Of a stretch of DNA of 52,917 nucleotides, positions 1 through 52,917 are shown piece after piece. Both the position numbers and the translations under genes were made by a program. How positions within the stretch are numbered: the first letter of the stretch is position 1; each line of letters starts with the position of its first letter. The notes beneath the pieces are model-generated. The model was not told the DNA's origin. It saw only the letters and a program-made list of their open reading frames with translations, and did no database searches. Where the stretch lies: positions 1-52,917 of the forward strand of contig JAHITV010000006.1 of assembly GCA_018817315.1 (NCBI GenBank). Direction: 5' to 3'. This stretch comes from Patescibacteria group bacterium. Its GTDB lineage: Bacteria; Patescibacteriota; Patescibacteriia; UBA1558; UBA10009.

Positions 1-87
1 CAGGGCTATTTTGTTCGCTCTGTTGGCCCAGGTCTAACCAAAGAACAAGTCGAGAAATATATTGAGGAGCAATCCGAGGAAAGATAA
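1..87 (+). CDS. tnpA: C-terminal fragment of an IS200/IS605-type (Y1) transposase
   Basis: The window opens inside a reading frame that ends in TAA at 85-87. The 28 visible residues begin QGYFVRSVGPG and end KYIEEQSEER, which is the characteristic tail of the small single-strand HUH transposases of the IS200 type (typically about 130-150 aa). The catalytic HUH motif and tyrosine lie upstream of the window. A perfect 8-bp hairpin follows 13 bases after the stop, as expected for the structured right end these enzymes bind. Whether the full gene is intact cannot be seen. Confidence 0.8.
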   Translation, partial: QGYFVRSVGPGLTKEQVEKYIEEQSEER

Positions 88-100
88 TTATTAGGTCAAG

Positions 101-121
101 CTCCGATGCTTGGCATCGGAG
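101..121. mobile_element. Hairpin, probable right end of the IS200-type element
   Basis: CTCCGATG (101-108) and CATCGGAG (114-121) form a perfect 8-bp stem with a 5-nt loop, just after the transposase stop. IS200/IS605 elements end in subterminal hairpins rather than inverted repeats, so this is the likely right-end structure. The exact cleavage site cannot be fixed from one end. Confidence 0.6.
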
Positions 122-134
122 TACTCAAAGGCGC

Positions 135-162
135 TTGACAGGGGATATGGGTGACTTAAAAT
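135..162 (+). promoter_or_regulatory. Predicted sigma70 promoter downstream of the IS end
   Basis: TTGACA at 135-140 and TAAAAT at 157-162 are separated by 16 bp. The start would fall near 169. The next feature on this strand is an intrinsic terminator at 295-338, so the transcript would be about 165 nt. Confidence 0.45.
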
Positions 163-168
163 TCCGCC

Positions 169-338
169 AAGCCATTGCTAGGCATCCTAATAATAGTGTA
201 CTTATTTAGGAATTTGTTTCAGCTAACATAGTCGGCGAGCTTCTGCCTGGTAATGAAGATAAGGAGTAACGAGTTCTAATCAATCAAAAAATAGCCCCAA
301 CTTGAGATATGTCTACGTCTCTTGTTGGGGTTTTATTA
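169..338 (+). ncRNA. Possible small RNA (or degraded short gene) between promoter and terminator
   Basis: Only this stretch separates a promoter at 135-162 from the terminator at 295-338. One frame from ATG 147 (MGDLKFRQ..., 20 codons) meets TAG at 207 and then stays open for 19 more codons to TAA at 267. It could therefore be a decayed short gene instead of an sRNA. No known RNA family was recognised. Confidence 0.3.
295..338 (+). terminator. Intrinsic terminator
   Basis: CCCCAA at 295-300 continues to about 306 and pairs with a segment ending in TTGGGG at 330, giving a long stem followed by TTTTATTATA. It closes the short plus-strand unit before the convergent sdpI-like gene. Confidence 0.75.
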
Positions 339-358
339 TATTATAGTAAAATTCAGTT

Positions 359-1069
359 TTATTTTTTCTCTTTCCGGTAAAGTAAATAAGAATAAACGAC
401 CGGAATTAAGGAAATAATCAGAACAGGAATTATTAAGACAAAAAAGATGTTATGGTAAGGCAAGAGAGGAGTGATTATCAATAAGATTCCCATTAGCATA
501 AATAATTTGCCGCCTAAGCGATGGGTTTTATTCCAAACTGTTTCTGAAGATAAAGTCCAAGGCGTTCTGATTCCTAAAAACCAATTACTTTTAATTTTAC
601 CCATATAATTGCCAATGATAATAAAGGATAAACCAATGACAATTGGTATCCAAACTTCAACTCTGATATTATGACCCAAAGAATTTAAAGAAGCGATTAA
701 ATAAATTCCCAACATCATTAAAAGAATAAGCATTCTGAACAAAAGATAAATTTTGGCAAACTGATTATATTTTTCTTTTCTTGGATCAATAATTGGTAAA
801 ATTAAAAAGAGGATGTACATGCCTATAGCGATTAAGGGCATTAGCCAGGCGCCTTCAAATTTTGATCCCCAGCGATCTATTTCACCGGCCACATTCCAGT
901 GTACTGGCACTTGATCAGGAAAAACTGAATAAAAATAAAACCCGAGGACAATTGAAATTAAAACAATTAAAATCGGGAGGGTTTCTGTTTTAAAAGTGAA
1001 TTTCATCCCGTTAGAAGTAGTTGTTACTTTATTAATTTGAGGATTCTGTTGTGAATGATTATTAATCAT
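359..1069 (-). CDS. sdpI: SdpI-family membrane protein (DUF1648 + SdpI domains)
   Basis: This 236-aa membrane protein starts with a DUF1648 segment (VFPDQVPVHWN...IDRWG, about residues 50-70). It ends with the SdpI signature (GNYMGKIKSNWFLGIRTPW followed by a W-x-K-T-H-R segment, about 155-185). Six or so hydrophobic segments are visible. In Bacillus subtilis SdpI protects against the SdpC cannibalism toxin and sequesters the SdpR repressor at the membrane. Here it lies 63 bp downstream of an ArsR-type gene on the same strand, reproducing the sdpRI pair, but no SdpC-like toxin gene is visible nearby. It may be an immunity or signalling protein for a foreign peptide; this function is inferred from family and context. 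Confidence 0.85.
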   Translation of the reverse strand: MINNHSQQNPQINKVTTTSNGMKFTFKTETLPILIVLISIVLGFYFYSVFPDQVPVHWNVAGEIDRWGSKFEGAWLMPLIAIGMYILFLILPIIDPRKEKYNQFAKIYLLFRMLILLMMLGIYLIASLNSLGHNIRVEVWIPIVIGLSFIIIGNYMGKIKSNWFLGIRTPWTLSSETVWNKTHRLGGKLFMLMGILLIITPLLPYHNIFFVLIIPVLIISLIPVVYSYLLYRKEKK

Positions 1070-1132
1070 AAATTTAATTATATTTAATTAGTGAATCCTT
1101 ACTTCTAACGGGATTCATATTTTTTTGATTAA

Positions 1133-1399
1133 TTATTTTTTAAATATTTTAAAATAGTTTTCCATTAATTCTTCCATTACGCTTAAATTCAGGGAATAAA
1201 TTATTTGTTGTCCCTGCCGTTCTTGAGTAATTAAGTTAGCTTGTTTCAAAAGATTAAAATGATGAGTTAAAGAAGGCAAAGTAATATTAAAATTTTCAGC
1301 TATTTCTCCGGCAGACATTTCACGTTTTTTCAAAAGCTCCAGAATTTTTCGTCTGGTCGGATCAGCCAGCACTTTAAAAGTAAGGGAAAGTGAAACCAT
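1133..1399 (-). CDS. sdpR: ArsR/SmtB-family autorepressor, SdpR-like
   Basis: This is an 88-aa single-domain winged-helix repressor. It begins with the typical FKVLADPTRRKILELL segment (residues 8-23), followed by the recognition region TLPSLTHHFNLLKQANLI and a C-terminal dimerisation helix. The metal-binding ELCVCDL motif of ArsR/SmtB sensors is absent, as in SdpR. It is the first gene of a two-gene unit with the SdpI-like protein. A palindrome overlapping its -10 box fits autorepression. Start is ATG at 1399 with no strong SD. The family call is firm; equivalence to SdpR is inferred from the neighbour. Confidence 0.85.
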   Translation of the reverse strand: MVSLSLTFKVLADPTRRKILELLKKREMSAGEIAENFNITLPSLTHHFNLLKQANLITQERQGQQIIYSLNLSVMEELMENYFKIFKK

Positions 1400-1471
1400 A
1401 AATTAATTATTATTGATCCATCCCTCTTGACTACCTCTACAGGATCAGAGAAGACAAGCTCGAGGTCGGGA

Positions 1472-1510
1472 TAACAATCTATATTCACCTTCGGCAAATA
1501 TAGATTGTTA
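1472..1510. repeat. Perfect 14-bp inverted repeat in the sdpR leader
   Basis: TAACAATCTATATT (1472-1485) and its exact complement (1497-1510) are separated by 11 nt. The repeat lies between the predicted start site and the sdpR ATG, so it would form a strong hairpin in the 5' UTR, or be a second protein site. The adjoining 1410-1470 bases resemble a decayed dispersed repeat: GGTCGGGATAAC recurs in reverse complement near 6388. Confidence 0.55.
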
Positions 1511-1512
1511 GA

Positions 1513-1559
1513 TATTTAGACAACTATCTAAATAATAACATCTAAATAAAAATAGTCAA
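1513..1559 (-). promoter_or_regulatory. sdpR-sdpI promoter with ArsR-type operator
   Basis: On the minus strand a -35 TTGACT (1554-1559) lies 16 bp from a -10 TATTAT (1532-1537). A perfect palindrome of 8-bp arms, TATTTAGA and TCTAAATA (1513-1520 and 1527-1534), overlaps the -10 and the start site. A third TCTAAATA half-site (1541-1548) lies in the spacer. This is a typical layout for repression by an ArsR dimer. Confidence 0.65.
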
Positions 1560-1624
1560 CAAAATAACTGTGGATAAATTTAATACTAAAAAGTATATTT
1601 ACCTCATGTTTAAATTGATAGAAT

Positions 1625-3436
1625 TTATAATATTTTTAAGATTCCTTTAGTGCCATCAATCTTTATTGTCATCCCGTCTTTTAAGATATTAGTAACATTA
1701 TTAATTCCCACAATGCAGGGCAAATTGTATTCTCTAGAAACAATGGCGGCATGGCTTAAAATACCGCCGCTTTCTGTAATAACACCTTTGGCTTTAGTAA
1801 ATAAAGATGTCCAAGCTGGATTGGTGGTTTTAGTAATTAAGATATCTCCTTCAGTGAAATTAATGAATTGTTCCTGGTTTAAAATAATTTTACATTCTCC
1901 TATTATTTTTCCCTGATTAGCTGCTAGACCTCGTAACTCTTTGATTTTTTTAGATTCTTTATTTATTTTGACCAGATCGTTTTCATTATGGATTTTAAAT
2001 TTTGGCTGCAGTTTAAAATAACTCTGCCAATCATTTTTTCTTTGATTAATTAACCTGGTTATGAGAACAGGTTTTTCAATAAGTTTTTGAACTTCATTGA
2101 ATTTTAAAAAGAAAATATCCTCTTTTTGTAAGATTATTCCTTGCTCCTTAAATCTTCTGCCAATATTTAAAGCTATTTTCTTTAAATAATAGAAATATTC
2201 CATCCTAGAATTATAACGTTTCTTCTTTAAAAGATGATAAGTAGTGGCTAATTTTTGCCAGCGATAAAATTGCCTGCGGAAAAATTTAAAGTAAGGTTGA
2301 TTAAATTTATTTTTAAACCATTTTAATAATTCTTCCTGCTTTTTGAATTTTTTGAGAAGTTGCTTAAGAGGATTAATATTCTCTTTAAGGTGACTATCAA
2401 TGATATTTAAAACAAATTGAGGATTTTCTTCCCAGCTGGGATTAATGAAATCATAATTTATTAAGCGGAAACCATACTTTTTTATAAAATGATCAAAATG
2501 GAGTTGAAAATCGTTAGAATTCTGTTTTTTAAGGTCAGTCAGTTTTATCAAATTTTCAATAAAAATTTTTGAATCATTGTTCCAATCAAAAGACAATAAA
2601 TCATAATTTTGTTTAATTTTTCTGGGGGTTAGAAAAAATAAAATTAATTTAAATCTTAAAGCAACCAGTTCTATCATATAAGAGGCCATTGTTTCATAAA
2701 CCATTCTCTGGGTGAATTTTTCTTCAATTTTTTTAAAAAGTTGTAATTGATTGGTTAATGCGGTTTTATTAAGTTTATCTCTAACATCTTTAATAAATTT
2801 TTGATGTTGAGGAATAATTTTTTCATTATATTTCTGATTTAAATCCAAAGCCTTCTTATATAAATTGATAAATAATCTCAGCAGTTTGATTTTTGGTAAT
2901 TTACTTTTAGAAAAATTATTGTATAAGTAATCTTTAAAAAGTCGGTATTGAGGAATAAAATTTTTATTTGAAAGATTTAAATTTTTCTGAGTTTCCAAAG
3001 CGGCTTGAGTATAAGTTTTGGTAATTAATTCGCCGAACAGTGGAGTTAAAGGATCGGGGAATCTTTCATCAATGATTAAGCGTGACCAAATTGGTTTTTC
3101 TTTATAAAAAGTTCTAAACAAATAAATAATCAAAATTCCTAATAAAAATCCGGCTAGCAGATCAAGTAAGTTATGTTCTAGACTAATAAATTTTTGATAA
3201 GAAAAATAACCAAGGGAAATTGTTCCTAAAAATAGCGTCCAAAATCTTTTGGTTTTTACAAAAACAAATCCCCAAAAAGCAGTTAATAGAGCAATTGTTA
3301 AACTAGGAAAACTATAAGGTAATAAAGAGTTATCAAATTGGATTGATTTAGGAATTTGAAAAATTAATCTAATTATTAAATTTAATAGTAAAACGATTAT
3401 CAAAAGAGATAGAAGTTGTAGTAAATTTTTCTTCAT
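1625..3436 (-). CDS. Membrane protein: degenerate PAP2-like N-terminus plus PEP-utiliser mobile (phosphohistidine) domain
   Basis: This 603-aa protein has three visible parts. Residues 1-112 hold about four membrane segments. They carry remnants of the PAP2 phosphatase motifs: SFPSLT at 42-47, where PAP2 enzymes have SFPSGH, and H88-x3-D92-x3-G96, like motif 3. Residues about 115-495 are lysine-rich and helical. Residues about 498-603 form the swivelling PEP-utiliser domain, with the TESGGILSHAAIVSR motif and the phospho-accepting His near residue 562. No PEP-binding or ATP-grasp domain is apparent, so the phosphate donor is unknown. Loss of the motif-2 histidine suggests the PAP2 part is not a phosphatase. 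It sits alone, divergent from secE. The C-terminal domain call is strong; the PAP2 relationship is my reading of short motifs. Confidence 0.7.
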   Translation of the reverse strand: MKKNLLQLLSLLIIVLLLNLIIRLIFQIPKSIQFDNSLLPYSFPSLTIALLTAFWGFVFVKTKRFWTLFLGTISLGYFSYQKFISLEHNLLDLLAGFLLGILIIYLFRTFYKEKPIWSRLIIDERFPDPLTPLFGELITKTYTQAALETQKNLNLSNKNFIPQYRLFKDYLYNNFSKSKLPKIKLLRLFINLYKKALDLNQKYNEKIIPQHQKFIKDVRDKLNKTALTNQLQLFKKIEEKFTQRMVYETMASYMIELVALRFKLILFFLTPRKIKQNYDLLSFDWNNDSKIFIENLIKLTDLKKQNSNDFQLHFDHFIKKYGFRLINYDFINPSWEENPQFVLNIIDSHLKENINPLKQLLKKFKKQEELLKWFKNKFNQPYFKFFRRQFYRWQKLATTYHLLKKKRYNSRMEYFYYLKKIALNIGRRFKEQGIILQKEDIFFLKFNEVQKLIEKPVLITRLINQRKNDWQSYFKLQPKFKIHNENDLVKINKESKKIKELRGLAANQGKIIGECKIILNQEQFINFTEGDILITKTTNPAWTSLFTKAKGVITESGGILSHAAIVSREYNLPCIVGINNVTNILKDGMTIKIDGTKGILKIL

Positions 3437-3483
3437 TTGTCTAAATTATACCATCTTATTATGGTTTATTATAGCGGCTACTC

Positions 3484-3512
3484 TTGTCACATTTTAGAAT
3501 ATATGTTATATT
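3484..3512 (+). promoter_or_regulatory. Promoter of the secE-nusG-rplK unit
   Basis: TTGTCA (3484-3489) and TATATT (3507-3512) are spaced by 17 bp. Just downstream is GGCC-AATA-GGCC followed by five T (3523-3540). A similar GGCC-TTTA-GGCC-TTTT occurs after the last promoter of the window (52830-52845). Confidence 0.65.
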
Positions 3513-3552
3513 GTTATTAACAGGCCAATAGGCCGTTTTTAAGACCAATAAT

Positions 3553-3618
3553 TAGGGTATCAGTAACCAGTAATCAGGGATTCTCCTGGTTACCAATTGC
3601 TGATTACCGATTACTTAT
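3553..3618. repeat. Dispersed intergenic repeat, family A (GTAATCAGTAAC type)
   Basis: Tandem and inverted runs of CAGTAAYCAGTAATC and GATTACYGATTAC occupy the space before secE. Related copies lie at 4396-4455, 29407-29497 and 52722-52750, all between genes and all able to fold back on themselves. Confidence 0.65.
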
Positions 3619-3626
3619 CAATAAAT

Positions 3627-3809
3627 ATGACTAAAATAACCCAATATTTAAAGGGTAGCAGAGCAGAACTTAAAAAAGTGGTTTGGCCTACCAGAAAGCA
3701 GGCTGTTAACCATACTCTTATGGTTATTGGCATTTCTCTGGCAGTAGCTATTTTTTTAGGCGCAGTTGACTATTTATTAAATGGAGTATTAGAAATTTTT
3801 GTTTATTAA
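3627..3809 (+). CDS. secE: Preprotein translocase subunit SecE
   Basis: This is a 60-aa single-span SecE. It has the conserved cytoplasmic amphipathic stretch ELKKVVWPTRKQ (residues 14-25) followed by one membrane helix (about 31-52). SecE clamps SecY in the Sec translocon at the inner membrane. I take ATG 3627 (MTKITQYLKG) rather than the upstream in-frame ATG at 3597, because 3597 lies in a dispersed repeat and adds residues SecE does not have. There is no clear SD. The order secE-nusG-rplK is the usual bacterial one, which supports the call despite the small size. Confidence 0.93.
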   Translation: MTKITQYLKGSRAELKKVVWPTRKQAVNHTLMVIGISLAVAIFLGAVDYLLNGVLEIFVY

Positions 3810-3847
3810 CTTGATTAACAATTAATAAATCTTGTTAATTTTTACTT

Positions 3848-4393
3848 ATGCCAAAACAAACATTACAAGAAGGAAGACGGTGGTATGTTTTACATACTTA
3901 CTCCGGTTATGAAGAGAATGTTTCCAGGAATTTAAAACAAAGAGTAGAGTCTTTAGATATGGAAGATATGATTTTTGATGTTTTAGTTCCTACCGAAACC
4001 AAGATTAAAATTAGAAATGGTAAAAGAAGCACTGTGCGGGAGAAAATTTTTCCAGGATATGTTTTAGTTAATATGATAGTAACTGATGATTCTTGGTATA
4101 TAGTTCGCAATACCCCTAATGTTACTGGTTTTGTGGGAAGTGGAACTACACCTACGCCTATTTCTGAAACAGAGATAAAAGAATTGCAAAGAAGAATGGG
4201 AGTTGAGGAGCCAACCTTTAAGGTTGATGTTAGTGTTGGTTCGCCAGTTAAAGTGACTGATGGTCCTTTTAGAGATTTTGAAGGTAAAGTTGCCGGCGTG
4301 GACGAAGCTAAAGGTAAGGTTAAAGTGCTGGTTTCTATGTTTGGCAGAGAAACACCGGTAGAACTTGATTTTTTGCAAGTTAAGAAGATTTAA
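3848..4393 (+). CDS. nusG: Transcription termination/antitermination factor NusG
   Basis: This 181-aa NusG has an N-terminal NGN domain (RRWYVLHTYSGYEENVSRNL at about 10-29, IFPGYVLVNM at about 67-76, the RNTPNVTGFVG segment at about 87-97). It also has a C-terminal KOW domain (VTDGPFRDFEGKVAGVDE at about 136-153). It binds the RNA polymerase clamp and, through KOW, Rho or ribosomal protein S10. Length is normal. It lies 38 bp after secE and 78 bp before rplK, in the classic order. No insertion or lost motif is seen. Confidence 0.97.
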   Translation: MPKQTLQEGRRWYVLHTYSGYEENVSRNLKQRVESLDMEDMIFDVLVPTETKIKIRNGKRSTVREKIFPGYVLVNMIVTDDSWYIVRNTPNVTGFVGSGTTPTPISETEIKELQRRMGVEEPTFKVDVSVGSPVKVTDGPFRDFEGKVAGVDEAKGKVKVLVSMFGRETPVELDFLQVKKI

Positions 4394-4395
4394 TT

Positions 4396-4455
4396 ATTAG
4401 TAATCAGTAATCGGTAACTAGGGATAAAGAATTTCTAGCACCGGATTAGTTACTA
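4396..4455. repeat. Dispersed intergenic repeat, family A
   Basis: TAGTAATCAGTAATCGGTAAC (21 nt at 4396-4416, quoted here only to show the unit) is followed after about 25 nt by GGATTAGTTACTAATAT, its imperfect complement. The element fills the nusG-rplK gap. Confidence 0.6.
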
Positions 4456-4471
4456 ATATCATAAAAATTTT

Positions 4472-4894
4472 ATGCCCAAAAAAGTAAAAACAATTATTAA
4501 GTTACAAATTAAAGCAGCGGCAGCTAATCCAGCACCACCTATTGGACCGGCCTTAGGTCAGCATGGTTTGAATATTCAGGAGTTTTGTACCAAATTCAAT
4601 GACGCTACTAAAAATACGGCAGGTGATATAATTCCTGTGGAAATTACAGTTTATGAAGACAGAAGCTATGACTTTAAATTAAAAACACCACCAGCTGCAG
4701 AACTTTTAAAAAAAGCTGCCGGTTTGCAGAAAGGATCTGGTAAACCCTTAACAGAAAAAGCTGGTAAAGTTACTAAAGCTCAAATTAAAGAAATTGCCGA
4801 AAGAAAGATGCCAGATTTAAATGCTGTTGATTTAGAAAGCGCTATGCGAATTATAGAAGGCACAGCCAGACAGATGGGAATAACCGTAGAGTAA
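4472..4894 (+). CDS. rplK: 50S ribosomal protein L11
   Basis: This 140-aa L11 has the diagnostic N-terminal [16 protein letters not shown] region (about residues 19-35), followed by the linker and the C-terminal rRNA-binding domain ([10 protein letters not shown]...[13 protein letters not shown]). L11 binds the GTPase-associated centre of 23S rRNA and contacts EF-G and release factors. The N-terminal prolines that position the domain are intact. The gene follows nusG. Its normal partner rplA comes next but is separated by a repeat block and a small membrane-protein gene. Confidence 0.97.
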
Positions 4895-5075
4895 ATCCTA
4901 AACACTAAATTTTAAATACTAAACAAATACAAAATCCAAATTACCAAATAACAAAACATTTTTTAACATTTGAATTTTGGACATTAGAATTTGTTTAGCT
5001 TTCGGCCGTGAGCTCGCCTCCGTGTCGAGTCGGCATTGAGACAGGCCGAACGGAGTTTAGATATTAGAATTTAAA
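4895..5075. repeat. Composite dispersed repeat: family B flanks around a family C core
   Basis: The flanks are TAAATCCTAAACACTAAATT-like runs with partial complements (family B). Inside is a 61-bp core (about 4998-5058) whose ends TTCGGCC and GGCCGAA pair. The same core with about eight substitutions occurs at 31110-31170, again nested in family B sequence and again directly upstream of a membrane-protein gene. Confidence 0.65.
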
Positions 5076-5090
5076 AATTAATTTAAAATT

Positions 5091-5561
5091 ATGTCAAAAA
5101 AAATTACTTGGATTCGCCCAGTTTATTTATATTTAATGTCTATGATTGGTTTGGTAATTTTGATTATCGGCGGTATTACCATCTTGCAGTTATTATTAAA
5201 AATATTTATTTTTACTAATGCTGATACTGACAGATGGAGTCGTACCATGCCACCAGAATTATATTTAGAAACAAGCAGAAGCGCCCAAGAAGTTAGAGAA
5301 CTTAGGGATTGCAGTAATCAATGTGATTTTACCGAAGAAGAACAGAAGCAGATTACAGCTTGGCTTGCTGATTATGAAAGTTGGAAAGAATCAGAAGGAG
5401 AATTAGCTAAAATTGATCAACGGAGAGTAAATCGTGAACGTCAGGCCTCAACTTCACTGGGTATGATTCTGGTAGGTTTGCCTTTATGGCTATATCACTG
5501 GTCAGTTATTAAAAGGGATAAAAAGAGAGATAAAGAAGAATTAAAATCAGAACAAACTTAG
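5091..5561 (+). CDS. Small two-span membrane protein of unknown function
   Basis: This is a 156-aa protein with a hydrophobic segment at about 11-40 (YLYLMSMIGLVILIIGGIT) and another at about 121-138. Between them lies a charged, probably extracytoplasmic loop with a C-x3-C pair (DCSNQC, about 75-79). The N-terminal stretch resembles small membrane proteins that recur in Patescibacteria (DUF5671-like), but I am not certain of the family. It is placed between rplK and rplA, where most bacteria have no gene, and a composite repeat separates it from rplK, so it looks like an insertion in the ribosomal operon. No enzymatic motif is visible. Confidence 0.7.
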   Translation: MSKKITWIRPVYLYLMSMIGLVILIIGGITILQLLLKIFIFTNADTDRWSRTMPPELYLETSRSAQEVRELRDCSNQCDFTEEEQKQITAWLADYESWKESEGELAKIDQRRVNRERQASTSLGMILVGLPLWLYHWSVIKRDKKRDKEELKSEQT

Positions 5562-5586
5562 TCAATTAAGAATTTATTATTTAAGT

Positions 5587-5630
5587 GAGGGACCTTGTTG
5601 GGCTTTGCTCAAGGCAGGGGTTTGTACCTC
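5587..5630 (+). promoter_or_regulatory. Structured leader directly before rplA
   Basis: GAGG (5587-5590) pairs with CCTC (5627-5630), and CCTTG (5593-5597) with CAAGG (5610-5614), giving a compact hairpin 19 nt before the L1 start. L1 represses its own operon in many bacteria by binding an mRNA mimic of its rRNA site. This element could serve that role, but I cannot match the L1 consensus by eye. Confidence 0.4.
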
Positions 5631-5648
5631 AAAAGGAAAGTTTATAAA

Positions 5649-6326
5649 ATGTCAAAGTTATCCAAAAGAACAAAAGAAAACAGAAGTAAAATTGATAAAC
5701 AGAAGAAATATCCTTTAGCCGAAGCGCTTAAACTTCTTAAAGAAACTGCCAATGTTAAATTTGATTCTTCAGTGGAAGTTCATATTAAATTAGGTATTGA
5801 TTCTAAAAAGAGCGAGCAGCTTGTTAGGGGCAGTGTAATTTTGCCTCATGGCAGCGGTAAAAAAGTAAAGATTGCGGCTTTTGTTACTCCTGCCAAGGAA
5901 AAAGAGGCCAAAGATGCTGGCGCAGAAATCGTGGGTGGCAAGGATTTAATTGAAAAAATTAAAAAAGACGGCAAGTGCGATTTTGAGATAGCAGTTGCCG
6001 AGCCAGCCATAATGAAAGATTTAGCAATTATTGCCAGAACTTTAGGTCAAAAGGGCTTAATGCCTAATCCTAAAACCGGTACTGTGACTCCGGAAATAAA
6101 AAAAATCATTGACGAATTAAAAAAAGGCAAAACCTCTTTTAAGAATGATGATTCCGGTAATGTTCATCTAATGGTAGGCAAGGTTTCTTTTGCAGAAGAT
6201 AAACTTAAAGAAAATATAGAAAGTTTTTTGGCAGCTATTAAGAAAGCCAAACCAGAAGCGACTAAAGGTGTTTATATTCAGTCTGTGGTTTTAAGCTCTG
6301 CTATGGGACCAGCGATAAAAATTTAA
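5649..6326 (+). CDS. rplA: 50S ribosomal protein L1
   Basis: This is a 225-aa L1. It has the N-terminal lysine-rich KRTKENRSK start, the [20 protein letters not shown] region (about residues 38-57) and [13 protein letters not shown]. The signature [16 protein letters not shown] is at about 122-137, and a C-terminal [18 protein letters not shown] ends the protein. It binds the L1 stalk of 23S rRNA. I choose ATG 5649 (MSKLSKR) instead of 5595, because the longer form would translate through the leader hairpin and add 18 unrelated residues; AAAGGAAA precedes 5649. The genes normally next, rplJ and rplL, are not here. Confidence 0.96.
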
Positions 6327-6327
6327 T

Positions 6328-6393
6328 TAACGGTTTATACTATGACCTAAAGGTCATAGTTACTTTAAAAATATAAATATCTATAAACCGTTA
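6328..6393. repeat. Nested perfect palindromes after rplA
   Basis: An outer 12-bp perfect inverted repeat, TAACGGTTTATA (6328-6339) with its complement at 6382-6393, encloses a second perfect hairpin, ACTATGACCT-AA-AGGTCATAGT (6339-6360). No T-run follows, so a simple terminator is unlikely on the plus strand. Bases 6394-6430 then carry a CCCTGAGTTTAGTCGAAGGG repeat, a motif type found scattered in many bacterial genomes. Confidence 0.65.
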
Positions 6394-6504
6394 TCCCGAC
6401 CCTGAGTTTAGTCGAAGGGGGGAGGGATCTCGCTTCTAAAGGTGTATTATTAATCTTTTTGTAAGCTATGCCCTTTTCAGGACGTAGCAGTTAACTTAAA
6501 AAAT

Positions 6505-7125
6505 ATGAGAGGATTTAGAGAATTTGGTGATTCAGGCAAACTGGCTGAAAGTGAAACTATTGGTCAGTCAAGTATTATTAAAACAGCAGAACAACAATTT
6601 AGAGAAAGTAGTCATGAACATAGTTATCATATCCATTTTAGAGAAGCAAGGGATTTAGTTAGAGGAGTACAGGATAGAGCTAAATTACCTTATGATCCAG
6701 CTCATCCTGGTGGAAGACGCTATCCTTTTGCTCATGAGCTTCATGCAAAAGTGGCAGAAGGTTTAGAACTTTCCAATGAAGAGTTGCAAAAAGGTTGTTT
6801 AAAACTTTTTACGGCAGTTGGTTCTGTTTTAGATAAAATGCACGGTGTAGACGGCTTTCTTGAATATAGATTAGAGTCAGGAAAAGTCGTTTTTGTTTAT
6901 TTTGATATTACAGCTAATCCTCTTAAAACTTCAGCTAAAAGCAGTGAAATAGCTTTAATTGAAGTGCCGATTAATGGTTTTGATTTTGACGATCAAGATG
7001 ATCAGCAATTATTTAGCGAGATTGTTAGTACTAGCGCCGAAGAAATTTGTTTACGTTTTAATAGATTATTGCAAAGCGGTGACAGAGGCAGAACCAGAAC
7101 ATACAGAAGACAAGCTCATGTTTAA
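6505..7125 (+). CDS. Hypothetical protein, 206 aa
   Basis: I do not recognise this protein. It has no signal peptide or membrane segment and is mixed alpha/beta. The N-terminal third is polar with a histidine-rich stretch (SSHEHSYHIHFREARD, about 32-47). A PYDPAHPGGRRYPFAHELH segment lies at about 58-76, and an acidic patch (DFDDQDDQQLF) at about 154-164. The tail is basic (DRGRTRTYRRQ). There is no SD before ATG 6505. It is followed 37 bp later by a small cysteine-rich protein on the same strand that ends at a terminator, so the two probably form one unit. Codon use matches the neighbours, supporting a real gene. Confidence 0.6.
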   Translation: MRGFREFGDSGKLAESETIGQSSIIKTAEQQFRESSHEHSYHIHFREARDLVRGVQDRAKLPYDPAHPGGRRYPFAHELHAKVAEGLELSNEELQKGCLKLFTAVGSVLDKMHGVDGFLEYRLESGKVVFVYFDITANPLKTSAKSSEIALIEVPINGFDFDDQDDQQLFSEIVSTSAEEICLRFNRLLQSGDRGRTRTYRRQAHV

Positions 7126-7162
7126 TTATTGTAAATTTAAATACTGGGAGTAAAACAAAAAG

Positions 7163-7474
7163 ATGTCAAGAAAAAACAATCAAAATCCAGCTGCAAAGCT
7201 TTTAGGATCAGCGCCAAAACTGCCAAAGACAGGTGATCATGTTATTGATTTAAGTAAAATCACTTTACCGTTAGAGCAGGGAGTGGCTTGGTGTTTTTGC
7301 TTGGGCTGTGGTACTTATATAGAAATTTTCCAAGAAAATGCCAAAAATTTTTGTGTTCAAGCAGGCAATGAGTGTCCTACTTCTTGGAGCAATCATTATT
7401 TTACTGTCAGTGGTTGTGTGATGTGTGGCGAAGATTTTGAGGGTGTTAAGCTGGTTTTAATGACAGTTCATTAG
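7163..7474 (+). CDS. Small cysteine-rich protein, possible zinc-binding
   Basis: This is a 103-aa protein of unknown function. Its central part has clustered cysteines: CFCLGCG (about residues 45-51), single cysteines near 66 and 72, and CVMCG (about 89-93). Two C-x2-C pairs in this arrangement suggest a zinc ribbon or another structural metal site. The N-terminus is basic (MSRKNNQNPAAKLLG), fitting a cytoplasmic, perhaps nucleic-acid-associated protein. It follows the 206-aa gene on the same strand and is closed by an intrinsic terminator at 7475-7520. No family was recognised. Confidence 0.6.
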   Translation: MSRKNNQNPAAKLLGSAPKLPKTGDHVIDLSKITLPLEQGVAWCFCLGCGTYIEIFQENAKNFCVQAGNECPTSWSNHYFTVSGCVMCGEDFEGVKLVLMTVH

Positions 7475-7520
7475 ACAAGATCTTCTTTTCCTTTCTAGAA
7501 AAAGACGGTCTTGTTTTTTT
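7475..7520 (+). terminator. Intrinsic terminator
   Basis: ACAAGA (7475-7480) pairs with TCTTGT (7509-7514), and the inner TTCTTTT with AAAAAGA, followed by a seven-T run. It begins one base after the stop codon of the cysteine-rich protein gene. Confidence 0.75.
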
Positions 7521-7583
7521 GTTTGCTAAAAGTTAAAAATTTTGTTAAAATATTCTTGAAATCATAAGATATATTTATTAATT

Positions 7584-8126
7584 ATGAGCGAAGAAAGAAA
7601 GCATTATCGTCCTTCCTGGGATGATTACTTTATGGCTATTGCCAAAATAGTAGCCAGCCGCGGAACCTGCGACCGTCTTTATGCCGGCACTGTTTTAGTT
7701 AAAAACAAAAGAATTATTTCCACCGGTTATAACGGCTCGCCGCCCAACTTACCACATTGTGATGATGTCGGACATCTTTTGGAAGAAGGCCATTGTGTGC
7801 GCACTATCCATGGCGAGCATAATGCTTTATTGCAAGCAGCGGTCCAGGGTTCAACCAGCACTGTTGGTTCAACTTTATACACTAAGTACGGTCCTTGTAT
7901 TCATTGCGTTAAATACATTATTGCTTGTGGAGTTAAACGGGTGGTAATCGGCGAAATTTACCGTAATGAAAAGTCAGTTGATATTTTAAAGGAAGCCGGC
8001 GTAGAGGTGGATTTTTATCAAGAAAATCCCGAATGGAATGAGGAGGTGCTTAAAATATTTTCGGAAAAAATTCCTGTTCGCGTTAATGAGGGAGAAATTG
8101 AAATGGAGGTTAAAAAAGATGAGTAA
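7584..8126 (+). CDS. dCMP deaminase (ComEB/DCTD family)
   Basis: This 180-aa zinc-dependent deoxycytidylate deaminase converts dCMP to dUMP, feeding thymidylate synthase. The zinc/catalytic motif HGEH (His76, Glu78) and PCIHC (Cys105, Cys108) are intact. The substrate-side GYNGSPPNLPHCDD loop (about residues 52-65) is typical of the family. It overlaps the next gene by 8 bp (ATG 8119 inside its last codons), so the two are translationally coupled. It is the first gene of a run including dut and, across an RNA-rich gap, folA, thyA and tmk. Expression probably starts at TTGTTA-N17-TAAGAT just upstream, giving a very short leader. Confidence 0.93.
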   Translation: MSEERKHYRPSWDDYFMAIAKIVASRGTCDRLYAGTVLVKNKRIISTGYNGSPPNLPHCDDVGHLLEEGHCVRTIHGEHNALLQAAVQGSTSTVGSTLYTKYGPCIHCVKYIIACGVKRVVIGEIYRNEKSVDILKEAGVEVDFYQENPEWNEEVLKIFSEKIPVRVNEGEIEMEVKKDE

Positions 8127-8670
8127 AATAATTTTAGCTGTTACTGGCATGACCGGCAGTGGTAAATCAGAGGCGGTAAAGCATTTAGAAAAAAAATGTT
8201 TTATTAAAATATATTTTGGCGGAGTTACTTTGGAGGAAATAAAAAAAATAGGACTGGAAATTAATGAAGCCAACGAAAGAAAAATCAGGGAAGAACTGCG
8301 TCAAAAATACGGCATGGCTGCTTTTGCCCTACTTAATCTGGAAAAAATAGAAAAAGCTTGGTCAGAAAATAAGGTGGTTATTGACGGACTTTACAGTTGG
8401 GATGAATACAAGGTTTTAAAGGATAAATTCGGCGAAAATTTAGTGTTATTGGCGGTTGCTTCGTCTTTTAAGATCCGTTGCCAAAGATTAGCAAAAAGAC
8501 CAGGCCGGTCATTATCTAAAGAAGAAGTAAAAACCAGAGATTATGCCGAGATAGAGAACGTGGCTAAAGGCGGTCCTATTGCTGTTGCCGATTATACTCT
8601 AGTTAATGACGGGACAATGGAGGAGTTACATAAAAAAATTGATGAGATATTAAATGATTTAAATTTATAA
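8119..8670 (+). CDS. P-loop NTPase, UPF0200/dephospho-CoA-kinase-like, likely nucleotide kinase
   Basis: This 183-aa P-loop protein begins MSKIILAVTGMTGSGKS (Walker A at residues 10-17). It has the features of the UPF0200 family, best known from archaea: a REELRQKYG segment, VVIDGLYSWDE (Walker-B-like IDG), a lid-like RCQRLAKRPGRSLSKEE stretch, KTRDYAEIE, and ADYTLVNDGTMEEL near the end. ATG 8119 is chosen because GGAGG lies 9 bases before it; it sits in the 3' end of the deaminase gene. Relatives are annotated as NMP or dephospho-CoA kinases. The setting among dCMP/dUMP enzymes makes a pyrimidine-nucleotide substrate attractive, but that is inference. Confidence 0.75.
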   Translation: MSKIILAVTGMTGSGKSEAVKHLEKKCFIKIYFGGVTLEEIKKIGLEINEANERKIREELRQKYGMAAFALLNLEKIEKAWSENKVVIDGLYSWDEYKVLKDKFGENLVLLAVASSFKIRCQRLAKRPGRSLSKEEVKTRDYAEIENVAKGGPIAVADYTLVNDGTMEELHKKIDEILNDLNL

Positions 8671-8674
8671 AAAT

Positions 8675-9118
8675 ATGTTGGAATTTGATTTAATTATCAG
8701 ATTAATTTTAGCGGTAGTTTTCGGCGGGGTAGTGGGCTGGGAACGTCAGGCCGAAAGAAAACCAGCGGGACTTAGAACTCATATGCTGGTCAGTTTAGGT
8801 TCAGCCCTTTTTACCATAATTTCTTTTGCTATTCTGGAGAAGTTTAATCAGTCTGTTGTGGATCCTACCAGAATTGCCGCTGGCATTGTCACTGGCGTTG
8901 GTTTTTTGGGAGCAGGCGCCATTCTGCAATCAAAAGGAGAAATAAAGGGCTTAACAACTGCTGCCAGTATTTGGATAGTGGCGGCTATTGGTATGACCTG
9001 CGGTTTTGGCTCTTTTCTTTTAGCCGGAGTTGCTTCTATTATCACAGTGATAATTTTATACCTGATGGACAGTTTAGAAGATAGAATAGCTTCCAGAAAA
9101 CATGAAAATAAAAATTAA
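8675..9118 (+). CDS. MgtC/SapB-family membrane protein
   Basis: This 147-aa protein has the MgtC fold: four to five membrane helices, the GWERQAERKPAGLRTHMLV motif (about residues 21-39), TRIAAGIVTGVGFLGAGAIL (about 65-84) and the IKGLTTAASIWIVAAIG motif (about 90-106). The C-terminal ACT-like domain of virulence-type MgtC is absent, as in many SapB-type proteins. Members are linked to magnesium homeostasis or membrane-potential control. It starts 5 bp after the NTPase and overlaps dut by 17 bp, so it is co-translated with nucleotide genes. Why a transport-type protein sits here is not clear. Confidence 0.88.
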   Translation: MLEFDLIIRLILAVVFGGVVGWERQAERKPAGLRTHMLVSLGSALFTIISFAILEKFNQSVVDPTRIAAGIVTGVGFLGAGAILQSKGEIKGLTTAASIWIVAAIGMTCGFGSFLLAGVASIITVIILYLMDSLEDRIASRKHENKN

Positions 9119-9524
9119 AAAGTTATATCCTGATGTTATTTTGCCTGATTATGCCCATCCTGGCGATGCCGGGATGGATTTGTATTCCAGAGAGAACAAG
9201 GAACTAAAACCCGGTGAAAGACATAATTTTCTTTTGGGTTTTGCTTTGGAATTTGATAGATCCTATGCAGCGATAGTCAAGGATAAAGGCAGTCTTTCTC
9301 ATGGATACGGTTTACATACAATCGCCGGAGTTTTTGATGCTGGCTATCGCGGTGAGTATAATGTGGAATTAATTAACCTAGGAAATGACTCATATAAGAT
9401 TTCTCAAGGTGATAAAATCACTCAATTAGTGATTTTGCCTGTGGTCATTGCCGAGCTTGAAGAAGTAGCTGAATTATCGGAAAGCGCAAGAGGCAAGGGC
9501 AGATTTGGTTCAACCGGAAAGTAA
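9102..9524 (+). CDS. dut: Deoxyuridine 5'-triphosphate nucleotidohydrolase
   Basis: This 140-aa trimeric-type dUTPase has all five motifs: HPGDAGMDLYS (motif I, about residues 20-30), DKGSLSH (II, about 61-67), AGVFDAGYRGEYNVEL (III, about 75-90), GDKITQLVILP (IV) and the glycine-rich C-terminal arm RGKGRFGSTGK (V). It hydrolyses dUTP to dUMP, limiting uracil in DNA and supplying thymidylate synthase. Start ATG 9102 lies within the end of the MgtC gene. It is the last gene before the 1-kb structured RNA region. The next thymidylate genes, folA and thyA, are on the opposite strand. Confidence 0.96.
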   Translation: MKIKIKKLYPDVILPDYAHPGDAGMDLYSRENKELKPGERHNFLLGFALEFDRSYAAIVKDKGSLSHGYGLHTIAGVFDAGYRGEYNVELINLGNDSYKISQGDKITQLVILPVVIAELEEVAELSESARGKGRFGSTGK

Positions 9525-9551
9525 GAAAAAGTTAATATTAATTTTTCAAAT

Positions 9552-10152
9552 AAAAAAAGGGCGATGCTATGAAAGCTTCACCCTTTGGTGTCTCTTGTCT
9601 TAAATATATTGAGGGATAAGCCCTGGAATCCGGGGCAACTTGCCTTGTAGGCAATTAGTAAATTCCCTCCGATCGGGCGTTTTGTTTAACGCATCGAAAT
9701 CAATCGTAGCTAATTGCCACGAAGTACATGACAAGGGAACACCTATCGTACCGGCGAATGTTAGCCGACGCCGGCGTTCGCGGTGGGACCGGTGGTGGTC
9801 GCGTCCGCGCTGGAACCGATGATCATAAAGATATTAAAGCTTGTTCTTGGGGTACGCAATCGGAAATCCAACATCGCAAACTCTCCTTGGTTTTTGGTCG
9901 GAAGGTCGAAAATTTTCTCTTTACAGAAGAGGTCCAGCACTCACAATTCAAACCAGCACTCAAAAAACGCTAATTTTAATAATGTCATAAAAGGCCGTTA
10001 ACAAAAAAGGTTTTTTTGAAATACCCTTACGGAGGCATTTTTGTTCGGAGCATATCTCGGTCTTCTACGATTATTGGCGATGAAACGCGCTGAATCCTCA
10101 TAACTCATAAAAAGAGCGTTTTTAAGCTGAATTTCAGCAGTTTCAGCTTAAT
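9552..10152 (-). ncRNA. Unidentified ~600-nt structured RNA unit with consensus promoter and terminator
   Basis: A perfect-consensus promoter (10159-10187) reads leftward to an intrinsic terminator (GGGTGA...TCGCCC plus seven T, 9552-9583). Between them is no convincing long ORF. The stretch is locally GC-rich and dense in stems: TTAAGCTGAA/TTCAGCTTAA near 10123-10150; CCGGCG...CGCCGG at about 9751-9774; CGCGG...CCGCG at about 9779-9809; and a three-way junction closed by GAGGGA/TCCCTC (9611-9668). Short frames exist, notably 38 codons (MLDFRLRTPR...) from an ATG near 9876 with an AAGGAG site, so a small peptide is possible. It does not match RNase P RNA, tmRNA or SRP RNA signatures that I know. 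Confidence 0.6.
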
Positions 10153-10158
10153 TAAAGT

Positions 10159-10187
10159 ATTATATACTATTTATTTAAAGTTGTCAA
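10159..10187 (-). promoter_or_regulatory. Full-consensus sigma70 promoter for the 600-nt RNA unit
   Basis: On the minus strand TTGACA (10182-10187) is 17 bp from TATAAT (10159-10164), identical to the sigma70 consensus at every hexamer position. This is the strongest promoter I see in the window and fits an abundantly made RNA. Confidence 0.8.
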
Positions 10188-10195
10188 GGTCTAAT

Positions 10196-10448
10196 AAAAA
10201 AAGGCGAAGCACATATATAATGGCCTCGCCTACAATTGCCAGTTTGATTACACCTGGTAGCGGAGATCCTCTTTGCTACTGACCAGTGCAATCATCGGAA
10301 CTGGTTGAGCGGATGGGACGTAATCGCGACGAAGAATCCGTCGCCTGTAATCGTCCTGGTAAATTGAATCAGCGCATGATCTGGTACCTCCTGCATTAAT
10401 GAGGGGGATTAGACATGGCGTTCGACCATGATAACGCTTCAGCCGAAC
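10196..10448 (-). ncRNA. Unidentified ~250-nt structured RNA unit
   Basis: A promoter at 10455-10484 and a terminator (AGGCGA...TCGCCT plus seven T, 10196-10230) bound this stretch on the minus strand. Inside are a long imperfect hairpin closed by GATT/AATC with a GTAGC/GCTAC core (about 10247-10295), and a GCGACG-gattctt-CGTCGC hairpin (about 10327-10346). CATGG/CCATG and GCGTT/AACGC alternatives lie near the 5' end. The longest frame is about 33 codons with no SD. It lies 19 nt downstream of folA and back to back with the 600-nt unit. No known family was recognised. Confidence 0.55.
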
Positions 10449-10454
10449 AATATT

Positions 10455-10484
10455 ATTATATCATGTATTTAGTAGAGTTAGCAA
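10455..10484 (-). promoter_or_regulatory. Promoter of the 250-nt RNA unit
   Basis: On the minus strand TTGCTA (10479-10484), an 18-bp spacer and a perfect TATAAT (10455-10460). It begins 18 bp past the folA stop codon. Confidence 0.6.
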
Positions 10485-10502
10485 ATTTTTTATTAATAAT
10501 TT

Positions 10503-11030
10503 CTAGTTTGACTTTTCGTAAACAATAAATCTGAATTTTATCTTATTTTCTTCCTGTATTTCACTTTCTTCAATTTTTTTAAAATTTTTAGGGATTTCTG
10601 GGAAAAAAGTGTCACAAGGAAAAGTTTGTAAAATTTGCGTTATATAAATTTTAGAACATTGAGGATGATAAATAGTTTCGGCATATAATTTTCCACCGCC
10701 AATAATAAAAATTTCCTTGATTTCTTTTTTTCTTTCTTCTAAAGCGATAAGAGCACGATTGAGCGAGGAATAAAGTAGAACATTAGGAGGTAGAGATAAA
10801 TCAGTTTGTTTAGAAAGTACAATATTTAGTCGTTGAGGCAGAGGTTGCCGACTTTGAGGCAAGGATTCCCAAGTTTTACGTCCCATAATTACCACATTTT
10901 GTTTATCATTACTCGGGTTGATAGTAATATCCGAAAAATGCTTTAAGTCAGCTTTAATATTCCAGGGCAGTTTATTATTTATACCAATGCCTCTTTTTTG
11001 ATCCAAGGCAACAATGATAGAGAAGTTCAT
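10503..11030 (-). CDS. folA: Dihydrofolate reductase
   Basis: This 175-aa DHFR reduces dihydrofolate to tetrahydrofolate with NADPH, recycling the cofactor oxidised by ThyA. Seen: N-terminal FSIIVALDQKRGIGINNKLPW (A, G, N and LPW substrate-site residues), VVIMGRKTWESLP (about 46-58), RLNIVLSK and the late IFIIGGGKLYAE (GGxxLY, about 107-118). An Asp or Glu follows the LPW region (KADLKHF). It lies 82 bp downstream of thyA on the same strand, the common thyA-folA order, with a fold-back repeat in the gap. Confidence 0.95.
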   Translation of the reverse strand: MNFSIIVALDQKRGIGINNKLPWNIKADLKHFSDITINPSNDKQNVVIMGRKTWESLPQSRQPLPQRLNIVLSKQTDLSLPPNVLLYSSLNRALIALEERKKEIKEIFIIGGGKLYAETIYHPQCSKIYITQILQTFPCDTFFPEIPKNFKKIEESEIQEENKIKFRFIVYEKSN

Positions 11031-11073
11031 AAATTATTGATTATAGAATATTGGTTATAGATTATTGAGAGGT

Positions 11074-11110
11074 GCTTTAACCCTTCGGTAAGCTCAGGGT
11101 AAAAGCTTTT
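11074..11110 (+). repeat. Fold-back repeat of the CCCTTCGG...CAGGG type, terminator-like
   Basis: GCTTT-A-ACCCT (11074-11084) pairs with AGGGT-A-AAAGC (11096-11106), followed by four T on the plus strand. No plus gene ends here, so it is more likely a dispersed repeat. Related pieces occur near 6398, 24770 and 33300. Confidence 0.5.
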
Positions 11111-11112
11111 TA

Positions 11113-11925
11113 TTAAACAGCTATAGGAGCTTTTATCGTCGGATGTGGATTATAATTTTCTAAAGTAAAGTCTTCATATTTAAACCCAAAAATATTTTTG
11201 ACTTGAGGATTGATTTTCATAGTAGGTAATGGTCTGGGTGTTTTGGAAAGCTGAAGTTTAACCTGTTCTTGATGATTTAAGTAAATATGCACATCGCCAA
11301 AAGTATGAACAAAGTCGCCTGGTTCAAGCCCGGTTACTTGAGCGATCATCATGGTTAACAAAGAATAAGAAGCAATGTTAAAAGGTACGCCTAAAAAAAC
11401 ATCAGCGCTTCTTTGGTAAAGCTGGCAGGAAAGTTTCCCGTTTACAGCATAAAATTGGAAGATAGTGTGGCAAGGCGGCGGCGCAGTTTTTTTGCCGCTA
11501 ATTAGGGTTTGTAAATCCCCGACATTCCAACCGGAAATTATGATTCTTCTGGAATTTGGATTATTTTTTATCAGCTCAACTGCATCCTGGATTTGGTTTA
11601 TTTCTGTACCGTCATTAGCTTTCCATTTAGTCCATTGCTGTCCATAAATAGGTCCAAGATCACCGTTTTCATCAGCCCATTCATCCCAAATAGTCACTCC
11701 ATGGTCATTTAAGTATTTAATATTGGTGTCTCCTTTTAAAAACCATAGTAGCTCATATATAATGGATTTTAGATGGACTTTCTTGGTAGTCAATAAAGGA
11801 AAACCTTCGGCTAAATTAAATCTTCTTTGAGCGCCAAATAAAGAAATAGTGCCGGTACCGGTTCGATCATCTTTTTTTGTGCCTTTTTCCAAGATTTCTT
11901 CCAATAAATTTAAGTATTGTTTCAT
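11113..11925 (-). CDS. thyA: Thymidylate synthase
   Basis: This 270-aa ThyA methylates dUMP to dTMP using methylene-tetrahydrofolate. Seen: [18 protein letters not shown] (dUMP phosphate and start region), [25 protein letters not shown], the catalytic cysteine in [30 protein letters not shown] and HIYLNHQEQ. The C-terminus ends PTIKAPIAV, as ThyA usually does. I choose ATG 11925 ([12 protein letters not shown]) over an ATG 42 nt upstream that adds a lysine-rich tail absent from the family. It forms a minus-strand pair with folA and is divergent from tmk. Confidence 0.96.
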
Positions 11926-11997
11926 AAAGTAAGTTTTTTTATTTTTTAAGTATTTTAAAAATAGCAAAAAATCAGTTTAAAATCAAATAAATTTCAG

Positions 11998-12026
11998 TTG
12001 AAAAAAAATGAGAAATAACTTAAAAT
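11998..12026 (+). promoter_or_regulatory. Promoter giving a leaderless tmk mRNA
   Basis: TTGAAA (11998-12003), a 17-bp spacer and TAAAAT (12021-12026) end one base before ATG 12027. A start about 7 nt downstream coincides with the in-frame ATG at 12033, so the message would lack a 5' UTR. Confidence 0.6.
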
Positions 12027-12032
12027 ATGACT

Positions 12033-12650
12033 ATGAAAGAAGGACTTTTTATTGTTATTTACGGCATTAATAATCTGGGTAAAACCACGCAAGCCAAAAA
12101 ATTGGTGGAGTCATTTAAACAGGCAGGATTACAAGTAGAATATTTAAAATATCCTATTTATGATTTAGATCCTACAGGAACATGGCTTAATAAATATATT
12201 AGAAGCAATAAAAGAGAAAAGATCTCCAAGAAAGAACTGCAAGATATTTATACCAAAAACCGTTTTGATTTTCAGCTCCAATTATGTCAAAAATTAAATG
12301 AAGGCATTAATATTATTGCCGAAGATTATAGCGGAACAGGTATTGCCTGGGGTTGGACCGAAGGTGTTGATCTGGAATATTTGATTGAAACAAACAAAGG
12401 TTTAGTTAAGCCCGATATAGAAATACTTTTGGATGGTGAAAGATTTTTGGAAGCCAAAGAAGAAAATCACTATTTTGAGGACAATGAGGAAATGATGCAA
12501 AAAGGTCGTCTTAATCATCTACAACTAGCTAAACGTTTTGGCTGGGAAGTGGTTAACGCTAATCAGGAGATTGAAAAAGTTCATCAGGATATTTTAAAAA
12601 TAGCGGAGAAGAGGATTAAAGAAATACTTGAAGAAAATTCTAAGCACTAA
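12033..12650 (+). CDS. tmk: Thymidylate kinase-like protein
   Basis: This is a 205-aa P-loop kinase of the thymidylate-kinase type (dTMP to dTDP). The loop reads GINNLGKTTQAKKL (about residues 12-25), a slight variant of GxDGxGKTT. The base/sugar region is IIAEDYSGTGIAWG (about 94-107) instead of the usual RY-x6-AYQ, so the substrate site diverges from typical Tmk. IEILLDGERFLEA matches the strand before the lid. The preceding in-frame ATG (12027) abuts the -10 box, so I use 12033. Neighbours thyA and folA support a dTMP role. It is followed after 11 bp by gatB. Confidence 0.78.
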   Translation: MKEGLFIVIYGINNLGKTTQAKKLVESFKQAGLQVEYLKYPIYDLDPTGTWLNKYIRSNKREKISKKELQDIYTKNRFDFQLQLCQKLNEGINIIAEDYSGTGIAWGWTEGVDLEYLIETNKGLVKPDIEILLDGERFLEAKEENHYFEDNEEMMQKGRLNHLQLAKRFGWEVVNANQEIEKVHQDILKIAEKRIKEILEENSKH

Positions 12651-12661
12651 ATTCTAAATTT

Positions 12662-14158
12662 ATGAAACTAGAAATAATCATCGGTTTAGAAATTCATTTG
12701 CAGATTAAAACAAAATCCAAGATGTTTTGTAGTTGTGCAAATGTCAGTGAAGAAGTTGAGCCAAACACTAATATTTGTCCGATCTGTTTAGGTCATCCCG
12801 GCACTTTACCGGTAGTTAATAAAGAAGCAGTAAGATTAGGAGTGATGATGAGCTTGGCTTTAGACTGTCGCATCAATAAACAATCAGAATGGGCCCGAAA
12901 AAATTATTTTTATCCAGATCTGGCTAAAGGTTATCAGATTACTCAATTTGAAGAACCTTTGGCAGAAGACGGGCATTTAACAATCACCACTAAAGAAGGT
13001 TTAAGACGTATTAATATTACCAGACTTCATCTGGAAGAGGATGCTGCCAAGAATTTGCATTTTAAAGATAAAACTTTGCTTGATTTTAACCGGGCCGGTA
13101 CACCTTTGATAGAAATCGTTACTGAACCTGATTTTCGTACGCCCCAAGAAACAAAAATTTTTTTACAGGAGTTAAGACTTTTAGCCAGATATTTAAAAGT
13201 TTCGGCAGCGGAAATGGAAAAAGGGCAGTTGCGTTGTGATGCCAATATTTCTTTAAAAACTGCGGGAGAAGACAAACTTTACCCTAAAACTGAAATAAAA
13301 AATCTTAATTCTTTTCGGGCAGTGGAAAAAGCTTTGGAGTATGAAGTTAAACGTCAAACAGATTTATGGCAAAAAAACACGCCGGTTAAAGAGCAGTCCA
13401 CCAGAGGTTGGGATGAGCAAAAACAGCAAACCATGGAACAAAGAGATAAAGAGGAATCAGCGGATTATCGCTATTTTCCCGAGCCAGACCTTTTGCCGTT
13501 AGAATTTACCCAAAGTCAGGTTAAAGAAATCAAAGCGCGTCTGGTAGAACTGCCGTGGGATAAAAGAGAACGTTTACAAGAAGAGTATGCTTTAACGGAT
13601 ATCAACGCTAAAATTATAACTGGAGATCCTCAAGTGGCTAATTATTTTGAAAAGGTGATGATGGAGTCGCGAACCTGGCTGGAATCCTTAGAAAGTGTAG
13701 TTGGGGATAGTGACCAAATTTGGGAGCAGAATAAAAAACGGTTGAGTAAATTAGTAAATGGTTGGTTGACTTCAGAACTTTTTAAATTGATGAATTTAGC
13801 TGATCAGTCAATCACAGAGATAAGAATTACGCCGGAAAACTTTGCTGAATTTATTTCTTTAATTTATGAAGGTAGGATTAACAGTTCAGCTGCTCAAGTT
13901 GTTCTTAAAGAAATGTTTAAAACAGGTAAAGATCCTTCTGATATTATGGAAGATAAAAATTTAGGTCAGGTTGATGATTTATCGCAGCTTAGTGAGGTTG
14001 TTGATCAAATATTAAAAAAATATCCTGCTGAAGCTGAAAGTTATAAAAAAGGCAAAACTGTTTTAATAAAATTTTTTATTGGTGCAGTAATGAAAGAAAC
14101 CAAAGGCAAAGCTAATCCGCAAAGAGTAGAAGAGATATTAAAAGAAAAATTAGGTTAA
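12662..14158 (+). CDS. gatB: Aspartyl/glutamyl-tRNA(Asn/Gln) amidotransferase subunit B
   Basis: This 498-aa GatB begins EIIIGLEIHLQIKTKSKMFC, with the zinc cysteines CSC and CPIC-LGHPG in the first 45 residues. Other signatures are KNYFYPDLAKGYQITQ, HLEEDAAK, DFNRAGTPLIEIVTEPD, QLRCDANIS, EIKNLNSFRA and ESADYRYFPEPDL. The C-terminal YqeY-type tail domain is present (about 350-498). In GatCAB it activates misacylated Glu-tRNA(Gln)/Asp-tRNA(Asn) for amidation. gatA and gatC are not in this window. It lies 11 bp after tmk. Its stop codon overlaps an inverted repeat whose loop holds a short mobile-type element. Confidence 0.97.
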   Translation: MKLEIIIGLEIHLQIKTKSKMFCSCANVSEEVEPNTNICPICLGHPGTLPVVNKEAVRLGVMMSLALDCRINKQSEWARKNYFYPDLAKGYQITQFEEPLAEDGHLTITTKEGLRRINITRLHLEEDAAKNLHFKDKTLLDFNRAGTPLIEIVTEPDFRTPQETKIFLQELRLLARYLKVSAAEMEKGQLRCDANISLKTAGEDKLYPKTEIKNLNSFRAVEKALEYEVKRQTDLWQKNTPVKEQSTRGWDEQKQQTMEQRDKEESADYRYFPEPDLLPLEFTQSQVKEIKARLVELPWDKRERLQEEYALTDINAKIITGDPQVANYFEKVMMESRTWLESLESVVGDSDQIWEQNKKRLSKLVNGWLTSELFKLMNLADQSITEIRITPENFAEFISLIYEGRINSSAAQVVLKEMFKTGKDPSDIMEDKNLGQVDDLSQLSEVVDQILKKYPAEAESYKKGKTVLIKFFIGAVMKETKGKANPQRVEEILKEKLG

Positions 14159-14290
14159 GGCGTTTTGGCCTTATTGTTTTTTTGTCATCCTGAGCGTAGT
14201 CGCGCTAAGCGCGACGTAGAGAAGGATCTATATTATAGATTCTTCACTTCGTTCAGAATGACAGCATGGTTCAGTTAGCCAAAACGCCTT
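14157..14290. repeat. Palindromic short element (copy 1) inside the loop of a 13-bp inverted repeat
   Basis: Outer arms AAGGCGTTTTGGC (14157-14169) and GCCAAAACGCCTT (14278-14290) are perfect complements and probably the gatB terminator stem. Inside lies a 79-bp element (14184-14262) bounded by GTCATCCTGA and TCAGAATGAC, with an internal GTCGCGC-TAA-GCGCGAC hairpin. Copy 2 (19808-19907) has the same ends and internal hairpin but different outer arms. Confidence 0.75.
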
Positions 14291-14305
14291 TGTGGATAAA
14301 TTGTT

Positions 14306-14333
14306 TTGCATTCTTTTTATTTAGGAGTATAAT
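14306..14333 (+). promoter_or_regulatory. Promoter of the pyrB unit
   Basis: TTGCAT (14306-14311), 16-bp spacer, TATAAT (14328-14333). The start would be near 14340, giving a leader of about 160 nt that contains a terminator hairpin. Confidence 0.6.
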
Positions 14334-14403
14334 TATCCCCAATATGATCAGATTCAGGAAAAGAAGATTTTACCTTAAAAAAGGCAGTTTCTTATTTCCA
14401 ATT

Positions 14404-14428
14404 AGCCCCTAAAAGGGGTTATTTTTTT
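14404..14428 (+). terminator. Leader terminator upstream of pyrB, possible attenuator
   Basis: AGCCCCT (14404-14410), AAA loop, AGGGGTT (14414-14420), then a seven-T run. It lies after the promoter and 70 nt before the pyrB ATG, with no gene ahead of it, so it would stop transcription before pyrB unless bypassed. An upstream GGAAA...TTTCC pairing could be part of a competing fold. Confidence 0.6.
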
Positions 14429-14498
14429 ATAGATATCAGAAGTTATAAATAGTTTTTTTGCAAATTTACATATCTTATTAACTCCCAAGGAGGGAAAA

Positions 14499-15518
14499 AT
14501 GAATCCAGGACATGTTCTTGTTACACAAGCGTTCTCTACAGAATGGCTTGATGCTCAATTCTTTCCTTTAGCCAAAAGGATGAATGAATTGATGGAAAAT
14601 TTATGCCAACCTCAAGAAAATCGTGATCGAGGTTTATTACAGGAGCTGAAAAGTCTACAAGAGGAGTTCTCTGACACTGGGCTTATCAGCTGGTTTGCTG
14701 AACCGAGTACTCGTACTCGAATGTCTATGGAACTGGCAATCCAATATATTGGTGGTAGAGTGGCTTTCCCTACTGATAATGCAAGTGAATTTTCTTCACT
14801 GATCAAAGGCGAAAGTTTCTCTGATACTGCTCGGGTCATTTCAGGATATTGTATGCCGCCTGATCGATTCGTAGTTGTCACTAGATATAAGCAGGATGGT
14901 GCTTCAACGGAAATGGCTAAATATTCAAAAGTTGCCATTATTAACGGAGGTGACGGTGGAGGACAACATCCGACTCAAGCGCTCCTTGATTTCTACACCA
15001 TCAAAAAAAGATTTGGCCAGATTCAGAATCTGAAAGTGGCGATGGTTGGTGACTTGAGAAAAGGTCGGACAGTACGTTCACTTTCTTATTTGTTGGCCAA
15101 ATACCCTGGCGTGAAACTCTTTTTTGTCTCGCCGGAAGGGTCACGGATGAAGCTGGATGTCATCAATTATTTGCGTCGGCACAATGTCCAGTTCGAAGAA
15201 ACAGGTGATTTGTTAGAAGTAGCGGGTCAAGTCGATGTTATAAATATGACTCGTTTTCAGACAGAGCGTGATGAGGGGAAAAGAGCACAGATTGAAGGTT
15301 GGAAGGAGTACTTCAGTATCACCAAGGCTGTTTTGGAAAAGATACAAAAGGACGCTATTATTATGCATGCTCTACCTCGTCTTAGCGAAATTCCTGGATT
15401 TGTTGACGCTGATTCTCGCTCTCATTATTTTACTCAGGCGCGTAACGGCATATTTACTAGGATGGCGCTACTGGCCATGATTTTCCGCGGGCAAATTCCT
15501 CCAATTCCAGAGGACTAA
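14499..15518 (+). CDS. pyrB: Aspartate carbamoyltransferase catalytic subunit
   Basis: This 339-aa ATCase/OTCase-fold enzyme condenses carbamoyl phosphate with aspartate. The carbamoyl-phosphate loop EPSTRTRMSMELA (about residues 67-79) and the GGGQHPTQALLDFYTI segment (about 152-167) are typical of PyrB, and the HALPR motif (about 288) is intact. It is preceded by AAGGAGGG at ideal spacing, unlike most genes here, and has its own promoter, leader terminator and 3' terminator, so it is monocistronic. No other pyrimidine-ring gene (pyrC, D, E, F) is in the window; pyrH is 25 kb away. Less AT-biased sequence than neighbours hints at a different history. Confidence 0.92.
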   Translation: MNPGHVLVTQAFSTEWLDAQFFPLAKRMNELMENLCQPQENRDRGLLQELKSLQEEFSDTGLISWFAEPSTRTRMSMELAIQYIGGRVAFPTDNASEFSSLIKGESFSDTARVISGYCMPPDRFVVVTRYKQDGASTEMAKYSKVAIINGGDGGGQHPTQALLDFYTIKKRFGQIQNLKVAMVGDLRKGRTVRSLSYLLAKYPGVKLFFVSPEGSRMKLDVINYLRRHNVQFEETGDLLEVAGQVDVINMTRFQTERDEGKRAQIEGWKEYFSITKAVLEKIQKDAIIMHALPRLSEIPGFVDADSRSHYFTQARNGIFTRMALLAMIFRGQIPPIPED

Positions 15519-15538
15519 AAAAAGATCAAGAAAACCAC

Positions 15539-15590
15539 AGGCGATTGAGATGTCAGAACTTAGTTTCTTGACAAGCTCAACGCCTTTTTT
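15539..15590 (+). terminator. Terminator of pyrB overlapping the 3' end of miaA
   Basis: AGGCG-a-TTGAG (15539 onward) pairs with CTCAA-CGCCT (ending 15585), with an inner AACTTAGTT core, then six T. The right arm and the T-run are also the last codons of the convergent miaA gene. Confidence 0.75.
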
Positions 15591-16480
15591 ATTTTATTTT
15601 TAGCTTTGGTATAATTTTTAATCCAAATGATGTTTTCCATTCTTTTGTACCAGGTCATTTGCCGTTTAGCAAACTGATGAATGGCAATAGCCAGTTTTTC
15701 AGTCATTTCCTCGTAGTTGATTTTGTTTTGCAGATAGTAGGCAATCCATTTATATTCCAGGCCAAAGTCTTGTAATTTTTTCCAAGAAAGTCCTTGTTGA
15801 TGTAGTTTTTTTACTTCTTTAATTAAACCTTGTTTAAGTCTGGCCTTTAATCTTTTGTCAATTCTTTGATCAATAATTTTTTTCGGAAACTTTAACCCTA
15901 GGATTAAACAGTTGTATTTTGGTTTTTTGGCGGGCTTAAATTTTTTTTGAGCATGTTGGATTTCCAAAGCTCTAATTAACCGTCTTTTATTATTAAAATC
16001 AGATTTGTTAAGTTTAAGGTTTTTAGCTAAATTTTGCAGTTGTTTTAAACTTTTGGCATTTAAATTTTTACGTAATGTTAAATCAGGTGCAGCTTGTGAA
16101 AGTTGATAGCCGTCAATCACTGCCTGTAAATAAAGACCACTGCCGCCGACCAAAAAAGGAATTTTTTTTCGGCAAATGATATTATCAATCGCTTGATAAG
16201 CTTTTTTTTGATAATCAGCTAAAGTAAACTGTTTTTTAGCAGGGTAGACATCAATCAAGTGATAAGGAATGTTTTGATATTCTTTTAGATCTTTACCAGT
16301 GCCAATATCCATTCCCTGATAAACTTGTCGGGAATCAGCCGAGACAATTTCACCATTAAAAAGTTTAGCCAGCTTTACAGCCAGTTTTGTTTTACCGCAG
16401 GCAGTCGGACCTAAAATAACTATCAACTTATTTTTTAAGACTGATTTTGACTTTGGTTTTTTTACTGCTGTTTTTGCCAT
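15560..16480 (-). CDS. miaA: tRNA dimethylallyltransferase
   Basis: This 306-aa MiaA adds a dimethylallyl group to A37 of tRNAs reading UNN codons. Seen: P-loop ILGPTACGKTKLAVKLA (about residues 23-39), the DSRQVYQGMDIGTGK motif (about 50-64), HLIDVYPAKKQFT, and PFLVGGSGLYLQAVIDG (about 107-123). The tail has the QFAKRQMTWYKRM tRNA-contacting segment. A basic N-terminal extension (MAKTAVKKPKSKS) is unusual. The start overlaps a 57-codon lysine-rich ORF on the same strand. MiaB, which modifies the same base further, is encoded just upstream on the same strand. Confidence 0.96.
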   Translation of the reverse strand: MAKTAVKKPKSKSVLKNKLIVILGPTACGKTKLAVKLAKLFNGEIVSADSRQVYQGMDIGTGKDLKEYQNIPYHLIDVYPAKKQFTLADYQKKAYQAIDNIICRKKIPFLVGGSGLYLQAVIDGYQLSQAAPDLTLRKNLNAKSLKQLQNLAKNLKLNKSDFNNKRRLIRALEIQHAQKKFKPAKKPKYNCLILGLKFPKKIIDQRIDKRLKARLKQGLIKEVKKLHQQGLSWKKLQDFGLEYKWIAYYLQNKINYEEMTEKLAIAIHQFAKRQMTWYKRMENIIWIKNYTKAKNKIKKALSLSRN

Positions 16481-16601
16481 AACCTTTAGAAATTTTAGTT
16501 TTTTTTAATTGATCAGCTAAAGTAGCACCTTTAGGAGCATGTTTTTCTTTATACATTTTTTGTTGGCGTTTTTCTGCTTTGGTTAATCGTATTTTTGACA
16601 T
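16428..16601 (-). CDS. Small lysine-rich protein overlapping miaA (57 aa)
   Basis: From ATG at 16601 a 57-codon frame (MSKIRLTKAEKRQQKMYKEK...) runs into and 53 bp past the miaA start in another frame, ending TAA at 16428-16430. The product is very basic, with no membrane segment, and resembles small nucleic-acid-binding or ribosome-associated proteins, but I recognise no family. The overlap means miaA translation could be coupled to it. The lysine-rich N-terminus of MiaA is simply the other frame of the same A-rich DNA, so part of the coding signal is shared. Whether it is expressed is unproven. Confidence 0.5.
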   Translation of the reverse strand: MSKIRLTKAEKRQQKMYKEKHAPKGATLADQLKKTKISKGYGKNSSKKTKVKISLKK

Positions 16602-16673
16602 AAGTGAATGTTTATTGTAATGTTTAGTATATAGTGTTCTTAATTTTTTAACGGCCAGGAAGGGGATCGTAAA

Positions 16674-17174
16674 ATGATTTTCAACACATCATTAGGTGGA
16701 TTTTTTCCGGTTCCAACATCGGAAGAACCATCAGAAGCTGAAGGATTGCCAAAAGTCATTGTGGTGGAGAGCGATGTGGAAGTCTTAGGACCGTTAGCTC
16801 AGCTGGTTTTTCTTTTAAGTGGCAGTGAAGTGATTTGTATGGATTCAGCAGATGATGGTATGGCACTTTTATCCAACTTAAGCGATAAAGGTCAGCTCAA
16901 TCAGGTAGCACTTGTTTTGACCTGTTTGCAAATGAACGGAAATGGTTCAATGGATGGTTTAGCTTTTGAAAGATGGTTAAGACTTATAGGGATACCTTGT
17001 TGTGTAATTTGTAATGGATTGAATGGGAGAGAAGATTTTGCAAGTTACTGTGATTTGGTTCTAGAAGAGACGTCTCAAGCCTTTCGTTTGCAGAAAGCAG
17101 GAATGATACTTGTCAGACCTTTTGGAGCAGAAGAGATTCGGATGATTTTGATTAAATATTGCTTCCTTTCATAA
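16674..17174 (+). CDS. Degenerate response-regulator receiver (pseudo-receiver) protein
   Basis: This 166-aa protein has a stand-alone receiver-like domain from about residue 26. KVIVVESD (acidic site, D34) and a VALVLTCLQMNG strand are visible, but the phospho-accepting aspartate is replaced by Cys84. MDGLAFERWLR matches helix alpha-4 entry, and the conserved lysine of the KPF motif is Arg148 (LVRPF). It therefore cannot be phosphorylated in the standard way. No output domain is present. It has a strong SD (GGAAGGGG), stands alone between miaA and miaB in opposite orientation, and ends in its own terminator, so it looks like an inserted single-gene cassette. No histidine kinase is nearby. 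Confidence 0.6.
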   Translation: MIFNTSLGGFFPVPTSEEPSEAEGLPKVIVVESDVEVLGPLAQLVFLLSGSEVICMDSADDGMALLSNLSDKGQLNQVALVLTCLQMNGNGSMDGLAFERWLRLIGIPCCVICNGLNGREDFASYCDLVLEETSQAFRLQKAGMILVRPFGAEEIRMILIKYCFLS

Positions 17175-17207
17175 TCATAAGAACATTACTTGTTCTGCAG
17201 AATTTTT

Positions 17208-17235
17208 GGATCGTTCATTTAGCGATCCTTTTTTA
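17208..17235 (+). terminator. Intrinsic terminator shared with the miaB stop region
   Basis: GGATCG (17208-17213) pairs with CGATCC (17223-17228), followed by six T (17229-17234). The T-run touches the miaB stop codon on the other strand. Confidence 0.8.
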
Positions 17236-18525
17236 TTTGGCTATCAATTTACCTTCCAAGCAAAAAGCATGGGCTTTAGTAATTTTTATTTTAACAAATT
17301 GACCAATTAAGTCATCTGGACTTGGGAAACAAACATGCCTTTCAGTTTTGGTTTTACCGAAATAATAGCGAGTTTTATTAGATCGTTTATGTACTAAAAT
17401 CTCAATAGTTTTATTTACCAGTTTTTTATTATAGGCAAAAGAAGTTTTATTAATAATATTATTTAGAATTTGTTTGCGTTTTTTCTTTTCTTTTTTAGGT
17501 ATGTCATCTTTAAGTAAATTTGCTTTTGTTTGGGAGCGGGGAGAATACTGGGAAATATAAGCCATGGCAAATTTTACTTCTTTGATTAGTTTGACTGTTT
17601 GTTCAAACTGCTTTTTGGTTTCTCCGGGAAAGCCAACAATCACATCAGTAGAAATCGCTGCTTGTGGAATTTTTTTTCTGATTTTTTTAATTAAATTTAA
17701 GTAATGTTCTTTAGTATAGCCGCGATTCATTTTTTTCAAGATTTCATTGTCGCCTGACTGGACTGGTAAATGAATGTATTCGCAAACTTTTTTAGAAATG
17801 GAAACTATTTCAATCAGTTCATCACTCATATCTTTGGGATGAGAAGTAATAAATTTAAGCCAAAAGTCACCGGCAAGTCCATTTATTTTTTGTAGAAGTT
17901 TAGGAAAAGTTAAATCATTTTTTAAGTCATGTCCATAGCTGTTGACATTTTGGCCAAGCAAAGTTATTTCTTTAAAACCATGGTCAATCAGATTTTGACA
18001 TTCTTTGATAATATCTTTTGACGGTCTGGAAATTTCTCTGCCGCGAGTGTAGGGGACAACACAATAAGAACAAAAATTATTACAGCCGGTAGAAATCGGC
18101 ACATACACCTGAAAATTATTAGAGTGTTTTGGTGTTACCGAAAGGTAACTGCCATTATCAGATGATTTTTTGGTTTTTAAGTGTAGTAGCTTTGGCAAAT
18201 TTTTTAAATCATCAATATCAAAAATTACATCAAAAATTTTAGACATTTTGTTTTGGTCAACAGTTAACAAGCAGCCAGTTAAAACCAAAAGCAGTTTTTT
18301 TTTCTTTTTCAGTTGTTGCCAAACTCTGTTTTTGCCGTAAATTCTGTCAATGGCAGATTGCCGGACTGAGCAGGCGACAATAATGATAATATCAGCTGCA
18401 GTTTCTTTATTTGTCTGTTTAAAACCGCAGTTGTCAAGCACCTTGGCAATTCTCTGAGCATCAGAAACGTTCATTTGGCAGCCCAAAACAAAAAGATAAT
18501 ATTTTAAGCAATTATTTTTACTCAT
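17233..18525 (-). CDS. miaB: tRNA-2-methylthio-N6-dimethylallyladenosine synthase
   Basis: This 430-aa radical-SAM methylthiotransferase acts after MiaA on A37. The N-terminal UPF0004 domain has YYLFVLGCQMNVSD and the cluster-binding ACSVR and LTGC cysteines. The radical-SAM motif is STGCNNFCSYCVVPYTRGRE (about residues 145-164), followed by EITLLGQNVNSYG. A C-terminal TRAM-like domain ends the protein (about 365-430). I start at ATG 18525 (MSKNNCLKYYLF) because the longer frame adds 19 residues with no family match. It is same-strand with miaA but separated from it by the inserted pseudo-receiver gene. Confidence 0.94.
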   Translation of the reverse strand: MSKNNCLKYYLFVLGCQMNVSDAQRIAKVLDNCGFKQTNKETAADIIIIVACSVRQSAIDRIYGKNRVWQQLKKKKKLLLVLTGCLLTVDQNKMSKIFDVIFDIDDLKNLPKLLHLKTKKSSDNGSYLSVTPKHSNNFQVYVPISTGCNNFCSYCVVPYTRGREISRPSKDIIKECQNLIDHGFKEITLLGQNVNSYGHDLKNDLTFPKLLQKINGLAGDFWLKFITSHPKDMSDELIEIVSISKKVCEYIHLPVQSGDNEILKKMNRGYTKEHYLNLIKKIRKKIPQAAISTDVIVGFPGETKKQFEQTVKLIKEVKFAMAYISQYSPRSQTKANLLKDDIPKKEKKKRKQILNNIINKTSFAYNKKLVNKTIEILVHKRSNKTRYYFGKTKTERHVCFPSPDDLIGQFVKIKITKAHAFCLEGKLIAK

Positions 18526-18572
18526 AATACAGCTATTATAACAGATTTTTGAGCGGTTTTCTTTTACCATTA

Positions 18573-18603
18573 AAACTACCACCTTTAAGGGGCGGTAGTT
18601 TAT
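18573..18603 (-). terminator. Terminator of the DUF5667-like gene
   Basis: AAACTACC and GGTAGTTT (18573-18580 and 18594-18601) form the stem, with CCGCC/GGTGG inside. A short T-run follows on the minus strand. It lies between the secreted-protein gene and miaB. Confidence 0.65.
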
Positions 18604-18613
18604 TAAATAGATT

Positions 18614-19753
18614 CTAGTAAGTTTGTGTTTCTGTTCCTGTGGATGCCTTGTTTGGTTGAACTGGCATAACTTTTGTTTGCGGCATTACTTGTTTAATGTC
18701 TTGAGCGCTGAAAGGTAAATATTTTTTTTGCATAGTCTGCAAAAGAGTTCTTATTTCCTGATGATCAATGTCTTCAAAACCTTCTAAATATTTACTTCTA
18801 GTATCTTCATTTTTTATGGATTCTAATTTATCTTCTAAATTTTGGACTTGCGAACTTTCAACAGCAGGAAGATTTTGTTTTATCTGCGGAATTAAATCTG
18901 GACTTTCTTCAATGATTTTAAGAACCTTCAGTTTTTCTATGGGTTCCATCATAGTGTGTCCAAAATATTCATCCAGCTTTTCTTTGGCTTTCTGGAGGTT
19001 AAATTCTTTAAGGTGGGTATTTAATCTTTCTACAGAAAAATTTTGCGAAGATTTGATTTTTTCTTTGATTTCCTCCTGCACATAATTTTGCAAAAGCTGC
19101 AGATTTTTAAGATGTTCCAGGTTAACAGCTTCACTGCCTTTTATTTCTTCAATGACTTTTTTAACTCTGGCGGTTATTTTTTCCGGATCGTCAAAATTAT
19201 TAATTACTTCACCCCAAGTTTTTAAACCTGTTTCCTTGATTTCTTTAAGTTTAGTTTTTTGCTCTTCCGTTAATTTATTAGACAGGTGATCCATTAATCT
19301 TTGTTGTTCTAAAGAATTATCAGTCAGTTTATCCATGAATTGATCAAAATGCGGACTGGCTTTGATTTTTTCTTGATGTTTTTCCATTCGTTGTTTGACT
19401 ATGCCCATGCGCTCCTGATATTTATTTAAGTATTTTTCATATTTTCCCTGCGTTTTAGGATCAGCAGCTTCTTCTCCTAAATATTTTTGAGATTTAAGTA
19501 AAGCCCAGTTAGCTTGTTTTAGTTTTATTTCATTTTTTTTGACCGGATCAGTAGTAAAAGTGTACTGGATGTTGCTAAAAAGATTTTGGAAAAAACCAGC
19601 TATGCCGTCACTTGGCTCTTGAACGCCTAAATCAGTGGCAGTAACAGTTTCTACAGTAATATCTGTTGAGGTTTCTTGAGCAAAAGCCCCAGAAACAAAG
19701 GCCAAAGTGGAAATCAGCAAAACAGCTATAGAGAGCGTAAATAATTTGTTCAT
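18614..19753 (-). CDS. Secreted helical protein, DUF5667-like
   Basis: This 379-aa protein begins with a clear signal peptide (MNKLFTLSIAVLLISTLAFVSGAFA, likely cleaved after AFA near residue 25). The rest is strongly helical and charged. It has a TDPVKKNEIKLKQANWALLK segment (about 67-86), typical of DUF5667-type periplasmic or cell-surface proteins of Patescibacteria, and long coiled-coil-like stretches (about 100-330). There is no membrane anchor after the signal and no enzymatic motif. It is monocistronic, with its own terminator and a palindromic repeat upstream. Function is unknown; an envelope structural or scaffold role is a guess. Confidence 0.75.
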   Translation of the reverse strand: MNKLFTLSIAVLLISTLAFVSGAFAQETSTDITVETVTATDLGVQEPSDGIAGFFQNLFSNIQYTFTTDPVKKNEIKLKQANWALLKSQKYLGEEAADPKTQGKYEKYLNKYQERMGIVKQRMEKHQEKIKASPHFDQFMDKLTDNSLEQQRLMDHLSNKLTEEQKTKLKEIKETGLKTWGEVINNFDDPEKITARVKKVIEEIKGSEAVNLEHLKNLQLLQNYVQEEIKEKIKSSQNFSVERLNTHLKEFNLQKAKEKLDEYFGHTMMEPIEKLKVLKIIEESPDLIPQIKQNLPAVESSQVQNLEDKLESIKNEDTRSKYLEGFEDIDHQEIRTLLQTMQKKYLPFSAQDIKQVMPQTKVMPVQPNKASTGTETQTY

Positions 19754-19792
19754 AAGATTATTAGTTAATAATTAGATGTTTATAATTATATC

Positions 19793-19931
19793 ATTTTGCC
19801 CTTCTTTGTCATCCTGAGTGTAGTCGCGCTTAGCGCGACGTAGCGAAGGATCTTTTAAATCCATGTTCATTTTTAGATTCTTCGTCGCTTTCACTCCTCA
19901 GAATGACAAGAGGAAGTAATTAGGGCAAAAT
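19793..19931. repeat. Palindromic short element (copy 2) inside the loop of another inverted repeat
   Basis: Outer arms ATTTTGCCCT (19793-19802) and AGGGCAAAAT (19922-19931) are perfect complements, extendable to 19 bp with two mismatches (AATTATA on the left). Inside is a 100-bp element (19808-19907) with GTCATCCTGA and TCAGAATGAC ends and the GTCGCGC/GCGCGAC hairpin seen in copy 1. The outer arms differ from copy 1, so they belong to the target and not to the element. Confidence 0.75.
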
Positions 19932-19935
19932 ATTA

Positions 19936-19974
19936 TAATTCAGCCTTTCTTTCAGTAATTAGCTTTTTTGTTTT
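19936..19974 (-). pseudogene. Duplicate remnant of the thrS 3' end
   Basis: On the minus strand this reads KTKKLITERKAEL followed by TAA. The intact thrS ends SKKLITERKNEL followed by TAA, 1.4 kb upstream. The remnant lies immediately after the radical SAM gene, so that gene is flanked by two thrS 3' ends. The upstream side is closed by a stop, so it is not expressed as such. Confidence 0.65.
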
Positions 19975-19985
19975 TTATTATTAAA

Positions 19986-21368
19986 TTAATAGTTAACACC
20001 TGTGTTGAGCAAGATATCACTCGTCAATGTCTTGTAATATACAGACGGTAATATGGAATGTTTTTTTCTTTCTGGAATTGTCTTAATAAATTGCAATCCA
20101 TTAAAAACAGTAGATGCTATCTTTAGAAGTCGTGTGTAGTTTGGTTCGTGTAATATTTTCTTTTTAACATTTGGCAGTGAATAAAATTGGGCATACATCC
20201 ACTTTAATCCATATTCAAGTAATTCAGGCGTAAGACCATTCGCTTTAATCGGTTTGAATACACAGTGATTTCTATCATATAATGCCCAAGCAAAAGGATG
20301 TTCTGATTCATTATGTATTAATCTACCTTGATTAGCAAGTTGTTCATAATAACGCGTTCCTGGGTAAGGTGTTAAAATATTTAAAGTTAACAGGTCAATC
20401 CCATTATTAATTGCGAATTCCAATGTTTTTTCAAATACGTCCGGTGTATCATGATCAAAACCAAACATAAAATTACCTTTTATTATGATCCCATGTTTAT
20501 GAATCTTATTGATATTTTTTTCATAATCAGAGACAACATTGGTTCCTTTATTAATTAAGTGAATGTTGTTTTGATTGATTGATTCAAATCCTATTCCTAA
20601 TCCGATACATCCACTTGCAGCCATTAAATCCAAAAGCTCATCATCATATGCTGTAGAGATTGTCGTTTGTCCAATCCATTTTTTATTTAAGGGAATTATT
20701 CTTCTAAATAGTTCTTTAGCGAATTTTTTATTTCCTACAATATTAGAATCTAGGAAGGTAATTAAGTTTTTCCCCATCAATTTAATCTCTTTAATTACTG
20801 AATCTAGGTCTTTATGCATAAATTTCTCATAAAATTTTGTTATGGCACAAGTTGAACATCTATAATTGCAGCCTATACTGGTCATTAAACGATTTGTTGG
20901 AAAGAATGTTTTTTTGCCAACTCTTTTCTCAGGTATTAATGATTTTAAAGAAGGTGTTTTATTACCATGATATATTTTTTTTAATGTGTTATCTTTGAAA
21001 TCTTGTAATAGTTGAGGCCAAGCTGTATCAGCAGGACCAACTACCACTGCGTCAGAATATTCCAGTGCTTCTTGTGTTCTCGCTGTTGGATGATAACCAC
21101 CTAACACAACAGTTTTTTTTCTCTTTCTAAATTCATTAGCGAGTGTATATGATCTTGGTGCAACAGAAGTGTGAACACTGATCCCAATTAAATCCGCATC
21201 ATGATTAATATCAATATTTTCAATTCTTTCATCAACAATTTCAACTTCAATATCTTCTGGAGTGAGATTTTTTACTACAGATAAACTTAACCCAGCATGA
21301 TAAAAAAACCTATTAAACCACTTAAGTTTATGGTCAGACTTACTTGGTGAAATCAATAATATTTTCAT
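19986..21368 (-). CDS. B12-binding-type radical SAM protein (BchE-like)
   Basis: This 460-aa protein has an N-terminal cobalamin-binding-like Rossmann region (residues 1-130; VDERIENIDINHDADLIGIS and VVLGGYHPTA). A radical-SAM barrel follows, with SIGCNYRCSTCAI (the CxxxCxxC cluster motif, about 164-176), then IGLGIGFESIN and FMFGFDHDTPD. The DxHxxG-type base-off B12 motif is not evident. Such enzymes carry out methylations or cyclisations, often in specialised metabolism; the substrate cannot be told. It has no operon partner. It sits between thrS and a second copy of the thrS 3' end, which suggests acquisition by insertion there. Confidence 0.82.
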   Translation of the reverse strand: MKILLISPSKSDHKLKWFNRFFYHAGLSLSVVKNLTPEDIEVEIVDERIENIDINHDADLIGISVHTSVAPRSYTLANEFRKRKKTVVLGGYHPTARTQEALEYSDAVVVGPADTAWPQLLQDFKDNTLKKIYHGNKTPSLKSLIPEKRVGKKTFFPTNRLMTSIGCNYRCSTCAITKFYEKFMHKDLDSVIKEIKLMGKNLITFLDSNIVGNKKFAKELFRRIIPLNKKWIGQTTISTAYDDELLDLMAASGCIGLGIGFESINQNNIHLINKGTNVVSDYEKNINKIHKHGIIIKGNFMFGFDHDTPDVFEKTLEFAINNGIDLLTLNILTPYPGTRYYEQLANQGRLIHNESEHPFAWALYDRNHCVFKPIKANGLTPELLEYGLKWMYAQFYSLPNVKKKILHEPNYTRLLKIASTVFNGLQFIKTIPERKKHSILPSVYYKTLTSDILLNTGVNY

Positions 21369-21395
21369 GGGTTATTAGAGAGAATTTAAATAATC

Positions 21396-23150
21396 TTACA
21401 GTTCATTTTTTCGTTCAGTGATTAACTTTTTTGATTTATTAATAAAGTCAGTGAGTTTTACTTCCCAAAGTTTTTTTTGGCCGCGGATACGGACAGCTAA
21501 ATTATCAGATTTCATTTCCTTATCGCCAATAACTAAAAGATAAGGAATTTTTTCTTTAATTGATTTTCTGATTTTATTGCCTACTGTTTCGTTTTGGCAA
21601 TCAATTTCAACTCTGATATTTTCTCGTTGGAATTTTTCTGCCAATTCTTCGCAGTATTTTAGATGAGCTGATCCCACGGAAATAATTTTAACTTGTACGG
21701 GGGCAAGCCACAAAGGGAAATTGCCGCCAAAATGTTCTATTAATATGCCGATAAATCTTTCCAAAGAACCAAAGGGCGCGCGGTGAATAATTACTGGTCT
21801 TTTTTCTTTACCTTTGTTATCAATATAAGTTAAATTAAATCTTTGCGGTAAATTAAAATCTAACTGTACAGTGCCGAGCTGCCATTCCCTGTCCAGCACA
21901 TCTTTGACCATAAAATCCATTTTAGGTCCGTAAAAAGCCGCATCACCTTTTTCAATGGTATAGTCAAATTTATCTTTAAGAGTTTTAATGATTATTTTTT
22001 CAGCTTTTTCCCAAATTTTATCATCACCAACATGTTTTTTACTTGCAGGATCATGAGTGCCGATTCTTACCCAGTAGTTTTTAAAATCTAAAACCTTAAA
22101 GATCGCCAGGACTAAATCAACAACGCCTAAAAATTCTTTTTCAATCTGTTGTTCAGTGGCAAAAATATGAGCGTCGTCAATGGTAAAGCCCCTAACTCTA
22201 ATTAGACCGTTTAACTCACCGGATTTTTCATAGCGGTAAACCATGCCGCATTCTGCCAGTTTAATCGGCAGTTCTTTATAACTGTGTTTTTCAGCTTGAT
22301 AAATGGTGATATGATGAGGACAGTTCATGGGTTTTAAAAGAAATTTCTCATTATCAATTTTAAACGGCGGATACTGACTGTCTTTATAATAAGGATAATG
22401 ACCGGAAGTTTTATATAATTCCAGTTTACCAATGTGAGGCGTGGTCACATATTGATAGCCGCGCTTAATTTGTTCTTCTTGGAGATAGTTCATTAATTCG
22501 TTTCTGATAATTGTTCCTTTAGGCAAAAAAAGCGGTAAGCCATTGCCAACCAGCGGATCAATAATAAACAGTTGAAGATCTTTGCCAAGCTTGCGATGAT
22601 CTCTTTCTTCTGCTTCTTTAATCATTTTTAAATAATGATCAAGTTGTTTTTTGGTAGTAAAAGCCACGCCGTAAATGCGAGTGAGCATTTTGTTTTTTTC
22701 ATCACCCCGCCAATAAGCGCCTGCTACTTTGGTTAATTTAAAAGTTTGTGGATTAATTTCCGCAGTTGATTTAACATGGGGTCCTGCACAAAGATCTATA
22801 AAGTCAGCGGATTGGTAAAAAGTAATTTTTTTAGCCAGCTCATTAAGAAGTTCTTTTTTATAAGGACCTTTGATATTTTTTAGCGCTTCCTTTTTAGAAA
22901 CTTCAGATTTTTTAAATTCAATTTTTCGTTTAATTAGCTTTTTCATTTCCTGTTCAATTTTCGGCAGATCTTCATCGGATATTTTTTGATCTTTGGGTAA
23001 ATCAAAATCATAGTAAAAACCATTTTCAATTGTCGGGCCAATAGCTAAATGAGTTTTAGGAAATTTTTTCAAAACAGCCGTGGCCATTAAATGGGAAAGG
23101 GAATGACGGATCTTGTTAAGTTGGTTTTCTTGATTGGTAACTTTTTTCAT
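21396..23150 (-). CDS. thrS: Threonyl-tRNA synthetase lacking the TGS domain
   Basis: This is a 584-aa class II synthetase. The N-terminal TGS domain (about 60 aa) of standard ThrRS is absent; the protein starts almost directly at the editing domain (IRHSLSHLMATAVLKKF, the HxxxH motif at about 16-20, later DLCAGPH). Catalytic motif 2 (YRYEKSGELNGLIRVRGF) and motif 3 (HRAPFGSLERFIGILIEH) are intact, followed by the anticodon-binding domain. It charges tRNA(Thr) and clears Ser-tRNA(Thr). Expression is probably controlled by the T-box leader ending about 225 nt upstream. The C-terminus SKKLITERKNEL has a duplicate at 19936-19974. Confidence 0.96.
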   Translation of the reverse strand: MKKVTNQENQLNKIRHSLSHLMATAVLKKFPKTHLAIGPTIENGFYYDFDLPKDQKISDEDLPKIEQEMKKLIKRKIEFKKSEVSKKEALKNIKGPYKKELLNELAKKITFYQSADFIDLCAGPHVKSTAEINPQTFKLTKVAGAYWRGDEKNKMLTRIYGVAFTTKKQLDHYLKMIKEAEERDHRKLGKDLQLFIIDPLVGNGLPLFLPKGTIIRNELMNYLQEEQIKRGYQYVTTPHIGKLELYKTSGHYPYYKDSQYPPFKIDNEKFLLKPMNCPHHITIYQAEKHSYKELPIKLAECGMVYRYEKSGELNGLIRVRGFTIDDAHIFATEQQIEKEFLGVVDLVLAIFKVLDFKNYWVRIGTHDPASKKHVGDDKIWEKAEKIIIKTLKDKFDYTIEKGDAAFYGPKMDFMVKDVLDREWQLGTVQLDFNLPQRFNLTYIDNKGKEKRPVIIHRAPFGSLERFIGILIEHFGGNFPLWLAPVQVKIISVGSAHLKYCEELAEKFQRENIRVEIDCQNETVGNKIRKSIKEKIPYLLVIGDKEMKSDNLAVRIRGQKKLWEVKLTDFINKSKKLITERKNEL

Positions 23151-23195
23151 ATAAATTTATTAATTAATAATAATTTTAGTTTAGTAGAATAAATT

Positions 23196-23325
23196 CTAAT
23201 TTCTAATTTCTAAATCCTAAACAAATTCAAATTCCAAAATTTAAATGTTAAAAACGATTTTAGATTTTTGGCCATTTAGATTTTGATATTGTTTAAAGTT
23301 TCGGATTTAGTATTTAGGATTTTTG
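23196..23325. repeat. Dispersed fold-back repeat, family B, between T-box and thrS
   Basis: TAATTTCTAAATCCTAAACAAATTC-type sequence (the core is CTAAATCCTAAAC) on the left is mirrored on the right by TTTAGTATTTAGGATTTT, giving a long AT-rich imperfect hairpin of about 130 bp. Related pieces are at 4895-4996, 12640-12661 and 31031-31110. Confidence 0.6.
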
Positions 23326-23375
23326 GATAAAAATCTTCATTCTTTATGATTTTACCAAAAATTTCCTTTGATAAA

Positions 23376-23605
23376 AAAACCAAGACAAATAGTCTTGGGG
23401 TCCCTCGACTTACCCCTACTCGGGGTTGCTCGGGACGGTTCCACCCAATTTTCCTTCGTTGCGCTCATGACAAGTCACTTTACACAACCAAAGACACTTA
23501 ATTATATCTTGAAACTTAGCGGTTGATGACCAACCCTCTTTCGCTAAAGCTTCAGAGGGCAAGTAGTTGGTAGCTACTCCAATCGTTCCAGTTAATTAAT
23601 TATAT
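23376..23605 (-). promoter_or_regulatory. T-box riboswitch leader of thrS
   Basis: Read on the minus strand, this leader contains the T-box core TTGGGTGGAACCG (about 23439-23451), whose UGGA would pair with a UCCA tRNA 3' end. Next comes a GTCCC...GGGAC pairing with a CCCCGAGTAGGGG hairpin inside, then an intrinsic terminator CCAAGAC-TATTT-GTCTTGG plus seven T (about 23374-23392). Upstream stems include CCCTCT/AGAGGG and GGTTG/CAACC. A threonine ACC codon sits in a GTAG-ctACCaa-CTAC loop near 23568-23576 and is the best specifier candidate. Uncharged tRNA(Thr) would favour antitermination and thrS expression. Confidence 0.82.
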
Positions 23606-23607
23606 AA

Positions 23608-23658
23608 TAAATAGTTTAAAAGAGTAAACTTGACAAAATAGGTAATATATGATATTTT
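23608..23658. promoter_or_regulatory. Divergent promoters sharing one -35 site (thrS leader and gene 23897)
   Basis: On the plus strand TTGACA (23630-23635) with TATTTT (23653-23658) at 17 bp. On the minus strand TTGTCA (23631-23636) with TATTTA (23608-23613), also at 17 bp. The two -35 boxes coincide on the near-palindrome TTGACAA, so RNA polymerase could occupy only one promoter at a time. Confidence 0.6.
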
Positions 23659-23663
23659 AAAAT

Positions 23664-23888
23664 CTTCTTTGGATCGTCCTAAAGAAGTGCGCAGGAGCGT
23701 ATTAAACAGTCATGTTTAAAATCCCTAGGTTTTTAAACAAAACATTGCAGGAGCAATGGACTGTGGAATGTTATCCCCATGACGAAGCGCAGGAGCGCTA
23801 GGGCATTGTAACTGTATTGTTTGGTCAGCAGTATGGTTGCCTTCTGGAGAAGGTTAGCAATGATTCCATTAGACCAAAATTTTGGAGG
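23664..23888 (+). promoter_or_regulatory. Leader with serial hairpins displaying NGGA loops before gene 23897
   Basis: Hairpins in order: CTTCTTT[GGATCGTCCT]AAAGAAG (23664-23687), TGCGC[AGGA]GCGTA (23688-23701), CATTGC[AGGA]GCAATG (23743-23758), AGCGC[AGGA]GCGCT (23786-23799) and CCTTC[TGGA]GAAGG (23840-23853). A CCAAAATTTTGG palindrome then abuts the GGAGG Shine-Dalgarno site (23884-23888). Repeated GGA in hairpin loops plus one at the SD is the architecture bound by CsrA/RsmA-type proteins. Anti-SD contact is an alternative. The regulator is unknown here. Confidence 0.6.
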
Positions 23889-23896
23889 ACGGAAAA

Positions 23897-24700
23897 TTGA
23901 AAAGGAAAAAATGTAGAGCAGAAGAGCTTTGGGACAAGCACTTTTTTAAATTTTTCTGGGCAACTTATTTTCTTGAAGATCAGCGAAAGGCCTTAGAACA
24001 AGCTCTTTTGAAACTTGTAGCTCTGGCTAGAAGTAAAAACCATCTTGAGACGCTCTATGAAGAAACATTTCGTGTTGATTGTCAGATCCCCCGTGATTTG
24101 TTCATTGAACTCAAGGGTATCTGGCAAGTAATTCAGGATGATGAAGAATCAAGAAGATGGTTGCTTCATCGTCATCTTCCTGACATTGGACTTGTTCGCT
24201 TCTATTGGGATTTTCTTGATGAAGGAAGAGCAAGTATTCGTCAGTTTGTTCCTCTTAGTGAGTGTGAGTATGTTTTTGGTAGGGTGGATGATAGTTCTCA
24301 TTTCAATATTAAATTGGAGGGTATTGATCGAGTTCTGGAAGGAGTAGAAGGTGTTGATTCTGTTCTGGGACTTAGATGCCTCCATTACTCTTCCGGAAGT
24401 ACTATCGCTGTAATAACCATGAACCATGATCAGCTCATTGAGAAACTAACTCATTTTTTAAAGGTGAAGTTGCCGGAATCTACCTTTATACCTGTGTTAG
24501 CTCATCTCGCTCATGGAGAGAGGCACCTCGCCCTTGATGTACCCAATTTCTGTTTCCAGTTAGGAAAATGGAGTAGTTGGGAAAAGCATGTAAGAGAAAA
24601 ATCTGGAAATCTTGTAGCAGACATCTTGCTTTTTCCTGTCCTTAAGGAACAATTGAAGAGAGCTGGTGTCCCAGTCAGGGAAATAAGCTTTCAACCGTAA
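23897..24700 (+). CDS. Hypothetical protein with a hairpin-rich leader, 267 aa
   Basis: I do not recognise this soluble protein. It starts at TTG 23897 (KRKKCRAEELW), because GGAGG lies 8 nt before it; a TTG 15 nt upstream overlaps the SD itself. The N-terminal third is helical (DKHFFKFFWATYFLEDQRKALEQALLKL), then mixed, with an E-G-V repetitive stretch (DRVLEGVEGVDSVLGLRCL, about 148-166). No signal peptide or membrane segment is seen. It has its own promoter, a leader of hairpins with NGGA loops and a strong terminator, so it is a self-contained unit. Its codon use is less AT-biased than that of thrS and dnaE next to it. Confidence 0.6.
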   Translation: MKRKKCRAEELWDKHFFKFFWATYFLEDQRKALEQALLKLVALARSKNHLETLYEETFRVDCQIPRDLFIELKGIWQVIQDDEESRRWLLHRHLPDIGLVRFYWDFLDEGRASIRQFVPLSECEYVFGRVDDSSHFNIKLEGIDRVLEGVEGVDSVLGLRCLHYSSGSTIAVITMNHDQLIEKLTHFLKVKLPESTFIPVLAHLAHGERHLALDVPNFCFQLGKWSSWEKHVREKSGNLVADILLFPVLKEQLKRAGVPVREISFQP

Positions 24701-24768
24701 TCCTTTTGCAAGGAGGACAAGGATTATAAAGCCGCCCAGTGCTAGATTGGCAAGGGGCGGTTTTCTTT
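24701..24768 (+). terminator. Terminator of gene 23897 with a preceding hairpin
   Basis: AATCCTT...AAGGATT forms a first 7-bp hairpin right after the stop. AGCCGCCC...GGGGCGGTT with TTTTCTTT (about 24729-24768) is the intrinsic terminator. A CCCTTCAGCAAGTTCAGGG repeat fragment follows. Confidence 0.7.
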
Positions 24769-24800
24769 ACCCTTCAGCAAGTTCAGGGCCTTCGGTCTAA

Positions 24801-25961
24801 TTACTTTTTAATCTCAATATTAATATTATCTTCTAAAGCTGGTAAATATTTAGTCCAAAATGGCAAATGCAGGCGTACTTCTCTGACATCGCTTAAATTC
24901 AGCAAATAATTTTCTGCCTGTTTTCTGCTTAAGCCCTTAAGCTTGTTTTTATCAATATTAATATTAGCTGCCAATAAGGTGTATTCGCCTTTGATTTGAG
25001 CCAGTAAATTTTCGCTGTTTTCTTCCAAGGGCGTTATTTTGTAAATAAAACTTTGCTGATCAATTTTAACCAGGGAATCAGCTTGCTGATAAACTTCCGG
25101 CAAATCAGCTAAAGCTTCTTGTTTTAATTCCTCTTCATTTAAAATCAGCGCTTTAACGCTTAAACTTAAGGAGACTTTAAAATTTTCTTTTTTACTGCCG
25201 GCTTTTTCACTGATAGAGTATTTTAATATTTCACTGGTTAAAAATTTTTCAAAGATAGTCTGGCCATTTTGTAAATCAGCAATCATTTTTTGCCTGGCTT
25301 TGGTCATTAATTCTTCTTTTAATTTGTCAGTGGCTTTGGCAATATCTTCTTCGGTGATTTTAAATTCAGTGTAACTGGCTCTGCTCATTGGCTGAAAACT
25401 TTCAGCATAAACGTATTGTCTGCGCCAGCTGGAAAGAGCCGGTAAAATAAATTTACTGGGACCGATTTCATAAGTGGATCCTTCTTGGTCAGCTTCTACT
25501 GTAACTTCTAATTTTCCTTTGGCAGGAACAGTCACAAATTCCGGTAGTCTAAAAATAAGTCCTTCGGGAGTTTGAAAGCGGGTGGTTGCTACTAAAGGTT
25601 GGCTTTGGGAATAATCATTATAAATTGTTAATTTGCCCGAAGCTTTGTTTTGGCTGACTTTGTTTTGGCTGGCAGAGAATTCTTGAGTTTCTTCCATTAC
25701 GGTTTCTTTTAAAAGCCCTGGAATTCTTTGAGAGACATTAAAGTTTGCTTCAGAGCTTCCTTGATCTGCTACCTGGACAATAAAACCGATCTTTTGTTCA
25801 GAATAAGCAGGTGTAATAATAATAACGGCTTGCGACAAGGTAAAATAAAGAATCAGCAACACTAAAATGGCCGCTAAAAAAGAAAAGATAATAATAATAT
25901 TGCGGTAACTTGGCTGAATTACCTGTGAAAGTCTGAATCTTTTGGAAGCTTTTGCTATCAT
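24801..25961 (-). CDS. Single-span membrane protein with a baseplate-J-like extracytoplasmic region
   Basis: This is a 386-aa protein with a cytoplasmic N-terminus, one membrane helix (IIIIFSFLAAILVLLILYF, about residues 23-41) and a large exterior part. Within it, ASGKLTIYNDYSQSQPLVATTRFQTPEGLIFRL (shown in outline; about 107-139) and STYEIGPSKFILP match the pattern of baseplate J/gp47-like proteins common in Patescibacteria. The C-terminal LSRKQAENYLLNLSDVREV...LPFWTKYLP motif is also typical of them. The exact role is unknown; a surface or secretion-linked structure is plausible. It lies 25 bp downstream of dnaE on the same strand, so the two are probably co-transcribed. Confidence 0.65.
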   Translation of the reverse strand: MIAKASKRFRLSQVIQPSYRNIIIIFSFLAAILVLLILYFTLSQAVIIITPAYSEQKIGFIVQVADQGSSEANFNVSQRIPGLLKETVMEETQEFSASQNKVSQNKASGKLTIYNDYSQSQPLVATTRFQTPEGLIFRLPEFVTVPAKGKLEVTVEADQEGSTYEIGPSKFILPALSSWRRQYVYAESFQPMSRASYTEFKITEEDIAKATDKLKEELMTKARQKMIADLQNGQTIFEKFLTSEILKYSISEKAGSKKENFKVSLSLSVKALILNEEELKQEALADLPEVYQQADSLVKIDQQSFIYKITPLEENSENLLAQIKGEYTLLAANINIDKNKLKGLSRKQAENYLLNLSDVREVRLHLPFWTKYLPALEDNINIEIKK

Positions 25962-25985
25962 ACTATTAGAATTATATTAAATTAA

Positions 25986-28900
25986 CTACCATTTGTCTAA
26001 TCTAACATTATCCGCTCCCAATAGATTGATAAGTTCATTTTGTAAATCACTGTTAACTTCTATTTGCTGTTTGGCTTTTATCTGTTTTTTGGGATGATTT
26101 TCTCCGATTTCTAAATAGAGGGATGAATTACCCGGATATTTATCCAGAATTTTTTTAAGTTCAGTAATTAACTGTTTGGCATTATCTTCAGGGATTATTA
26201 GTTTAATGGCGGGATTTCCCAAATTTTGTTCATTCAGTTTTTCCACGTGTTCGCATAATAATTTAGGAACATTATCTTTTTCTGATATTTTTCCATGAAT
26301 AACAACCAGTTGATCTTCCAGCCATAATTCTTTGGTAGTTTCTAAAATTTTGGGAAAAACCAAAACTTCAATACTGCCGCTGGGATCTTCTAAAGTAACA
26401 AACATCATTGGTTGACCATTGCGGGTGATAACTTTTTGGATTCTGCTGATAATGCCGGCTATCTTTACCAGCTGGTTAGCCGAGAATTTACCCAGTTGAT
26501 TGCAAGGAACAATATCAGCAGGCAGTAAATGCTTTACCTCATCAAGAGGATGTTCAGAAAGATAAACCCCTAAAAGTTCTCTTTCCCAAATTAGACGTTG
26601 TTGTTTGGTAGCTTCGGTTGTTTTTTCCAGTTTTAAAATAGGATTTTGTTCTATGGCAGAGTTAGCAAAAAGATTTTGCTGGTCTTTAGCGTCGTTTTGT
26701 CTTTTAGTAAATTTTAATAATTTATCTATATTATAAAGAAGTGTATTTCTTTCGCCGAACTTATCCAAAGCTCCGGCTTTAATTAAGCTTTCTAAAGATT
26801 TTTTATTTAAATCTTTGTCATTAATCTGCAGTAAAAAATTTTCTAAATTTTCAAAAGGCCCGCTTTCTTTTCGTTTATGAATAATCACCTTGGTTATATG
26901 TTCGCCAACATTTTTAATAGCTCCCAGACCAAAACGGATACGAGGTTTGTGTTTGGTCTCTTCACTAACAACCACGGTAAAGATAGTGTAGCTTTCATTA
27001 ATGTCAGGAGGTAAAACCTCTATGCCCATTTTTTCGCATTCATTTATTTCCAAGGCAATGCGGTCGGTGTTATCGTGGTCAGCAGTCAAGAGGGCTGCCA
27101 TAAATTGGGCAGGATAATTTGCTTTAAGAAAGGCGGTTTGATAAGAGATCATGGCGTAAGAAGCGGCATGGGCGCGGTTAAAGCCATAACGGGCAAAAGG
27201 TAAAACATATTCCCAAATTTGCTCGGCATTTTTTTGACTGACGCCGCTTTTAATCATGCCCTGAATGAATTTCTCCTGTTGTTTGACTAGAAGCGACATA
27301 ATTTTTTTACCCACGGCTTTACGTAAAATATCAGCTTCACCATAAGAAAAGCCAGCTAGATCGCGGGCAATTTGCATTACCTGTTCCTGATAAACAGCAA
27401 TGCCGTAAGTTTTTTCTAAAATTGGTTTTAGTTTAGGATGAAGATAAGTTATGGTTTTTTGCCCTTTTTTGCGGGCAATAAAATCAGGGATCAGTTCCAT
27501 AGGACCAGGGCGATAAAGAGAAATCATCACAATAATATCTTCCAGTTCAGCAGGTTTTAGTTGGACAAGATAACGTTTTATACCAGATGATTCTAACTGG
27601 AAAACGCCAACAGTTTCTCCGCGTCTTAATAATTCAAAAACTTTAGGGTCATCCAGGGGAAGATCATCAATATTAATGGTTTGGTTGGTGGTTTTTTCTA
27701 TTATTTCTAAAGCAGTTTCAATAATGGTTAGGTTTTTTAAACCTAAAAAGTCCATTTTTAAAAGTCCTAAGTCTTCAATAGGGTGTAGGGAATATTGAGA
27801 AACAATTGTTTTGTCATCTGTACTTGAATATTGCAAAGGGACATAGTTATCCAACGGTTGGGGAGTAATTAAAACACCGCAGGCATGAGTAGAAGCATGT
27901 CTGGCAACACCTTCAAGCTTTTTGGCAAAGTTAATCAGATTTTTAGCTTCGGGATCGTTTTGATAAATTTCTTTAAGTTCAGAAATATTATTTAAAGCTT
28001 CTTCTAAGCTGGCAAACATAGGAATCATCTTAGCTAATCGGTCACAATAACTGTAAGAAAGACCCAAAACTCGGCCTACATCTCTGACTGCGGCTCTGGC
28101 TGCCATAGTTCCAAAGGTAATAATTTGGGCGACATGGTCATGGCCGTATTTTTCAGCTACATAGTCAATCACTTCATTTCTTCTACTATCAGCAAAATCC
28201 AGGTCAATGTCCGGCATACTGATTCTTTCGGGATTAAGAAAACGTTCAAATAACAGTTCAAATTTCAGCGGGTCAATATTGGTTATATTTAAAAGATAGG
28301 AAACTAAACTGCCGGCGGCACTGCCTCTGCCTGGCCCGACTACAATGCCATTATCTTTAGCCCAGTTAACAAAATCTTGGACAATTAAAAAATAAGAGGC
28401 AAAACCGGTTTTTTTTATTATAGAAAGTTCATAATCTAAACGTTTTTTAATATCATCAGTAATATCATGGCCATAACGTTTAGTTAAACCTTTTTGGCAA
28501 AGTTCTTCCATGTATTTATTATCAACTTGTCCTGCCGGCATTTCAAAATGAGGCAAATGAATTTTTTCTAAGTCTATTTTTAAGTTACATTGATCAGCGA
28601 TTTTTAAACTGTTTTCCAAAGCTTCGGGGATATAGGAAAAACTGCTAGTCATTTTTTCCGGCGACATCAAGGAAGCGTCTATATTCATCATACTCATTCG
28701 TTCAGTATCAGTTTGCTTTTTTTTGATCTGTAAGCATAATAAGATATCCTGGGCTTCGGCATCTTCCGGATTTAAGTAATGAACATCATTAGTGGCTACC
28801 AGCGGCACCTTAAGTTTTTTAGAAAAGTTGATTAGTTGTTCATTAACTTTTGCCTGTTCAGGAATGTTAGAGTGGATTTGCAGTTCCAAATAAAAATTTT

Positions 28901-29399
28901 GTGGACCAAAAGTTTTTTGATATTTTAAAATCATTTCTTCGGCTTTTTCTAAATTTCCACTCATAATTGTTTTAGGAACTTCGCCTTTAAGGCAAGCAGT
29001 CAAGGCAATAAGACCTTCGTGATATTTTTCTAATAATTCCCAATCAGCTCTGGGTTTATAATAAAAACCTTCCAAGTAAGCTTTGGAAGTTATTTTTAAA
29101 ATGTTTTGGTAACCCTGTTCATTTTTAGCCAACAGGACTAAATGATATAAGTCATTGTTAATTTTTCCTTTTTTATCAAAACGACTGCCTTTAGCTAAAT
29201 ATATTTCTGTACCAATAATTGGTTTAATACCTGCCTTTTGACATTTTTGGTAAAACTCAATTACCCCATACATTGACCCATGATCAGTTAAAGCCAAAGC
29301 AGGCATGTTAAATTCCTTGGCTTTATCAACTAATTCATCAATTTTAGCCAGACCATCCAGCAGGGAATAGTGGCTATGGACATGAAGATGGACGAACAT
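25986..29399 (-). CDS. dnaE: DNA polymerase III subunit alpha
   Basis: This 1137-aa replicative polymerase of the DnaE1 type has, in order, a PHP domain starting [14 protein letters not shown] (residues 3-16; metal-type histidines kept), and the polymerase core with [12 protein letters not shown] (about 355) and the catalytic [12 protein letters not shown] (about 397). YRPGPME, a helix-hairpin-helix region and the OB-fold [21 protein letters not shown] near 985-1005 follow, then a short tail domain. Length is close to standard. It is transcribed with the baseplate-J-like gene downstream. No fused exonuclease is present. Confidence 0.97.
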
Positions 29400-29406
29400 A
29401 GATTTA

Positions 29407-29497
29407 TGGGGGTATCAGTAATCAGTAACTAGTAACAAAGACAAAAATCCTTAATTACTGATTACCGATTACTGATTACCGATTACTGATTACCTAG
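29407..29497. repeat. Dispersed intergenic repeat, family A, longest copy
   Basis: The left part has CAGTAATCAGTAACTAGTAAC and the right part has three successive GATTACYGATTACT units, which are complementary to the left and tandem among themselves. It lies upstream of dnaE. Confidence 0.65.
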
Positions 29498-29564
29498 GTT
29501 TATATTTTAAAAGTTTTTTTGGTTTTGGTCAAAATTTGTAAAGAAGTTCAAAATTTTGGATTTA

Positions 29565-29593
29565 TTGATTTTTTAGTTTCAATATTTTATACT
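29565..29593 (+). promoter_or_regulatory. Promoter of gene 29638
   Basis: TTGATT (29565-29570), 17-bp spacer, TATACT (29588-29593). The start falls about 40 nt before the first ATG. Confidence 0.55.
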
Positions 29594-29637
29594 ATGAGTA
29601 TTCAAAATCTGATCTTTGAAAAAATTGGGAGATTTCC

Positions 29638-30384
29638 ATGAAAACCATTAGAAAATGGTTAAAGAAACTGCCCCGGATAAGACCACGGGAGATTTCCATG
29701 AAAACCATTAGGAGATGGTCTTGGAAATGGTTTTGGAGAGGGTTAAGGGGATTGTTCTGGATAAAACCAGAAAATGCCAGGAGACGAAAATGGGTCTTTG
29801 TATTATCTTGGTCAGTGACGATAATTAAGTTTTTTATCTTTTTTCAGTCAGTCCATTTTGTTATTGCTAAGTATTTGGACATCACTGCTATCCAACATGG
29901 TAATTCAGAATTAAGGCAGATTTTGTTTGACATCCCTCGTTTCTGTGAAGTTATCTGGCTCTTACTATGTTGTGTAACTTTGGTTCTGATTCTTACGAGC
30001 AAAAGAGTTGTCGAATCCAATCAGCTTACATCTCTGATTTTTGCTTTCATCGTAAGTTTTTGTGGAGGCTTGGTATGGGGATTGATACTGGGTTTTACGA
30101 TTATCTATCAACCATACAATTCAGCAGTCAATTCTTTTTGTGGTTTTGGTGTTGGCCCACTATGTTTTCTATTATTAGGTTTGTTTGCTTTTTGTCAAAA
30201 GCCTAATCTAACTTTTGCTTTGATTTCGGGCCATGTAGTAAGCATTAGTTTTATTCTGGCCATGGGCCTTATTTTAGGTCCAATCTATACCTTGGGAAAT
30301 TTTCTGACTATCGGCCTTTTCTTTGGCTTAATAGTCGGATTCAGGTATCTTGTGCTAAGGTCTTCTCTACCAACACAAGAATAA
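29638..30384 (+). CDS. Polytopic membrane protein with a duplicated translation start
   Basis: This is a 248-aa protein of unknown function with a very basic, tryptophan/arginine-rich N-terminus (MKTIRRWSWKWFWRGLRG) and about five to six membrane helices from residue 60 on. A 60-bp tandem duplication repeats the SD, the start codon and the first codons: GGGAGATTTCCATG occurs at 29627-29640 and again at 29687-29700. Translation could therefore begin at 29638 (248 aa) or 29698 (228 aa). The gene has its own promoter and terminator. The N-terminal positive charge predicts a cytoplasmic N-terminus. No transporter or enzyme family was recognised. Confidence 0.65.
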   Translation: MKTIRKWLKKLPRIRPREISMKTIRRWSWKWFWRGLRGLFWIKPENARRRKWVFVLSWSVTIIKFFIFFQSVHFVIAKYLDITAIQHGNSELRQILFDIPRFCEVIWLLLCCVTLVLILTSKRVVESNQLTSLIFAFIVSFCGGLVWGLILGFTIIYQPYNSAVNSFCGFGVGPLCFLLLGLFAFCQKPNLTFALISGHVVSISFILAMGLILGPIYTLGNFLTIGLFFGLIVGFRYLVLRSSLPTQE

Positions 30385-30413
30385 TTCACAAATCTCAACT
30401 GGATAACAGAGCG

Positions 30414-30445
30414 AGTCTGCTGGAAATTCTGGCAGGCTTTTTTTT
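30414..30445 (+). terminator. Terminator of gene 29638
   Basis: GTCTGC (30415-30420) pairs with GCAGGC (30432-30437), followed by eight T. A second hairpin, AACGCCTTCC/GGGAGCGTT (about 30450-30475), follows and could serve the other strand. Confidence 0.75.
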
Positions 30446-30508
30446 AAAAAACGCCTTCCTAGCAAGGGAGCGTTTTAATATTCAGAAATATTACCAGCCT
30501 TCGCAGAA

Positions 30509-30573
30509 TGCCACGGCCGCCGTGCCTGCCAAAGCTAAGCTCTGCTTTGCGGCGGGCAGGTAAACCCGTGGCA
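30509..30573. repeat. GC-rich fold-back repeat (family D)
   Basis: TGCCACGG (30509-30516) pairs with CCGTGGCA (30566-30573), and inside GCCTGCC pairs with GGGCAGG around an AAAGC...GCTTT tip. It is far more GC-rich than its surroundings. A shorter CCTGCCCGCCGGCAGG piece occurs near 43164. Confidence 0.6.
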
Positions 30574-30596
30574 TCTTCACTAAAATATTCTATATC

Positions 30597-30899
30597 TTAT
30601 TTTACAACTTTTCGTTTAGAAGTTTTTTTCTCTTCCTGTTTTTCTTTAACTATATTAAAGATTTTTTTGCCTAATTCTAAAAGCACACTAACAGAAGAAG
30701 CGGTTTTATCCATTTTTTCCTTGGCTTTTTTAAAAAAATCTGTAACAGCATCTAAAGTTAAGGTAACTTTTTCCATAACTTCATTTATCTTCCTTAGGAT
30801 CATGGCAAAATAGTAAATAACCCAGCATAAAAAAACAGTAAACCAGAGAATGCAAAAAGCAATAACTAAATTTAAAAGATCTTTTGATGTCTCTAACAT
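30597..30899 (-). CDS. Small membrane-anchored coiled-coil protein, 100 aa
   Basis: One N-terminal membrane helix (about residues 10-34, LVIAFCILWFTVFLCWVIYYF) is followed by a heptad-rich helix (about 35-85) and a lysine-rich tail (KEKQEEKKTSKRKVVK). The layout recalls DUF948/YtxG-like small proteins and similar Patescibacterial hypotheticals, but the exact family is uncertain. The anchored helix would reach into the cytoplasm and could oligomerise. It stands alone on the minus strand between a GC-rich repeat and a composite repeat. No function can be assigned. Confidence 0.6.
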   Translation of the reverse strand: MLETSKDLLNLVIAFCILWFTVFLCWVIYYFAMILRKINEVMEKVTLTLDAVTDFFKKAKEKMDKTASSVSVLLELGKKIFNIVKEKQEEKKTSKRKVVK

Positions 30900-31030
30900 A
30901 ATATTTTATAATTATAATAATTAGTAATTACTTTATATTATATCAACCGATTCTGCAGAATTCGCCAAAGCCTTAACTTGATTATAACAGGATTTATAAA
31001 AAATAGTAAGTATGGTAAAATAAATATATA

Positions 31031-31172
31031 ATCAATCATCAAATTCCAAAATCCAAACAAATCCCAAATACTAATGTTTAAAACTAAAAGGTTTGGAATT
31101 TGGTTATTGGCTTTCGGCCGTGAGCTCGTCTCCATGTCGATTCGGTGTCGAGACAGGCCGAACGGAATTTGT
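31031..31172. repeat. Composite dispersed repeat: family B around family C, second copy
   Basis: Family B sequence (CAAATTCCAAAATCCAAAC and its mirror) leads into the 61-bp family C core at 31110-31170, bounded by TTCGGCC and GGCCGAA. It differs from the copy at 4998-5058 at about eight positions. Confidence 0.65.
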
Positions 31173-31185
31173 AATTTAAATAGTT

Positions 31186-32040
31186 ATGACTTATCAAATA
31201 CATGATGTTTCTGAAAAAAAGATAAAGCTTGGTTATTGGCTGATTGTTAACAAGAAAAAGTTTAAAGCCGCCTTGATTATCCTGCTTTTATTATGGAGTG
31301 TTTTGACCGTTGGTTATGGTATTTACGGATTTATTGCTCATTTTGTGGAGTTACCCAAGATATCCCAAGATATTGCCAGTATGCAGTCTGGTACCGTAGA
31401 TTTTGAAACTTTTCAGCAAAAACACGCGCCTGAATCGTTAAAAATTTCAGAGCCAACAGTAATTTATACCGGCAATAATCGTTATGATGTTTTTGCTCAA
31501 ATTGAAAATCCCAACGACGATTATGCAGTTAACAAAATAATTTACCAATTTGAAAGCGGAGAATTTACCACCCCAACTTCTACTATTTTTTTATTTCCCC
31601 GGCAGAAAACATTTTTAATGAGCTTGGCTAATTTTAGTAACAGACGTCTTTCACAGATGAATTTAAAAATCCACACTTTAAAATGGCAAAAAATAAAATT
31701 AGCGGCTAATTTTCCCAAGTTAAATTTTGAAGTGTCTAAAGTAGATTTTCATCAAGGTGATTCCCGAAGTTGGGCCACTTTTTCAGCCACCAATGAGACT
31801 ATTTATAATTTTAGAGAAGTGCAGTGGCAAGCTATCCTTTACAGCGGGCAGGGGATTATAGGGGTAAATCAAATAAGGTTAGATGATTTTGTGGGCGGTC
31901 AGACCAGAGAAATAACTATTAGTTGGTTTGAACGTTTGCCACGTATCAGTAAGGTGGAAGTTTTACCAGTAGTTAATTTAGGTGATCCAGGAATTATTTA
32001 CGATATTCCAGGACAGGCAAATCCTTTGATTGATTTTTAG
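31186..32040 (+). CDS. Single-span membrane protein with an extracytoplasmic beta-sandwich-like region
   Basis: This 284-aa protein has a cytoplasmic N-terminus (about 30 aa), one helix (LIILLLLWSVLTVGYGIYGFI, about 30-50), then about 230 extracytoplasmic residues rich in beta strands. Two similar segments (about 90-150 and 185-250) have the look of FxLYD/CARDB-type folds; SWATFSATNETIYNFREVQW is typical. Proteins of this layout are frequent in Patescibacteria and lack known function. It is probably co-directional with rodA, which follows after a structured leader, so an envelope role is plausible but inferred. Confidence 0.65.
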   Translation: MTYQIHDVSEKKIKLGYWLIVNKKKFKAALIILLLLWSVLTVGYGIYGFIAHFVELPKISQDIASMQSGTVDFETFQQKHAPESLKISEPTVIYTGNNRYDVFAQIENPNDDYAVNKIIYQFESGEFTTPTSTIFLFPRQKTFLMSLANFSNRRLSQMNLKIHTLKWQKIKLAANFPKLNFEVSKVDFHQGDSRSWATFSATNETIYNFREVQWQAILYSGQGIIGVNQIRLDDFVGGQTREITISWFERLPRISKVEVLPVVNLGDPGIIYDIPGQANPLIDF

Positions 32041-32064
32041 TACTCTGGGATTCAGTTTTATCCA

Positions 32065-32172
32065 GCACCTTCCAGAATACCCCTTAGCTTGACCAGCTTA
32101 GCTGGTCTTGTTGCGAGGATGAATAGTATTAAGGTTTACTTCCTGTGGAGTAAATACTCCATAGGAAGGTGC
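32065..32172 (+). promoter_or_regulatory. Structured leader of rodA that can mask its ribosome-binding site
   Basis: Outer stem GCACCTTCC (32065-32073) with GGAAGGTGC (32164-32172) is a perfect 9 bp. Inside are GACCAGC-TTA-GCTGGTC (about 32091-32107) and GGAGT-aaat-ACTCC (about 32147-32160). The right arm contains the only SD-like sequence (GGAAGG) before rodA. A 13-codon frame starts at ATG 32173 directly after it. Confidence 0.55.
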
Positions 32173-32186
32173 ATGGATTTATTTTT

Positions 32187-33296
32187 ATGTTTAGAAAAAT
32201 ATTCAATCATCTAAAACTGTTGGACTGGTATGTGGCAATTAACATTTTTTTATTAATACTTTTTGGTCTGGTTGCCTTATATAGTTTGCAGATAAACATA
32301 GAGAATCCTGATTTTACTTTATTAAAAAGGCAAGTAATTTTTTTGATAGTAGGATTAGTCTTTTATTTGTTCTTTAGCTATATTAATTATCATGTTTGGG
32401 GGGATTATTATAAAGTTATTTTACTAGTAACCTTTTTTTTACTGGGTTTAGTTCTGGTTTTAGGCATAACAATCGGCGGTACTAAGGGATGGTTGGGATT
32501 TTTAGGCCAGACTTTTCAGCCGGTGGAACTGGCAAAATTATCTTTGGTGATTTTTTTGAGCAGATATTTTAGTCAGCATGCCAAAGATGTTTATTTAATG
32601 AGATATGTAATAATTTCCGGCTTAATTACAGCCCCTCTTATTTTTCTAGTTATTCTTCAACCGGATTTAGGTTCAGCCGTTATTTTAATGATTACTTGGT
32701 TGGTAATGGTTATATTTTTACCATTAAGAAAAAAATATTATTTAGGAATGATTATGATGATAATTGTTCTGCTGGCAGCCAGCTGGCTTTTTGTGTTTAA
32801 AGATTATCAACGCGAAAGAATTTTAACTTTTATTCAACCCCAACGTGATCCTTTGGGCGCTGGTTATAATGTTAAGCAGTCCATAGTAGCGGTAGGTTCC
32901 GGAAGTTTAATTGGCAGGGGACTTTCTTTGGGTTCGCAAAGCCAGTTGAATTTTTTACCAGCCCAAGAAACTGATTTTATTTTTGCGGTTATTGCCGAAG
33001 AAATGGGTTTTGTCGGTGCAGGATTTTTATTATTTTTATTTTTTAGTTTATTTTATCGTTTGACTAAAAACGTTAAGCAGACACAAGAGGGCTTTGGTAC
33101 TTTTTTAATTGTGGGTATTATGACTTTTATGGTAGCACAATTATTTATTAATATTGGCATGAACATGGGAGTTTCTCCTGTTACAGGGTTACCCCTGCCT
33201 TTGGTTAGTTATGGCGGAAGTGCTCTTATTAGCAGTTTAATAGCTTTGGGCATTATCCAAAATATTTATATTAAAAATAAAGAAAAGAATTTTTAA
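32187..33296 (+). CDS. rodA: Rod shape-determining glycosyltransferase RodA (SEDS family)
   Basis: This 369-aa SEDS protein has ten predicted membrane helices. Family motifs seen: LLDWYVAINIFLLILFGLVAL near the start, GGTKGWLGFLGQTFQPVELAKLSLVIFLSRY (in outline, about 93-123), LQPDLGSAVILMITW, the large loop with YQRERILTFIQPQRDPLGAGYN, QETDFIFAVIAEEMG and the C-terminal GLPLPLVSYGGSALIS. It polymerises lipid II glycan for side-wall synthesis with a class B PBP (none in this window). I prefer ATG 32187; a GTG at 32169 lies inside the leader stem. Confidence 0.94.
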   Translation: MFRKIFNHLKLLDWYVAINIFLLILFGLVALYSLQINIENPDFTLLKRQVIFLIVGLVFYLFFSYINYHVWGDYYKVILLVTFFLLGLVLVLGITIGGTKGWLGFLGQTFQPVELAKLSLVIFLSRYFSQHAKDVYLMRYVIISGLITAPLIFLVILQPDLGSAVILMITWLVMVIFLPLRKKYYLGMIMMIIVLLAASWLFVFKDYQRERILTFIQPQRDPLGAGYNVKQSIVAVGSGSLIGRGLSLGSQSQLNFLPAQETDFIFAVIAEEMGFVGAGFLLFLFFSLFYRLTKNVKQTQEGFGTFLIVGIMTFMVAQLFINIGMNMGVSPVTGLPLPLVSYGGSALISSLIALGIIQNIYIKNKEKNF

Positions 33297-33379
33297 CCAT
33301 GAGTTTATCGAAGGGCGGAGTTGACTAAAAATTGTTTTTGTTTTAAGATAAGCCAATAAATTTAATATCGTAGTAAATT

Positions 33380-34081
33380 ATGACATTAGAATTAAAAGCT
33401 AAAACGCGTCAGGTTCCTACTCCTGCCCTAAATCAGACAAGGGAAGCTAATCAAATTCCAGCAGAACTTTATGGTCATGGTCAAACTAATCAACATTTAT
33501 TTGTTGATGCTAAGAGTTTGCATAATGTTTATCAACAGGCCGGTGAAAGTAGTTTGGTGGATTTAATAATTGACGGGCAAAAACCTTTTAAAATTATTAT
33601 TCGTGAAGTGCAAAACGACCCGGTGAGTGGAAAAATTATCCATGTTGATTTTCAGCAGGTTAAAATGGATGAAGCAATTGAAGCAAAAATCACTCTTAAT
33701 TTTACCGGAGAATCAAAAGCTGTTAAAGAAATAGGTGGCACTTTAATTAAATCTTTGGAAGAGTTGGAGGTTTCTTGTTTGCCTGCTGATTTAATCCATG
33801 ATCTAGAGGTTAATATTGATTCATTAAATACTTTTGATGATGTAATTCGCGTTAAGGATTTGGCTATACCAGAAAAAATTAAAGTGTTAATTGATCCAGA
33901 ACAGGTAATAGCTTCTGTGGCGCCAGTGCATAAGGAAGAAGAACCAAAACCAGAAGAAGTACCGGCAGAAGAAGGAGCGGAAGTAGGGGAAGAAACAGAG
34001 GCAAAAGCAGAAGAACCAAAACCAGAAGAAAGCAAAGAACAACCAGTTAAATCAGATAAAAAAGAAAAGGCAGGTAAATAA
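33380..34081 (+). CDS. rplY: 50S ribosomal protein L25 (CTC form)
   Basis: This 233-aa L25 of the long Ctc type has an N-terminal 5S-rRNA-binding domain (ELKAKTRQVPTPALNQTR... to about residue 90, with HVDFQQVKMDEAI) and the beta-barrel TL5 domain (about 95-185). A glutamate/lysine/proline-rich low-complexity tail follows (about 190-233; EEPKPEEVPAEEG...). The tail length is typical of CTC proteins. It has its own terminator. It lies downstream of rodA, separated by 83 bp that hold part of a TTTATCGAAGGGCGG repeat. Confidence 0.94.
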   Translation: MTLELKAKTRQVPTPALNQTREANQIPAELYGHGQTNQHLFVDAKSLHNVYQQAGESSLVDLIIDGQKPFKIIIREVQNDPVSGKIIHVDFQQVKMDEAIEAKITLNFTGESKAVKEIGGTLIKSLEELEVSCLPADLIHDLEVNIDSLNTFDDVIRVKDLAIPEKIKVLIDPEQVIASVAPVHKEEEPKPEEVPAEEGAEVGEETEAKAEEPKPEESKEQPVKSDKKEKAGK

Positions 34082-34090
34082 TTGAATATA

Positions 34091-34128
34091 AAAAACTGTC
34101 TAGGCAATAAGTTTTGGACAGTTTTTTT
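34091..34128 (+). terminator. Terminator of rplY
   Basis: AAAACTGTC (about 34092-34100) pairs with GGACAGTTTT (34116-34125), continuing into an eight-T run. Confidence 0.8.
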
Positions 34129-34213
34129 TGTTGAGGATTTATTTAAGAAGATGTGAAAATATTATTTTTTGGCTAATTTAAGCATAAAAATGAGTATTTA
34201 TAGGTTAAAATAC

Positions 34214-34242
34214 TTGACAGAATATTCATTATGTGTTATTAT
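34214..34242 (+). promoter_or_regulatory. Promoter of genes 34317 and 35084
   Basis: TTGACA (34214-34219), 17-bp spacer, TATTAT (34237-34242). The leader is about 70 nt and ends in GAAGGAG before ATG 34317. Confidence 0.65.
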
Positions 34243-34316
34243 TTTACCTTAAGAACATTGATTTTTTGTTTATACATTTCACAAATCCGTTAACGAAACG
34301 AGAAGGAGTTTTCAAG

Positions 34317-35021
34317 ATGTTGAAAAGAACTTTATTTGCCTGTATTTTGGCGGTGATTATTTCATCTGCCATACTCATTGGTCTGTTACTGGTCGATGAG
34401 TCGCATACGATGGTTGACAGCTGGTGGTTTGTAATGAGCTATTTACCGCTCATTACGCTTTTCTGGGGAATTACATCTGTTCTATGGAGTGTCATCAGTC
34501 AGAAAAGCTCGCCTTTCGTGTTGGCTTTTTGGGGAACAGGCGCCGCCTTTTTTGCAATGAGTATTCAACTTATTGCATGGGGTCACCGCACGGAGCATTT
34601 CTATTATTATTCGGAAGCTTTTTATTCTGTGCTGCCCTCCTTGAACCTGACTATCGGCAATCTGCTGGTCATGGGCGCAATTACTTTGTTAGTCGGTTTG
34701 ATCCTCATATTGAGGACCAACAATCGGAAGCAGTTTCCTGATTGGAAAAGTTGGTTGTCTTCGTGCCTGTTGGTTGCGGCAAGTTCCGTCATGATCTGTA
34801 TGGCTGGTTGGCAATATATCGGTTTTTACAGTTTCATGAATATGCCGATTATGCTCTTCCTCGCGGCTTTGGCAAGTATCCTTTTGGGGATTGGTTGGCT
34901 GAGAACTAATATTTCTAATTGGATGACAGATGCGTCCCTGATCGGCCGAATGATGCCAACCTTTATCAGGGAACGATTAAAAGGGTGGGGACAAACAATG
35001 AAAACTTCCATGGCCACTTAG
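34317..35021 (+). CDS. Polytopic membrane protein of unknown function, 234 aa
   Basis: Six to seven membrane helices are visible, beginning MLKRTLFACILAVIISSAILIGLLL. Short polar loops separate them, with histidine-containing segments (VDESHTMVDSWW, GHRTEHFYYYSEAF), and the C-terminus is cytoplasmic and basic (FIRERLKGWGQTMK). No family was recognised. It has a good SD (AGAAGGAG) 7 nt before ATG 34317; the longer frame from 34233 reads through the promoter and is not used. A secreted-protein gene follows 62 bp later with its own SD. The two probably form one unit, with sequence less AT-biased than the ribosomal genes around it. Confidence 0.65.
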   Translation: MLKRTLFACILAVIISSAILIGLLLVDESHTMVDSWWFVMSYLPLITLFWGITSVLWSVISQKSSPFVLAFWGTGAAFFAMSIQLIAWGHRTEHFYYYSEAFYSVLPSLNLTIGNLLVMGAITLLVGLILILRTNNRKQFPDWKSWLSSCLLVAASSVMICMAGWQYIGFYSFMNMPIMLFLAALASILLGIGWLRTNISNWMTDASLIGRMMPTFIRERLKGWGQTMKTSMAT

Positions 35022-35083
35022 CGCTGCAGACAACGACAAGGTTATCAAAACAGGTTTTGTTTCACGATTTCGGAGGATTACTC

Positions 35084-35539
35084 ATGTTTCGTTTTATTAT
35101 GTCTGCTATTCTGGCTTGCCTAATGATGGTGAGTATAGCCATGGCCGATTGCATCATGACCTACATGAAATACAATGCTGACGGCCATCAGGCTTATGAA
35201 AAGCCGAAATACTGTTATCCGTACAACGAACCAGTCGAGTTGAAGGAGGGTTTCCAACTGGAAATTTCCAGCGGAGATTATTACGGATATGATTCGTCTT
35301 CGACAAGAACAGCAGTTTGCTTCATTACTGTCGATAACAAGGCGGACACAGCCAAAATCCAGCTTACGGTTGATGGTAGAGAAATGTCTATTACTTCCAA
35401 CAAGCGGGTTTTTGAAAACGGTATGTTCGGGTACGAATACCGGATCGGCGGTTTACCACCTAATGGCTTGGTTTTCTTACGATTCAAGGCACTAAAGCCG
35501 GTGACGTTCAGGATTTATAGAATTGAACTGCCTGAATAA
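35084..35539 (+). CDS. Secreted protein, 151 aa, unknown function
   Basis: A signal peptide (MFRFIMSAILACLMMVSIAMA, cleavage after AMA near residue 21) is followed by about 130 residues rich in aromatic and beta-prone sequence (YYGYDSSSTRTAVCFITVDN, MFGYEYRIGGLPP). Three cysteines lie in the mature N-terminal half (ADC, KYCYPY, AVCFIT), allowing a disulfide. It starts at ATG 35084, with CGGAGG at good spacing; upstream in-frame codons overlap the preceding gene and are not used. It ends at a terminator. It is probably a small beta-sandwich exported with the help of, or alongside, the membrane protein upstream. No family was recognised. Confidence 0.65.
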   Translation: MFRFIMSAILACLMMVSIAMADCIMTYMKYNADGHQAYEKPKYCYPYNEPVELKEGFQLEISSGDYYGYDSSSTRTAVCFITVDNKADTAKIQLTVDGREMSITSNKRVFENGMFGYEYRIGGLPPNGLVFLRFKALKPVTFRIYRIELPE

Positions 35540-35568
35540 TCGGTACTGCCTGTCAACACTACAAGATC

Positions 35569-35605
35569 AAGGCTTTCGCAAACATTGCGGAGGCCTTTTC
35601 TTTTT
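35569..35605 (+). terminator. Terminator of gene 35084
   Basis: AAGGC-TTTCGC (35569-35579) pairs with GCGGA-GGCCTT (35587-35597), followed by TTCTTTTT. Confidence 0.7.
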
Positions 35606-35663
35606 GGATTATACGGATGAGACACGGATTTTACACCGATGACCCACTGATAAACCCTGATTA

Positions 35664-36452
35664 CTAATAATTTATTCGTACATGGATACCTTGTTTATTT
35701 TCGTAGATAATAATAGAGTTGGAATAAGATTTTTCTGCTTGATGGAAAAGTTTTTGATAAATAAGATGTCCATTGTCTTTACTGTAAAGCGCTTTTTTTG
35801 GTTCAAACTGAATTGATTTTTCTTTTTGGATATCTTTTAAATTAAGATAAGGTAGATTAGCAATAATTAAATCAATTTTTTTGCTTTTCAAAGGTTTTAG
35901 TAAATCGCCTTGAAAAAATTTTATTGATTTATCAACTTGATGAAAACGAGCGTTTTTTTTGGCAACTTTCAAAGCTTTGGCTGAAATGTCAGTAGCGTAA
36001 AATTTAAAATTTTTCAGCGAACCGTATTTTTTCTTAAGTTCGTTGGCAAGGGAGATAATAATGCAACCAGAACCGGTGCCGATATCAGCAATAGTTATTT
36101 GTTTATTCGGATGTTTGATTAGTCGATTAATAGTTTGTAGGGCTTTTTCAACCAACTCTTCGGTCAAAGGTCTGGGAATTAAAACATTTTTATTGACGAA
36201 AAATTTATAGCCGTAAAATTCTTTTTCACCTGTTAGATAAGCGACTGGATAATTTTCACTTCTTTGATTGATTAGCTTGCGGTAGATAGCTAATGGCTTA
36301 TGGCTAATGGTTTGTTCGGGATGAGAATATAAGAAAGTTTTGTCTTTTTTTAAAACAAAGGATAATAAAATTTCGGCATCTAATTTAGCCGAATTAATAT
36401 TTTTTGCCTGCAGTTTGTAAGTAGCCCAACTTAAAGCTTGTTTAAGATTCAT
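35664..36452 (-). CDS. prmC: Release factor glutamine methyltransferase
   Basis: This 262-aa PrmC methylates the GGQ glutamine of release factors. The N-terminal helical domain (residues 1-85) contains [18 protein letters not shown] and [12 protein letters not shown]. The Rossmann methyltransferase part has [16 protein letters not shown] (about 121-136). The catalytic tetrapeptide, usually NPPY, here reads NLPY (IIANLPYL, about 199-202), a tolerated-looking change at the second position. It overlaps prfA by 11 bp, matching the conserved prfA-prmC pairing. The C-terminus is slightly short and diverges after YENKQG. Confidence 0.9.
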
Positions 36453-37500
36453 CAGTTTCTTTTAATTTTTCAATTAAGGGGTTTAAATTACCGTCCATAA
36501 GGTCATTAATATTATGCACAGTTAATTTTATGCGATGGTCAGTTACTCGGTCTTGGGGGAAATTATAAGTTCTGATTTTTTCACTGCGATCGCCTGAACC
36601 AATCTGACTTTTTCTGTCACTGGCTCTTTCTTTAAGCTGTTTTTGCTGTTCCTGGTCTAATAAGCGGGAACGTAAGACTTGCAAGGCACGTTCCTTGTTT
36701 TGTAATTGACTCCGTTCATCCTGGCACTGCACCATTAAACCAGAAGGCAGGTGGGTGATTCTCACGGCGGAATAAGTGGTATTAACGCTTTGTCCGCCAT
36801 GTCCGGAAGAAGTGGTGGTTTCAATTTTTAAATCACTGGGATTTATTCTTATATCAATTTCTGCTGCTTCAGGTAGAATGGCAACAGTAGCCGCAGAAGT
36901 GTGAACGCGTCCGGATTTTTCGGTTTCGGGAACGCGCTGGACGCGATGGACTCCGCTTTCGTATTTTAAATTGCTGTAAACATTTTTTCCGGAAATTTCA
37001 AAAATAATTTCTCTAAAGCCGCCAATGCCGGTGCGGTTTGCTGAAATCAATTTTGTTTGCCAGTCCAGTCGTTCAGCAAAACGGGAATACATCCGAAAAA
37101 GATCAGCGGCAAACAAAGCTGATTCTTCGCCGCCAGTGCCTGCTCTAATTTCTATGATAATATCTTTTTTATCCAAAGGGTCTTGGGGATAAATCAATTC
37201 ATTAAGCAGTTTTTCCAGCTCTGTTTTTTGACGGGCAAGTTTGGTTATTTCTTCTGCTGTTAACTGGATTATTTCTTTGTCTGATTCTTCAGCCAGAGAG
37301 TTTTTTAATTCCAAAGTCTCCTGCTCAATCTTTTCTAATTTTTCATAGTTACCCATAATTTCTTTTAACTCTTCATATCTTTGGGAAAGAATTTTTAATT
37401 TTTGGACATCATTAACTATAGCGGGCGATTGTAAATCCCTTTCCAGTTGGTCAAAACTGCTTTTAAATTCCTTGATTTTAGCTGTATATTTACTCATCAA
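36442..37500 (-). CDS. prfA: Peptide chain release factor 1
   Basis: This 352-aa RF1 reads UAA/UAG. Seen: [25 protein letters not shown] (in outline, about residues 114-138), the codon-recognition tripeptide in [20 protein letters not shown] (P-E-T, at the PxT position that marks RF1), and the peptidyl-hydrolysis GGQ in [18 protein letters not shown] (about 227-244). Length is normal. It starts ATG-ATG; either could be used. It follows rpmE and overlaps prmC, a common bacterial arrangement. No RF2 gene is in the window, although TGA stops are used. Confidence 0.96.
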
Positions 37501-37569
37501 ATTTTACTTTTTAAACAAAAAACTTCTCTACCAGGTAATTATAACAGAAAACAGAGAAGTTTAGAGTAG

Positions 37570-37869
37570 TTATTTTTTATCCTTATTTTTACTTGTTTTT
37601 GTCTCTTTTCTGGATTTAGCTTTGATCTTTTTGGCTTTTTTACCTTTGCGCGTGGCAGAAACTTCTGCTTTTTTAGCTACTTTGGCTTTAAATCTGTCAA
37701 CCCGGCCGGCAGTATCAACCAGTTTTTGTTTGCCAGTATAAAAAGGATGGCAGTTGGCACAGATTTCTACATGAATCTCTTTAACGGTTGAGCCAATTTT
37801 AAAAGTATTACCGCAAGCACATTTTACTGTGGCATCTGGATAATAAGTTGGATGGATACCTTTTTTCAT
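37570..37869 (-). CDS. rpmE: 50S ribosomal protein L31
   Basis: This 99-aa L31 of the zinc-binding type begins [23 protein letters not shown], with cysteine pairs CAC (16-18) and CANC (about 36-39). The usual core ends near residue 70 ([20 protein letters not shown]), and a lysine-rich tail of about 30 residues extends it. The start is ATG 37869; the longer frame from 37905 would need transcription from beyond the promoter and adds unrelated residues. The -10 box ends 7 nt before this ATG, so the mRNA is predicted to be leaderless. prfA follows after 69 bp. Confidence 0.93.
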
Positions 37870-37876
37870 ATGGAGT

Positions 37877-37905
37877 AGTGTAGGACACATTGCATCTCTT
37901 GTCAA
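37877..37905 (-). promoter_or_regulatory. Promoter giving a leaderless rpmE mRNA
   Basis: On the minus strand TTGACA (37900-37905), 17-bp spacer, TACACT (37877-37882). Seven nucleotides later comes the rpmE ATG, so the predicted start site is at or next to the initiation codon. Confidence 0.65.
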
Positions 37906-37922
37906 GGATAAAAATCATATTA

Positions 37923-37951
37923 TTGACAACATTAAAAATATCTGATAACTT
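37923..37951 (+). promoter_or_regulatory. Promoter of the EamA-type gene
   Basis: TTGACA (37923-37928), 17-bp spacer, TAACTT (37946-37951). It is back to back with the rpmE promoter; the two -35 boxes are 17 bp apart. Confidence 0.5.
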
Positions 37952-37995
37952 CAGGGATTATTTGCTCAAAAACAATTCAGTAGAAAGGAAATATC

Positions 37996-38940
37996 ATGTT
38001 TGAGTTCCTCGGCTGGTTACTGCCGCCTGTAGCTGGTGTAGCAGATGGCCTTACCCGAGGGATCATCAAGCTCACCAAAGTTCATAAGTTCATTTTGATT
38101 GGTTTTGGCTTTCTGTTTGCCTTACCATATTACCTTGGCTGGTTGATGATTGAAGGAATACCAGTGGTTCAACCTCTGTTTTGGAAAACTGTTGCTTTTC
38201 ATGTACCGCTGATGATTTTAGCCCTTATACTACAGGTTGAAGCACATCGTTGTTCACCTTTGATCTTGACTGCGCCATATCTGTCATTAACGCCGGCTTT
38301 CCTGTTAATTATTTCACCAATTTTAGGTGGCGGCAGGATGACAGTTTGGGGAGTGATTGGTGTATTGATAATCACTGTTGGTTTATACCTGCTAAACACC
38401 AAAACAGAAACCGACAGTCAAAATGTAAGTCTTTTAGCGCCGTTAAGGCAACTGAAAAAGGAAAAAGGTTCAAGATATATGTTATGGGTATCTTTTCTTT
38501 TTGCAGTTACTAGTAACCTGGATTATTTAGCTTTTAAAAATTCTAGTTTGCCATTTTATCTGGCGATTGACCATGGCTTGATCGGAATTATCTGCGTTAT
38601 ATTAGCGTTGATTTACAGGACTTCTGGTCGTATCAAACCAAAAGAGATTACGCCTAAAGGTTCATGGCGGATTTTGATGCTTATGGGTGTGGCACTGGCC
38701 TGTTCAACTATTCCTTTTTTACTGGCACTTATCTGGAATCCAGTCGTGCCTTATGCAATTTCTGGTAAGCGAATTGGCATGATTTTGACCACAGTCGGGA
38801 TCGGTTTGGTTATTTCGGTAATAAAACGTTTCCGCGGTCGTCACAGCGAAGAACATGCCCAATTAAAATGCCGTATTCCCGGCATATTGCTGATGATTAT
38901 CGGCATGGTAATTATCATCTATTGGGGGAAAATTCAATGA
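37996..38940 (+). CDS. EamA/DMT-type membrane transporter-like protein
   Basis: This is a 314-aa protein with about ten membrane helices in two halves. The second half begins after a charged loop (LKKEKGSRY, about residue 157), consistent with the duplicated five-helix EamA architecture. GVIGVLIITVGLYLLN at the end of half one is typical of drug/metabolite transporter helices. GKRIGMILTTVGIGLVI in half two resembles the corresponding repeat. The substrate is unknown. It has AAAGGAAA before the ATG, its own promoter and a perfect 9-bp terminator, so it is a self-contained unit between rpmE and rpsB. Confidence 0.7.
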   Translation: MFEFLGWLLPPVAGVADGLTRGIIKLTKVHKFILIGFGFLFALPYYLGWLMIEGIPVVQPLFWKTVAFHVPLMILALILQVEAHRCSPLILTAPYLSLTPAFLLIISPILGGGRMTVWGVIGVLIITVGLYLLNTKTETDSQNVSLLAPLRQLKKEKGSRYMLWVSFLFAVTSNLDYLAFKNSSLPFYLAIDHGLIGIICVILALIYRTSGRIKPKEITPKGSWRILMLMGVALACSTIPFLLALIWNPVVPYAISGKRIGMILTTVGIGLVISVIKRFRGRHSEEHAQLKCRIPGILLMIIGMVIIIYWGKIQ

Positions 38941-38953
38941 TTTTTTTCAATTT

Positions 38954-38984
38954 ACTCTCCTTATCATCAAGGAGAGTTTTTTTA
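38954..38984 (+). terminator. Terminator of the EamA-type gene
   Basis: ACTCTCCTT (38954-38962), six-nt loop, AAGGAGAGT (38969-38977), then a seven-T run. The stem is a perfect 9 bp. Confidence 0.85.
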
Positions 38985-38992
38985 TCTAACCC

Positions 38993-39021
38993 TTGTCAAA
39001 ATTTAATATATATGTTAGATT
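38993..39021 (+). promoter_or_regulatory. Promoter of the rpsB operon
   Basis: TTGTCA (38993-38998), 17-bp spacer, TTAGAT (39016-39021), with a TG at 39013-39014 making an extended -10. The leader is about 135 nt. Confidence 0.55.
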
Positions 39022-39076
39022 ACTTTTACTATAATTTAATATTTATTAATCATTAAATCACACACATTCCTATAAA

Positions 39077-39145
39077 TTCTCCTTGCCTCATTTAATAAGG
39101 GGTGAGAAGGGATGGTGGTCGGTCATGAATTATTTGGTTCATGAC
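39077..39145 (+). promoter_or_regulatory. Structured leader of rpsB
   Basis: Hairpin one: TTCTC...CCTC (39077-39089) with GGGG...GAGAA (39099-39108). Hairpin two: GTCATGAA (39122-39129) with TTCATGAC (39138-39145), perfect 8 bp, 17 nt before the ATG. S2 represses its own operon through a leader in several bacteria; this is a candidate equivalent. Confidence 0.5.
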
Positions 39146-39162
39146 AGAAAAGGAGAAAAAAT

Positions 39163-39873
39163 ATGCCTAAAATTCCTGAATTAGTAGAGTTATTAAAAAG
39201 CGGTGTTCATTTTGGTCATCATGTTTCTAAGAGAGATCCTAAAATGACGCCTTATATTTACACTGATCGTAATCAAATCCATATTATTGATTTGGAGATG
39301 ACAGTTGAAAAATTAAAGGAGGCCTTGGATTTTTTAACTAAAGTAGCAGCCACTGGTGGAGTGGTTCTTTTTGTAGCTTCAAAAAATCAAGCAAGAGCCT
39401 TAATTGAAAAATATGCCAAAGAGTGCAATATGCCTTATGTTAATTACCGCTGGCTGGGTGGCACTTTTACTAATTTATCCAACATTCTTAAGTTGATAAA
39501 AAAACTAAAAACATTGGAACAGAAAAAAGTTAGTGGGGAATTGGAAAAGTATACCAAAAAAGAACAATTAGAATTCCAAAAAGTCATTGTTAAATTGAAT
39601 GAATTAGTGGGAGGTATTAAGGGAATGGAGAAGTTGCCGGCAGCAATTTATGTGGTTGACATTAAAAAAGAAAAAACCGCTGTTACCGAAGCCAGTAAAA
39701 AAGGAGTTCCAATAGTGGCGATGGTGGATACTAATGTTAATCCAGAAAAAGTTGATTATCCTATTCCAGCCAATGATGACGCTGCTAAGTCAATTGAATT
39801 AATCACTGCTTTGGTGGCTGAAGCTATTAAAGAAGGACGTTCTAAATTTGAAACTAATCAAAAAGATAAATAA
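39163..39873 (+). CDS. rpsB: 30S ribosomal protein S2
   Basis: This 236-aa S2 has the N-terminal LLKSGVHFGHHVSKRDPKMTPYIY (in outline, about residues 9-32), the FVASKNQARALIEKYA region, YVNYRWLGGTFTN (about 93-105) and the coiled-coil insertion (about 120-160). The C-terminal VPIVAMVDTNVNPEKVDYPIPANDDA signature (in outline) is complete. It is needed for the S1/S21 side of the 30S platform. A good SD (AAAAGGAGA) precedes the ATG. tsf follows 13 bp later, the standard order. Confidence 0.97.
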   Translation: MPKIPELVELLKSGVHFGHHVSKRDPKMTPYIYTDRNQIHIIDLEMTVEKLKEALDFLTKVAATGGVVLFVASKNQARALIEKYAKECNMPYVNYRWLGGTFTNLSNILKLIKKLKTLEQKKVSGELEKYTKKEQLEFQKVIVKLNELVGGIKGMEKLPAAIYVVDIKKEKTAVTEASKKGVPIVAMVDTNVNPEKVDYPIPANDDAAKSIELITALVAEAIKEGRSKFETNQKDK

Positions 39874-39886
39874 TAAAAATAAATTT

Positions 39887-40474
39887 ATGACAATTTCAAT
39901 AGAATTAATTAAAAAATTAAGAGAATTTTCTGGTGCTGGTATAAATGATGTTAAAGAAGCTTTGGCAGAAGCCGGTGGCGATGAAGAAAAAGCGACAGTC
40001 ATCTTAAAAAAGAAAGGCAAAAAGATAGCGGTTAAAAGATCCGAACGTTCAACTGGCGAAGGTTTGATTGAATCCTATGTTCATGTTAATGGCAAGATCG
40101 GTGTTTTAGTGGCAGTTATCTGTGAAACTGATTTCGTGGCCAGAAATAAAGAATTTAAAGATTTTGTTCATGAGCTGGCTTTACAAGTAGCAGCTACTGA
40201 TCCCAGTTACTTAACGCCTGATGAGATTCCTCAAGAGGAACTTAATAAAGAAAAGGAAATTTATCGCCAGCAGCTTATAGCTGAAGGTAAGTTAGAGGGA
40301 AAGCTAAATCAGATTATTGAAGGTAAATTGCAAAAATATTACTCGGAAGTCTGTTTATTAAAACAGCTATATATTAAAGATGATAAAATTACTATTGAAG
40401 CTCTTTTGGAAAATTTGATTGCTAAAATGGGAGAGAATATTAAAATTAAACAGTTTGTAAGATTATCTTTATAA
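39887..40474 (+). CDS. tsf: Elongation factor Ts
   Basis: This is a 195-aa EF-Ts, short like those of many reduced genomes. The N-terminal UBA-like domain (IKKLREFSGAGINDVKEALAEAGG, about residues 8-31) is followed by the core with the diagnostic VAVICETDFVARNKEF (about 80-95, the TDFV motif that opens the EF-Tu nucleotide site). One subdomain is minimal, then the C-terminal helix follows. It exchanges GDP for GTP on EF-Tu. I choose ATG 39887 (MTISIELIKKL); the longer frame from 39848 overlaps rpsB. pyrH follows after 50 bp. Confidence 0.95.
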   Translation: MTISIELIKKLREFSGAGINDVKEALAEAGGDEEKATVILKKKGKKIAVKRSERSTGEGLIESYVHVNGKIGVLVAVICETDFVARNKEFKDFVHELALQVAATDPSYLTPDEIPQEELNKEKEIYRQQLIAEGKLEGKLNQIIEGKLQKYYSEVCLLKQLYIKDDKITIEALLENLIAKMGENIKIKQFVRLSL

Positions 40475-40524
40475 TTAGAGTTATTAGATACAGACCTTGC
40501 TAAGCGGGGTAGATAGTCATAAAT

Positions 40525-41226
40525 ATGAAATACAAAAAAGTACTCATAAAATTTTCTGGTGAATCTTTTGGCAAAAGAAAACAAAAAATTGATTATTTAA
40601 AAGTCCAGCCAATAGTCCAGGAAATTAAGCTTTTAAGAAAAGCTAAAGTTTTAGTGGCTGTTGTTTGCGGTGGCGGTAATGTTAGCCGTTGGCGTGATGT
40701 TAAAAAAGGAAACAGAGTAGCGGTTGATTACCGTGGCATGAAAGGCACGCTTGCTAATGCCATATTTTTAGAAAAATTACTTAAAAAAGCCAGAGTGCCG
40801 GTACAGCTTTATACTAGCTTTGCGATTAAGTCTAAATATCCGCATTTTGAATATTCTAAAACGCAAAAGGATTTAAAACAAGGTAAAGTTTTAATTTTTG
40901 CCGGCGGTACTGGCTATCCTTTTTTTACCACTGACACGGTCGCGGTTTTGTACTCGTTGATTATCGGCGCAGATTTATTTATCAAAGCCACTAAAGTGGA
41001 CGGTGTTTTTTCTGCTGATCCTTTTAAACATCCTACGGCTAAAAGATTTACCAGAATTTCTACTAAGGAATATTTAAAAAAGAAATTAAAAGTTGTTGAT
41101 CAGTTTGCCATTTATTTAGCTCAAGAAAATAAGTTGCTTATTAAAGTGATTAAATGGCAAGCAGGTGCAGTTATTGATTCAGGTTCAGGCAAAACTAAAG
41201 GTACCACGATTTATCCTCTTAAATAA
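40525..41226 (+). CDS. pyrH: Uridylate kinase
   Basis: This 233-aa amino-acid-kinase-fold UMP kinase phosphorylates UMP to UDP. Seen: KVLIKFSGESFG (about residues 5-16), VAVVCGGGNVSRWRD (about 44-58), DYRGMKGTLANAIFLEKLL (about 72-90), IFAGGTGYPFFTTDTVA (about 128-144), and the KATKVDGVFSADP segment (about 157-169). It occupies its usual place behind tsf, but the next gene is a PSP1 homologue and not frr. It complements pyrB and tmk in pyrimidine supply. Confidence 0.95.
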   Translation: MKYKKVLIKFSGESFGKRKQKIDYLKVQPIVQEIKLLRKAKVLVAVVCGGGNVSRWRDVKKGNRVAVDYRGMKGTLANAIFLEKLLKKARVPVQLYTSFAIKSKYPHFEYSKTQKDLKQGKVLIFAGGTGYPFFTTDTVAVLYSLIIGADLFIKATKVDGVFSADPFKHPTAKRFTRISTKEYLKKKLKVVDQFAIYLAQENKLLIKVIKWQAGAVIDSGSGKTKGTTIYPLK

Positions 41227-41230
41227 TTTT

Positions 41231-42046
41231 ATGCAGATTATTGAAGTACAATTTACTCCTTGGGATCAAAGTTATTTTTTTAAACCCGAAACAGAAGAGG
41301 GAGAAATTTTGGATTTGCAAGGAGAGGATAAGGTAATAGTTAAGACTCAATTAGGCACAGATCTTGCGACAGTTGTTTTCCGCGGCGAACTGGCAGAATT
41401 ACCAGAAAACGTGGAAGAAGTGAAACCGATTATCCGTCAAGCCACTCCCGAGGATGAATTAAAGGTTTTAAAAATCAATAAGAATAAAAAGGAGTTGTTG
41501 GAAGAATGCCGTAATTCAATCAAGAAGTTGCAGCTGCCCATGAAGTTGATTGATGTGCATCAGTCATTTGATGAGAATCGTATAACCTTTGCTTTTATTG
41601 CAGACGGCAGAGTTGATTTTAGAGAGTTGGTAAAAGAGTTGGCGCATAAATATCAGAAGTCAATCAGATTGCATCAGGTGGGCGTAAGGGATGAAGCTAA
41701 AATTAGCGGTGATATAGGTTCTTGCGGCCGTCCTTTATGTTGCCGTCTTTATTTAAATGAGCTGGGCAATGTTTCTACGGAAATGGCTAAAGACCAGCAG
41801 GTTGCTCATCGTGGGGCAGAACGTCTTTCTGGTTCTTGCGGCCGCTTAAAGTGCTGCCTAAGATATGAACAGGATACTTATGAAGAACTTGCTAAAAAAT
41901 TACCTGCTATTGGTTCAAAATTTAAAACCAAACAAGGAGAGGGGATTGTAGTAGGGTGGCATACTTTAAAAGGGAGTGTTGATGTGGATTTAGGCACGGA
42001 ATCAGAGGTAAATATTATAGAAGTACCGCTAAACAAAACATCATAA
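41231..42046 (+). CDS. PSP1-domain protein (RicT/YaaT-like)
   Basis: This 271-aa PSP1 protein carries the conserved basic/acidic N-terminal half (DLATVVFRGELAELPE) and the signature GDIGSCGRPLCCRLYL (about residues 159-174). SGSCGRLKCCLRYEQ (about 198-212) follows, four Cys clusters that in Bacillus RicT help bind Fe-S clusters within the RicAFT complex, which affects RNA maturation by RNase Y. RicA and RicF are not in the window. I start at ATG 41231, 4 nt after the pyrH stop, since the longer frame lies inside pyrH. The tight spacing implies co-translation with pyrH. Confidence 0.88.
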   Translation: MQIIEVQFTPWDQSYFFKPETEEGEILDLQGEDKVIVKTQLGTDLATVVFRGELAELPENVEEVKPIIRQATPEDELKVLKINKNKKELLEECRNSIKKLQLPMKLIDVHQSFDENRITFAFIADGRVDFRELVKELAHKYQKSIRLHQVGVRDEAKISGDIGSCGRPLCCRLYLNELGNVSTEMAKDQQVAHRGAERLSGSCGRLKCCLRYEQDTYEELAKKLPAIGSKFKTKQGEGIVVGWHTLKGSVDVDLGTESEVNIIEVPLNKTS

Positions 42047-42131
42047 GAAGAATTCCGCTTAAAGGCATTTATTGGAACTTGTGTTATAATATAAATATAA
42101 TAAAGTTTTAATAAGTTTAACCATCTTTTAT

Positions 42132-43136
42132 ATGTCTACAAAAATAAAGATTGCCATTAATGGTTTTGGCCGCATTGGCCGAGCTGCTTTTAAAACGGCT
42201 TTGAATCATCCAGAGATTGAAGTGGCAGGAATCAATGATTTAGGCAAAGCCAATGTTTTTGCCCATCTTTTAAAATATGATTCTGCTTACGGACCGTTTA
42301 ATAAAAAAATAACTGCCAAAGGCAGTGTTTTAACTATTGACGGCAAAAAATATCCGCTAACTTCGGAAAAAGATCCAAGTAAACTTCCGTGGAAAAAATT
42401 GGGCGTGGATGTTGTTTTAGAATGCACTGGCCGTTTTACCAATTATAAAGATTCCAGTAATCATCTAAAAGCTGGTGCCAAGAAGGTAATTATTTCTGCT
42501 CCGGCAAAAGATAAAAGAACACCGATTTTTATGCCGGGGGTTAATGAAAAAGAGTATAAGGGTGAAAAAGTTATTAATATGGGTTCTTGCACTACTAATT
42601 GTATTGCTCCCATAATGAAAGTCATGTGCCAAAAGTTCGGGGTGTTAAAATCACTAATGACTACTGTGCATTCTTATACTTCTGATCAACGTTTGCTGGA
42701 TAATTATCATCAGGATTTAAGAAGAGCAAGAACGGCAGCTGCTAATATTGTGCCAACCACTACTGGTGCAGCGATTGCCACTGCTCAAGCTCTGCCAGAG
42801 TTAAATAATCTTTTTGATGGTATGGCTCTTAGAGTGCCAACGCCAGTAGTTTCTTTAGCTGATATCACTTTAGTCACTAAGAAAAAAGTTACCCAAGCCA
42901 GAGTTAATCAAGTTTTTAGGCAGGCAGCAGCTTCTAAGGATTTGAAAAAAATAATTGCTGTAACTAACAAGCCCTTAGTTTCTTCTGATTTTATAAGTGA
43001 CACCCATTCAGCTATTATTGATTTATCCTTAACCAAAGTAATTGATAAAGATTTAGTAAAAATCACTGCCTGGTATGATAATGAGTGGGGCTACTCAAAT
43101 CGGTTAGTGGAAATGGTGAGTGTGGTAGGGAAGTAA
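42132..43136 (+). CDS. gap: Glyceraldehyde-3-phosphate dehydrogenase
   Basis: This 334-aa phosphorylating GAPDH oxidises glyceraldehyde-3-phosphate with NAD(P)+ and phosphate. Seen: the dinucleotide loop INGFGRIGRAAF (about residues 8-19), the catalytic MGSCTTNCIAPIMKVM (about 150-165), HSYTSDQRLLD, RTAAANIVPTTTGAA and the C-terminal AWYDNEWGYSNRLVEM. All active-site residues (Cys, His) appear intact. A promoter with TATAAT boxes near 42078-42093 precedes it, and a terminator follows at 43205. No other glycolytic gene is adjacent. Confidence 0.97.
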   Translation: MSTKIKIAINGFGRIGRAAFKTALNHPEIEVAGINDLGKANVFAHLLKYDSAYGPFNKKITAKGSVLTIDGKKYPLTSEKDPSKLPWKKLGVDVVLECTGRFTNYKDSSNHLKAGAKKVIISAPAKDKRTPIFMPGVNEKEYKGEKVINMGSCTTNCIAPIMKVMCQKFGVLKSLMTTVHSYTSDQRLLDNYHQDLRRARTAAANIVPTTTGAAIATAQALPELNNLFDGMALRVPTPVVSLADITLVTKKKVTQARVNQVFRQAAASKDLKKIIAVTNKPLVSSDFISDTHSAIIDLSLTKVIDKDLVKITAWYDNEWGYSNRLVEMVSVVGK

Positions 43137-43204
43137 TTTTCAATAATTCAGTGTTTAGAATTTACCTGCCCGCCGGCAGGCGGGGAGATCGGGGATTTTA
43201 AAAG

Positions 43205-43227
43205 CCGAGGTTTTACTCGGTTTTTTT
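43205..43227 (+). terminator. Terminator of gap
   Basis: CCGAG (43205-43209), GTTTTA loop, CTCGG (43216-43220), then seven T. Confidence 0.8.
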
Positions 43228-43231
43228 GATA

Positions 43232-43260
43232 TTGACATATATTTAAAGGGGTATTATATT
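43232..43260 (+). promoter_or_regulatory. Promoter of the first mini-RHS gene
   Basis: TTGACA (43232-43237), 17-bp spacer, TATATT (43255-43260). The leader contains a GCCGTCG direct repeat (near 43271 and 43289). Confidence 0.65.
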
Positions 43261-43343
43261 TATTTTAAAGCCGTCGCTGTTTATTCAGCCGTCGTATAAG
43301 TTGTGGATAACATTATATAAAGTAATAATTTATTAATAATTCT

Positions 43344-44219
43344 ATGCGAAAAGCGATTATTCTACCATTAATTACCTTGTTCTTTTTAGCTAATACTGCT
43401 TTTGCTTTTACTCCAACTTATCAATTCACTGATCAAGAAAAAGACTTTGAATCAGGTTTTTATAACTTTGATGCCAGGGAGTATAATCCTAACATTGGTA
43501 GGTTTTTACAACCTGATCCAGTATTAAACAATTTGACTAATCCTCAAAAGTTAAAAGAAATAACTGGTCAGGATTTAGATAAATTTTTAATGGATCCCCA
43601 GAATCTCAATCCTTATAGTTATACTAGAAATAATCCATTACGTTATACTGATCCGACAGGTGAGTGGTTTAAAGAATTTTTTACTGGCAGACAGTCATGG
43701 TCTGGTTTTGAAATGGAATTAGGAGAGGCAGCAATGTATACTGGACCTTTATTTCAGAAAGCAATGGACCATCCGTATATTACTGGTGGGATAATTGGAG
43801 TGGGTAGCGGATTGACAGCGATGTCAACAGCGACGCTATTGAGTGAGGGAGGAATAATTTTGGGAGGTGCATCTGTTCAGCACCAAAATATAGATAAAGG
43901 AATTGGAATAGGAACTGATTTTGGTAAATTAGGGAAAGTTATTGAAAATGCGAGTGGTAAAATCACTGGATTTTTAAGAGAGGGAAATAATTTACATGGG
44001 TTAAATCAGATTATTAATAGAAAGGTAAAACCAGAGATATTACTTGATACCGTAAAAAATCCAATGGTACGTTTACAACAACCAGGAGATAATATACTTT
44101 ATTTAACTGGAAAAGCAGGAGTAGTATTAGATAAGGTTGGTAAGGTAGTTACTGCTTATAGCGCGAACGATTTTAAGTCACATATTGTTAACGTTTTAAA
44201 ATTAATATTAAAGAGATGA
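43344..44219 (+). CDS. Miniature RHS-core secreted toxin (cassette 1)
   Basis: This is a 291-aa protein. A signal peptide (MRKAIILPLITLFFLANTAFA) is followed by one RHS-associated core (DFESGFYNFDAREYNPNIGRF, in outline, through NPYSYTRNNPLRYTDPTGEW, about residues 35-110), without the long YD-repeat shell of normal RHS proteins. A glycine-rich hydrophobic linker follows (about 145-180). The unique C-terminal toxin region (about 205-291; HGLNQIINRKVKPEILLDTVKNP) looks like a BECR-type small RNase fold. The stop overlaps the start of a DUF1871-type gene by 4 bp, the usual toxin-immunity coupling. The core call is firm; nuclease activity is inferred. Confidence 0.82.
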   Translation: MRKAIILPLITLFFLANTAFAFTPTYQFTDQEKDFESGFYNFDAREYNPNIGRFLQPDPVLNNLTNPQKLKEITGQDLDKFLMDPQNLNPYSYTRNNPLRYTDPTGEWFKEFFTGRQSWSGFEMELGEAAMYTGPLFQKAMDHPYITGGIIGVGSGLTAMSTATLLSEGGIILGGASVQHQNIDKGIGIGTDFGKLGKVIENASGKITGFLREGNNLHGLNQIINRKVKPEILLDTVKNPMVRLQQPGDNILYLTGKAGVVLDKVGKVVTAYSANDFKSHIVNVLKLILKR

Positions 44220-44485
44220 TGAAAAAGATTAAAAAAGATTTAATTTTGTTGAAAAATTTAATAATAGAGAATGATCCTATTGGAATAATAGATGGAGGCG
44301 CACCAGATGACGAGTATGATTCTACAATATTACAAGTATTATCCAAAATTAATAAAATTAATAAAGAAGATCAAATCGCAGATATTATTAAAGAATTGTT
44401 TACTAGAGATTTTGGTAGAGATTATGTTAACGGAATATTATGCAAAAAGATCGCCCATGAATTCTTAATAAAAAGAACTGAATGA
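44216..44485 (+). CDS. DUF1871-family immunity protein (cassette 1)
   Basis: This 89-aa acidic/helical protein carries the DUF1871 pattern: NDPIGIIDGGAPDDEYD (about residues 19-35) and a later ELFTRDFGRDYVNGILCKKIA. ATGA overlap with the toxin gene and the size fit a cognate immunity protein. DUF1871 members occur as immunity proteins in polymorphic toxin loci (family knowledge). The last codons (IKRTE) run into sequence homologous to RHS genes, so the natural C-terminus may have been altered by the recombination that placed the next cassette here. Confidence 0.75.
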   Translation: MMKKIKKDLILLKNLIIENDPIGIIDGGAPDDEYDSTILQVLSKINKINKEDQIADIIKELFTRDFGRDYVNGILCKKIAHEFLIKRTE

Positions 44486-45152
44486 ATTCTTAGCTAATCC
44501 TCAAAATCTCAATCCTTATAGTTATACTAGAAATAATCCATTACGTTATACTGATCCGACAGGTGAGTGGTTTAAAGAATTTTTTACTGGCAGACAGTCA
44601 TGGTCTGGTTTTGAAATGGAATTAGGAGAGGCATCTATGCATGTAGATCCGGTATTCTCTAAAGCGATTGATCATCCGTATATTACAGGTGCAGTAACTG
44701 GAATAGTCGGCGGACTGGCTGCACTTACTGGTGGTTATTTATTAGGTCAGGGTGGATTGGTTTTAACATCAAAGATAATACCAGCTTCCATAACTATTTC
44801 TACACAATCTAATAAGTTAAATAAAATAGTTGATTTTACTTCTAGATATGGGAGTAATTTAGGGTCTAAGATGAATCAGATTGGCAATATATTAAGTAAT
44901 AAGGGGTATCAATTTTATGATCATGCGATTAAAAGAATGGCTGAAAGAAATATAGATACTAGCAGTGTATTAAATACAATACAAAATAGTAAACCCTTTG
45001 AGTATCTCCATAATGGTGCGATGAAATATGGTTATTATGATTCAGCTTCGAAGATTTTTGTTGGCCGATTACAATCAACTAAAGAGATTACCACAGTTAT
45101 AAATAATGTAACCACTAAGTATATTAATAATTTAATTAAGACAATACAATGA
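44478..45152 (+). pseudogene. Displaced RHS C-terminal toxin cassette lacking signal peptide (cassette 2)
   Basis: In frame from 44478 this encodes (L)NEFLANPQNLNPYSYTRNNP, the end of an RHS core, then the linker and a distinct C-terminal domain. There is no signal peptide and no proper start; the first ATG in frame is 44616, inside the core. Bases 44505-44633 are identical over 129 bp to 43602-43730 of cassette 1. Bases just before match cassette 3 near 46424-46460. The tail (YDHAIKRMAERNIDTSSVL, in outline, to KYINNLIKTIQ) resembles DUF4258/BECR-type RNases. It is a classic orphan toxin tail, silent unless recombined onto an upstream core. Confidence 0.75.
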
Positions 45153-45382
45153 TTACAATAGAATATGATAAACAAGCAGATGCTGCTTATATTTATTTAA
45201 TTAAGGAAGAAGAAAGAACAGCCGGCTGGGTAAAAAAGACCTATCCTTGTGATCCCAGCGAAGTAAATGGAATGATTAACCTCGATTTTGATAATAATGG
45301 ATGTTTGGGAGGTATTGAAGTAATGGATGCAAGTAAAAAATTATCTCAAGAGATTTTAGATCAGGCAGAGACTATTGGTTAG
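45149..45382 (+). CDS. DUF2283-family immunity protein (cassette 2)
   Basis: This 77-aa protein of DUF2283 type has ITIEYDKQADAAYIYLIK at the start and a GMINLDFDNNGCLGGIEVMDAS segment (in outline, about 41-62). DUF2283 genes are often found next to DUF4258-type toxins (general knowledge), which fits the preceding toxin tail. It overlaps that tail by 4 bp (ATGA). Although the toxin is displaced, the immunity gene is intact and could still protect against kin toxins. Confidence 0.82.
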   Translation: MITIEYDKQADAAYIYLIKEEERTAGWVKKTYPCDPSEVNGMINLDFDNNGCLGGIEVMDASKKLSQEILDQAETIG

Positions 45383-45401
45383 TTAACGATTAAATAATAA
45401 T

Positions 45402-45659
45402 ATGACTGAAAAAAACATTATTTTATCTTACGAAGATGATAAAGAAGGTAATTCGTATTCTTATGTTTATTTTAAGAAAGATTTAAAAGATAATAAAGAA
45501 GGACAATCAAAAAGGCAAGTTGTCTACGATGGATTTGATTCAGAAGAAGCTAAAAATGAAAAATTGGAATTAATAGTAGATTTTGATGAAAATAATAAAA
45601 TTGTAGGAATAGAGATCATTAGCAATAGAGATATTATCCCTGATGTTTTAAAAAAGTAA
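45402..45659 (+). CDS. Second DUF2283-like immunity protein (cassette 2)
   Basis: This is an 85-aa divergent relative of the preceding DUF2283 protein. It has an N-terminal strand pattern ILSYEDDKEGNSYSYVYFKK and the DUF2283 core KLELIVDFDENNKIVGIEII (about residues 54-73), ending SNRDIIPDVLKK. It lies 19 bp downstream of the first copy on the same strand. Duplicated immunity genes of different specificity commonly build up behind orphan toxin cassettes. The toxin it neutralises is unknown. Confidence 0.65.
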   Translation: MTEKNIILSYEDDKEGNSYSYVYFKKDLKDNKEGQSKRQVVYDGFDSEEAKNEKLELIVDFDENNKIVGIEIISNRDIIPDVLKK

Positions 45660-45704
45660 TTATCAATTTTGCAATGACAGAAAGTTATTATTTGTAAATA
45701 AAAA

Positions 45705-46037
45705 ATGTTGCACTTAATTTTCAAAAAAATTGATAAATCAAAGTATCCTAAAGTTGTCCGTAAATGGTCATGGTCGGTTATCTTTGTTTATCCGGTATTT
45801 GTAATCGTAAATAAACTCTGGTATTTCTTGTATTTATATATTGTTCTTAATTTGATAAATTTTATTTTAATGGTATTTAAAATTGATAAGTATATAGTGA
45901 ATTTAATTTCTATAATAACCTTTGCAGTATTTATTTTTTTAACAATTTATTTATTGATTTATGGTAGAACTCTAGCTTGGCAGAAATTGGGTTATAAAGA
46001 AAACGATGTCCATATAGCTAAATTTAAATTAAGATAA
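45705..46037 (+). CDS. Small membrane protein, DUF2628-like (paralogue A)
   Basis: This 110-aa protein begins with a cytoplasmic FKKIDKSKYPKVVRKWSWS segment, then has two to three membrane helices and a YGRTLAWQKLGYKEND tail. It is clearly paralogous to the gene at 47391, which shares FKKIDK-x2-YPK, NKLW and YGR-x2-AW. The pattern resembles DUF2628 membrane proteins. Both paralogues sit immediately after the immunity gene of an RHS cassette, so they may be part of the toxin system (extra immunity, or membrane anchoring). Proof is lacking. Confidence 0.6.
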   Translation: MLHLIFKKIDKSKYPKVVRKWSWSVIFVYPVFVIVNKLWYFLYLYIVLNLINFILMVFKIDKYIVNLISIITFAVFIFLTIYLLIYGRTLAWQKLGYKENDVHIAKFKLR

Positions 46038-46189
46038 AGAATAGTTTTGTATGTTAATATTACACTAATAGGATTTATTATCATTTACTCCTTATCATTA
46101 TTAGAATATGGTCATTGGGCAAGTATTTTAGAGATTTAAATTTATTTATTTGTCTCTTGCTCCTTGTATCTTATTTTAATATAAATCAT

Positions 46190-47059
46190 ATGCGAAAAGC
46201 GATAATTATTACAATTTTAGTTCTTTTTACTATTACTCCTAGTTTTTCTTTTGCTTTTACTCCAACTTACCTTTTCACTGATCAAGAAAAAGACTTTGAA
46301 TCAGGATTATATAATTACGGTTCTAGAGAATATGACCATAATTTAGGTAGATTCATTCAACAGGATCCAGTAGTAAAAGATGGTTCATTGGATTCACATT
46401 TCCTTAATAATGCCAGTCAAGAAGAACTTAATGAATTCTTAGCTAATCCCCAAAATTTAAATCCTTACAGTTATACCAGAAATAATCCAGTGAATTATGT
46501 GGATCCAAAGGGAGAGATGGCTATTCCTATTTACGATGTTACTACAGATATATTTTTCTTTAATCAAAGCCTTACAGATTATCAGGAAAATAAAACTTGG
46601 GGTAATAGTTTTGCTTTAGTTGCAGATACCATTGGTTTAATGTTACCAATTTTACCAGCTGGAACTGGCGGGTTGTTTAAGAGATTTATTAAAGGAGTAG
46701 ATTATTTAGTTGATAGGTATAAAGAAGTAAAAATTTTTAGTAGAGCCGAAAAAATTAAAGAAGTTTCGGGATTAGCTAATTTTCTAAATAAAAGTCAGTT
46801 GTTAGAAAATTATTATAAGCATAAAGGCAGTTTTGGTAATATTAGTTTAGAAAAGTTTTCTGGAAAGGCACAAGATTTATACAAAAGATTTTTAAATAAG
46901 GATAAGAATGTATTAAATGGAATAAAAAACGGCGATACAGTACTATACGATATTAAAACTAGTGAGTTCTCTGTTGTTACTCAAGATAAAATAATTAAGA
47001 CTTATTTTATACCAAATGTTAAAAATAAATTAGAATATTTTAAAAGAAACATTCAATAA
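46190..47059 (+). CDS. Miniature RHS-core secreted toxin (cassette 3)
   Basis: This is a 289-aa protein. I choose ATG 46190 because MRKAIIITILVLFTITPSFSFA is the same kind of signal peptide as in cassette 1; the longer frame from 46115 has no parallel. The core reads FTDQEKDFESGLYNYGSREY to NPYSYTRNNPVNYVDPKGEM (about residues 24-103), followed by a linker unlike that of cassettes 1 and 2. The C-terminal domain (about 205-289) contains GDTVLYDIKTSEFSVVTQDK, a pattern seen in small nuclease-type polymorphic toxins. It is followed after 9 bp by a CPCC-type immunity gene. Confidence 0.82.
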   Translation: MRKAIIITILVLFTITPSFSFAFTPTYLFTDQEKDFESGLYNYGSREYDHNLGRFIQQDPVVKDGSLDSHFLNNASQEELNEFLANPQNLNPYSYTRNNPVNYVDPKGEMAIPIYDVTTDIFFFNQSLTDYQENKTWGNSFALVADTIGLMLPILPAGTGGLFKRFIKGVDYLVDRYKEVKIFSRAEKIKEVSGLANFLNKSQLLENYYKHKGSFGNISLEKFSGKAQDLYKRFLNKDKNVLNGIKNGDTVLYDIKTSEFSVVTQDKIIKTYFIPNVKNKLEYFKRNIQ

Positions 47060-47068
47060 GTTAGTTTT

Positions 47069-47371
47069 ATGTGGAAAATTTTTCTCTATAAATTATTATT
47101 TTATAAATATCATCAAATAAAAAGATTGAGAGAGGGAGAGGTTTCTTGTTTTTGTTGTGGATATAAAACTTTATTTCAAAGAGGAGGATATGAAATTTGT
47201 CCAGTTTGTTTTTGGGAAGATGATTCCTTAGACGAGCATGGTTTTTCAGGAGCTAATGGGATGAGTCTTGGAGAGGGGCAGAAAAATTATAGAAAATATG
47301 GAGCTTGTAAAAGAGAGATGGTTAATAAAGTTTTACCAAGAAGAATTGTAGTTAAAGATGGAAGAAAATAG
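47069..47371 (+). CDS. CPCC-family cysteine-rich immunity protein (cassette 3)
   Basis: This is a 100-aa protein of the cysteine-rich CPCC type: CFCCGYKTLFQRGGYEICPV (about residues 27-46) with a following CFWEDDSLDEHGFSGANGMSL (in outline). The paired cysteines suggest zinc binding. CPCC proteins are common immunity partners in polymorphic toxin loci. Here the first pair reads CFCC, where the family name has CPCC. Its position 9 bp after cassette 3 fits the role. Confidence 0.82.
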   Translation: MWKIFLYKLLFYKYHQIKRLREGEVSCFCCGYKTLFQRGGYEICPVCFWEDDSLDEHGFSGANGMSLGEGQKNYRKYGACKREMVNKVLPRRIVVKDGRK

Positions 47372-47390
47372 TTAAATAGAATTATAGATT

Positions 47391-47816
47391 ATGAAATTAT
47401 TACCATTCAAAAAAATTGACAAAAATAATTATCCAAAATGTACTAGGAGCTGGTCATTTACTTCGTTATTTGCCACATTGGTATTTTTAATCGGAAATAA
47501 ATTATGGACTTGGTTAATTATTTTTTTATTTGGTAATTTGCTTTCGTGGGCGATTTATAGCTTTGGCTTAGAAGGTTTGATATACAATATTTTATATGCG
47601 GTTGGAATGGCGATAACCCTTTTTGTTATTATTTATTCTACAGTTTATGGTAGAATTGTGGCTTGGGAAAATTTGAAATATAATAATAACGAGAACGACA
47701 TCAACGAGTTTAAGAAACGACAGAAAATTATTTCATATTTCGGTATTTTTTATTATTTTATCCTGATTTTAATAAATGTATTTATAGCAATTAATCAAAT
47801 ATCCAATAATCTATAA
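47391..47816 (+). CDS. Small membrane protein, DUF2628-like (paralogue B)
   Basis: This is a 141-aa paralogue of the 45705 protein: FKKIDKNNYPKCTRSWSFTS at the start, GNKLW, YGRIVAWENLKYNNNEND. It has an additional C-terminal membrane helix (about 118-136) that paralogue A lacks. It follows the CPCC immunity gene by 19 bp. The repeated order toxin, immunity, membrane paralogue in two cassettes argues that it belongs to the system and is not a chance neighbour. Confidence 0.6.
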   Translation: MKLLPFKKIDKNNYPKCTRSWSFTSLFATLVFLIGNKLWTWLIIFLFGNLLSWAIYSFGLEGLIYNILYAVGMAITLFVIIYSTVYGRIVAWENLKYNNNENDINEFKKRQKIISYFGIFYYFILILINVFIAINQISNNL

Positions 47817-47826
47817 CCAATATCTT

Positions 47827-48507
47827 ATGAACATCAAAAATTTAATTTTAATAATTGTAGCAGTTTTGAATTTTATTTTAGGTATAATAATTTTTTCTAA
47901 AAATAAAAAAAATATTGTTAACATTCTTTTTGTTTTATTGATGTTGGGAGTTAGTTTGTGGAGTATGGGTTTGGCATTGTCCAGAGAGTTAGCTGGTACA
48001 TTAGATTCTTTAAACTGGTCAAGATCGACATACTTTTCTTCATTATTTATAGGTCTGATTTTATTTTATTTCTCAGTTGTTTTTCCTTATTCAAAAAAGA
48101 TCAGTTTTTATAATAATATTTTAGGACTTGTGCCATTTGTATTTTTATCCTTAATGATGATTTTAAAGAGCGATTTTATCATAAAGGAGATGTTAGTAAT
48201 GCCGTGGGGTTATGATAATGTTTATATGATAGGATATCCAGTTTTTTTAATAGTGTTAATTTATTATTTTGTATTATCATTCATTAATTTTATTAGGAAA
48301 TATTTAAATAGTGAAGGTATAATTAGAATACAATTAAGATTTATAATTATCAGTTTTGGTATTGCCAGTATTTTTGGAATTATTTTTGATTTAATATTAC
48401 CCTATTATAATTATTGGAAGTTAAATTGGCTGGGTCCCTATTTTACTATTATTGTATTATTTCTAATTTTTTACTTAATATTTTATAAACCTACAAAAAA
48501 TATCTAA
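47827..48507 (+). CDS. Seven-helix membrane protein, 7TM sensor-like without output domain
   Basis: This 226-aa protein consists almost wholly of seven membrane helices. The layout (LGVSLWSMGLALSRELAG, then FYFSVVFPYSKK, later FIIISFGIASIFGIIFDLIL) resembles the N-terminal 7TM sensing region of some histidine kinases and diguanylate cyclases. It ends right after helix seven (FYLIFYKPTKNI), so no kinase or cyclase domain follows. It starts 10 bp after the paralogue B gene. It could be a truncated receptor or a stand-alone relative; I favour stand-alone because the end is clean. Function unknown. Confidence 0.6.
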   Translation: MNIKNLILIIVAVLNFILGIIIFSKNKKNIVNILFVLLMLGVSLWSMGLALSRELAGTLDSLNWSRSTYFSSLFIGLILFYFSVVFPYSKKISFYNNILGLVPFVFLSLMMILKSDFIIKEMLVMPWGYDNVYMIGYPVFLIVLIYYFVLSFINFIRKYLNSEGIIRIQLRFIIISFGIASIFGIIFDLILPYYNYWKLNWLGPYFTIIVLFLIFYLIFYKPTKNI

Positions 48508-48516
48508 ATACATTTC

Positions 48517-49497
48517 ATGACACCAAAAACAAAAAAAATCTGTTTATTGATTGCTGGCGGCACAATTTTATCTGAAAAAGATCAGGCCAAAGTAGAAAAG
48601 AATTCTGATATCCAAACATGGCTTGAAAAAATGCCAGAGCTTTCTATTGTGGCGGAGATTGAGCCAGTTTTTATCATAGGAGAAAATAATGATTTTTCCG
48701 GTAAAGAATTATGGCAGAAAATAATCAAAGAAATTTATGAACGATTAGACAGTTTTGCCGGTTTTATCGTAACCAGCAGAGTCAATAATATAATTTATAA
48801 TGCTTTAGCAGTTTCTTTTGCTATGGTAAATTTAAACAAGACGGTTATTTTTACTGGTTCACAGTTGCCAGTGATTAATAAAGAATCAATTCTTTTAAAA
48901 AAGACTTTTGGTGGTTTAGGCATTAAGGCAAATTTAATTAATGCCATACAGATTGCCACTATGGAGTTACCGGTAGTAGGACTAATGTTTGGCAACAGTT
49001 TTATTAGAGCAGTTAAAGCAGTCAGGAGTACAGTTTATGCTTTGAATATTTTCAGCAGTGTTGATAATACTTATCTTGCTAAAATTGATTTTGGCATTAG
49101 TCCGCAGGAGAAAGTCAAACTTCCTACAAGTAAGCCAGAATTAAAAAATAATTTTGCCAGCGAGGTTTTGGTCATCAAATATTATCCTGGCTTTAATCTT
49201 GATTTAATCAAAGATTCATTAAAACAGAGTAAAGGTTTATTTATTGAAGGTTTAGCTATTCAAACTTTGAATAAAAAATTTATTGAAGATTTAAAAAGTT
49301 TGAAAATACCAGTAGTTGTTTATAACAATTTTTTTATTGAAGATTTAAAAACAAAAAATATCATTGAAGTAAGTAAGATGACTAAGGAAACAGCTTTAGT
49401 TAAGTTTATGTGGGTTTTGGGTCAAACAAAAGATTTAGTCAAAATTAAAGAATTAATGTTAGAGGAACGTTGCGCTGAATTTATTCACCATAAGTAA
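48517..49497 (+). CDS. Asparaginase-family protein, catalytic site degenerate
   Basis: This 326-aa protein follows the L-asparaginase I/II fold. ICLLIAGGTILSEKD (residues 4-18) keeps the first GGT threonine motif, and VIFTGSQLPVINKES (about 109-123) keeps the TGSQ region. The second catalytic block, normally THGTDT, reads TSRVNN (residues 86-91), losing the HGTDT Thr-Asp pair and the histidine. The domain continues to the end with the C-terminal lobe recognisable. It is therefore probably not a standard asparaginase. It lies 9 bp after the 7TM gene and 11 bp before the next, in a tight same-strand run to 52735. Confidence 0.75.
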   Translation: MTPKTKKICLLIAGGTILSEKDQAKVEKNSDIQTWLEKMPELSIVAEIEPVFIIGENNDFSGKELWQKIIKEIYERLDSFAGFIVTSRVNNIIYNALAVSFAMVNLNKTVIFTGSQLPVINKESILLKKTFGGLGIKANLINAIQIATMELPVVGLMFGNSFIRAVKAVRSTVYALNIFSSVDNTYLAKIDFGISPQEKVKLPTSKPELKNNFASEVLVIKYYPGFNLDLIKDSLKQSKGLFIEGLAIQTLNKKFIEDLKSLKIPVVVYNNFFIEDLKTKNIIEVSKMTKETALVKFMWVLGQTKDLVKIKELMLEERCAEFIHHK

Positions 49498-49508
49498 TAT
49501 AATTTTTT

Positions 49509-50096
49509 ATGAAAGTTTATTTTTACTCAAAAGAGGAAGGCAAAGTTGACCAAAAAAATATTCATGAAAAGATTATAAAGTTTTTCAAAGAAAATGGAGT
49601 GATAGTGCTTTCTAATCTGGAATCGCGTCCAGCAACAGCTGAACAGCTTTCTTTTGAAAACATGGATGGTTTGGTTATAGAAGGTCAAAGTTCAGTTACT
49701 GATGCAGGTTATTTAATTGCCTTGGCTTTGGCGCAACGAAAACCCATTTTATATCTTTTACCCAAAGGTACTTTGTTTCCTGACCAGTTAAGGTCGCTTC
49801 AGGAAAATAAAAGTCTGAAAAAATCATTTTTGCTGCATTATTATAGTGAAAGAACTTTAGTGAATTTTCTTGTTGATTTTATTGATATTATTGAAACAGG
49901 AGAATTAAGAAGAGAAGTACCGACAGTTAAATTTACTTTGCGTTTTACGCCGCGGGCAGACAGGTTTTTAACATGGAAAAGCCGCCAGCAAAAAATTAGC
50001 AAAGCTGACCTTTTAAGAAAAATGATTGATGAAGCCATTAAAAGCGACGAAGAGTATCAAAAGCATTTAAGAATACCGAAAATAGAGAAAGAATAA
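49509..50096 (+). CDS. Nucleoside deoxyribosyltransferase-fold-like protein with a ribbon-helix-helix-like tail
   Basis: This is a 195-aa protein. The N-terminal 130 residues resemble the flavodoxin-like fold of nucleoside 2-deoxyribosyltransferases: MKVYFYSKEE, then MDGLVIEGQSSVTDAGYLIALALAQRKPILYL (in outline, about 56-87), where an acidic residue and a Ser/Asp patch sit as in the enzyme active site. The tail (TVKFTLRFTPRADRFLTWKS, about 138-157, plus helix) looks like a ribbon-helix-helix DNA-binding unit. The combination is seen, I believe, in Patescibacterial hypotheticals. Function is unknown. It lies 11 bp after the asparaginase-like gene. Confidence 0.5.
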   Translation: MKVYFYSKEEGKVDQKNIHEKIIKFFKENGVIVLSNLESRPATAEQLSFENMDGLVIEGQSSVTDAGYLIALALAQRKPILYLLPKGTLFPDQLRSLQENKSLKKSFLLHYYSERTLVNFLVDFIDIIETGELRREVPTVKFTLRFTPRADRFLTWKSRQQKISKADLLRKMIDEAIKSDEEYQKHLRIPKIEKE

Positions 50097-50150
50097 TTAA
50101 ATTTAGATAAATTTGATAAATCTTCCTTTTTATTCTAAGATTACGCTGCT

Positions 50151-50912
50151 ATGGAATTTAGGGTCAAAGAAAAAGCCAAACCTTATTTTTACGAAGCTGA
50201 CAGCGACAGCTTAGCTATTTTAATTCACGGGTTTACTGGCTCGCCTGATGATTTTAGGGATTTAGCTAAATTTTTAGTTAATCGGGGAATTACAGTTAGT
50301 GCTATACTGTTGCCAGGACATGGCAGTTATTGGAAAGATTTGGAGAAAACCACTCATTATCACTGGTGGAAAACAGTTGATGATGAAATAAATAAAGCGA
50401 GAGGAAAGTATAAAAAAATTTATTTAATCGGCTATTCTTTTGGAGCGAATCTGGCTTTTGACATGGCAGCGCGTTATCCTAAGGAAATTACCAGTGTTAT
50501 TTCTTTGGGTATTTCTGTTTATTTAAGACGAGAATTTTTAATCAAGACATTATTGCCGTTTTTTCATTTTTTTCTTAAACGGATTAAAAAAGATTATATT
50601 AAAAAAGACCAGATTGCCGATTATGAAGATCGCGGCTGTTATTTATATATACCAACTGCCAGTACTTATGAATTTTACAAATTTATCAATACTTACACTA
50701 AAAAGGAACTGGCCAAAGTAACAGTCCCTTCTTTAATCATTCATTCCCAGGATGATACTATTACTAATCCTAAAAGCTCGCAGTTTGTTCATCAAAGAAT
50801 TAATTCTCCTAAAAAAGAACTGCTGATTTTGGATGATATTAATCATAATCCTTTGATTTCAGAAAGAAAAGATGTGATTTTTTCCAAGATCATGGAGTTT
50901 ATTAATTCTTAA
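50151..50912 (+). CDS. Alpha/beta hydrolase, carboxylesterase/monoacylglycerol-lipase type
   Basis: This is a 253-aa serine hydrolase. LAILIHGFTGSPDDFRDLAK (about 23-42) supplies the oxyanion hole, LPGHG (about 60) is present, and the nucleophile elbow is GYSFGA (about 94-99). The acid is in IIHSQDDTITNP (Asp near 201) and the histidine in INHNP (about 231). It is closest in look to thermostable carboxylesterase Est30-type enzymes acting on short-chain or monoacyl esters. A lysine-rich cap region lies between (about 140-170). The next gene is an acyl-CoA ligase, suggesting linked lipid or fatty-acid handling, but that is inference. Confidence 0.85.
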   Translation: MEFRVKEKAKPYFYEADSDSLAILIHGFTGSPDDFRDLAKFLVNRGITVSAILLPGHGSYWKDLEKTTHYHWWKTVDDEINKARGKYKKIYLIGYSFGANLAFDMAARYPKEITSVISLGISVYLRREFLIKTLLPFFHFFLKRIKKDYIKKDQIADYEDRGCYLYIPTASTYEFYKFINTYTKKELAKVTVPSLIIHSQDDTITNPKSSQFVHQRINSPKKELLILDDINHNPLISERKDVIFSKIMEFINS

Positions 50913-50998
50913 AAGTTTTCTAAATTTTAATATTTTTCCTTTTGCTTTCGCTTCCAGGCGATTTTTATGGTAAAATTAATTTAAAGTAAAGTTATGTT

Positions 50999-52735
50999 AT
51001 GACAGCCCCAAACTCCATTTTTAGGAGGTTTGAAAAAATTGCGGGGCAATATCCCCACAACATGGCTTTGGGTTATAAAATTTCCGGACGATATCATACT
51101 TTATCCTATAAAAAATTGTTGGATAAAGTTAATCGTTGCGTGACTGGTTTAAAAAAGTTGGGCGTGGGAGAGGGAGATAAAGTGGCGATTCTTTCTAAAA
51201 ACAGACCAGAGTGGGTGCAATTGGATCTGGCTTTAAATAAAATAGGAGCAATTTCCGTGCCTATCCATATAACCTTGTCGCCAAAATACCTTAAGTATAT
51301 TATTGAAAATTCTAAGGTGCAGTATCTGGCCATAGGCGATTATCTTTCCAAATATTACGAAATCAAAAGTGAGATTAATTTAAAAAAAGTCATTACTTTT
51401 CCTAAAATTGAATGGCTGGAAGATTTTATATATTTTGCTGATTTACTTAAAGAAGAGCCCGATAAATCAGAAAGTGTATTAACTGATGTTTGCAGTATAA
51501 TTTATACTTCAGGTACAACAGGCGATCCTAAAGGAGTGATGTTGACTAATCAGAATTTTATCCAGAATATTGAAGCTTCTTCAAAGTTTGTTCCTATCAC
51601 TGCCAAAGATACATTTTTATCTTTTTTGCCGCTGTCGCATGTTTTGGAAAGGACAGGCGGTTATTACGGCGCTTTGTTTTTTGGCGCAGCTATTTATTAT
51701 GCTGGAAGTTATCAGACAATTGCCGAAGATATCAAAAGAGTAAAGCCGACTATTATTATTACTGTACCGAGGTTGTTTGAAAAATTTTATGATAAAGTAA
51801 TGGACAGGGTAAGAGCAGAAAAGTCAAAATTTAAACAAAAAATTATTTATGGTTCGTTTAAAGTATCCAGAGTTTACTTAAATGCCAGAAAAGAAAAATC
51901 TGCTTTTAAGCCGTTTTTACAACTTAGTCATTTTTTAGCTGATAAGTTTATTTTGAGCAAAATCAGAAATTATTTAGGAGGACATTTAAAATTTGCCATT
52001 TGCGGAGGCGCGACTCTTAATCCTTCTACAGCCAAATTTTTTGAAAGCTTAGGAATTAAAATTTTAGAAGGATATGGTTTAACCGAAACTTCACCGATCG
52101 TTTCCGTTAATCCTGTTAATGATTATCATTTTAATACCGTAGGAAAAATTATTCCCCAAGTTGAGGTAAAGATTGCTGATGATAAAGAAATTTTAGTAAA
52201 AGGTCCGAATATTATGAAAGGATATTATGATAATAAAAAGGCAACTAAACAATCTTTTACTAAAGACGGTTGGTTTAAAACAGAAGATTTGGGTTATGTG
52301 GATGAAGATGGTTATTTAACCATCATTGGTCGGAAAAAAGAAATGATAGTTTTATCTACCGGTAAAAACGTTAATCCAGTGGATTTGGAAAATGCTTTAC
52401 AGCAAAGCAAATTCATAAATCAGGCAATGGTTTTTGGCGATAAACAAAAACATCTTAGCGCTTTAATTGTTCCTGATTTTGGAGAGTTGGAAATTTATGC
52501 TCAAAAAAATAATATTGACCTTGAGTTGTCTGAATTAATTTGTTATCAGCCCATTTTGGATTTAATAAAATCAGAGATAGAAAATCAACTAAAAGAATTT
52601 CCAGATAATGAAAGAATCAGTAAATTTGTATTACTGGATAAGGAATTTAGCGAAGAAAGAGAAGAATTAACACCGACTTTGAAATTGAGGAGGGAGAGGA
52701 TATTGGAGAATTATAAGATAGTAATTAGTAACTAG
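50999..52735 (+). CDS. fadD: AMP-dependent long-chain fatty acid-CoA ligase
   Basis: This 578-aa ANL-superfamily enzyme has IIYTSGTTGDPKGVMLTN (AMP-binding P-loop, about residues 165-182), FLPLSHVLERTGGYYG (about 204-219) and GYGLTETSPIVSVNP (about 360-374). GWFKTEDLGYVDEDGYLTI (about 421-439) and GRKKEMIVLSTGKNVNP, with the hinge and the usual lysine region near the end, complete it. The LSHVLER feature is typical of long-chain acyl-CoA synthetases. It activates fatty acids, perhaps scavenged, since de novo fatty acid genes are not seen here. The gene is complete and ends before a family A repeat. Confidence 0.9.
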   Translation: MTAPNSIFRRFEKIAGQYPHNMALGYKISGRYHTLSYKKLLDKVNRCVTGLKKLGVGEGDKVAILSKNRPEWVQLDLALNKIGAISVPIHITLSPKYLKYIIENSKVQYLAIGDYLSKYYEIKSEINLKKVITFPKIEWLEDFIYFADLLKEEPDKSESVLTDVCSIIYTSGTTGDPKGVMLTNQNFIQNIEASSKFVPITAKDTFLSFLPLSHVLERTGGYYGALFFGAAIYYAGSYQTIAEDIKRVKPTIIITVPRLFEKFYDKVMDRVRAEKSKFKQKIIYGSFKVSRVYLNARKEKSAFKPFLQLSHFLADKFILSKIRNYLGGHLKFAICGGATLNPSTAKFFESLGIKILEGYGLTETSPIVSVNPVNDYHFNTVGKIIPQVEVKIADDKEILVKGPNIMKGYYDNKKATKQSFTKDGWFKTEDLGYVDEDGYLTIIGRKKEMIVLSTGKNVNPVDLENALQQSKFINQAMVFGDKQKHLSALIVPDFGELEIYAQKNNIDLELSELICYQPILDLIKSEIENQLKEFPDNERISKFVLLDKEFSEEREELTPTLKLRRERILENYKIVISN

Positions 52736-52750
52736 TAATCAGTAATCAGG
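52722..52750. repeat. Dispersed intergenic repeat, family A (short copy)
   Basis: AGTAATTAGTAACTAGTAATC and CAGTAATCAGGG follow, and partly overlap, the end of the ligase gene. Confidence 0.55.
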
Positions 52751-52760
52751 GAAGGAGTAT

Positions 52761-52789
52761 TTGACAAAATTTTTCTAATTTATTAATAT
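52761..52789 (+). promoter_or_regulatory. Promoter of the last gene
   Basis: TTGACA (52761-52766), 17-bp spacer, TAATAT (52784-52789). The leader carries GGCC-TTTA-GGCC-TTTT (52830-52845), a short hairpin also seen in the secE leader. Confidence 0.6.
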
Positions 52790-52874
52790 ATAATCACAAT
52801 TAAATACAGGGTCTAAAAGCCATTAAATTGGCCTTTAGGCCTTTTATTATTTAAGAAAATAAGCCATAATAATT

Positions 52875-52917
52875 ATGAAAAAAGCGATTTTATCAGTTTT
52901 ACTAGTTCTTTTCGTTA
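52875..52917 (+). CDS. Start of a secreted protein (partial)
   Basis: ATG 52875 opens MKKAILSVLLVLFV, which is the beginning of a signal peptide similar in style to those of the mini-RHS genes (MRKAII...). The window ends after 14 codons, so the mature protein cannot be seen. A promoter at 52761-52789 supports a real gene. Confidence 0.55.
   Translation, partial: MKKAILSVLLVLFV

Follow-up and report, generated by a model that had tools for sequence, protein, structure and literature searches.

The stretch analysed here (hereafter the window, 52,917 nucleotides) is contig C37 of a 1.05-Mb genome assembled into 54 contigs and roughly 92% complete, whose size and gene content suggest a member of the Patescibacteria. 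Two convergent genes of nucleotide metabolism, dut (9102–9524, plus strand) and folA (10503–11030, minus strand), are separated by a 978-bp gap that contains two short minus-strand units, each with a promoter and a terminator. We focus on the one closer to dut, which, as judged from its sequence signals, would span roughly 595 nt on the minus strand, from about position 10152 to about 9556. Its GC content is 0.438, compared to 0.341 for the whole window, and no reading frame longer than 81 residues was found in the region on either strand. Both the locally raised GC and the restriction to very short frames had been pointed out in a first-pass annotation of this DNA, which read the unit as a large structured RNA, and both are confirmed here.

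The unit is preceded by a perfect sigma-70-type promoter, TTGACA-N17-TATAAT (10159–10187, minus strand); there is no other perfect match in the window, where 0.06 would be expected. Genome-wide there are 16 such promoters and no match to a reversed-pattern control, so that the set as a whole can be taken to represent real promoters. The predicted transcript start, placed according to the location of the promoter, falls at a 5′ hairpin (AAGCTGAA...TTCAGCTT; 10122–10152, minus strand; −9.7 kcal/mol, z = −5.6) that likely protects the 5′ end. At the other end lies an intrinsic terminator (9552–9586, minus strand; −15.8 kcal/mol, z = −5.3), whose stem of 9 + 3 base pairs, AAAGGGTGAAGC-TTTCATA-GCATCGCCCTTT, is followed by a T7 tail and was overlooked by a simple terminator scanner. 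The perfect-consensus promoter and the closing terminator reported in the first-pass annotation are therefore both present, and these signals lend good support to the prediction of a separate minus-strand unit that has a promoter and a terminator of its own.

On the same strand as the promoter and the terminator there is a candidate small ORF of 37 residues (MLDFRLRTPRTSFNIFMIIGSSADATTTGPTANAGVG; 9761–9874, minus strand), with an ATG start at 9874 and a strong match to the Shine–Dalgarno sequence, AAGGAG (9883–9888, minus strand), 8 nt upstream of it. The window contains five matches to the pattern AAGGAG-N5-9-ATG, and three of the four others are at gene starts. Only 7 of 2,000 shuffles of the unit contained an AAGGAG-led ORF of at least 37 codons, for an ORF that was itself chosen after inspection; with looser definitions of the Shine–Dalgarno sequence, 72 and 209 of 2,000 shuffles matched its length, which counts against coding. 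Its codon score is 0.12 per codon (mean 0.147 in frame and 0.046 off frame). Also against coding is its GC content by codon position (0.41, 0.59 and 0.70, compared to 0.48, 0.39 and 0.37 in the orphan genes of the genome), and a leader of roughly 278 nt, which exceeds that of any other unit observed, speaks against the small-ORF reading. We nevertheless favour a putative coding role for 9874–9761. A peptide of about 38 residues had been suggested before without coordinates; the suggestion finds a counterpart in this 37-residue ORF and its AAGGAG, whereas the listed 38-residue frame with a TTG start (9654–9538) is a different one that crosses the terminator.

Folded as a whole, the 601 nt reach a z score of −4.7 on the minus strand and −2.7 on the plus strand (20 shuffles each), and the minus-strand value stems from the 3′ ~200 nt and the short 5′ hairpin. 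The last 205 nt, which comprise a 3′ domain and the terminator, score −6.0; the first 392 nt score −1.8, with 4 of 100 shuffles folding equally well, and 150-nt windows across the middle of the unit are average for the window. A leader segment bounded by a 16-nt inverted repeat (9963–10123, minus strand) folds modestly (z = −2.5), and the GC peak at 9700–9850 overlies the end of the small ORF, where folding is little above chance (9701–9850, z = −1.1). The 3′ domain is compact (9587–9743, 157 nt, minus strand; −54.3 kcal/mol, z = −5.2), with a long closing helix that opens into a three-arm junction, the third arm leading to two hairpins, and its minimum-energy fold is nearly identical to the centroid. 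As its plus strand folds equally well or better, the domain provides no evidence on strand, and a z score of −4.5 or lower is also seen in 17 of the 674 background windows, the strongest being intergenic hairpins. In a test for extensive structure beyond composition along the whole transcript, only the 3′ ~200 nt stood out; because the excess of folding is confined to them, the unit contains one well-folded domain rather than being a 600-nt structured RNA. Thus, the earlier description of about 600 nt rich in strong stems applies to the 3′ ~200 nt and the 5′ hairpin but not to the first 392 nt or the middle, and the large-structured-RNA reading is weakened both by the ordinary folding of these 392 nt and by a 3′ domain that folds on either strand.

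Rfam covariance models assigned the unit to no family, at gathering or at relaxed thresholds, in agreement with the first-pass statement that no known RNA family is present. The tmRNA and RNase P RNA of this genome were located by covariance-model matches on two other contigs (C9 and C30), outside the window, which excludes both identities for the unit, and the SRP and 6S models matched neither the 3′ domain at E values up to 10 nor the whole region at E values up to 5, so that the reported absence of RNase P, tmRNA and SRP signatures stands as well. As a separate observation, the small SRP RNA (RF00169) went undetected in the genome (G000, ~92% complete), in which tmRNA and RNase P RNA were both detected; the SRP RNA may be divergent or of the large type, or it may fall in an assembly gap.

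Blastn searches with the unit DNA covered 381 genomes of the class and recovered no homologue, and phages and plasmids gave no match; in 91 relatives, matches were limited to the promoter stretch and its short AT-rich neighbours. A 59-residue frame returned nothing by tblastn in the 91 relatives, viral contigs or plasmids, peptide fragments of the unit had no match among the Pfam, PHROGs and NCBIfam families, and no homologue of the 37-residue ORF turned up in these searches. For the 3′ domain, a covariance model based on its one sequence found no second copy in the genome and nothing credible in 286 genomes of the class; its sole weak match, which falls where a dnaJ gene begins, had an E value of 0.0056 per genome, which across 286 genomes is what chance would produce. 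Searching genome contigs with folA for close relatives recovered distant lineages only, and a literature search on the unit returned nothing relevant. Within a comparison set made up of genomes from outside its genus, the unit appears to be lineage-specific, with no relatives found outside the lineage in phages, plasmids, viral contigs or genomes of the class. The gene order around it, dcd-adk-mgtC-dut/folA-thyA, is shared with two other genomes of the family (L053 and L052), and the gap between dut and folA measures 121 bp in L053, roughly 2.15 kb in L052, where it contains a TrpR-like gene (identified by eye) and an orphan of 427 residues, and 978 bp here. The dut/folA site is a variable convergent junction.

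Nearly all of the 16 perfect promoters are found upstream of protein genes, several of which look like orphans with a GC content of 0.38–0.45; one leads into a 23S rRNA region (identified by eye), one is that of the present unit and one drives an acidic peptide of 44 residues. In this last case (L040, on contig C35; promoter at 2389–2416), the low-complexity peptide MQDDNTFAPGTDTEETDTDMP... lies directly downstream and is followed by a terminator-like hairpin. Orphan genes have a mean GC content of 0.412 (10 from the window and 6 linked to promoters), compared to 0.341 in core genes; raised GC in this genome marks orphan genes, and RNA structure is not required for it. Since perfect promoters mostly precede proteins, including orphans of raised GC, promoter and GC do not flag an RNA gene. 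What had been taken for the footprint of an abundant structured RNA in an AT-rich genome therefore loses its force: such promoters mostly drive proteins, raised GC is usual for orphans and the strong folding is that of the 157-nt 3′ domain. Five ORFan loci of the same genome (L029, L035, L039, L042 and L040) have in common with the unit a perfect promoter, raised GC and what looks like lineage specificity, and several also have an ORF led by a Shine–Dalgarno sequence and an intrinsic terminator. The unit differs from them in its longer leader, shorter ORF and compact multi-branched 3′ domain.

The second unit in the gap is predicted to span roughly 250 nt (10198–10450, minus strand) at a GC content of about 0.5, with a promoter at 10455–10484 on the minus strand (TTGCTA-N18-TATAAT, 10 of 12 consensus positions) and its own terminator, GGCGAGGCC...GTGCTTCGCC-T7. 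It folds with a z score of −3.6 including the terminator and −2.7 without, and it yielded no Rfam match and no codon signal. Elsewhere in the window, a T-box leader (23376–23600, minus strand) upstream of thrS (21396–23150) has the antiterminator motif AAAATTGGGTGGAACCGT followed by a terminator; searched alone against the Rfam T-box model, it gave an E value of 0.00044 and 25.9 bits (well under the gathering score of 93), and it is apparently a divergent, shortened T-box in a small-genome lineage. The leader of an orphan gene at 23882 carries three short repeats that look like hairpins with an AGGA loop sequence (23680–23800, plus strand; GCGCAGGAGCGT, TTGCAGGAGCAA and GCGCAGGAGCGC) and that resemble CsrA-binding or ribosome-binding decoys; CsrA was not found in the genome, and a CsrA-type explanation was set aside. 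A hairpin repeat with extreme folding scores is present in two intergenic copies (14180–14270 and 19800–19910; CATCCTGAG.GTAGTCGCGC..GCGCGACGTAG) and resembles a dispersed palindromic repeat.

We consider the unit probably a lineage-specific orphan gene and not a new RNA class. More specifically, and tentatively, as we put it at slightly less than an even chance, we favour a lineage-specific, monocistronic transcription unit that contains a small ORF, has a structured 3′ region and is placed at a variable spot between dut and folA. RNA polymerase would initiate near 10152, from the perfect promoter, and stop at the hairpin near 9556; a ribosome would bind AAGGAG and produce an orphan peptide of 37 residues; and the 157-nt 3′ domain together with the terminator would give the message a stable, protective 3′ end, perhaps also persisting as a stable fragment. 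This lineage would have gained the unit, or the unit would have evolved here, after the split from the known family members. A possible but less likely account is a noncoding or dual-function structured RNA, in which the transcript of roughly 595 nt, or a 3′ fragment of roughly 190 nt, owes its activity as an RNA to the multi-branched domain and might, for instance, regulate by binding a protein or by base pairing. The strong promoter, the adjoining second structured short unit and a 3′ domain with a well-defined ensemble (z = −5.2, or −6.0 with the terminator) would all fit, but that domain folds at least as well on the plus strand, its score is within reach of background windows, the first 392 nt are ordinary and the covariance model found no second copy in this genome or in the 286 class genomes. 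Large structured bacterial RNAs include OLE, GOLLD, ROOL, HEARO and raiA; the unit resembles them in size class and in having a multi-branched domain near the terminator, but it lacks covariance-model matches and homologues, and only 157 of its 595 nt are clearly structured.

We regard as unlikely, and as less probable than a structured RNA, that the locus is a decayed orphan gene, in which the minus-strand frame ending at 9761 would be the remnant of an ORF of more than 100 codons interrupted by two stops and still flanked by promoter and terminator. This frame (10108–9761) indeed has just two internal stops, TAA and TGA, where other frames have more, its codon scores are weakly positive along its length and its GC is typical of orphan genes; these scores are weak, however, and equalled in places by plus-strand frames, its fragments match nothing in the three protein family databases, and promoter and terminator are intact. 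Quite improbable, in our estimate, is the far-reaching proposal that the unit and its 250-nt neighbour represent a class of multi-domain structured RNA, new and specific to the lineage, which is highly expressed from a variable island and also encodes the 37-residue peptide. As for a divergent housekeeping RNA (tmRNA, RNase P, SRP or 6S), the unit is a stand-alone one, as structured RNA genes such as tmRNA and RNase P RNA are, and the undetected small SRP RNA leaves one housekeeping RNA unaccounted for; with tmRNA and RNase P RNA present elsewhere, no SRP or 6S match and the unit absent from all relatives, this idea is largely refuted and the least probable of all.

In this small, AT-rich genome, a perfect promoter combined with a GC island flags lineage-specific units, mostly protein genes, more frequently than it does RNA genes, which is a useful caution for the discovery of RNAs from sequence alone. 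If transcribed, the small-ORF unit between dut and folA would provide a test case for the gain of short genes at convergent junctions in very small genomes.
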